Source: an uncultured Pelosinus sp.
GTDB taxonomy: Bacteria; Bacillota; Negativicutes; DSM-13327
Direction: 5' to 3'
Assembly: GCA_946415545.1 (NCBI GenBank)
Contig: CAMKSY010000002.1
Span: forward strand, 1 to 39,271
DNA: 39,271 nt
A program made the position numbers and the translations under genes. Positions 1 to 39,271 of the stretch are shown here, in pieces. Position 1 is the stretch's first letter. Each line of letters starts with the position of its first letter. The notes below the pieces were generated by a model that was not told the DNA's origin, ran no database searches, and saw only the letters and a list, made by a program, of their open reading frames with translations.

Positions 1-2
1 CA

Positions 3-305
3 ATAAGGGAGCGGGAAAATCCTACCATTAGCGAACTTGCTGAGATGTTTGGAGTGCAAAGATCAACCGTTACCGTTGCAGTTAATAAGTTATTGCAGCG
101 TGGCTTTGTTGAGAAATCCTCATCGCAAAATGATCTGCGAGTCGTGTACGTACGCTTGTCCGAGAAAGGAAAGCACATAATTCAGATCGAAGATTTGGGA
201 TACTATGAATTCGCAGATCTCATTATGGAGACATTGGATGAAAGCGAAAGAGAAACCTTTACATTTCTTTTAAATAAAGTTACTAATACGATTACCCGCA
301 ATTAA
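3..305 (+). CDS. MarR-family transcriptional regulator, 5'-truncated by window start
   Basis: Frame is open from base 3 (IRERENPTISELAEMFGVQRSTVTVAVNKLLQRGFVEKSSSQNDLRVVYVRLSEKGK): winged-helix MarR pattern. Confidence 0.85.
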   Translation: MRERENPTISELAEMFGVQRSTVTVAVNKLLQRGFVEKSSSQNDLRVVYVRLSEKGKHIIQIEDLGYYEFADLIMETLDESERETFTFLLNKVTNTITRN

Positions 306-322
306 GCGGGTTTTAAAATAAA

Positions 323-354
323 TATATAGTTAGTTTCATGAAACTAACTATATA
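323..354. promoter_or_regulatory. 32-bp perfect palindrome, candidate MarR operator
   Basis: TATATAGTTAGTTTCATGAAACTAACTATATA between the MarR gene and the next CDS. Confidence 0.65.
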
Positions 355-379
355 AAATATGAATTTAAGGAGGCTAATA

Positions 380-964
380 ATGAAGAAAATAGTTGGTTTT
401 TTAAGTGTTTCTTTAGCTATTTTAATTAGTTTTGGGACAGCATTTTCTTGCTTCGCCAATGATACCCAGAGTGTGTCTAATCAAGGGGTTCTTTTGCTTA
501 TTGCAGATCAATCGAAAGAAACCTATGGCAGCCAGCTGCAGAGTGAGGTATTTAGGCAATTAAAGCAACAATTAATGGCCGCAGTGATGAAAGAAAGTGA
601 GCCGATGAATCAAAGCAGCTATGAGATTGATGAAATAGCGAAGGCTGAGCAGCCCGAATTATTAGAGCTGGCTAAGAAGACAGGTGCAGATCAAGTATTA
701 GTCGTAGAGATATTGCCCATTAAGTCTGACTTTAGTGATATTGTATTTTATAAGGCGATACGATCAGATGCTACATTAAGGATTCGTTTATATGACGCAG
801 CAAGAAAACAATATGTGCTGTCTGAAGACGTGGCAGGTACAGATACTAATAAAACTTTCATTCCGTATACATCTGTAGGAAAGAAGGTAACGGTACTGGA
901 AGCAATCCATAAAGCGACTGACATAGCAGCACAAAAGATAAATCAACATGCAAAAAGCGATTAA
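380..964 (+). CDS. Secreted protein of unknown function, paralogous to 4521..5135
   Basis: AAGGAGG upstream of ATG at 380 (the track start at 359 lies before the RBS); Sec signal peptide; shared C-terminal half with the 4521 ORF. Confidence 0.75.
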   Translation: MKKIVGFLSVSLAILISFGTAFSCFANDTQSVSNQGVLLLIADQSKETYGSQLQSEVFRQLKQQLMAAVMKESEPMNQSSYEIDEIAKAEQPELLELAKKTGADQVLVVEILPIKSDFSDIVFYKAIRSDATLRIRLYDAARKQYVLSEDVAGTDTNKTFIPYTSVGKKVTVLEAIHKATDIAAQKINQHAKSD

Positions 965-1002
965 TACGTATAGCTAAAGTCTCTGCCCTATGGAGGTGGC
1001 TT

Positions 1003-2112
1003 ATGAATAGGAGGCAATTTATTAAGTGGAGTGGTGCAGGTCTTGCCGCAGCAGGAGGAGTGGCTTTATTTCACTCCCTGGCGCAGCTAAAAGAAGTAGC
1101 TAGAGACAATTTTTATAATCATGTCCAAGGATTAGAACAAGAGTATGGAGAATTGCTATATCTAGCATCTTTAGCGCCCAGCGGGCATAATACGCAACCA
1201 TGGACAGTAAAGTGTATTACCTGTCATCATTGGATTATCGGTACAGATGCTGCCAGGTGGCTGCCTGTTGTAGATCCAGAGAATCGGGAAGCAATGATTT
1301 CTATTGGTGCTTTCTTGGAGAATCTAGCTGTAGCGGCAAGGGCAAAAGGGTATGAGATAGAGTTTCAGGTGAAAGCACAAAGTTCCAAAGACAAAGAAAT
1401 AGTGGATGTGCAGCTATATAGAGTAGGTCAGACAAATCCTTTTGATATTGAGAAGATTCAATTACGCAGAACAGTAAGAAATAACTTTCTTACGAATGAA
1501 TTATCCAGTGAAGATATTCGATTACTTACTGAGGAAAGTAAAGAGCCGTTCTTTTATTTCTCTAGGCGGGGCAAGGAAGGTAAGTACCTAGCCCAAGGGA
1601 CTGTTCTAGCAAACAAAATACAGACGGATCGAGATTCTACACAAGAAGAATTAGCAAAATGGATTCGATGGTCAAATGAAGAGAGTAAGAAGTATCAAAA
1701 CGGTTTGACAGCCGAAACAATGGAGATTGAGGGAATACCACGATGGTTTGTTAAGAATTTTTACTCCCGTCAATCTGCATTAGCAAAACATTTTCGTGAA
1801 GCAACCATTCAGAAAATACAGGAGCAGGTGGCAACCGGTAGCGGATGGCTGCTTCTTACGAGTAAGGATTCTTCTATTTCCGAGTTGATTAATGTGGGGA
1901 GAAAGCTTCAGCGAATATGGCTTGCGGCAAGAGATAAAAAAATTGCAATTCATCCGATGACGCAGATGATTGAAGAGGTAGCAATGCGAGATGAGCTTTC
2001 TTCCGCGTTAGGGATTGCAGAGGAGATCCAACTCCTATTACGAGTTGGCTATATACATGATTATCCAAGTCCTGTGAGTATGAGGATGCCCCTACAGAGC
2101 TTCGTCATATAG
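1003..2112 (+). CDS. Tat-exported nitroreductase-like (Acg-type) protein
   Basis: MNRRQFIKWSGAGLAAAGG twin-arginine signal; LASLAPSGHNTQPW nitroreductase motif. Confidence 0.8.
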   Translation: MNRRQFIKWSGAGLAAAGGVALFHSLAQLKEVARDNFYNHVQGLEQEYGELLYLASLAPSGHNTQPWTVKCITCHHWIIGTDAARWLPVVDPENREAMISIGAFLENLAVAARAKGYEIEFQVKAQSSKDKEIVDVQLYRVGQTNPFDIEKIQLRRTVRNNFLTNELSSEDIRLLTEESKEPFFYFSRRGKEGKYLAQGTVLANKIQTDRDSTQEELAKWIRWSNEESKKYQNGLTAETMEIEGIPRWFVKNFYSRQSALAKHFREATIQKIQEQVATGSGWLLLTSKDSSISELINVGRKLQRIWLAARDKKIAIHPMTQMIEEVAMRDELSSALGIAEEIQLLLRVGYIHDYPSPVSMRMPLQSFVI

Positions 2113-2155
2113 AGATGCTGATTGTAGAGTTATCATAAAAAATATGGATATGATA

Positions 2156-2194
2156 AGAGACAGACTGAATCAATTCAATCTGTCTCTTTTGTTG
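2156..2194 (+). terminator. Rho-independent terminator
   Basis: AGAGACAGA...TCTGTCTCTTTT hairpin. Confidence 0.7.
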
Positions 2195-2232
2195 TGAAAC
2201 TGTATTTCAGAGATAAGTGTTAGGGAAAAAAA

Positions 2233-2280
2233 TTGACAAATGAAATGATCTAGTGTATTATCAAACTAATACACTAGATC
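2233..2280 (+). promoter_or_regulatory. Promoter TTGACA-17-TATTAT overlapped by a GntR/YtrA-type operator
   Basis: -35 at 2233-2238, -10 at 2256-2261; 14-bp inverted repeat GATCTAGTGTATTA-N6-TAATACACTAGATC (2247-2280). Confidence 0.85.
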
Positions 2281-2310
2281 GGAGATGTAGCAAGCTAAGG
2301 AGATGAAGGT

Positions 2311-2688
2311 ATGGATTTAGAATTTGATGATAAGATGCCCATATATCTACAGATTATGGACCACATAAAAATGGATATTGCTACAGAAAAGTTAAAAGCA
2401 AATGATAAATTGCCTTCAGTACGGGAAATGGCAATGACCTTAAAGGTAAATCCCAATACCCTGCAAAGAGCCTATCAAGAACTTGAGAGGCTTGGGATTG
2501 TCTATACCCAAAGAGGTATGGGAACATTTGTGGGAGAGCGAAAGCATATGATAGATGATTTGAAACAGGAAATGGCAAAAGAAGTTATAGATGCTTTCAT
2601 CCTGCGAATGAAACGTCTGGGGTTTAATGAGGAAGAGATCATTGAAAGTATTTCTAAAAATATAGCAGAGGTGAACAAAAATGTATAA
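2311..2688 (+). CDS. GntR-family (YtrA subfamily) transcriptional regulator
   Basis: PIYLQIMDHIKMDIATEKLKANDKLPSVREMAMTLKVNPNTLQRAYQELERLGIV; short C-terminal region. Confidence 0.93.
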   Translation: MDLEFDDKMPIYLQIMDHIKMDIATEKLKANDKLPSVREMAMTLKVNPNTLQRAYQELERLGIVYTQRGMGTFVGERKHMIDDLKQEMAKEVIDAFILRMKRLGFNEEEIIESISKNIAEVNKNV

Positions 2689-3376
2689 TGTATTGGAAGC
2701 TGAAAACTTATGCAAATCCTATTTAAATAAAAGAGCATTGCAAGGAGCAAATTTAACAATACAACAAGGTAAAATCCTGGGTCTTCTTGGTCCGAATGGT
2801 AGTGGTAAAACTACATTTTTAAAAATAGCGGCAGGCATATTGCACCCTTCCTCAGGAAAATTGCTTATAGACGGCAAAGAGCCTGGGGTGTACACAAAGT
2901 CTATCGTTTCGTATCTGCCTGACACAGAGTATTTATTCAAATGGATGAAAATAAAAGATGCAGTTCAATATTTTAAGGATTTCTATACGGACTTTGATGA
3001 AAAGAAAGCATTAGCGCTGCTGGAGTTTATGAAACTAGATGCCAATAGCAGTGTTAAGAGTCTATCAAAGGGCATGAAAGAAAAATTAAAACTAACCTTG
3101 GTGCTTTCGCGAAAAGCTAAGCTATATATACTGGATGAGCCTCTTGGTGGAGTAGATCCTACTGCTCGAGAAAAAATACTAGATGCAATTATCAATAACT
3201 TTAGTGAAGATAGTTCCATGATCATTACGACTCATCTTGTAAATGATATTGAACGAATTTTTGATGATGTGGCATTTATATCCGATGGAGAAATCGTATT
3301 GCAAGGCAATGCTGAAGAATTAAGATTAAACAAGAATAAATCCATTGACGAATTGTATAGGGAGGTGTTCCAGTAA
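2681..3376 (+). CDS. ABC transporter ATP-binding protein
   Basis: Walker A GPNGSGKTT, signature LSKGMKEKL, Walker B LYILDEPLGGVD; overlaps the GntR stop. Confidence 0.95.
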   Translation: MYNVLEAENLCKSYLNKRALQGANLTIQQGKILGLLGPNGSGKTTFLKIAAGILHPSSGKLLIDGKEPGVYTKSIVSYLPDTEYLFKWMKIKDAVQYFKDFYTDFDEKKALALLEFMKLDANSSVKSLSKGMKEKLKLTLVLSRKAKLYILDEPLGGVDPTAREKILDAIINNFSEDSSMIITTHLVNDIERIFDDVAFISDGEIVLQGNAEELRLNKNKSIDELYREVFQ

Positions 3377-4080
3377 TGTTTCATCTTATAAAATATGAAT
3401 TAAGAGGAAAGTTGTTAACTATACTTGGTATTTGCCTAACGGTTATAATCGGGAATCTCTTTTTAATGACTAAGATAGAATCCTGGCAAATTGGAGTACC
3501 TGTGCTATCGGGTTTCTTAGGGGGAGCAGCTTTAGTGGTTATTTGTATATCTTCGTTAACACTAATGAGTGATTATTTGTATGAGGAACAAGGGTATCTC
3601 CTATTTACACTTCCCCAGTCAGGTGTATCAATTATGGCATCGAGATTAATCGCAGCCGTAATTCAAATAAGCTTTGTTGCACTTGTATCTGCAACTATGT
3701 TTGGTGTACTTGATCAGGGGAGATTACTCAATGCTATTTTTAATCAAGTTGGGCTGCATGAATTAGTATATTCTATCTTTTTACACCTATGGGCCATCAT
3801 TTCAACATTGACATTTATATATTTTTGCATGGTGGTTGGCAGAATTGCCTTGAAAGGAAAAAAGATAGGGAAAATTGGCTCGTTTATTATTTTCGTTCTT
3901 CTTAGCGCAGCAAAGGCAGGGCTAACAGTAGGAATTCTAAACTCCTTTCCCCAGGTGGTACAAATCCAGTCTATCACAACAATGACAATGAATGTTGGCA
4001 GTGTTGTCTTTGATTTTGTTACCTTTATACTATTATTTACAGCTACTTCCTATTTATTAGAACATAAAGTCGATCTATAA
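3376..4080 (+). CDS. ABC-2-type transporter membrane protein
   Basis: Multiple hydrophobic segments; overlaps the ATPase stop by 1 nt. Confidence 0.8.
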   Translation: MFHLIKYELRGKLLTILGICLTVIIGNLFLMTKIESWQIGVPVLSGFLGGAALVVICISSLTLMSDYLYEEQGYLLFTLPQSGVSIMASRLIAAVIQISFVALVSATMFGVLDQGRLLNAIFNQVGLHELVYSIFLHLWAIISTLTFIYFCMVVGRIALKGKKIGKIGSFIIFVLLSAAKAGLTVGILNSFPQVVQIQSITTMTMNVGSVVFDFVTFILLFTATSYLLEHKVDL

Positions 4081-4187
4081 TAGGGAATGTATGTGAGCTG
4101 TTGGCATTGCAAGATAATATAATAATTTAGAAGCTTTTCCTTTGTGAGAATTATTATTGACAATATAATCAAATAAATTCAATAAAG

Positions 4188-4286
4188 CCCTGCAAAGGAG
4201 AGCAGCTAAATATAGGTAAGCCGTCAATACGAGTGCAGACTCCGGCTTCCTGGCAATGTAAGTTGTATGTGAGACCTTTGCCTATG
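4188..4286 (+). ncRNA. yybP-ykoY family (Mn2+) riboswitch aptamer
   Basis: Landmarks GCAAAGGAGAGCAGC ... GCCGTCAATACGAG ... CTCCGGCTTCCTGGCAATG ... GAGACCTTTGCC match the family pattern recalled from the L. lactis yybP element. Confidence 0.8.
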
Positions 4287-4330
4287 AGAAGAACAATCAA
4301 ATTGTCTCTTCCATGGGCGAGGTTTTTTCT
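4274..4330 (+). terminator. Intrinsic terminator acting as riboswitch expression platform
   Basis: Long hairpin ACCTTTGCCTATGAGAAGAACAAT-CAA-ATTGTCTCTTCCATGGGCGAGGT then TTTTTTCT; 5' arm also complementary to ATAGGTAA at 4212-4219. Confidence 0.8.
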
Positions 4331-4352
4331 TGATGTAAAAGGAGGGATAGGA

Positions 4353-4391
4353 ATGAATGTTACAATTGTAGTAGAGTATACTTGGATGTAG
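4353..4391 (+). CDS. 12-codon mini-ORF (MNVTIVVEYTWM) downstream of the Mn riboswitch
   Basis: AAAGGAGGG RBS then ATG; in-frame TAG; not in ORF track because of length. Confidence 0.35.
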   Translation: MNVTIVVEYTWM

Positions 4392-4520
4392 TGATTGAAA
4401 AGAGATGACTCTAAGGGGTAATTTCTAAGTGATATTTTAATCGCCTTCTTCGTTCGACAAAATTTGACTATTGATAAAGGTATAATTAACAGGGATTAAA
4501 TAAGTAAATGGAGTGGAACT

Positions 4521-5135
4521 ATGAGAAAAATATCGATTATCGCAATTCTATGTCTTTTTGTAATGTCAATGACCACCATTGTATCTGCTGATGAGATGAT
4601 GACTCCGCAACCCACAAAAAACGATGCTGCTCAAGCGGTCGTTAAGACATCGTATCGCCTCGCTATTGTTCCTTATATTAACTCTACAGAAGAAAACAAA
4701 GGTTACATACAAGAAATTGTCGATGGTAAATATACGGAACACTATTCCAGCAAAAATTTTCAGATCATTCCCTTAGAGGAGGTTCAAAAGGCTCTAAATA
4801 GTACGGGCTATGATATTTCAAATCGGGAGCTTGCTGAAAAAGACATATTAGCTTCTGTTGCGAAGGAAACAAATGCGGATTATGTGGTTGCCATGGAGAT
4901 ATCACAATTAATAACTACAAGGCATATGAGCTTTTTTCAAGCTAAAGTAGTAACAAAAGCAAAGCTGCGTTACAAATTTTATAACGCAGAAAAGGATAAA
5001 GTTGCTTCATTCCAAGTGACGGGACTTTCGGAAAATAAAACGGTGTTTGGAGATGTTGGATACAAAGATCCAATTACAAAAGCGTTGAACCAGGCAATGG
5101 ATGATGCTAATGAAAAAATAAAAAGTTACTTATAA
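4521..5135 (+). CDS. Secreted protein of unknown function (CsgG/LpoB-like N-terminal flavour)
   Basis: Sec signal peptide; YRLAIVPYINSTEENKG; C-terminal similarity to 380..964. Confidence 0.75.
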   Translation: MRKISIIAILCLFVMSMTTIVSADEMMTPQPTKNDAAQAVVKTSYRLAIVPYINSTEENKGYIQEIVDGKYTEHYSSKNFQIIPLEEVQKALNSTGYDISNRELAEKDILASVAKETNADYVVAMEISQLITTRHMSFFQAKVVTKAKLRYKFYNAEKDKVASFQVTGLSENKTVFGDVGYKDPITKALNQAMDDANEKIKSYL

Positions 5136-5146
5136 GAACTTAATTC

Positions 5147-5183
5147 AATCCCGACTGGCAAAATTGCTGATCGGGATTTTTAT
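5147..5183 (+). terminator. Rho-independent terminator
   Basis: AATCCCGA...TCGGGATTTTTATATTT. Confidence 0.75.
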
Positions 5184-5299
5184 ATTTCCTCGGAAATTTC
5201 CTAAAAAATAAAGAAATCAAATCGATCATGTTATAATAGAGTAAGATCTGTAAATGTTTTATTAGTATTTATAGAAAAGATGACGAGGAAGGTGGAACA

Positions 5300-6610
5300 A
5301 TGAACGTAGATATTAAAGAAGCTGTGAAACAGATGGAGGAGCAAATTATTGCTTGGAGAAGAGATTTTCACAAATATCCGGAGGCGGCCTGGACTGAGTT
5401 TCGTACCGCTGACAGAGTGGTGAAAGCATTGAAGAGTTTTGGTTATGATGTTCAATATGGCAGTGAGGTTGTTAAAGAGGCTGCTATGATGGGGGTGCCG
5501 ACTCAGGATGTTCTAGAAAATAGCTCCAAGAGGGCAATCGAAGAAGGCGCAGACAGTGCAGTAGTTGAAAGTATGGCAGGTGGAAAAACAGGTGTCGTTG
5601 GCACATTATATACTGGTCGCCCCGGTCCCATAGTGGCGCTGCGTTTTGATATGGATGCTAATGACGTACAGGAAAAAACAGATGAGAAGCATCGACCTTG
5701 GCAAGAAGGATTTGCCTCTCTTCATGCTGGTGTTATGCATGCTTGTGGTCATGACGGACATACAGCTGTTGGACTGGGAGTGGCAAAAATCTTACAAGAA
5801 CAAAAAGCGAATCTTTGCGGAACAGTCAAACTGATTTTTCAGCCAGCTGAAGAAGGGGTGCGAGGAGCCAAAGCAATGGTTGAAGCTGGAGTCGTTGATG
5901 ATGTAGATTACTTATTTGGCATGCATTTAGGTTTTTTGGCTGGGAGCAGTGATCGCTTCATTTGTGGTACTGACGGTTTTTTAGCTACTACAAAATTTGA
6001 TGCTCACTTTTCTGGCGTACCTGCCCATGCTGGAGCAGCGCCCCAGGAAGGACGCAATGCATTGCTTGCTGCCGCTCAGGCTGCCATCAGTCTGCATGGG
6101 ATTCCTCGTCATGCTGCTGGTGTATCGCGCATTAATGTTGGAGTATTAGAAGCAGGCAGCGGACGCAATGTTATTGCTGATAAAGCGGTTCTAAAACTGG
6201 AAACTCGTGGCGAGACTTCATCCATAAATGGCTTCATGCAGGAGGAGGCTCTGCGAATCATTCAAGGAGCTGCTGCGATACAAGGTGTGACTGTGACCAT
6301 TCGTGAAATGGGTGGAGCTTCCGGCGGTCAAAGTGATACTGCAATTGCAGAGCGCTTACGGCAAGCGGCAGAGACTTCAGGTTTATTCGCCGTGATTGAG
6401 GATCGTGGCAGTTTGGGAGCCAGCGAAGATTTTACATGCTTTTTAGAACGGGTGCAAGAACGCGGCGGACAGGGCGGATATGCCATGGTCGGAATTAATC
6501 GAGCTGCCGGGCATCATGATGGGGCATTTGATTTTGATGAAGCTGCCTTATCAAATGCTGTGACGGTCTTGACATTAGCGGTATCGGATCTTTTACAAAA
6601 AACGCGTTAA
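5300..6610 (+). CDS. M20-family amidohydrolase (AbgA/aminoacylase-like)
   Basis: WRRDFHKYPEAAWTEFRTA, MHACGHDGHTA, FQPAEEGVRGAKAM motifs. Confidence 0.9.
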   Translation: MNVDIKEAVKQMEEQIIAWRRDFHKYPEAAWTEFRTADRVVKALKSFGYDVQYGSEVVKEAAMMGVPTQDVLENSSKRAIEEGADSAVVESMAGGKTGVVGTLYTGRPGPIVALRFDMDANDVQEKTDEKHRPWQEGFASLHAGVMHACGHDGHTAVGLGVAKILQEQKANLCGTVKLIFQPAEEGVRGAKAMVEAGVVDDVDYLFGMHLGFLAGSSDRFICGTDGFLATTKFDAHFSGVPAHAGAAPQEGRNALLAAAQAAISLHGIPRHAAGVSRINVGVLEAGSGRNVIADKAVLKLETRGETSSINGFMQEEALRIIQGAAAIQGVTVTIREMGGASGGQSDTAIAERLRQAAETSGLFAVIEDRGSLGASEDFTCFLERVQERGGQGGYAMVGINRAAGHHDGAFDFDEAALSNAVTVLTLAVSDLLQKTR

Positions 6611-6627
6611 ACGCATAAATGAGTTAG

Positions 6628-6667
6628 TTAATTCCTGCAAGGACTGAAAAAAGCCTTGCAGGAATTT
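6628..6667. terminator. Terminator between convergent genes
   Basis: TTCCTGCAAGGACTGAAAAAAGCCTTGCAGGAATTTTTTATT. Confidence 0.75.
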
Positions 6668-6668
6668 T

Positions 6669-7694
6669 TTATTGCTGTTCATGTATTGTTTCTTCTTGGT
6701 GCCTGCCTAAAGAGACGGCGCTATTTTGATTGGTGACATATACACCTATAATGACAAATAAGCCGCCTAACACAATAGATAGAGTCAGTTTATCATCAAA
6801 AATCATTATACCGGCTATTGTAGCCATAATTGGATTAAAATAGCTGAAGATTGCTGTTTTCACGGCACCAATTTTTGCGATTCCCAGATACCAGATAAAG
6901 TATGAATAAACGGAGCAAAAAATAGCTAAATACGCTGAGGCTAAAAAGGTAGCCTTGCTAACCGTAGGAAGTTGCTGCAACAAAGTTGTTTCAGCTAATA
7001 CTGTTGGAACAATTGCAAATGGCAGTAAGAGAATGGTTCCAAAGATGTGAATATAAGCCATTGCAATAAATGGACTATACTTTTCTAATACTGTTTTACC
7101 TTTAAGAGTAAACCAGGCCCAAACGAGTGCATTTAAAACCAGTAAACCATCTCCTAAGAGGGTCTTTTGGTGGAATACGCTGGAAATTTGTCCTTGGCTT
7201 ATGACTAGCAGAACACCGAAGAAAGCAACACATATTCCTAATCTGCTGCGAGTAGTCACTTTTTCTTTTTTGGTAATGATGCAAAATAAAGCAGCAAAGA
7301 CCGGAGTAGTTGCCATAATAAGACCAGCATTCGTACTGGTTGTATATTGCAAACCTGTATAATGAATATAAAAAAATGAAGTTATAGCAAAAAAACCTAG
7401 AAGGAGAAACTGAGGTATATCCTTTTTATCAATGCAGCTAGTTCCCTTCTTAAGCAAAAGAATGAGAGTAAAGACAAGAGACGCAATTACAAACCTTAAA
7501 ATAACCAAGTTCATAGGAAGTACGTCACGCATTCCAATTTTAGCTGCAACATAAGATGTTCCAAGAAATATAGGTACAGTCATTAAAAGCAAATATATAT
7601 TATGAAATTTTCTCCAAGGAGAAGGTTTAGTACATGTAATTCCTTTAATGTTAAAGTTGTTACAAAGAGTAGTTTGCTCATTCACTTCGATCAC
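6669..7694 (-). CDS. DMT-superfamily (EamA) transporter
   Basis: About ten hydrophobic segments with repeated EamA pattern (PMNLVILRFVIASLVF; YFNPIMATIAGIMIFDDKLT). Confidence 0.9.
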   Translation of the reverse strand: MIEVNEQTTLCNNFNIKGITCTKPSPWRKFHNIYLLLMTVPIFLGTSYVAAKIGMRDVLPMNLVILRFVIASLVFTLILLLKKGTSCIDKKDIPQFLLLGFFAITSFFYIHYTGLQYTTSTNAGLIMATTPVFAALFCIITKKEKVTTRSRLGICVAFFGVLLVISQGQISSVFHQKTLLGDGLLVLNALVWAWFTLKGKTVLEKYSPFIAMAYIHIFGTILLLPFAIVPTVLAETTLLQQLPTVSKATFLASAYLAIFCSVYSYFIWYLGIAKIGAVKTAIFSYFNPIMATIAGIMIFDDKLTLSIVLGGLFVIIGVYVTNQNSAVSLGRHQEETIHEQQ

Positions 7695-7719
7695 TCCCAG
7701 TCTTTACTAATCATATTTG

Positions 7720-7741
7720 TTGCAATTATAGCATGATGCAA
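7720..7741. promoter_or_regulatory. LysR-type box TTGCA-N12-TGCAA in the divergent promoter region
   Basis: Inverted repeat between EamA gene and LysR gene; a second repeat CTATAT-N7-ATATAG near 7774-7792. Confidence 0.45.
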
Positions 7742-7799
7742 ACTATAATAAAATTATTAATATAATATACGTCCTATATCTGAAAATATATAGTACGAG

Positions 7800-8690
7800 G
7801 TGAGAAAAATAGATATTCGGGACATGAAAAATTTTTACGCCATCGTTGAAGAAGGAAATATCAGCAATGCAGCGAAGCGGCTTAATATAGCTCAGCCACC
7901 CCTTAGTAAGCAGATGAAACAGTTAGAAGATAATCTTGGAGTCCAATTGTTCGAGCGCGGAAGTCGTAGAATCAGGCTGACAGAAGCTGGAGAGTTATTA
8001 CGGGAGAGAGTAGAGCAAATATTAGGGCTAGTCGATGGTACAATTAAAGAAATTACAGAGCTGAATTCGGGCTTAGTTGGTGCGCTTTCAATCGGTACGG
8101 TGAGTACATCGGGAGCTACATTGCTTCCAAACCTGCTGCATCAATTTCATACTTTATATCCGAAGGTCACATTTCAGCTATGGGAAGGGGATGGTAATCG
8201 AATTTTAGAGCTGCTAAATAATCGAGTCATTGAAATTGGCATTATACGTGCTCCCTTTGATCTGGAAATATATGAATCAATCACTTTACCCGATGAGCCA
8301 TTAGTAATTGCGATGAAAAGAGATGGACATTTTTGTGGAATGGATCCTGAACATATTCGGATGATCGAGCTTGCGAATCAACCATTAATTATTCCACTAA
8401 GGTGGAAAGCTATGTTTGTTGAATGGTGCAGAAAAGCCGGTTTTAAGCCGAACATTGTATGTATAAGTGATGGGATTTTACTCAATATAATATGGACGAA
8501 ACTAGGACTCGGCATGGCCTTAGTGCCAAAGTCTACCCAGGAACTTATTTCTGATCCAGAATTGATGTATAAGACCATTGTAGAGCCCACCGTATCAACG
8601 AAAACAGTAATTGTCTGGTCGAGAAATCACAAACTGTCTGCTAGCAGTAAGCACTTTTTGGATTTGTTAAAAGCAACCCTTCTTAAGTAA
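7800..8690 (+). CDS. LysR-family transcriptional regulator
   Basis: MKNFYAIVEEGNISNAAKRLNIAQPPLSKQMKQLEDNLGVQLFERGSRRIRLTEAG; GTG start. Confidence 0.93.
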   Translation: MRKIDIRDMKNFYAIVEEGNISNAAKRLNIAQPPLSKQMKQLEDNLGVQLFERGSRRIRLTEAGELLRERVEQILGLVDGTIKEITELNSGLVGALSIGTVSTSGATLLPNLLHQFHTLYPKVTFQLWEGDGNRILELLNNRVIEIGIIRAPFDLEIYESITLPDEPLVIAMKRDGHFCGMDPEHIRMIELANQPLIIPLRWKAMFVEWCRKAGFKPNIVCISDGILLNIIWTKLGLGMALVPKSTQELISDPELMYKTIVEPTVSTKTVIVWSRNHKLSASSKHFLDLLKATLLK

Positions 8691-8827
8691 TACAGGGATT
8701 GTGAGCTAAATCTTTTGGGATGTGAAAATGTCTAAGGGAATTGTGTAGAATAGTTGTCGACTACATTAAATAAAAGGTAGTATAGCAGAAGGTATTGTAG
8801 CCTCTGTAATACTGAAAGGATGATTTT

Positions 8828-9673
8828 ATGAGTACTACAAGACAAATACGCAAAATTGTAACTGGAACAACTCAGCTTGACGGGGCAGGAGTGAAACTGG
8901 TGCGGGTTATTGGTCATGATGACACAAAGGAGTTCGACCCGTTTCTAATGCTGGATGCCTTTGATTCACGGAATCCTGATGACTACACTAAAGGCTTTCC
9001 CTGGCATCCTCATCGAGGTATCGAAACGGTAACGTATTTAATTGCCGGTGACATTGAACATAGTGACAGTCTGGGAAATAAGGGACGGATATTAGACGGA
9101 TGCTGTCAATGGATGACTGCAGGAAGCGGTATCCTTCATCAAGAAATGCCTCAGCCCTCAGAACGGATGCTAGGTGTTCAGCTCTGGTTGAACCTTCCTC
9201 GCAAAAACAAGATGACACATCCTCAGTATCGGGACATTACCGATTCAATGATTCCCAAAGTACAGCAGGATGGCAGTACCGTCGCTGTTATCGCAGGTCA
9301 TTATAAGGACACACAAGGAGCTACACAAGGGGATTATGTAAAAACATTAGCCCTGGACGTTCAACTGGAACCAAAAAGCCAGTGGAATATTCCAACAGAT
9401 ACAGAAGCAACGTTGTTTATCTATATTGTTGAAGGTGCCGGTTATTTTGATGCCGACAGGCAAACGATGATCGAAAGCCATAGAGCAGTGCTTTTTGATC
9501 AAGGAGATTCATTTGCTATCCAGGCGGCAGATTCGGGAATCCGCTTCCTGCTATTTTCTGGACTTCCCCTCAGGGAGCCCATCTCATGGGGCGGTCCCAT
9601 TGTTATGAATACGCGGGAAGAACTGCAGCAGGCTTTTCGTGAAATTGACAACGGAACTTTTATCAAGAAATAA
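8828..9673 (+). CDS. Pirin family protein
   Basis: FDPFLMLDAF...GFPWHPHRGIETVTYLIAGDIEHSDSLGNKGRI...WMTAGSGILHQEMP. Confidence 0.95.
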   Translation: MSTTRQIRKIVTGTTQLDGAGVKLVRVIGHDDTKEFDPFLMLDAFDSRNPDDYTKGFPWHPHRGIETVTYLIAGDIEHSDSLGNKGRILDGCCQWMTAGSGILHQEMPQPSERMLGVQLWLNLPRKNKMTHPQYRDITDSMIPKVQQDGSTVAVIAGHYKDTQGATQGDYVKTLALDVQLEPKSQWNIPTDTEATLFIYIVEGAGYFDADRQTMIESHRAVLFDQGDSFAIQAADSGIRFLLFSGLPLREPISWGGPIVMNTREELQQAFREIDNGTFIKK

Positions 9674-9677
9674 TATA

Positions 9678-9713
9678 AGTACCGATTCCCAGGATTCATT
9701 GGGAATCGGTACC
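9678..9713. terminator. Hairpin between convergent genes
   Basis: AGTACCGATTCCCA...TGGGAATCGGTACCT; no strong T-run. Confidence 0.5.
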
Positions 9714-9727
9714 TATCTATTGCAGGA

Positions 9728-11692
9728 CTATTTAACCAACAGCCCTTTTCTTCCTTTAGTGACCTCAATGAACCCTTCCTGCTGCAGGTACGTTAATGAT
9801 TTTCTTACTACACTCTCTGGCAACGCTAACGCTATAGCTAATGATCTTCGCCCCACGGGTGTTTCCTGCTTATTATATTTAGCTATTGTGGTGACAATTA
9901 GGGAATGAATATCACGATTGTCATTTCCATGGACGTTGACCCTATCTGAGTGCAGTTCTTCGGACAGCATATCGGGCGAAGGAGGATGAGAAGGACAAAT
10001 GGTAAGAAGATATTCGATTACATTCTGCAGTTCTCTAATGTTCCCAGGCCAGTCATATGAAACAAAGTGGGAAGCAATAAGGCTAAAATACATGTCAGAC
10101 GGAATTGCATTTTCCTGCTGACGGCAATGAACCTCGTAGAATTTTTCTGCCAATAGAAGAATATCTGCTTTTCTGTCTTTTAATGATGGCATCTTTATAG
10201 GTAAGACATTCAAGCGATAATATAAATCCTGGCGAAACATATTTTTTGCAATTAGCTTTTTTAAATCCCTATTGGTAGCGGTAATGATTCGAACATCAAT
10301 TGGAATAATTCGTGATCCTCCGATACGACGTACTTGCTTTTCTTGGAGCACTCTTAACAGTTTGACCTGAAAGGGTAAAGGAGCATCGCCGACTTCATCT
10401 AAAAAAATGGTTCCCTTATGAGCCTGTTCGAATAGACCAGCAGATCCACCTTTGCGGGCACCGGTAAAGGAACCTTCCTCATAACCAAAAAGTTCGCTTT
10501 CTAACAAATTTTCTGTCATTGCTGCAAAATTTACGGCGACAAACGGGCCAGTTTTTCGTGGTGAAGCATTGTGAATGCCTTGGGCTAAAAGCTCTTTTCC
10601 TGTGCCGCTTTCTCCAAGAATCAAAATGGGAGCATCAGATACGGCCATTTTGCGTGCCAGCTCTAAGGTGTGTTTTATTTCCTGGCTTTTTCCTTGAATG
10701 TGGGTAAAAGCGTAACGTGCAATGTGAAGCTGACTGACTAATTTGCGTCTGAGTTCTTCTTCTAGTCTTTGGATTTCTGAAATATCTTTAAAGGAATATA
10801 CAGTACCTAAGTCAGGATCCTCTTCGTGAACCTTTGCAACATTTACTATCACATGGTGGTTGTTGATTTTAGCAAAGGTTTCATTTTCATGGCTCAGCAT
10901 AAGATTTTTGCAGCCGGGTAATTGGTCTATTGTACTTCCGACAACTTCTATAGCCTTCAAACCAAATAAAGTTTCTGCTACTGGATTAAATACAGATATA
11001 CGTTTCTCATTATCGACTGCAATGATTCCGTCATGTACGGTGTTAATAATTGTTTGCAGTTGATTTTTTATTTTATTACTGATAGTTGTGCTGGCTTTAC
11101 TCTTTTTTATTAATCCGATAATGTCACGCAAATAGTTTGCAGACAGATAATTAGCCTTATCATCTAGAATGGACAATTTCTGAAGAATTTCAGTTAGAGT
11201 GGTGATATCGATAACTCTAGTTTTAATGTTAATCACATGTTTCACGCATGGCGGTATTGAATCGACTTCACCCGGAGTTATTGCTATTTTCAGGCGGGGA
11301 TAATCTTTCAATCCGGGAGCGTAAGGATGATATCTTATATGGTCGATACCTAAAGCAATCAATAATTCAATGGTCTCCTGAGCGGAAGAGATAAGATCGT
11401 TAACAAGCAGAACATCCGTGTTGGCAGGTAAATCAAATAATTGATCTACCTCATGGTAATTAATGGCTCGTCTTGCTAGAATGATCGGACATTTAGGGTT
11501 AATTCGAGGCAGCGCTTCTTTAAAGGAGTGTTTCCCTGAAACTACCACAACATCACCACTGATCGTATCAGCCATGTTTCCATTGACGTAATATCCTAAA
11601 ATGCTTACCCGGGCACCTAGTAAATTTTTAAGTTGCGTTTGTAATGCCAAGCATGTGTTTTTTCCCTGAGAAACGATAGCTAGACTTTTCAT
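9728..11692 (-). CDS. Sigma-54-dependent activator: unusual N-terminal region, PAS, AAA+, winged-helix-like C-terminus
   Basis: PAS (TVHDGIIAVDNEKRISVFNPVAETLFG), Walker A GESGTGKE, L1 loop GSFTGA, WPGNIRELQN; ATG at 11692 after GGAGG. Confidence 0.93.
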   Translation of the reverse strand: MKSLAIVSQGKNTCLALQTQLKNLLGARVSILGYYVNGNMADTISGDVVVVSGKHSFKEALPRINPKCPIILARRAINYHEVDQLFDLPANTDVLLVNDLISSAQETIELLIALGIDHIRYHPYAPGLKDYPRLKIAITPGEVDSIPPCVKHVINIKTRVIDITTLTEILQKLSILDDKANYLSANYLRDIIGLIKKSKASTTISNKIKNQLQTIINTVHDGIIAVDNEKRISVFNPVAETLFGLKAIEVVGSTIDQLPGCKNLMLSHENETFAKINNHHVIVNVAKVHEEDPDLGTVYSFKDISEIQRLEEELRRKLVSQLHIARYAFTHIQGKSQEIKHTLELARKMAVSDAPILILGESGTGKELLAQGIHNASPRKTGPFVAVNFAAMTENLLESELFGYEEGSFTGARKGGSAGLFEQAHKGTIFLDEVGDAPLPFQVKLLRVLQEKQVRRIGGSRIIPIDVRIITATNRDLKKLIAKNMFRQDLYYRLNVLPIKMPSLKDRKADILLLAEKFYEVHCRQQENAIPSDMYFSLIASHFVSYDWPGNIRELQNVIEYLLTICPSHPPSPDMLSEELHSDRVNVHGNDNRDIHSLIVTTIAKYNKQETPVGRRSLAIALALPESVVRKSLTYLQQEGFIEVTKGRKGLLVK

Positions 11693-11725
11693 ATATACCT
11701 CCAAAGGGAATAATAAGGGAATATT

Positions 11726-11759
11726 AATGGGAATGGAAATGGTTCATCCCATTCCCATT
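11726..11759. promoter_or_regulatory. Inverted repeat, candidate upstream activating sequence for the sigma-54 activator
   Basis: AATGGGAATGG-N12-CCATTCCCATT, about 70-100 bp upstream of the -24/-12 element. Confidence 0.6.
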
Positions 11760-11826
11760 CTACATTCTTATCGTAATTCCTTTACGCAGTACTGGGAAGA
11801 TAAAGCGGTTGACTCATTGCTTATAG

Positions 11827-11843
11827 TTGGTATGAATATTGCA
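11827..11843 (+). promoter_or_regulatory. Sigma-54 (-24/-12) promoter
   Basis: TTGGTATGAATATTGCA: GG-N10-GC spacing. Confidence 0.75.
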
Positions 11844-11918
11844 TAAGTGTAGAGGTAAATAAAAGAAAGGAGTAGTAAACGTTTTTTATCTCGGTAATTA
11901 TGGAATAGGAGGTTGTTT

Positions 11919-13292
11919 ATGTTTATGGCACTTTTGCTTACATTGGTCGTTATTATTATTGTTGGTTATCTGGTTTTTAAAAATTATAAAGCACAAACGG
12001 TCTTGTTTCTAGGTGGAATCGTATTAATGGCTGGAGCTATTATACTAGGAACGGGTCAAATCTTGCCAGCCAAGAGCAGTACTGGGCTGCCATGGTTTGA
12101 TATATATGAATTTATCAAAAATACTTTTAGTAGTACAACTGCCAGTTTAGGCTTGATGATTATGGCAGTTGCCGGCTTTGCACGTTACATGGAGGAGATT
12201 GGTGCTAGTAAAGTACTTGTAAAATTGGCTGTTAAACCGTTAAGTAAAATACATGCTCCTTACTTAGTATTATCCGCTACCTATATTCTCGGTCAATTTC
12301 TGGCTCTATTTATTCCAAGTGCCTCGGGACTGGGAGTGCTGTTGATGGTAACCGTTTATCCTATTCTTATCAGTCTGGGGGTAAGTAAGTTAAGTGCAGT
12401 GGCGGCTATTGGTACTACTCAGTCTCTTGATATCGGTCCGGCATCAGGAAATAGTGTGTTGTCAGCAAAGAATGCAGGTATGGATATTGCATCCTACTTT
12501 ACCAGCTACCAGATTCCCGTAGGGATATGTATCGTCGTTACAGTTGCTGTGCTGCACTATCTGGTACAACAATGGTTTGATAAAAAATCAGGTCATGTTG
12601 TGAAAAAAAGTGACTTGATAGCAGCGGATTCAAATAAAGAGGAGGCATATCCGCCACTTATTTATGCCATACTGCCAATAATTCCTCTGGGGTTAATATT
12701 AACGTTCAGCAAAATAGGTATTGCAGCGATAAAGATGGATGTTATTACAGCGATGCTGATCAGCATATCCATCAGTATGTTATTTGAGTATATTCGTTAC
12801 AGAGATGCTAAAAAAATATTTTCCAGTATTCAGGTATTCTTTGATGGTATGGGAGTGCAATTTGCTACAGTCATAACCCTAATTGTTGCTGGTCAGGCTT
12901 TTGCCGAAGGGTTAATAAAAATTGGAGCAATTGATACACTCATCTTATTTGCACAGTCCTCCGGGCTTGGGGGTACTGCCATGATCGTCGTAATGACCGC
13001 AATAATAGCCGGCTCTGCTATACTTATGGGTTCTGGCAATGCGCCATTTTTCGCTTTTGCTGCTTTGGCTCCAACCGTTGCCGCAAAAATGTCACTAAAT
13101 GCTGTACAAATGCTGCTGCCTATGCAATTTGCGGCAAGTATAGCTCGGAGCGTTTCACCGATAACAGCTGTTATTGTAGCGGTTTCCGGTATTGCAAAAG
13201 TATCTCCGTTTGATGTAGTGAAACGTACCGCCATTCCTATGGCAGGTGCTATGATTGTGAATCTGATTGCCACCTTTTTGTTAGTAAAATAG
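11919..13292 (+). CDS. DcuC-family C4-dicarboxylate transporter
   Basis: RBS AGGAGG then ATG at 11919; polytopic protein with AGFARYMEEIGAS...LVKLAVKPLSKI pattern. Confidence 0.85.
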   Translation: MFMALLLTLVVIIIVGYLVFKNYKAQTVLFLGGIVLMAGAIILGTGQILPAKSSTGLPWFDIYEFIKNTFSSTTASLGLMIMAVAGFARYMEEIGASKVLVKLAVKPLSKIHAPYLVLSATYILGQFLALFIPSASGLGVLLMVTVYPILISLGVSKLSAVAAIGTTQSLDIGPASGNSVLSAKNAGMDIASYFTSYQIPVGICIVVTVAVLHYLVQQWFDKKSGHVVKKSDLIAADSNKEEAYPPLIYAILPIIPLGLILTFSKIGIAAIKMDVITAMLISISISMLFEYIRYRDAKKIFSSIQVFFDGMGVQFATVITLIVAGQAFAEGLIKIGAIDTLILFAQSSGLGGTAMIVVMTAIIAGSAILMGSGNAPFFAFAALAPTVAAKMSLNAVQMLLPMQFAASIARSVSPITAVIVAVSGIAKVSPFDVVKRTAIPMAGAMIVNLIATFLLVK

Positions 13293-13327
13293 CAATAGCA
13301 TAAAAAAGAAAATGAGGAGGATGTTAT

Positions 13328-14494
13328 ATGTTTAAAATTCTAAAAAACGGGCATGTCTATGCGCCCCAGGATATGGGTATAAAAGACGTTTTACTGGCTG
13401 GTGATAAGGTTGCTTTGATTGCAGATACAATTGATGCAGCTCCTGAGTATGGAGACACGGAAGTGTATGATGTGACGGGGTGTTTTGTCGTCCCTGGCTT
13501 TATTGATCAACATGTTCACTTAATCGGCGGCGGAGGAGAAGGCGGATTTTCTACCAGAACCCCGGAGGTGATGCTGAGTGAACTTACCACTGCTGGGATT
13601 ACTTCAGTGGTAGGAACGTTGGGAACGGATAGTGTGACAAGACATATGGAGTCTTTACTGGCAAAGGCTAAGGGATTGGAAGAGGAAGGAATATCTACCT
13701 GGATATATACGGGGGCCTACGATGTTCCGGTACCGACGATTACAGGCAGTGTACGTTCTGATATTATTCTTATCGATAAAGTTGTTGGTGTGGGTGAAGT
13801 TGCAATGTCTGATCATCGTTCTTCTCAACCATCAAAAGAAGACTTTGCGCAACTAGCTGCACAGGCGCGAGTCGGTGGAATGCTGTCGGGAAAAGCGGGA
13901 GTCTTGCATATCCATTTGGGAGATGGAAAGGGAAAGCTGGATTGGGTGTTCGACATCATTAAGCAAACAGACTTGCCAATTACACAATTTACTCCTACTC
14001 ATTTCAATAAAAATAAAGAATTGTTTCTGGAAGGGATACGATTTGCAAAAGCTGGTGGTATGATAGACATAACCACCAGTAGTGCAACGGTATCTCCCGG
14101 ACGTATACAACCGCCCGAAGCAGTGAAAATGTGCATTAGAGCCGAAGTGCCTCTAGAGAAGGTCACTATGAGCTCAGATGGCAACGGCAGCTTGCCTGTT
14201 TTCAGTAAAAATGGTGAATTGACTGGCTTGATGGCAGCATCACCACACAGTTTGTATCAAGCTGTCCGTAATATTGTTGAGGCAGGAATTTTGCCTTTAG
14301 AAGATGCCATCAAATTAATAACCATTAATCCGGCCAGATCTTTAAAATTACCTAAGAAAGGCATGATAGCAAAAGGGTATGATGGGGATATTGTAGTGCT
14401 TGATAATACGCTGATGATTCGTCATGTATTTGCCAAAGGATGTTGTATGGTCAAAGAGCAGCAGCCAGTTAAAAAAGGTGTATTTGAAAAATAA
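13328..14494 (+). CDS. iadA: Isoaspartyl dipeptidase (beta-aspartyl peptidase)
   Basis: GFIDQHVHLIGGGGEGGFSTRTPE, VGEVAMSDHRSSQP, MSSDGNGSLP. Confidence 0.93.
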   Translation: MFKILKNGHVYAPQDMGIKDVLLAGDKVALIADTIDAAPEYGDTEVYDVTGCFVVPGFIDQHVHLIGGGGEGGFSTRTPEVMLSELTTAGITSVVGTLGTDSVTRHMESLLAKAKGLEEEGISTWIYTGAYDVPVPTITGSVRSDIILIDKVVGVGEVAMSDHRSSQPSKEDFAQLAAQARVGGMLSGKAGVLHIHLGDGKGKLDWVFDIIKQTDLPITQFTPTHFNKNKELFLEGIRFAKAGGMIDITTSSATVSPGRIQPPEAVKMCIRAEVPLEKVTMSSDGNGSLPVFSKNGELTGLMAASPHSLYQAVRNIVEAGILPLEDAIKLITINPARSLKLPKKGMIAKGYDGDIVVLDNTLMIRHVFAKGCCMVKEQQPVKKGVFEK

Positions 14495-14511
14495 ATCATA
14501 ATAGTCAACAA

Positions 14512-14555
14512 AGAAAGCCCGGAAGTTCTTCTATAGAAGAACTTCCGGGCTTTCT
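14512..14555. terminator. Bidirectional terminator, 44-bp perfect palindrome
   Basis: AGAAAGCCCGGAAGTTCTTCTATAGAAGAACTTCCGGGCTTTCT between convergent iadA and pbuX. Confidence 0.85.
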
Positions 14556-14577
14556 GACTTTTGGCAATTTATTATAA

Positions 14578-15867
14578 TTACGCTTTAGGGGCACTTGGCA
14601 GCTTTCTTTGCCCCATATTCAGGATGATGTTCAAAATAACAGCAGTTAACGCACCGGTTACAATTCCGTTTTCAAAAAACATTTTTAGAAGCGGAGGGAA
14701 CTTAACAAAGAGATTAGGTACGACGGTGACTCCTAGACCTAAAGCAACAGAGCAGGCAATCACCAGTAAATTTTCATTGCTGGCAAAATCGACTTTACTA
14801 AGCATTTTAATTCCTGAGGCAACAACGATTCCAAACATGGCAATCATGGCTCCACCCAGTACTGAATTTGGAATAATCATAGCTAATGCTGCAAACTTAG
14901 GTATCAGTCCTAAGAAGATGAGCATAAAACCAGCAACAATGGTTACATTAGCTGTCTTAGAATTGGAAAGCTGCACGAGGCCGACATTTTGAGAGAATGT
15001 GGTATAAGGAAAAGAATTGAAAATACCTCCCAGGATTACAGCAATTCCTTCGGCTCGATAGCCGCGAGTCAAATCGCTTTCGGTTATTTTCTTGCCGCAA
15101 ATCTCACCGAGTGCCATGAAAACTCCTGTTGATTCAATCATGCTGACAATTGCAACAACGATCATGGTGATAATTGCACTTGGCTCAAAGGTAGGCATCC
15201 CGAAATAGAAAGGAGTGATCATATTAAACCATGATGCTTGGGCAATGCTGCTGAAAGAAACATTGCCCATCATTGCCGCGACAATGGTTCCGGCAATTAA
15301 CCCTAGTAAGACGGAAATAGAACGGATAAATCCTGTGGTAAAACGATTTAATAAAATAATAAATAATAACACGCCAAACGCGAGAGCAAAGTTGGACAAG
15401 GAACCAAAATCTGCACTTCCTACCCCGCCAGCTACATTGTTAATAGCGACTGGAACCAATGTAATGCCGATGATCGTCACGACAGAACCCGTCACGACAG
15501 GCGGAAAGAACGTAACCAGTTTTGAAAAATAGTTTGCGATGAGTACGACGAAAAGACCGGAACATATGATAGAGCCGTACATAGCTGTCATACCATACTG
15601 GCTTCCAATGCTGATCATGGGAAAAACAGCTGTAAAGGTACAGCCAAGTACAACCGGCAAACCAATTCCAGAGAAAGGATTTCGCCATGCTTGCAGCAAA
15701 GTAGCAAGACCGGAAGTTAGTAAATCGGCTGCAATAATATAACCCATTTGCTCAAAACTTAATTTAAGAGCGCCGCCAACAATAAGGGGAACGATAATCG
15801 CACCAGCGTACATGGCAAGTACGTGCTGAGTGCCAAGCAAATACGTTTTCCCAACAGAGTTTTTCAT
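14578..15867 (-). CDS. pbuX: Xanthine/uracil permease (NCS2), xanthine permease
   Basis: LGTQHVLAMYAGAIIVPLIVGGAL; downstream of xpt under a guanine riboswitch. Confidence 0.92.
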   Translation of the reverse strand: MKNSVGKTYLLGTQHVLAMYAGAIIVPLIVGGALKLSFEQMGYIIAADLLTSGLATLLQAWRNPFSGIGLPVVLGCTFTAVFPMISIGSQYGMTAMYGSIICSGLFVVLIANYFSKLVTFFPPVVTGSVVTIIGITLVPVAINNVAGGVGSADFGSLSNFALAFGVLLFIILLNRFTTGFIRSISVLLGLIAGTIVAAMMGNVSFSSIAQASWFNMITPFYFGMPTFEPSAIITMIVVAIVSMIESTGVFMALGEICGKKITESDLTRGYRAEGIAVILGGIFNSFPYTTFSQNVGLVQLSNSKTANVTIVAGFMLIFLGLIPKFAALAMIIPNSVLGGAMIAMFGIVVASGIKMLSKVDFASNENLLVIACSVALGLGVTVVPNLFVKFPPLLKMFFENGIVTGALTAVILNIILNMGQRKLPSAPKA

Positions 15868-15891
15868 ACATAATCCTCCTAATGATACTGA

Positions 15892-16479
<588 letters not shown>

Positions 16480-16486
16480 TTAAAAT

Positions 16487-16551
16487 AAAAAAAGCCCTGA
16501 TAGGGAATCTCCGCTTTGTAGACAATGAGCGAAAATTCCCCAACAGGACTT
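16487..16551 (-). terminator. Attenuator terminator of the guanine riboswitch
   Basis: Minus strand AGTCCTGTTGGGGAATTTTCGCT...AGCGGAGATTCCCTATCAGGGCTTTTTTT. Confidence 0.85.
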
Positions 16552-16674
16552 TTATCCTTGGGTGTGGTGTATGATCACCAGTATCATGAGGCACGACTGC
16601 AAAGGAAATTTACCAATAAGTAAAGAAGCTAACAGTAAATTTGAACAGCAGCGTAAACCTTAGATACACTTTCA

Positions 16675-16740
16675 CTCGTAGACAGGCATTTTACGGCTGC
16701 CGGTAGAAACTTCTGGGCCATATCCCCAAAATTATACGAG
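16675..16740 (-). ncRNA. Purine (guanine-type) riboswitch aptamer
   Basis: Minus strand CTCGTATAATTTTGGGGATATGGCCCAGAAGTTTCTACCGGCAGCCGTAAAATGCCTGTCTACGAG; C (not U) at the specificity position. Confidence 0.96.
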
Positions 16741-17044
16741 ACTATTTACATGTGGTTTATTGTAGCAGTCTCAAATCCCATTGTCAATAAAGAGTAACGC
16801 TTATTTTGTCGAAAAAACATATATTTCTAATATTTAACTTTCTTCTCTTTTTCGATTCTTTACAATCCTGTTGCATATCAATTATAATACGTCGTTATAA
16901 GGCATAAATTCTAATAAAAACTTGCAGGAATTTTGTCTTCTTATTGTAAATAAGGTAAACTAGTTGTTTATTTTTATTAAGGGACACTAAACTCTATGTC
17001 GTTGGAATCTATGTGCAAAAATGTAATTAAGGGAGCAAAGAGAT

Positions 17045-19312
17045 ATGACGGATACAACGTTCCAAGAAGAAACCATTATACGGACATCAGGCTCCCATAA
17101 TTGCGGTGGTCGCTGCATTGTTAAAGCTCATGTAAAAGACGGACGCATTGTTCGCATTACCAGTGATGATGAACGTCCTGATACGGATAAAAAACCCCAA
17201 TTGCGCGGCTGCCTTCGCTGCCGGGCCTACAGGAGCTATTTGTATCATAAGGATCGGCTGAAGTATCCGATGAAGCGAATTGGCAGACGGGGAGAAGGCC
17301 TATTTAAACGTATTTCCTGGGAAGAAGCCTTAGATACGATTGCAGATCATACGAAACGTATTATGGCTGAGTACGGACCAGAGGCCATTTATCTTTCCTA
17401 TGCAACAGGCAATGCCGGGAAAGCGTCGGAACAGGTTTGGATGAGACGGCTGCTGGCACTCTATGGAGGCTATTTAGATTACTATGGAACCTATAGCTCA
17501 GCTTGTACCAATGCTGCAACTCCATATACATATGGGACTGTCAATAGTGGCAGCAGCCGAGAAGATTGGGTTAATTCCAAGCTTATCATTCTGATGGGAT
17601 TTAACCCGGCGGCGACCATTCATGGAACAAATACAGCCTATTATCTAAAAAAAGCGAAGGAAGCAGGGGCAAAAATCATTTGCATTGATCCCCTCTATTC
17701 GGAAACCGCTATCGCACTGGCAGATCAATGGATACCTATTCGCCCTACCACTGATAGCGCTCTTTTAGATGCAATGGCCTATGTGATCATTACTGAAAAT
17801 CTGCAGGATCAGGTATTCTTGGATACCTATTGTCTTGGTTTTGATGAGGAGCATATGCCGGAAGGTATTCCAGCGGGAAATTCATACAAAAGTTATATTC
17901 TTGGTAAGGGTACAGATCAGATTTCTAAAACCCCTGCCTGGGCGGAAAGATCAACAGGTATTCCAAGGGAGATCATTATTCAGCTGGCTAGGGAATATGC
18001 TCTGAATAAACCGGGTGCGCTTATCCAGGGATTTGGACCCCAGCGCCATGCCTATGGAGAACAGCCGCCCCGCAGTGGGGCGGCACTGGCTGCAATGACA
18101 GGAAACATTGGCATAAAAGGAGGCTGGGCTTCTGGCTGCGGCTCACCGTGCCGCAAACAGTATGTTGGCTCAATTCCTATTCATAACCCCTGCAAAGCAG
18201 CGATCTCCATGTACATGTGGCCGCTGGCGATTCAAAAAGGGACTGAGCTAGGAAAAAGAGAGGGTGTCCGGGGCGTAAATAAGCTGTCAGCCAATATTAA
18301 ACTGATATTTAATCTGGCAGGCAACTGCCTGATTAATCAACACTCCGATACCAATGGAACGGCAGAACTGTTAGCCGATGAAAATTTAGCCCAATTTATT
18401 GTAGTCAGTGATCATTTTCTTACAAGCAGCGCCAAATTTGCCGATATCTTACTGCCGGGTGATAATTTCATGGAACGGGAAGATATTGTATTACCTTGGT
18501 CTGCTGGCGATTATGTATTGTTTATGAATAAGGCCGTAGATACGGTTTATGAATGTCGAAACGGATATGACTGGATCAGGGATTTAGCAGAAAGGCTGGA
18601 GCTTACGGCTGAATTTACTCAAGGGAGAACGCTGGAAGACTGGCTGCGTTTCATTGTCGATGAAACCCGCAAAGAAAATCCCGGTTTTCCTTCCTATGAA
18701 GAATTTAAAGAAAAAGGTATATATGACTGGGAGTATGAGGAACCTGCAATTGCCTTTAAAGAGCAGATTGAAGATCCCAAGCACCATCCATTTCCCACTC
18801 CTTCCGGAAAAATTGAGTTTTTTTCATCACGTTTATGGGAATTAGATCAGCCTGCTGAAGTGCCTGCCATTCCCCAATATATTCCCGCATGGGAAGGACC
18901 GGAAGATTCTTTGCGAGGGACGTATCCGCTGCAATGCATTGGCCATCATACCAAACGGCGTGTACATTCCATGTTTGACAATAACGACTGGATGGAGGAA
19001 ACAGAAGCACAAGTCATCTGGATTAGCGCTTATGATGCAAAAAGGCGAGGTATAAAAAATGGTGAAAAGGTTTGTATCTATAATGCCCGGGGGAAAGTCA
19101 TACTCACCGCTAAAGTCACTCCCCGCATAATGCCGGGGGTGGTTTCGATACCCCAGGGAGGCTGGTGGTCACCGGATCAGAAGGGCATCGATCACCGGGG
19201 CTGTATCAATACATTAACCAAATACCAGCCCACGCCACTGGCTTTTGCGAATCCTCAGCATACCAACCTGGTTGAAGTGGTGAAACTGGATCAAATGGAG
19301 GCAGAGAGATGA
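17045..19312 (+). CDS. DMSO reductase-family molybdopterin oxidoreductase, catalytic subunit (DmsA-like)
   Basis: NCGGRC...GCLRCRAYRSYLYHKDRLKYPMKRIG; GTYSSACTNAATPYTYG; LPGDNFMEREDIV. Confidence 0.93.
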   Translation: MTDTTFQEETIIRTSGSHNCGGRCIVKAHVKDGRIVRITSDDERPDTDKKPQLRGCLRCRAYRSYLYHKDRLKYPMKRIGRRGEGLFKRISWEEALDTIADHTKRIMAEYGPEAIYLSYATGNAGKASEQVWMRRLLALYGGYLDYYGTYSSACTNAATPYTYGTVNSGSSREDWVNSKLIILMGFNPAATIHGTNTAYYLKKAKEAGAKIICIDPLYSETAIALADQWIPIRPTTDSALLDAMAYVIITENLQDQVFLDTYCLGFDEEHMPEGIPAGNSYKSYILGKGTDQISKTPAWAERSTGIPREIIIQLAREYALNKPGALIQGFGPQRHAYGEQPPRSGAALAAMTGNIGIKGGWASGCGSPCRKQYVGSIPIHNPCKAAISMYMWPLAIQKGTELGKREGVRGVNKLSANIKLIFNLAGNCLINQHSDTNGTAELLADENLAQFIVVSDHFLTSSAKFADILLPGDNFMEREDIVLPWSAGDYVLFMNKAVDTVYECRNGYDWIRDLAERLELTAEFTQGRTLEDWLRFIVDETRKENPGFPSYEEFKEKGIYDWEYEEPAIAFKEQIEDPKHHPFPTPSGKIEFFSSRLWELDQPAEVPAIPQYIPAWEGPEDSLRGTYPLQCIGHHTKRRVHSMFDNNDWMEETEAQVIWISAYDAKRRGIKNGEKVCIYNARGKVILTAKVTPRIMPGVVSIPQGGWWSPDQKGIDHRGCINTLTKYQPTPLAFANPQHTNLVEVVKLDQMEAER

Positions 19313-19890
19313 GCAAGCAGATCGCATTTTATGTTGAGCAAAAACATTGTACGGGGTGCAGTGCCTGCCAAATTGCCTGTAAAGATAAGCATAATCTGCC
19401 TCTCGGTCAGAATTTTAGACAAATTCATGCCTATGAAGGCGGCGACTTTACCATTTCTGGCAATGTTGTTTATCAAAATACCTATGCCTATTGGATATCT
19501 GTTAGCTGTAATCATTGTGTAGATGCTCCTTGCATTGCCGTGTGTCCAAGTAAAGCGATCTACAAAAGACAAGAAGATGGATTGGTGCTGATTAACGAGA
19601 AGAGTTGTATTGGCTGCCATCGTTGTTTCGCAGTTTGCCCTTATCAGGCACCACAGTTTGATGCTGCCACCAGCAAGATGAAAAAATGTGACTTCTGCCA
19701 GGATCTCTTGCTGCAAGGAATCTCGCCGGCTTGTGTTTCAGCCTGCCCTATGCGTGTGCTGGGATATGGCGAGCTCGGTGAATTAGAGAAAAAGTATGGA
19801 AATACCAGCTGGGTAAAGGGATTGCCCAATACATCCAACATCAAACCTGCTTGGGTTCTGCTGCCCCACCGTGATGCAGTTGATGTATGA
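19309..19890 (+). CDS. 4Fe-4S ferredoxin-type electron transfer subunit (DmsB-like)
   Basis: Four Cys-rich clusters: CTGCSACQIAC, CNHCVDAPCIAVC, CIGCHRCFAVC, CDFC...CVSAC; ATGA overlap with upstream CDS. Confidence 0.95.
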   Translation: MSKQIAFYVEQKHCTGCSACQIACKDKHNLPLGQNFRQIHAYEGGDFTISGNVVYQNTYAYWISVSCNHCVDAPCIAVCPSKAIYKRQEDGLVLINEKSCIGCHRCFAVCPYQAPQFDAATSKMKKCDFCQDLLLQGISPACVSACPMRVLGYGELGELEKKYGNTSWVKGLPNTSNIKPAWVLLPHRDAVDV

Positions 19891-19919
19891 TCAAGCAGGA
19901 ATTAGCGTTTGATGAAGAG

Positions 19920-19966
19920 AAGATACTCATACCTTACAGATTGTAGGTTATGGGTATCTTTTTTAT
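19920..19966 (+). terminator. Terminator after the DmsAB-like pair
   Basis: AGATACTCATACCTTACAGATTGTAGGTTATGGGTATCTTTTTT. Confidence 0.75.
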
Positions 19967-20150
19967 AGTAATAAAAAGTTATTTCTAAGATCGTATTGAT
20001 GCAAAGGAGTCTTGCATTATAAGAAGTGAATAGTTCTGATGTCTATTTAAATAAAATACCAGCGCAACGTCGTGGAATTTCAAGGGAATGTATAGGATTC
20101 AAATTGTCTGAATGCATAAGATTAAGGTGGAAAAATAGGAGGTGTTATTC

Positions 20151-21410
20151 ATGATTTGGATTGGCATTTTAATTGTCGCGTTCACATTTTTTGCTATCAT
20201 TAAACGTTATGAAACCAGGCTGGTTCTATTTGTAGCTGGCGTGACAATGGCTTTAGTTGTTGGTAAGCCTTTAGTAGCTATAGATGCCTTTGCTAAAACA
20301 ATGGTTAGTGGAGGACTTGTAACAACGATCTGTACAGTAATGGGCTTTTCTTATGTAATGAAACTAACGGGCTGTGATAGTCATCTCGTAAAATTATTAA
20401 CGAGTTTACTAAAACAAGCGAAGTTTATCCTGATACCAGGAGCGGTTATCGTAACATGGATCATTAATATTGCTTTACCGAGTACCGCCGGCTGTGCTGC
20501 CGCTGTTGGCGCCGTATTAATACCTACATTAATCGTATCTGGCGTACACCCTGCGATGGCTGCAGCTTGTGTCATGTCTGGTACCATTGGCAGTGTCATG
20601 AGCCCTGGTCTTGCACATAATCCATTTGTCGCAAAGTTAGCCAATGTTGATGTGATGACAGTGATTGCTGGCCATACGATTCCTGCCCTGATTTCACTTG
20701 CTGTTGCAGCAGTAATGCTGACAATTGTTTGCCATTTGCGAAATGAAGGCGCCAGCGCTGATCGGTCTACTAAAATTGTTAGTGATGATGAAAAATTTAA
20801 GGTTAACGTTATAAAAGCTGTAGTTCCCGTCATTCCTCTGGTCTTGTTGGTACTAGGGAGCAAAATGGTTGCTTTGATTCCCGAAATTACAGTTCCCCAA
20901 GCTATGATTATAGGTGCCATGCTTGGAGTTGTTGTAATATGGGGCAACGCGCAAGAAATATCTAGAAGCTTTTTTAAGGGGATGGGTGACTCTTATGGCG
21001 AAATAATGGGTATTATTATTTCAGCAGCAGTATTCACTCAGGGAATGGATACCATTGGGCTTACTGGTGCACTAATTGAGAATATGAAAGAATCACAGGA
21101 TGTAGCAAGATATGCAGCATCTATCGGTCCATTTTTCATCGCAGTTTTAAGTGGATCCGGTGATGCGGCTGCTCTTGCTTTCAATGGTGCAGTCACTCCT
21201 CATGCTGCGCAGTTTGGGTTTAAAATTACAGATATGGGCTCCCTCGCTACAATATCTGCTGGTTTAGGACGTACAATGTCTCCCGTTGCTGGTGGTGCCA
21301 TTGTATGTGCAACAATAGCTGGTGTAAATCCGATAGAGATCGCTAAACGTACCGCTCCGGGAATGTTTTGTGCCCTTGTTGCGGTCTTAATTGTTTCCTC
21401 ATTCAATTAA
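20151..21410 (+). CDS. DcuC-family anaerobic C4-dicarboxylate transporter
   Basis: ATG at 20151 after AGGAGG; ALPSTAGCAAAVGAVLIPTLI, SGSGDAAALAFNGAVTPHA, AGLGRTMSPVAGG. Confidence 0.88.
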   Translation: MIWIGILIVAFTFFAIIKRYETRLVLFVAGVTMALVVGKPLVAIDAFAKTMVSGGLVTTICTVMGFSYVMKLTGCDSHLVKLLTSLLKQAKFILIPGAVIVTWIINIALPSTAGCAAAVGAVLIPTLIVSGVHPAMAAACVMSGTIGSVMSPGLAHNPFVAKLANVDVMTVIAGHTIPALISLAVAAVMLTIVCHLRNEGASADRSTKIVSDDEKFKVNVIKAVVPVIPLVLLVLGSKMVALIPEITVPQAMIIGAMLGVVVIWGNAQEISRSFFKGMGDSYGEIMGIIISAAVFTQGMDTIGLTGALIENMKESQDVARYAASIGPFFIAVLSGSGDAAALAFNGAVTPHAAQFGFKITDMGSLATISAGLGRTMSPVAGGAIVCATIAGVNPIEIAKRTAPGMFCALVAVLIVSSFN

Positions 21411-21449
21411 CTGGCTGCTTAGCTCCAATGTCAGATATGATTTCTCATG

Positions 21450-21512
21450 AATAACAGGGCTCATTACTACAATGGTTGTATAAATCGTGGTAAATGAGCC
21501 CTGTTATTATGC
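21450..21512 (+). terminator. Terminator-like hairpin
   Basis: AATAACAGGGCTCATTACTAC...GTGGTAAATGAGCCCTGTTATT. Confidence 0.6.
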
Positions 21513-21628
21513 TGTTTGTTACATTTTAGCGTGAGTTGCCATATCATGGGATAGCGATTATAATTGCTTTGACATGAGTTATTTATTGCTACGGTTTAAG
21601 TTAGAACCCTTTTGTATAGGAGGTCAAA

Positions 21629-22576
21629 ATGGAGATACGACATCTGGAATATTTTATAGAGGTAGCCCGCCAAAAGAGTTTCAGTAAGGCGGCTGACCAA
21701 ATGCATATTTCTCAGCCGTCGATTAGTAAAATAATTAAAGAGATTGAAGGTCATTTTGGAGTGGTGCTGTTTTATCGTACTACAAAGTATGTAGAATTGA
21801 CTGACGCAGGTGAAATTATTTTGGAACAAGCAGAGAAGATTGTTTCATCTTTTCAAAATATAAATGCTAATTTAGTTGGAGGATCTAATTTAAAATCAGG
21901 GAAGATACGGATCGGTATCCCGCCAATTACAGGTCTGACATCCTTCTCCCGTTTATTTGGCCCGTTTAAAAGGTCTTATCCAAACATTAACATACAGTTA
22001 TTTGAGTGCGGATCGAAGAAAATTGAAACGGGTATATTAGATGGTACACTAGACGTAGGTATCCTATGTATCCCACCTAGTGATCAGGAACTTTATGAAA
22101 TGATCTGCAGTATCCAAGATCCTCTGCGGCTTGTCGTCCATCCAGAGCACCCTTTTGCAAAATGTGAAATCATTGACTATGCCAATCTGATCAATGAATC
22201 CTTTGTGCTGTATAGTAATGACTTTAGTTTAAACGACCTCATTATTGATCGGTGCATGCAAGCCGGATTTCGCCCTAATGTTATTTTTGAAACGCTGCAG
22301 CTTGAACTGATGACCCAACTGGTTGCAGATCATTTTGGTATCGCTCTATTGCCAAGTACTGTTTGTCAGCACCTGGACGCTAATGCACTGACCTCTCTTC
22401 CATTAGCAGATCCGCCTGTCTATTTACAATTAGGAGTAGCTTGGAAAAAAGACCGATATGTTTCTCACGCCACCAAAGCATGGCTGCAATTTGTAAAAGA
22501 CAAGATCGATTTCGATGATAAGAAACCTGATATTACGCGGCATCAATGGTTTTGGGATATTGCAGCTCCATCCTAA
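21629..22576 (+). CDS. LysR-family transcriptional regulator with C-terminal DITRHQWFWDIAAPS tail
   Basis: MEIRHLEYFIEVARQKSFSKAADQMHISQPSISKIIKEIEGHFGVVLFYRTTK; tail extends beyond the normal effector domain. Confidence 0.93.
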   Translation: MEIRHLEYFIEVARQKSFSKAADQMHISQPSISKIIKEIEGHFGVVLFYRTTKYVELTDAGEIILEQAEKIVSSFQNINANLVGGSNLKSGKIRIGIPPITGLTSFSRLFGPFKRSYPNINIQLFECGSKKIETGILDGTLDVGILCIPPSDQELYEMICSIQDPLRLVVHPEHPFAKCEIIDYANLINESFVLYSNDFSLNDLIIDRCMQAGFRPNVIFETLQLELMTQLVADHFGIALLPSTVCQHLDANALTSLPLADPPVYLQLGVAWKKDRYVSHATKAWLQFVKDKIDFDDKKPDITRHQWFWDIAAPS

Positions 22577-22785
22577 ATAAAAACATTCATTTCATCTTTT
22601 ATCTGTATACATGGTAATTACCCTCGCCCTTTCCTGTGATCACTGCTTTTAGGCTACTTATTCCGAATCTAAATGCAATATATGCCGAATCCGTATTTCA
22701 CTTCCGATTGTAAGAGGAATACAATAAGATCAAGGCAAGCGTTATAAGTATGCTAAGCAGCCAACTTACGATTAGGAGGGGTATT

Positions 22786-22929
22786 ATGAGCAGTTCAATC
22801 AATGTTCTAGATCAGAATATCTTTGATAAGCCAGAAGAAGAATCTTCTATTGAAGTTAAGAAAGATGAAGTGAAAGTTGTGGATATCACACAGCAGCAAT
22901 GGTTTTGGGATCAGGCAGTCATGTCATAA
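22786..22929 (+). CDS. 47-aa small protein MSSSINVLDQNIFDKPEEESSIEVKKDEVKVVDITQQQWFWDQAVMS
   Basis: RBS AGGAGGGG, ATG 22786, stop 22927-22929, own terminator; tail matches the upstream LysR tail; missed by ORF track because of length. Confidence 0.8.
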   Translation: MSSSINVLDQNIFDKPEEESSIEVKKDEVKVVDITQQQWFWDQAVMS

Positions 22930-22973
22930 AATCGTTTTTACTGTATTGTACAACAAAGCAATAGAAGTTTTAC

Positions 22974-23002
22974 AGGTTTGGCTCTTCTGCCAAACCTTTT
23001 TT
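22974..23002 (+). terminator. Rho-independent terminator of the 47-aa gene
   Basis: AGGTTTGGCTCTTCTGCCAAACCTTTTTT. Confidence 0.85.
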
Positions 23003-23009
23003 CTACTTG

Positions 23010-23144
23010 TTATCTGGGACGCGGGGACAGGTTCCTTGTCCCAATTGGCTGCATCAAATATTTTGAGTAGATCTTCTCTTTTACCGGGTTCGTCTTATAC
23101 TTGCCAATGGATCTTCGTTTTTTTATTACCTCAAAAAATTCCAC
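23010..23144 (-). pseudogene. Nitroreductase N-terminal remnant, truncated at the REP-like element
   Basis: Minus strand with GGAG RBS and GTG start: VEFFEVIKKRRSIGKYKTNPVKEKIYSKYLMQPIGTRNLSPRPR*. Confidence 0.7.
23016..23042. repeat. REP-like palindromic element
   Basis: GGGACGCGGGGACAGGTTCCTTGTCCC; GGGACA/TGTCCC arms. Confidence 0.5.
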
Positions 23145-23270
23145 GATGATTCACTCCGATTCATTTTTCGGACTCTTGCATTAATAGTATCTTTATATGA
23201 TTTTTTGCAAGTACGCATATTTATATGATATACTACTAAAAACAATACTATTGAGAAGGACACAAGAATT

Positions 23271-23627
23271 ATGGCAAAATTTCATATTCAAGAAGGAACT
23301 TGCCCAGTACTCGCCGTTCAAAATCTCATTACTGGAAAGTGGAAGCTTCTGATTTTATGGCAATTGAGTCAGGGAACGAAACGGTTTAATGAGCTGCAAA
23401 AGCTGCTGCCGGATATTTCCCAAGGAATACTTACCCACCAATTGCGGGAATTAGAGCAGGATGGGCTCGTTCATAGAGAAGTCTATAAGGAAGTGCCGCC
23501 TAAGGTTGAGTATTCATTAACCGAGATAGGGCAGAGCTTTGTACCTGTTTTGCAAGTTGTGTGCGAATGGGGAGCCGCGTATTTAAGTAATATAAAATCC
23601 TTAAATGAGAAAAATCCTGCAACGTAG
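23271..23627 (+). CDS. HxlR-family transcriptional regulator
   Basis: [62 protein letters not shown]. Confidence 0.95.
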
Positions 23628-23870
23628 TGATCCATCTTTTCTTAGGTAAGAGGATGAAAATGTAATTAATGAACAAAATAAAAGTGCATACCCAAGCTGA
23701 GTAAGGGGAGGTCTGAAATTATACTTCAGCATATAAGCGTTGAACCATTTGGTGGAACTATGCTTCTTATCAATTATTTGATGATGCATAATTATTATGG
23801 CAAATGCCGCTATGCAGCAAGAGCTAATCTTTGTTTCTGCGGCTTATTCTATATAAAGTGAGGTTTGTAC

Positions 23871-24773
23871 ATGCAACAAGAACAACCAAAACAACAGAAA
23901 CAACCAAAACAACCAAAACAACCAAAACAACGGGTCTGGAAAGAAATAAAGCGATATATTATCCTTTTTATCGGTTCTGTTATCTACGCTGCTGGTCTGG
24001 AAATATTCTTAGTTCCCAACAACGTTATCGATGGCGGTGTGGTTGGTATTGCCATTATGGCGAGTCATCTGACGGGCTTGCCGCTGGGCGTATTCTTAAT
24101 TACCATAAATATTCCATTCATTTATTTGGGATATAAGCAAATTGGTAAAACTTTTACATTATCAACGATATTTTCGATTATCGTCTTGTCCTATTTCACT
24201 AAAATGTTCTTGCCGGTTCCCGGTTTTACAGATGATTTATTCTTAGCGTCAATCTTTGGCGGAATCATTTTAGGGATCGGTGTAGGACTCATTGTGCGTT
24301 ATGGCGGATCCTTAGATGGTTCAGAAATAGTAGCAATCTTGATGGACAAAAAAAGCAGCTTTTCTGTGGGCGAAATTGTCATGATTATCAACTTATTTAT
24401 CTTAAGTGCAGCCGGATTGGTATTTGGCTGGGATCGAGCCATGTATTCTTTGGTCACATATTTTATCGCTTCGAAGGTAATTGATATCGTCATTGAAGGT
24501 CTGGATGAATCAAAAGCTGTTATTATTGTTTCAGATCATTCGGCATCTATTGCCGAAGCCCTCATGGCCCGTCTGGGAAGGGGTGTGACGATCTTACATG
24601 GAGAAGGTGCCTATAAAGGTGACGAAAAACATATTCTCTACACAGTGATTACTAGGCTGGAGATAGCAAAATTTAAATCGCTTGTTTCAGAGATTGATGA
24701 AGATGCTTTTATAACGATCAACGATGTGCATGATGTAATGGGTGGCACGTTTAAAAAGAAAGCCATTCACTAA
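23871..24773 (+). CDS. YitT family membrane protein (DUF161 + DUF2179)
   Basis: ATG at 23871; IYAAGLEIFLVPNNVIDGGVVGIAIM; C-terminal ITRLEIAKFKSLVSEIDEDAFITINDVHDVMGG. Confidence 0.93.
   Translation: MQQEQPKQQKQPKQPKQPKQRVWKEIKRYIILFIGSVIYAAGLEIFLVPNNVIDGGVVGIAIMASHLTGLPLGVFLITINIPFIYLGYKQIGKTFTLSTIFSIIVLSYFTKMFLPVPGFTDDLFLASIFGGIILGIGVGLIVRYGGSLDGSEIVAILMDKKSSFSVGEIVMIINLFILSAAGLVFGWDRAMYSLVTYFIASKVIDIVIEGLDESKAVIIVSDHSASIAEALMARLGRGVTILHGEGAYKGDEKHILYTVITRLEIAKFKSLVSEIDEDAFITINDVHDVMGGTFKKKAIH
23881..23930 (+). repeat. 9-bp tandem repeats encoding (QPK)n
   Basis: Repeated CAACCAAAA units at the 5' end of yitT. Confidence 0.8.
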
Positions 24774-25042
24774 ACGAAAAATAGGTGACCAATACGGTGA
24801 TGAAAAATCATGTTCTTACTGTATCGGGATAAGCGTATCGTTGTAAGAGGTTGGGGATATCTGGTATGGAGTAAGGAGAAAGCTACCTGTGATCTACGTT
24901 TGTAGTAGCGGGTAGCTTTCTCATATCCTTTGTCATGGTTTGTGGCAAGTGGCATTGGCTGCTTCTAACATGTGTGAGTTGTGATTACTGGCACCACTAG
25001 CCGCTATCAGTGTTGTATTCCCAAGGAATAAAGATTTTCGCT

Positions 25043-26017
25043 TTAAAACTCAAACTTAATTGGTCTTAAAAACAAATCGATTAATTTTTCTTTTGGATCC
25101 ATATTTTCAAATACTATTTCGTATACAGCATTACAGATTGGAAGTTCCACCTCGTATTTTTGTCCTAAGTATTGTAAAGCCTTTACGGTAGAGACACCTT
25201 CCGCTAATTTATCAAAAGGTTCACCAGTTATTAATGCCTGCCCAAATTTTCTATTGTGGCTGTGCGGGGAAAAGAGGGTCGCCTCATAATCCCCCAGATG
25301 GCTTAATCCATATATTGTTGTATCATTTCCGCCCATGGCTCTTACAAGACGTGAAATTTCTCGTGTACCTCTTGCCATAAGCGCACCCTTTAGACTGCTA
25401 TAACATAGCCCATCTAACATTCCTGCAGCGATTCCTATCACATTTTTGGCAGCAGCTCCAATTTCGTTCCCAATCAGATCCTGACCATAATAAAATCGTA
25501 TTAAAGAACTATTAAGAGATTCAACTATTTTTTTTGTCACTTCAATATGATCTGAACCGATAACCATACAATTTGGTATTTCCTTAACAAAATCCTGTAC
25601 ATGCCCTGGTCCGACCCAGATCCCTATATTAGAGCTTATTCCTATTTCTTCGCTGAACACTTGGGATAAGCGCTTGCCGCTACTTGCTTCAATACCTTTC
25701 ATACATAAGACAAATATCTTATCTTTTAGACCTTCTTGTAAACTTATGCTATGTGCAAAGGAGCGCAGTTCTTGGGCGCTAATGGAAATAATAATAATTT
25801 CACCGAAAGAGATTGCTGCCTCCAGAGAATTACTTAACAGGATGTCTTTCGGCAATGTCACATAATTATTCATTCTAGATTCTTTTAATTGTAAATAATG
25901 TTTCGAGGACTCTCTGCCCCATAACATTACCTCATGCCCAACTCGATTTGCATACCAAGCTAGAAATGTTCCCCATCGTCCGCATCCTAAAACTGAAATC
26001 TTCACCTGTATCACCAT
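25043..26017 (-). CDS. gpsA: Glycerol-3-phosphate dehydrogenase (NAD(P)+), somewhat divergent
   Basis: ISVLGCGRWGTFLAWYANRVGHEVMLWGRE; EIGAAAKNVIGIAAGMLDGL; GLSHLGDYEATLFSPHSHNRKFG. Confidence 0.88.
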   Translation of the reverse strand: MVIQVKISVLGCGRWGTFLAWYANRVGHEVMLWGRESSKHYLQLKESRMNNYVTLPKDILLSNSLEAAISFGEIIIISISAQELRSFAHSISLQEGLKDKIFVLCMKGIEASSGKRLSQVFSEEIGISSNIGIWVGPGHVQDFVKEIPNCMVIGSDHIEVTKKIVESLNSSLIRFYYGQDLIGNEIGAAAKNVIGIAAGMLDGLCYSSLKGALMARGTREISRLVRAMGGNDTTIYGLSHLGDYEATLFSPHSHNRKFGQALITGEPFDKLAEGVSTVKALQYLGQKYEVELPICNAVYEIVFENMDPKEKLIDLFLRPIKFEF

Positions 26018-26250
26018 CCTACCATCATTGTCCCAATCGTAAATAATCGCCCTTCAGGCGTTGCATTTCTTGTATCTATTCCAGATACTCTCCACTGTTT
26101 CCTGCTATACTAGTGAGAAGACAAAAAACGGGATGTATATTTTTATGCCTCTCGGGGTTATTTACAATACAGGCAGGTCTTTTAAGAAGCTTGGCAGAAA
26201 GATAATAAACATAATTATTGAGAACGAGACGTTAGGGAGGAGAAATAATA

Positions 26251-26586
26251 ATGGAAAGTAATCAACCCATTGCTATCTTAAATGGTGCTATTATTACAGC
26301 AGATGGAGAATATTCCTGCCGGACAATCAGCTTGGAAGAGTGCAAAAAATTAATTCAATCTGCATCTGAAATTATTTCTGCAGTAGGGCATAAGGCAACA
26401 GCAGAAATAATTACCGACCTCTTAGAGAGAGAAGTTACTTTGAATCGAATTGACTTTCACCAAGAAGCAGGGCAGCAGGCACTGGTATTCAAGCTCAACA
26501 GGCGTCCTCCTGAGGGAATCATCCTCACCAGGGATGAAATTGAAGCATTCGGATACCAGTTCCAGTTACTATCCAGGAATTCGTAA
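26251..26586 (+). CDS. DUF1874-family protein (AcrIII-1/Crn2 ring-nuclease family)
   Basis: ISAVGHKATAEIITDLLEREVTLNRIDFHQ...ALVFKLNRRPPEGIILTRDEIEAFGYQFQLL matches the SIRV1 gp29/STIV B116 pattern GH-x-x-T...NR...R-x-x-EGK-x-L. Confidence 0.82.
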   Translation: MESNQPIAILNGAIITADGEYSCRTISLEECKKLIQSASEIISAVGHKATAEIITDLLEREVTLNRIDFHQEAGQQALVFKLNRRPPEGIILTRDEIEAFGYQFQLLSRNS

Positions 26587-26656
26587 TTCAGGTGTTGTGT
26601 AAAGAAATCTACAATGAAATGATGATGGGAAAAAATCTTTGGAGGATACTTTACAG

Positions 26657-27355
26657 ATGCTTAACTTCATTGGCAGCGGAAGTGCTTTTAATACGCAATT
26701 AGGAAATACGAGTGCTTTTATAAAGAAAAAGGATAGTTTATTACTTATTGACAGTGGTGGAACAGTCTTTCACAGGCTTCGAGAATTAAAGATACTTGAA
26801 GAATTGAAAAAAATATACATTATCATTACTCATACTCACCCTGACCACGTAGGAAGTCTTGGAGAGGTAATTTTTTATTCCTATTACATTCTAGGTCATA
26901 AGCCAACTGTATTGTTCCCTAATGATGAACTAATGAAGAGTTTTTTGACGAATATAGGAGTCAGCCAGGAAATGTATTTACTGGAGAGTAGCTTTAACGT
27001 TACCTTCGCAGATGAAAACTTGGGAAAGATAGATATTAATTTTCTGCCAGTCTCACATGTAGAAACCATTCCAGCATACGGCTTTGTTATGAGGGAAAGA
27101 GAAGGTGTGATTTACTATAGCGGAGATTCAAATCATATAGAGGATGAAATTATTTCGAAACTAAAGAATGGAAAACTTGATCGCCTCTATCAAGATACCT
27201 GTGGACTTGATTATGAGGGTAACAGCCATATGTCATTAAGAAAGCTGAAAGAGACAATTCACTTCGACTTACGAAATAAGGTTTATTGTATGCATTTAGA
27301 CCAGCACATTGACATAGAAGAGGTTGTACATCAAGGTTTTCAGGTTGTGAAGTAA
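26657..27355 (+). CDS. MBL-fold metallo-hydrolase (RNase Z/phosphodiesterase-like)
   Basis: MLNFIGSGSAFNTQLGNTSAF; THTHPDHVGS; YYSGDSNH; CMHLDQH; ATG 26657 downstream of GGAGG. Confidence 0.88.
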   Translation: MLNFIGSGSAFNTQLGNTSAFIKKKDSLLLIDSGGTVFHRLRELKILEELKKIYIIITHTHPDHVGSLGEVIFYSYYILGHKPTVLFPNDELMKSFLTNIGVSQEMYLLESSFNVTFADENLGKIDINFLPVSHVETIPAYGFVMREREGVIYYSGDSNHIEDEIISKLKNGKLDRLYQDTCGLDYEGNSHMSLRKLKETIHFDLRNKVYCMHLDQHIDIEEVVHQGFQVVK

Positions 27356-27363
27356 TCTTGAAG

Positions 27364-27402
27364 AAAATCCTGCAAAGTTTAAACAAACTTTGCAGGATTT
27401 GT
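27364..27402 (+). terminator. Terminator
   Basis: AAATCCTGCAAAGTTTAAACAAACTTTGCAGGATTTGTATTTT. Confidence 0.8.
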
Positions 27403-27605
27403 ATTTTCTCAAATGTCATTATGTCTCATACAAAAGGTACAGTAGGTAGAATGGCAAAATCGCTTTAGGGACATTCTATAAATAATCGGTTTCAAATGTA
27501 AAAAGGTCTTCGAAGATGACGGTGGTTTAGATAGAATGACTTAATACCGGCTATAGCTTAAGAAGAGAAAAGATTCTAAAGTTTATGCAGTGAAGGCGGG
27601 TTCTT

Positions 27606-28817
27606 ATGAGTCGAGAAAAAAGGTTGAAAATAAAAAAAGTTGGTGTAGAACATTTAGAGCAATACAATCAGTTGCTGCGATATGTATTCCAGGTAACGGA
27701 TAATGATTTACACAAGATAGGCTGGAAAGAAAGAGATATGATCCTGGCTAAATCTCCAGTGCTGGAACAAGCAGATGTACTTGGATGGTTTGATGGAGAA
27801 AAACTGGTATCTCAGGTTGCTGTCTATCCTTTTCAAGTACGTATATTTGATACGATTTATGATATGGGAGGGCTTACGGGAGTCGGAACCTTCCCAGAGT
27901 ACTCTAATCAGGGTTTAATGCACAAGCTGCTCCGCCAGGCACTGGCGAACATGCGGGAGAAAAAACAGTCCATCTCTTACCTGTATCCCTACTCAATTCC
28001 TTACTATCGCCGCAAAGGATGGGAGATCATTTCAGACAAAATAACATTTGAAGTCAAGGATTATCAATTACCAAAAAATAAACAAGTGTTCGGAGAGGTT
28101 GAACGAATTGATATTGAAAATAGCGACTTAAAGGCAGTTTATGAACGTTTTGCCTATCAAAGCCATGGAGCCATGCTGCGCAACGAGTTAGCCTGGAATG
28201 AATATTGGCGGTGGGATATAGATGATCTGACAGCTGCAATTTATTACAATGAAAACAGGCAGCCTGACGGGTATGTGCTGTATTGGATTTCAGATGAAGT
28301 GTTTCATATTAAAGATATGATTTTCATTAATGAAGAAGCCCGCAGTGGGCTGTGGAATTTTATCAGTGCTCATTTTTCTATGATTTCAAAGGTTATAGGC
28401 AATATTTATACGGATGAACCGTTAGCTTTTCTCCTGGAAGATGGGGATATCAAGGAAACGATTTCTCCTTATTACATGGCTCGAATTGTAGATTTGGAGC
28501 AGTTTATTACCCAATATCCTTTTAAGCCTAATACTGAAAAACGCGTATGGACATTCACTCTTGACGATCCACTGTTGCCGTGGAATCAGGGCACTTTTAC
28601 TATATGCATTCATCCGAATGGTAAAGGTGAGGTGGCGAGGGTAGGGGAGCGAAGCAAGTCACAGATTGATATTCAAACCATGACAACTATGTTGCTTAGT
28701 TATAAAAGTCCCAGCTATCTCCATAAGATAGGCCGCCTTTCATGTAGTTTGGAAGTCGTGAAAATGCTGGAAGATGCGATTTCTCAGCAAACTCTTTATT
28801 TTTCGGATTACTATTAG
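27606..28817 (+). CDS. GNAT-family acetyltransferase, Eis-like
   Basis: MGGLTGVGTFPEYSNQGLMHKLLRQAL, SISYLYPYSIPYYRRKGWE; C-terminal sterol-carrier-like region. Confidence 0.9.
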   Translation: MSREKRLKIKKVGVEHLEQYNQLLRYVFQVTDNDLHKIGWKERDMILAKSPVLEQADVLGWFDGEKLVSQVAVYPFQVRIFDTIYDMGGLTGVGTFPEYSNQGLMHKLLRQALANMREKKQSISYLYPYSIPYYRRKGWEIISDKITFEVKDYQLPKNKQVFGEVERIDIENSDLKAVYERFAYQSHGAMLRNELAWNEYWRWDIDDLTAAIYYNENRQPDGYVLYWISDEVFHIKDMIFINEEARSGLWNFISAHFSMISKVIGNIYTDEPLAFLLEDGDIKETISPYYMARIVDLEQFITQYPFKPNTEKRVWTFTLDDPLLPWNQGTFTICIHPNGKGEVARVGERSKSQIDIQTMTTMLLSYKSPSYLHKIGRLSCSLEVVKMLEDAISQQTLYFSDYY

Positions 28818-28941
28818 CAGGCTTATGGTAAAGCCTACAGAACGTGTCATGCCCTAGTTGCAGCAGAAAAAAGGTGTTGCTGATTTTCTTTGAGCAGTGG
28901 ATCAGCAACTGTTAGTAAGACTTTCTCATATTTAGCATAGC

Positions 28942-28975
28942 CGACTCATGTTTATAAACGTGAGTCGCTTTTTTG
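28942..28975 (+). terminator. Terminator
   Basis: CGACTCATGTTTATAAACGTGAGTCGCTTTTTT. Confidence 0.75.
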
Positions 28976-29030
28976 TAAACACCCAAACAATAGAAATCGG
29001 AATTAATGTTTCGTTTAATGCTGCATAAAT

Positions 29031-29091
29031 TTGACAGAAAAATATTTCTCTAGTAAAATTAATCTTATAAAATGGAATGAACGTTCATTCC
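29031..29091 (+). promoter_or_regulatory. Promoter TTGACA-17-TAAAAT with TetR operator
   Basis: -35 29031-29036, -10 29054-29059; palindrome GGAATGAACGTTCATTCC 29074-29091. Confidence 0.85.
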
Positions 29092-29123
29092 TGAAATATT
29101 GAACCTTATTTTTGGAGAATACA

Positions 29124-29696
29124 ATGAAAGAAAAGGTACAGAATAAAAAAGCGGCTGTGCTGCAAGCTGCTCTTGGACTATTATCTGAGCAAGGATTGCA
29201 AGGTTCCCCGATGTCCCAGATTGCTCAAAGAGCCAATATTGGGGTAGGTACCATTTATCGTTACTTTTCCAGCAAAGAAGATTTGATCAATGATTTGTAT
29301 CTTGATGTCAAGACCCGTCTTGCACAGTATATCCTGCGAAATTACTCAGCGAGCCGGGATGTTCACGCAAGTTTCTTAGTGCTGTTACGTAATATAGTTG
29401 ATTATTATATTGAAAATCCCGCAGAATTGATTTTTATGGAGCAGTATGCAAATTCTCCCCTTATTACTGCTGCTGCCCGGGAAGAAGGCTTGCGTCTGTT
29501 TGCACCAGTCAATCACTTATTTGAACGTGCCAAAGAGGAAGAATTACTGAAAGAACTTCCAATGGAAATGCTAAGCACTCTTGCTTATGGATCAACAATT
29601 TCTCTTGTTAAACTTAAGTTATTCGGCAAGGTTAAGCTAGATGGGGCAACCATTGATGCAGGAATGGAGGCAATCTGGGATACAATTAAGCGGTAA
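29124..29696 (+). CDS. TetR-family transcriptional regulator
   Basis: KAAVLQAALGLLSEQGLQGSPMSQIAQRANIGVGTIYRYFSSKEDLINDLY; ATG at 29124 after GGAG. Confidence 0.95.
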   Translation: MKEKVQNKKAAVLQAALGLLSEQGLQGSPMSQIAQRANIGVGTIYRYFSSKEDLINDLYLDVKTRLAQYILRNYSASRDVHASFLVLLRNIVDYYIENPAELIFMEQYANSPLITAAAREEGLRLFAPVNHLFERAKEEELLKELPMEMLSTLAYGSTISLVKLKLFGKVKLDGATIDAGMEAIWDTIKR

Positions 29697-29779
29697 AGGA
29701 ATGCCAATCCAATTTGCCGCTGATTTTCAAAATAATTTTAGTTTCAAGGACGATTTAAGAACATGAGGGAGGAATTGTC

Positions 29780-30928
29780 TTGCTGTACAGAAAGTTTGGT
29801 AAAACCAAGGAAATGGTGTCTGCTTTAGGGTTTGGCTGTATGAGGCTTCCCATTATTGGTAGCGATCCAACGAATATTGATGAGGAGAAAGCTACCGACA
29901 TGATAAGGCATGCAATTGATGCTGGTGTAAACTATATTGATACTGCTTATCCATATCATGGTACCGGTTTTACTCATGGTGGCGCCAGCGAGCTTTTTGT
30001 TGCCAAAGCCTTAAAGGACGGCTACAGACAGAAGGTTAAGTTAGCAACCAAGCTTCCTAGCTGGTTAATTAAAACAAGAGAAGATATGGATAAGTACTTA
30101 AATGAACAATTAGAACGACTTGAAACCGATTCCATTGATTTTTACTTAGTACATTCACTGAATGAAAATGTTTGGCCTGTATTAAAAGAGGCTGGAATCA
30201 GCGAGTTTTTAGAGCAAGCGATCAAAGATGGAAGAATCAAATATGCAGGATTTTCTTTCCATGATCAAATCGGATTGTTCAAAGAAATTGTGGATTATTA
30301 TGATTGGTCATTCTGTCAGATTCAATATAACTATTTAGATGAGAAATACCAAGCTGGCAGAGAAGGTTTAGAGTATGCAGCGAAAAAAGGTTTAGGGATT
30401 GTTATTATGGAGCCCCTTAGAGGCGGTAACATTGTAAATCTTCCCAAAGAAGCAATCGAGATTATTGATCAAGCAGATGTGAAAAGAACACCGGCGGAAT
30501 GGGGCTTACGATGGGTATGGAACCATCCGGAAGTCTCTGTAGTTTTAAGTGGTATGACGACGATGGATCATGTTACAGAAAATATAAAAGTAGCGCATGA
30601 GGCAGAAGCCAATTCACTGACAAGCAAAGAACTGAATATCGTCAATAAAGTGAAAGATCTCTTCGAGCAAAGAATTAAAGTGAACTGTACAGGATGTGCA
30701 TACTGCATGCCTTGTCCTGCAGGTATCAATATTCCTGGATGCTTTTCTACTTATAATGATCATTGGGTTTTTGATGCCACTCCTGCGGCAAAGAAATCCT
30801 ATGAGATCCGCACGAGGCTTACAGCTCCCGCATCGAAATGTGTAGAATGTGGTAAGTGTGAAAGCCATTGTCCTCAAGGTATTCCAATCCGTACGGAATT
30901 AAAGAATGTTAAGGAACTATTCGAATAA
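29780..30928 (+). CDS. Aldo/keto reductase with C-terminal 4Fe-4S domain
   Basis: RKFGKTKEMVSALGFGCMRLP; CTGCAYCMPCPAGINIP; CVECGKCESHCPQGI. Confidence 0.94.
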   Translation: MLYRKFGKTKEMVSALGFGCMRLPIIGSDPTNIDEEKATDMIRHAIDAGVNYIDTAYPYHGTGFTHGGASELFVAKALKDGYRQKVKLATKLPSWLIKTREDMDKYLNEQLERLETDSIDFYLVHSLNENVWPVLKEAGISEFLEQAIKDGRIKYAGFSFHDQIGLFKEIVDYYDWSFCQIQYNYLDEKYQAGREGLEYAAKKGLGIVIMEPLRGGNIVNLPKEAIEIIDQADVKRTPAEWGLRWVWNHPEVSVVLSGMTTMDHVTENIKVAHEAEANSLTSKELNIVNKVKDLFEQRIKVNCTGCAYCMPCPAGINIPGCFSTYNDHWVFDATPAAKKSYEIRTRLTAPASKCVECGKCESHCPQGIPIRTELKNVKELFE

Positions 30929-30944
30929 ATAAAAGTATTTTAGA

Positions 30945-30984
30945 AGGATCGCCGTCTATTTATAATTAGATAGACGGCGATCCT
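30945..30984. terminator. Hairpin between convergent genes
   Basis: AGGATCGCCGTCTATTTATAATTAGATAGACGGCGATCCT. Confidence 0.6.
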
Positions 30985-31058
30985 AGTGTAATCTTAAAGC
31001 ATTTATTGTTGCTTGCAATTTATTGGTGGGAGGGTTATTAATTATTGAAATACTTGGG

Positions 31059-31889
31059 TCAGAGTGCCTTACGCGATATGAAATTTCCGCGCAGTGTAGT
31101 GGGGCAAAACCCTGTGCGCTTTTTAAATAATTTACTGAAATAATAAGGATCAGAGTAACCTATGCAAGAAGAAATTTCCGATATTGAGCGAGGTGTGGTG
31201 CATAATAGCTCCCGGGCACGCCGCAACCGATGCTCAATCAAATATTCAAGGGGTGCCATACCAGTATGCTTTTGAAATAGATAGGAGAATTGTTTGCTTT
31301 TTAGGTCATACTGGCCAGCCAATTTGGCTACTGTAAGTGGTTCCATGTAGTGATTCTTCATATATTCTACGGCTTGCTCCACCAATTCCCGGCCCCATTC
31401 GCTGTGACGACCCTCAGCGCGGGTCAAACTTTCATCCAGAATATTGAAAAACAGCAATTTGGCCTTCAGGGCGGACAAATTGCCCGGCGTTATGCAGACG
31501 TTATACAGCCGATGCAGTAAATCATTAATGCGGGTGCTGTAACCCGAATTAATCTGATAATGGGAAAAGGCCTGGGGGAACTCGATTTTGGCATTTGCGT
31601 CAACTTGATAATGAATGATCATATAATCCCATTTCGTGCACCCCACCACTTCTTTGTCCAGAGCAATATTGGGGCCCCCGTGAAAAATTTTCCCCGGCTC
31701 CATCTCATAAGGCACACCGTCAAAGGACATCCTCGCCCGTCCTTTTATGGGAAAAATCAGACCCGAGAACGGCGGAGTGAAGACACCAAAACATTTTTTC
31801 CCCGGCGGCACGCTCGCTCTGATCACATCAATGATTTGGAATTCAATTCGGGAAAAGTTTCCCGCTAGTTGATTGATATCTACGTGCAT
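31059..31889 (-). CDS. AraC-family transcriptional regulator
   Basis: C-terminal HTH: YMKNHYMEPLTVAKLAGQYDLKSKQFSYLFQKHTGMAPLEYLIEHRLRRARELL...SEISSCIGYSDPYYFSKLFKKRTGFCPT; cupin-like N-terminus. Confidence 0.95.
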   Translation of the reverse strand: MHVDINQLAGNFSRIEFQIIDVIRASVPPGKKCFGVFTPPFSGLIFPIKGRARMSFDGVPYEMEPGKIFHGGPNIALDKEVVGCTKWDYMIIHYQVDANAKIEFPQAFSHYQINSGYSTRINDLLHRLYNVCITPGNLSALKAKLLFFNILDESLTRAEGRHSEWGRELVEQAVEYMKNHYMEPLTVAKLAGQYDLKSKQFSYLFQKHTGMAPLEYLIEHRLRRARELLCTTPRSISEISSCIGYSDPYYFSKLFKKRTGFCPTTLRGNFISRKAL

Positions 31890-32023
31890 CTTTCATCCTC
31901 CCAGTATACCTGCGGTTCTGCTCAATATATCCTGGATGTGTTGAATTTTCCCGGCTTCATGCGCTTAAAATTATTGTCATAGGCAATAAAATAACATATT
32001 TGCTTTATTATAAATATAAGTTG

Positions 32024-32060
32024 CATTATAATAATGATATTGATTATCATTATTATAATG
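32024..32060. promoter_or_regulatory. Fur box in a 37-bp inverted repeat
   Basis: CATTATAATAATGATA-TTGAT-TATCATTATTATAATG; core TGATATTGATTATCA is one mismatch from the 7-1-7 Fur motif. Confidence 0.82.
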
Positions 32061-32168
32061 AGTTTAGTATTCGATGTCAAACCTTTCGCCAATCTTCTTT
32101 GCCATGATATTCCTGGGAAAAATCGTCTGTATTCTCAGCTATCTCTGGAATAAAAATATCCTATTTTT

Positions 32169-32272
32169 GAATTTTGTCCATTTAGTTAGCGTTTTTACTT
32201 GGAATGATGATCATTTACGCCACTTTTCTATTTAGAACTCTGTCCATTTACTCCAACTTTTTTACTTGGTAT
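32169..32272 (+). promoter_or_regulatory. Two imperfect direct repeats, candidate AraC-regulator sites
   Basis: GAATTTTGTCCATTTAGTTAGCGTTTTTACTTGGAAT (32169-32205) and GAACTCTGTCCATTTACTCCAACTTTTTTACTTGGTAT (32235-32272). Confidence 0.55.
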
Positions 32273-32382
32273 TCTATAAGTACTAGTTTTGCGCAGGGTC
32301 TTGAAGCTCAATGACTTAGCGGTATTGGGGCTTAAAACAGCTATGTGGCAATGGATTTCCACAAGTAAAGGAGTTGACACTA

Positions 32383-34650
32383 ATGAAAAAAAATATATTT
32401 CCTGCCAGAAGCCGATTGCTTTACGCCTTGGTTGGCAGCAGCCTGCTTTGGAATACGTCGGCAATTGTCTACGCTGAGGATGCGGCAGAATTTGTTACGA
32501 ATACCAGCCAGACCGATACGCAGCGGATTTCTTCCGCTAAAGCGACTGTCGGTCAGGGGGAATTTATCCTAGAAGGAGTCGAAGTGACTGCCAGACGTGA
32601 AACTTTGCCCCCGGTCTACCCTGGTGGACAGGTGGCCCGCGGCGCCAGTCTCGGCGTATTGGGCAACAAAGATTTTATGGATACGCCTTTTCATATCACC
32701 AGTTATACAGCCAAGACCATAGAAGATCAGCAGGCTAATACACTGTACGATGTACTTATTAACGATTCGTCTGTCCGCTTCACTACCCCCACAGGACAGG
32801 CTGCTGAATATTACAAGATTCGCGGACTGGACGTTGCGATGGAACACCTTTATTTTAACGGTATGCAAGGAGTGGCGCCATACTATCGTGTTCCTGTTGA
32901 ATTTCTCGAACGGGTAGAAGTGATCAAGGGGCCCAGTTCTCTGCTCTACGGCGGAGTAAATGCCTCGGTGGGCGGGGCGATCAACTTGGTGCCCAAACGG
33001 GCCGGAGAAGAGGATGTCACCAGCTTTACGACAAGCTATACTTCTTCGTCCCACTTTGGAGGACATCTCGACATTGGCCGACGCTTCGGACAAAACAAAG
33101 AATGGGGTATTCGTTTCAACGGTCTGTACGCGGATGGTGACACTGAAACTGACGGTCAGTCTAAGGAACGACTGTTGGGCTCTTTGGGTGTGGATTACCG
33201 CGACGACCGCTGGCGGCTGTCTTTGGATGCCTACGGCTCACAGGAGAAGTATGAAAACGGTCTTATTTCCATGTATCAGTTGCAAAGCAATCATATTAAA
33301 GCGCCTCATGGCTCAACCAATCTGTTTAAAGGTACCTCGGGCGCGGCTAGGAATAATGGCATTCTGTTTAAAGGCGAATATGACATTATGGACAACCTAA
33401 CCGCTTACGCCGGCTTCGGAAAAGCCGCTTCCAGGGCTACCGGCTTCATCAACGGCAATCATATTTTACTTGTCCAAGCCAACGGAAGGGCTTATCCCCG
33501 CAATCTTTTTAAACAAAACTTTTGGAACGATGCCACTTCAGCCGAAATGGGATTGCGCGGTGATTACCAGACTGGTTCGGTCAAGCATCAATTGGTCTTA
33601 AGCTCCAGCTTTCTCGATAATGAGTATTCCAGCACGTTTAACCGTTTTGTTGCTACCCCTTACATGAGCGGCTTTCCCATCAGTATCTATGATGATTCGT
33701 TCTCATTTGCTGATTATTTTAATAGTGTGGCCTGGAAGGGCAAAGGCGGTAAGACGTCTACCACGAAGCTGTCCAGTTATCTTTTGGCTGACACACTTTC
33801 CTTCAATAAGGAAAAGGTGCAATTGACCTTAGGGGTAAGCCGGCACAGTGTGAACACGAAAAGCTTTAACGCTACTACTGGCATCCAGCTTGCACAGCAT
33901 GATGCTGATAAAACGCTGCCGCTAGTTGGCTTTGTGGTAAAACCCTGGGGAAAGTCGGTTGCCCTTTATGGAAACTACATTGAAGCTCTTTCTCCCGGAG
34001 CTGAGGTCGGAGCCACCTTAGGCTATACCAATTCTGGTCAGCTAATGGCGCCATATACCAGTAAACAAAAAGAAATCGGCGTTAAATGGGATAGAGGAAA
34101 ATTTGCCAATACGCTGTCTTTATTTCAAATTAACCGACCCAATACAATGGTTGTCACAAATGACCTAAACGAAAAAACGCAGACCTATGACGGCGAACAG
34201 GAAAGCCGCGGTGTGGAATGGAATGCTTTTGGCGGAATAGGCAAGAACCTGCGCTTGTTGGGTGGAATCAGCTATCTAAAGGCTGAAATAAACGAAGCAA
34301 CTGTGGCTGCAACAAAAGGCAATATTCCCTTTGGCGTACCCAAATGGACGATGAATGCCGGTGTTGAATGGGACACGCCATGGAATCATGATCTAACGCT
34401 TTCACTGCGGGCAGTATATACAGATTCTCAGTATCTTAATAATGCCAACACCATCAAAATACCGAGCTGGGTGCGTTATGACATCGGCGCACGCTATAAA
34501 ACTGAGATTAAGAACGTTCCGGTTACCTATCGTCTCAGTGTGGAAAACCTGTTTGATAAACAATACTGGGCAGGTGCTTTCAGCATGGAAGGGTTTGCGA
34601 CATTAGGTGGCCCCCGCACTGTTAAGCTATCGGCGACTATGCAGTTCTAA
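32383..34650 (+). CDS. TonB-dependent siderophore-type receptor
   Basis: Plug domain (DVLINDSSVRF, YYKIRGLDV, FLERVEVIKGPSSLLYGG, GGAINLVPKR); C-terminal VENLFDKQYW...LSATMQF; ATG 32383 after AAGGAG. Confidence 0.95.
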   Translation: MKKNIFPARSRLLYALVGSSLLWNTSAIVYAEDAAEFVTNTSQTDTQRISSAKATVGQGEFILEGVEVTARRETLPPVYPGGQVARGASLGVLGNKDFMDTPFHITSYTAKTIEDQQANTLYDVLINDSSVRFTTPTGQAAEYYKIRGLDVAMEHLYFNGMQGVAPYYRVPVEFLERVEVIKGPSSLLYGGVNASVGGAINLVPKRAGEEDVTSFTTSYTSSSHFGGHLDIGRRFGQNKEWGIRFNGLYADGDTETDGQSKERLLGSLGVDYRDDRWRLSLDAYGSQEKYENGLISMYQLQSNHIKAPHGSTNLFKGTSGAARNNGILFKGEYDIMDNLTAYAGFGKAASRATGFINGNHILLVQANGRAYPRNLFKQNFWNDATSAEMGLRGDYQTGSVKHQLVLSSSFLDNEYSSTFNRFVATPYMSGFPISIYDDSFSFADYFNSVAWKGKGGKTSTTKLSSYLLADTLSFNKEKVQLTLGVSRHSVNTKSFNATTGIQLAQHDADKTLPLVGFVVKPWGKSVALYGNYIEALSPGAEVGATLGYTNSGQLMAPYTSKQKEIGVKWDRGKFANTLSLFQINRPNTMVVTNDLNEKTQTYDGEQESRGVEWNAFGGIGKNLRLLGGISYLKAEINEATVAATKGNIPFGVPKWTMNAGVEWDTPWNHDLTLSLRAVYTDSQYLNNANTIKIPSWVRYDIGARYKTEIKNVPVTYRLSVENLFDKQYWAGAFSMEGFATLGGPRTVKLSATMQF

Positions 34651-34704
34651 ACAATCATCTAGGCTTGCAGATCTCAGATTATAATCCTATTTGGAGGAGA
34701 TAGA

Positions 34705-35670
34705 ATGAACAGACTGATGGGAATGATCGTCTCACTCGTGCTTGTAACCGGGCTGCTGGCTGGCTGCACCGGGACCTCTGAGACTGCTGTGCATTCGCCG
34801 CAGTCAGTAATCGGCAATAATCTCCAAAAAGCCGGGTGGCCGAGAACAATTACAGACGCAGCAGGCAACAAAATTGTTTTAGCAAAACAACCGCAAAGGA
34901 TAGCCATTCTTCACTCCTTGTATTTAGAATACTTTTTTGCTCTGGGAACGCCTCCTATCGCGTCTATGGGGGCTTCGACGGGAAATGCGATGAAGGCTTT
35001 GAACGAATGGGAAACCCTTAAACCCTATGCGGGAACTGCTGAAATTATGGACTTAGGCAGTTCTCGGGATTTGAATTTAGAGGCAATTTTAGCAGCGAAA
35101 CCTGATGTTATTGTTACATTTAAAGGGCAGGGTCATGTAGCGCAGATGTATGATCAACTTGTGCAGATTGCTCCTGTCATTCAAGTGGATTTTAACACCT
35201 CCTGGCAGGAACAGACAGTAGCCTGCGCCGAAATTGTCGGGAAGGAAGTTTTTGCTCAAGCATTTATCAAAGAAACAGAGACAATCATTTCTTCCGCAAA
35301 GAATAAGTTGAGTAAACATAAAGGCAAAACCATTGCTCTTTTCCGCACGGATGGAAAATCATTTATTTCACGGGGGACTACAGAGTATTATGAAACTTTC
35401 GGAATTGCTAAGCCAATTGGTTATCCGGATCATTATCAAACCTTATCTTTAGAGGCAGTTGCTGAGATGAAGCCTGATTATATTGTTTTTCAGGACTCTG
35501 TCCAAAATGCACAAACATTTGTAGAGGCTCAGGAATCTTCCGCAGTATGGCAGTCATTAGATGCAGTAAAAAATCGAAATGTACTCTATTTTGACGACTC
35601 TCTTAATACATTTGGACCTCTTGCCATGCGGATTACCGCTGATAAACTGATGCAGACATTTCCAGAGTAG
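34705..35670 (+). CDS. Fe3+-siderophore-type ABC transporter substrate-binding lipoprotein
   Basis: Lipobox LLAGC; RTITDAAGNKIVLAKQPQRIAIL; periplasmic-binding pattern. Confidence 0.93.
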   Translation: MNRLMGMIVSLVLVTGLLAGCTGTSETAVHSPQSVIGNNLQKAGWPRTITDAAGNKIVLAKQPQRIAILHSLYLEYFFALGTPPIASMGASTGNAMKALNEWETLKPYAGTAEIMDLGSSRDLNLEAILAAKPDVIVTFKGQGHVAQMYDQLVQIAPVIQVDFNTSWQEQTVACAEIVGKEVFAQAFIKETETIISSAKNKLSKHKGKTIALFRTDGKSFISRGTTEYYETFGIAKPIGYPDHYQTLSLEAVAEMKPDYIVFQDSVQNAQTFVEAQESSAVWQSLDAVKNRNVLYFDDSLNTFGPLAMRITADKLMQTFPE

Positions 35671-35797
35671 TAATGAAGAAAACACAGTAGTACCGCTCCT
35701 ATAAAGGTTTGTTTTTTCTGGATTTTGTACGACGGCTGTGGTGCTGGAGCGATACCAGACCCAGGCCGGGGCGTAGCAGAAGGGAGGAAGCACCGGA

Positions 35798-36835
35798 GTG
35801 AATCAGATAAACAAACCGCCGATTGAAACCAGAAAAAAAAGTCACACGTGGACAGCTTGGTTCATTATCATAATGGGGTCGGGGCTGTTGGCCCTGCTTA
35901 TGGCGTTTTCCATCACCAAGGGTGCAGCGAAAATTCCGCTGTCCTTGGTATGGGACGCCCTGTTTCGCTTTGACGAGAAGAATACTCAACATTTAATTGT
36001 TATTGATCTGCGCCTGCCTCGTGTGATTGCTAGTGCCTTAGTTGGTGCTGCTTTCGCCGTAGCGGGAGCCATTATGCAGGGTGCGACTAGAAATCCCATG
36101 GCGGATTCTGGGCTGATGGGTCTGAACGCTGGGGCAGGTTTTGCCCTATCCATCTGCTTTGCTTTCTTTCCCGATCTGGTGTATTTGCAGATCATTCTTT
36201 TTTCCTTTTTGGGTGCAGCATTAGGCGCGGCACTGGTAGGAAGTATTGCTTCCCTGCGGCGGGGAGGCGCTACCTCCATAAGACTTGTATTAGCTGGTGC
36301 CGCTGTCAGCGCGCTGCTGGCAGCACTCAGCCAGGGAATTGCCCTATACTTCGGCGTGGCCCAGGATATGATGTTCTGGACAGCGGGCGGCGTGGCCGGT
36401 TCCAATTGGGAGCAAATTAGAATTATGGCACCGTGGATACTTGGTGCGCTTTTGGGAGCCATTGCCCTTGCACGTTCTGTCTCTTTGCTGAGCCTTGGCG
36501 AAGATGTGGCCAAGGGATTGGGAATGAATACGACGGTGAGTAATGTACTGTGCTTCCTGACCGTACTGATACTGGCGGGTGCTTCCGTTTCCGTTGTGGG
36601 TGCTGTGGGCTTTGTGGGCCTTATCATCCCCCATCTAGCACGGTATTTTGTAGGCGTAGATTACCGCTGGGTTATTCCTTCTGCAGCAATATTGGGGGCG
36701 CTTCTCATGGTGCTGGCCGATTTGGGCGCGCGAACGCTCAATCCGCCTTTTGAAACCCCCATTGGCGCGCTGATTGGTCTTGTCGGTGTTCCCTTCTTTT
36801 TGTATCTTGTTCATAAGCAAAGGATGGCACTGTAA
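35798..36835 (+). CDS. FecCD-family ABC transporter permease
   Basis: LRLPRVIASALVGAAFAVAGAIMQGATRNPMADSGLMGLNAGAG; VGFVGLIIPHLAR. Confidence 0.95.
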   Translation: MNQINKPPIETRKKSHTWTAWFIIIMGSGLLALLMAFSITKGAAKIPLSLVWDALFRFDEKNTQHLIVIDLRLPRVIASALVGAAFAVAGAIMQGATRNPMADSGLMGLNAGAGFALSICFAFFPDLVYLQIILFSFLGAALGAALVGSIASLRRGGATSIRLVLAGAAVSALLAALSQGIALYFGVAQDMMFWTAGGVAGSNWEQIRIMAPWILGALLGAIALARSVSLLSLGEDVAKGLGMNTTVSNVLCFLTVLILAGASVSVVGAVGFVGLIIPHLARYFVGVDYRWVIPSAAILGALLMVLADLGARTLNPPFETPIGALIGLVGVPFFLYLVHKQRMAL

Positions 36836-37875
36836 TGATCAACCAACTGCAAAAAAACGAAAACTATAAAAGAAAAATCGCTTTGCGTAATACGACCATC
36901 GTCCTCGGCTGTGCGGTTCTGCTGATCATCTCCTTTGTCATCAGTATGAACACCGGATACACGAAACTGTCTCCGCCGGATACGCTGCGAACTTTGTTCG
37001 GTGGCGGTGCGCCCAGAGAAAACCTCATTTTGTTCGAGTTCCGGCTGCCACGTATTATGATCTCCATTCTAGTGGGGGCAGGCCTTGCCTTATCTGGCTG
37101 CATCATACAGGGGGTTGCCAAAAACGCGTTAGCTGACCCAGGTCTGCTCGGCATTAATGCGGGCGCGGGACTGATGGTCGTTTTGTATGTGCTGTTCTTT
37201 GGGGCGAATTCATTCCTGTTGGTATTCACTCTACCGTTTCTGGCGCTATTTGGCGCAGGAGTAACGGCGGGTATCATCTATGCACTGGCTTTCAAAAAAG
37301 GAGAAGGCATTGCACCTCTGCGTCTGATTTTAACCGGTGTGGCAGTACAGGCAGGGCTTTTCTCTCTGACAACCGTGCTGGTGGTCAAGCTGGCTGATAC
37401 CCAGTTTGATTTTTTTGCGACATGGCAGGCAGGGAGTATCTGGGCAAGTAACTGGAAATTCGTGCTGGCCCTGCTGCCGTGGTTGCTGTTCTTAATCCCC
37501 TATGTATTACTTAAATCCCGTGTGCTGGATGTGCTAAATCTAGGGGATGATGTAGCTTACAGCCTGGGAGCCTCCGTAGAGCGGGAGAGGCGCAGACTGC
37601 TTGCTGCATCGGTAGCGCTGGCAGCTTCTTGCGTAGCGGTCAGTGGCAGCATCAGCTTTGTGGGGTTGATTGCACCTCATCTGGCGCGGCGGCTGGTAGG
37701 GCCGAGGCACCGGATTCTGCTGCCTGTCTGTGGGCTTACGGGCGCTGTATTGGTCTCGGCGGCAGATACCATCTCACGGGTAGTTGCCCAGCCCGCGGGA
37801 ATTCCTACCGGTATTATGGTGGCCATCATTGGCGCTCCGTACTTTCTCTATCTTTTAGCGAAAAGCAGATACTAA
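36835..37875 (+). CDS. FecCD-family ABC transporter permease
   Basis: FRLPRIMISILVGAGLALSGCIIQGVAKNALADPGLLGINAGAG; ISFVGLIAPHLARRLVG; 1-nt overlap with upstream CDS. Confidence 0.95.
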   Translation: MINQLQKNENYKRKIALRNTTIVLGCAVLLIISFVISMNTGYTKLSPPDTLRTLFGGGAPRENLILFEFRLPRIMISILVGAGLALSGCIIQGVAKNALADPGLLGINAGAGLMVVLYVLFFGANSFLLVFTLPFLALFGAGVTAGIIYALAFKKGEGIAPLRLILTGVAVQAGLFSLTTVLVVKLADTQFDFFATWQAGSIWASNWKFVLALLPWLLFLIPYVLLKSRVLDVLNLGDDVAYSLGASVERERRRLLAASVALAASCVAVSGSISFVGLIAPHLARRLVGPRHRILLPVCGLTGAVLVSAADTISRVVAQPAGIPTGIMVAIIGAPYFLYLLAKSRY

Positions 37876-37885
37876 TGAAAGGGTG

Positions 37886-38716
37886 ATGAAGCTGAACAGC
37901 ATTGCAACAGAGAATTTAGCTGTCGCCTACGAGGATAACCTTGTAGTAAGTGGTTTGAATATGCAGATTCCCCAGGGGAAAATTACGACTATCATCGGTC
38001 CAAACGGCTGCGGTAAGTCTACAGTGTTAAAAGCAGTGGGGCGTATACTGAGGCCCAACAACGGCATGGTATATTTAAATGGTAATGATATCAGGCGTTT
38101 AACCACTAAGGAGATTGCTCAGAAGATGGCAATTCTTCCCCAGTCTCCCCAAGCTCCGGCTGGTTTGACTGTGGGCGAGCTGGTGGCCTACGGACGATTT
38201 CCCTATCAGCGGGGCTTGGAAAAATTAAAGCTTGAGGATAAAAAAATTATCGCCTGGGCGCTGGAAGTTACAAAACTCACGGATTTGGAAATCACAGCGG
38301 TAGACAATCTTTCTGGCGGTCAGCGTCAGCGGGTCTGGATCGCGATGGCCCTTGCACAGCAAACCGATTTGATTTTGCTGGACGAGCCTACCACCTATCT
38401 CGATTTGTCCTACCAACTGGAAGTACTGGAACTACTCTATCGTCTAAACCGGGAGCAGGGCTGCACCATTGTGATGGTGCTCCATGACTTAAACCTTGCC
38501 GCACGCTTTGCTGACTACATGGTGGCGATTCGCTGCGGAAAGATTATCTGCCATGGTGCGCCAGAAGAAATAATGACCACAAAAGTACTGCGGGAGACGT
38601 TTCGCATCGACGCAACAATCATAACTGAACCCCGCACGGGCAGACCGACCTGCATTTCCTATGACCTCATCAAAGACAATAAACCGATTACTCGTTTAAA
38701 AACAGACTCTACATGA
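37886..38716 (+). CDS. Fe3+-siderophore-type ABC transporter ATP-binding protein
   Basis: [49 protein letters not shown]. Confidence 0.96.
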
Positions 38717-38729
38717 AAGAAGGTGCAAC

Positions 38730-39271
38730 ATGAAAAAAATTGCAATTTACGGCAAGGGTGGTATCGGAAAATCGACCACCGTGTCCAACGTATCCGCAGC
38801 TATGGCAGCACTGGGGCTGACCATACTGCAAATCGGCTGCGACCCTAAGGCCGATTCCAGTCGTACGCTGACTGGCGGAAAAAACATTCCCACAGTACTA
38901 AATACCTTGCGGAAAAAGGGTGATGCAGAGCTTGACGACCTCGTGGTAAAAAGCAGTACAGGCGTGCTGTGTGTGGAATCCGGTGGTCCTGTTCCGGGGG
39001 TGGGCTGTGCCGGGCGCGGTATCATCACGGCTTTTGAAAAGCTGGAAGAGCTGGATGCCTACGGAATTTACAAACCAGATGTGGTTCTTTACGACGTGCT
39101 GGGTGATGTGGTCTGCGGCGGCTTTGCCATGCCCATCCGGGGCGGCTATGCTGATGAGGTGTGCATTGTTACTTCCGGTGAGATGATGGCCCTCTATGCA
39201 GCGGCGAATATTGCCCACGCAGTCAAAAGTTTTGGCAAGCGGGGTTATGCCTCTCTGCGAGGGCTGATTCT
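38730..39271 (+). CDS. NifH/BchL/CfbC-superfamily iron protein, 3'-truncated by window end
   Basis: [100 protein letters not shown]; absent from ORF track because it runs off the end. Confidence 0.95.

Follow-up and report, generated by a model that had tools for sequence, protein, structure and literature searches.

Few families of bacterial regulators are as large as the LysR proteins, which are usually regarded as sensors of small molecules. Control of a LysR by a small protein is of a known kind. In Pseudomonas aeruginosa, the LysR regulator MvfR (PqsR) is kept from binding DNA by QslA, which attaches to its ligand domain (PMC6068238). The proteins described here resemble QslA as small proteins without a DNA-binding domain that act, as we infer, by binding a LysR. 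Compared by description only, QslA differs in its length of 104 amino acids and in also targeting LasR, and the source passages on it describe no terminal tail common to QslA and its LysR. In Methylomonas, the WatS peptides are encoded by unannotated ORFs of about 50 amino acids under the LysR WatR, several per genome (PMC10355033), and resemble ours in being short, LysR-linked and repeated within a genome. However, WatS1-4 have a transmembrane domain, and their proposed target is an efflux pump, whereas the proteins described here have no such domain and have their tail in common with the regulator. CidR and its control of LrgAB/CidAB in Staphylococcus and Bacillus offer a third comparison, since the LysRs that accompany our small genes score best against CidR and often adjoin lrgAB-like genes. 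Earlier work ties CidR and LrgAB to carbon overflow and pyruvate transport (PMC8805020), which hints at a possible connection with organic-acid metabolism at the loci considered here. The likeness has its limits: the papers found describe no small tail protein with CidR, and the LysR studied here scores below the CidR cut-off.

We could not find a description of a family in which a regulator and its small companions have a C-terminal tail in common, in matched length classes, and a literature search with the tail strings found no paper containing them. Our comparison establishes that such a family exists, that its tail always abuts the stop codon and is under selection, that its genes are linked to LysRs, and that tail length matches LysR clade.

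The LysR and small gene of the window

The window, that is, the whole stretch of 39,271 nucleotides that was analysed, comes from an uncultured Pelosinus sp. (contig CAMKSY010000002.1) and contains a regulator gene followed by a small gene, with these features:

21629-22576, + strand: gene for a CidR-like LysR-type regulator of 315 amino acids with a C-terminal extension (Pfam HTH_1 and LysR_substrate; best NCBIfam model CidR)
22529-22573, + strand: C-terminal tail of the LysR, DITRHQWFWDIAAPS, residues 301-315, after a poorly conserved linker (translation, pN/pS)
22654-22703, + strand: conserved non-coding block 5' of the small ORF, a probable promoter or operator (six-genome spacer alignment)
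22774-22779, + strand: Shine-Dalgarno sequence AGGAGG, kept in orthologues with an ATG or GTG start (sequence, alignment)
22786-22929, + strand: gene for a small protein of 47 amino acids (ORF translation, orthologues)
22882-22926, + strand: C-terminal tail of the small protein, DITQQQWFWDQAVMS, residues 33-47, flush with the stop codon (translation, pN/pS)
about 22974-23002, + strand: intrinsic-terminator-like hairpin and T run 3' of the small gene (sequence; kept in 4 of 6 orthologous loci)

The first gene encodes a LysR-type transcriptional regulator by its domains, PF00126 (HTH_1) with 78 bits and PF03466 (LysR substrate) with 156 bits, both above their gathering scores. Its best NCBIfam model is CidR (NF047520), with 340 bits over residues 1-292; since this misses the curated cut-off of that equivalog, 415 bits, we call the protein only CidR-like. 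The Pfam substrate domain covers residues 88-292, and residues 293-315 are therefore an extension past the effector domain, as the preliminary description had proposed. The LysR ends in KPDITRHQWFWDIAAPS, and the small gene, which begins after a gap of 209 bp, translates as MSSSINVLDQNIFDKPEEESSIEVKKDEVKVVDITQQQWFWDQAVMS, each up to its stop codon. Translation bears out the earlier observation that the two proteins end in a shared tail: what they have in common is exactly 15 residues, DITxxxxFWDxA..S followed by the stop codon, and an identical stretch of 15 nucleotides, CAATGGTTTTGGGAT, lies at 22544-22558 in the LysR gene and at 22897-22911 in the small ORF. The small ORF had also been described as a dedicated gene with a ribosome-binding site and a terminator of its own, and the AGGAGG, the hairpin with its T run and the conserved orthologues in same-genus genomes agree with that description. 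A search for a LysR-box dyad around the window's own pair found none common to the orthologues. Beyond the terminator, at 23010-23144 on the - strand, lies the remnant of a nitroreductase gene, broken beside a repeat-like ggacgcggggacaggttccttgtccca stretch; the same nitroreductase is intact, with 202 amino acids, in a relative (L050, 1767-2375).

A protein tail flush with the stop codon

Among 101 relatives searched, the pair of LysR and small ORF is present in 7 of 8 same-genus genomes, with both tails conserved in the orthologues, and further small ORFs elsewhere carry the same tail on unrelated N-termini. The tail ends about 15 types of small ORF, of 36-60 amino acids, in Pelosinus, Sporomusa and relatives, and in every member it occupies exactly the last 15 (or 16) residues before the stop codon. 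Small ORFs with a conserved tail do exist beyond the window, and both their number and the constant flush position go further than the preliminary description. The DNA pattern of the tail has matches in 11 of the 383 genomes of the class, against none for the reversed pattern used as a control, and on these counts, together with the 7 of 8 same-genus genomes with conserved orthologues, we rejected a chance origin of the shared tail.

When 85,488 species were scanned with the 15-residue pattern, the 15 matching stretches came exclusively from Pelosinus, Sporomusa and two Bacillota MAGs; at least one of these MAG loci (L061) is identical in sequence to that of a relative (L140, genome G009). Profile searches found a 16-residue form, DITxTKEFWxxLAxxS before the stop codon, both within the genus and in a different family of the same class, and this form also reaches a second class of the phylum. 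Of the weak profile matches in other families, those in g228 and g325 lay far from any C-terminus and were dropped, and a scan of viral contigs for the 16-residue form found none. When nine small proteins of the family were scanned against Pfam and NCBIfam, none had a match above a curated cut-off. The tail is also carried in cis by two separate LysR lineages, that of the window and that of G009/L061. By sequence comparison, the small gene of the window is a member of an apparently undescribed family of LysR-linked small proteins.

Selection falls on the tail. Across seven orthologues of the window's small gene, pN/pS is 0.03 in the tail and 0.44 in the N-terminal part, and because this ratio is low while synonymous positions change freely, the tail is selected as protein. 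The LysR of the window has values of 0.11 in the body, 0.64 in the linker before the tail and 0.15 in the tail itself, and the 16-residue family gives 0.15 for the tail and 0.61 for the rest. The BtuF-adjacent family departs from this pattern, with 0.40 for the tail and 0.21 for the rest, and a single divergent tail among its members is the apparent cause. The N-terminal parts of the small proteins are mostly hydrophilic, and among 10 small proteins examined, none contains a stretch resembling a transmembrane segment, with the best 19-residue hydropathy window below 0.5. AlphaFold models of the two cis-tailed LysRs leave the tails undocked, with pLDDT of about 30-50, from alignments of 10 rows that are too shallow to decide docking.

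Linkage to CidR-like LysRs

The roughly 15 locus types are our own grouping, by neighbours and N-terminus. Nine of the 15 directly adjoin a CidR-like LysR, at about 25-280 bp, in tandem or divergently. The small gene lies in tandem downstream of the LysR in the window, before lrgAB in Sporomusa and in family f16, and before a comB-like gene; it lies in tandem upstream of the LysR where it follows metX or metY in Sporomusa; and it is divergent from the LysR for the 16-residue form and in G009. A tenth locus type is divergent from a LysR of another type. Such an arrangement is seen in G029 (L110, 3998-4255 and 4350-5234), and it suggests that the LysR link may extend beyond CidR-like LysRs.

Genomes hold only 1-5 CidR-like LysRs, and the adjacency of nine of 15 types to one of them has a binomial estimate of 2e-20, which is overstated because some locus types share descent. 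A CidR-like LysR is present in 22 of 22 tail genomes of the class, against 112 of 383 class genomes (p 4e-13); these p-values carry no phylogenetic correction for shared descent and are indications only. The preliminary description had left room for LysR tails unrelated to any nearby peptide, but tailed LysRs do go with nearby small ORFs, and the LysR link is strong.

The LysR tree adds a correspondence between tail length and regulator. The LysRs that adjoin 16-residue genes form one well-supported clade across two classes, and two genomes in which the 16-residue genes are unlinked still hold a LysR of that clade (L167 for G041, L160 for G534), and G049 holds one of its sister clade (L153). 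In a family of the second class, the 16-residue form is present in 4 of 8 genomes that have a LysR of the 16-residue clade and in 0 of 40 that lack it. The spacer between divergent LysR and small genes contains a dyad, ACTAT-N11-ATAGT, of the LysR-box (T-N11-A) form, the T-N11-A positions of which are kept in both classes; the dyad fits the expectation that the LysR would control the small gene.

Several members have no adjacent LysR and lie next to BtuF-like, MFS or MutT genes, and either partner can be missing from a locus. In the Sporomusa met-type locus, the small gene after metX has been kept and the LysR lost (L057, 5634-5822; L098, 3992-4288), and at the ComB-type locus the LysR is kept and the small gene gone (L162, L164, L165). 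The ComB-type LysR locus is a natural presence/absence pair in close relatives (L162 against L163; L164 and L165 against L147). G041 holds two genes with the 16-residue tail about 2 kb apart (L138, 2619-2762 and 4755-4916), far from any CidR-like LysR. The lrgAB-type LysRs of Sporomusa (L051, L063, L064; P0007, P0010, P0011) have MDIDI(V/I)A.. as their C-terminus, possibly a truncated remnant of the tail, and the small gene lies just 3' of them.

Candidate partners of the tail

A terminal motif with a free carboxylate on otherwise unlike proteins looks like a docking motif. Since all members found are small ORFs or CidR-like LysRs, and since the length class of the tail corresponds to the LysR clade, the partner that requires the fewest assumptions is the LysR; given this pattern and the precedent of QslA, we propose a LysR-linked feedback or cross-talk peptide that would act in trans and sometimes in cis. 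The reading we prefer, at somewhat under an even chance, is that these are LysR-linked small regulatory proteins with a C-terminal tail that docks most likely to the LysR itself. The small soluble proteins (36-60 amino acids), encoded with CidR-like LysRs and probably under their control, would then pair an N-terminal part that varies and is mostly hydrophilic with a docking tail, 15 or 16 residues long, that ends in a free serine. The tail would most likely bind the LysR, for which the effector domain is the obvious site, and would tune it in a feedback loop, putatively as a co-inducer or as an anti-activator peptide. In two LysR lineages, that of the window included, the cis tail would serve as a built-in ligand with which the small protein may compete. 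Mimicry, titration and a docking tag, which the preliminary description had put forward, remain the best class of explanation, with binding presumed. Its picture of a peptide copying the LysR tail does not hold in general, because the LysR has no tail in most loci.

The main rival places the partner elsewhere. The tail may be a tag that is read by a third protein, such as a protease adaptor, a chaperone or a scaffold, and that the LysR and the small proteins carry independently, in which case the small protein would titrate that partner or would just be unstable. C-terminal degrons and docking tags typically present a conserved C-terminus that is exposed. Both cis tails are modelled as flexible, and a third-party reader would also account for the members without an adjacent LysR and for the LysRs without a tail. 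A general tag, however, would be expected on many functionally unrelated proteins, whereas only small ORFs and CidR-like LysRs were found to carry it, the family is confined to genomes with CidR-like LysRs, and tail length follows the LysR clade; we consider a third-party reader unlikely. The degradation tag suggested earlier is possible, but it leaves the confinement to CidR-like LysR genomes and loci unexplained. Third in order comes a role like that proposed for WatS, in which the small proteins would be members of the LysR regulon that act on neighbouring transporters or enzymes, and the LysR link would reflect co-regulation only. Transporters are frequent neighbours, with LrgAB, MFS, BtuF-like and EamA genes recurring nearby, and WatS1-5, LysR-controlled peptides of about 50 amino acids, are thought to tune an efflux pump (PMC10355033). 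Yet the neighbouring families are unrelated while the tail is constant, the small proteins have no predicted transmembrane segment, and the tail on two LysR lineages would be left unexplained; we consider this role rather improbable.

Two further readings fare worse. The fixed distance to the stop codon, the conserved aromatic and acidic residues and the variable N-terminal part would suit a nascent-chain arrest sequence: ribosomes would stall on reaching the stop codon, with cis control of the genes that follow. A leader peptide acting in cis is disfavoured because nothing constant lies downstream, and we rejected it on that ground: the window's small gene precedes a terminator, while elsewhere the next gene differs between loci and often, in several cases, has the opposite orientation. 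The motif, which varies in length by one residue, is likewise found at the end of a regulator of 315 amino acids; we rate arrest as very improbable. The preliminary description had also considered a RiPP-like precursor, and a short gene with a conserved aromatic C-terminus would suit either such a precursor or a secreted signalling peptide. The 36 neighbourhoods contain no recurring maturase, protease or exporter, the small proteins have neither a signal peptide nor a hydrophobic segment, and the same tail occurs on an intracellular LysR. Because no maturase recurs, the RiPP reading is disfavoured, and with no conserved modifying enzyme adjacent across those neighbourhoods we dropped the RiPP precursor as a candidate; a RiPP or secreted peptide strikes us as barely credible.

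If the tail does dock to the LysR, it may tentatively be seen as part of a new LysR ligand system, although we hold this broader claim to be doubtful: an encoded C-terminal peptide would be the key, presented either in trans, by small proteins, or in cis, by two LysR lineages, in classes of 15 and 16 residues matched to LysR clades. Unlinked loci, next to BtuF-like, MFS or other genes, could in such a system feed one LysR through tail-bearing small proteins of their own. The family enlarges the set of small proteins left unclassified by annotation. If the proposal is true, encoded peptides would tune one branch of the LysR regulators, and nature would supply both cis and trans versions for comparison.
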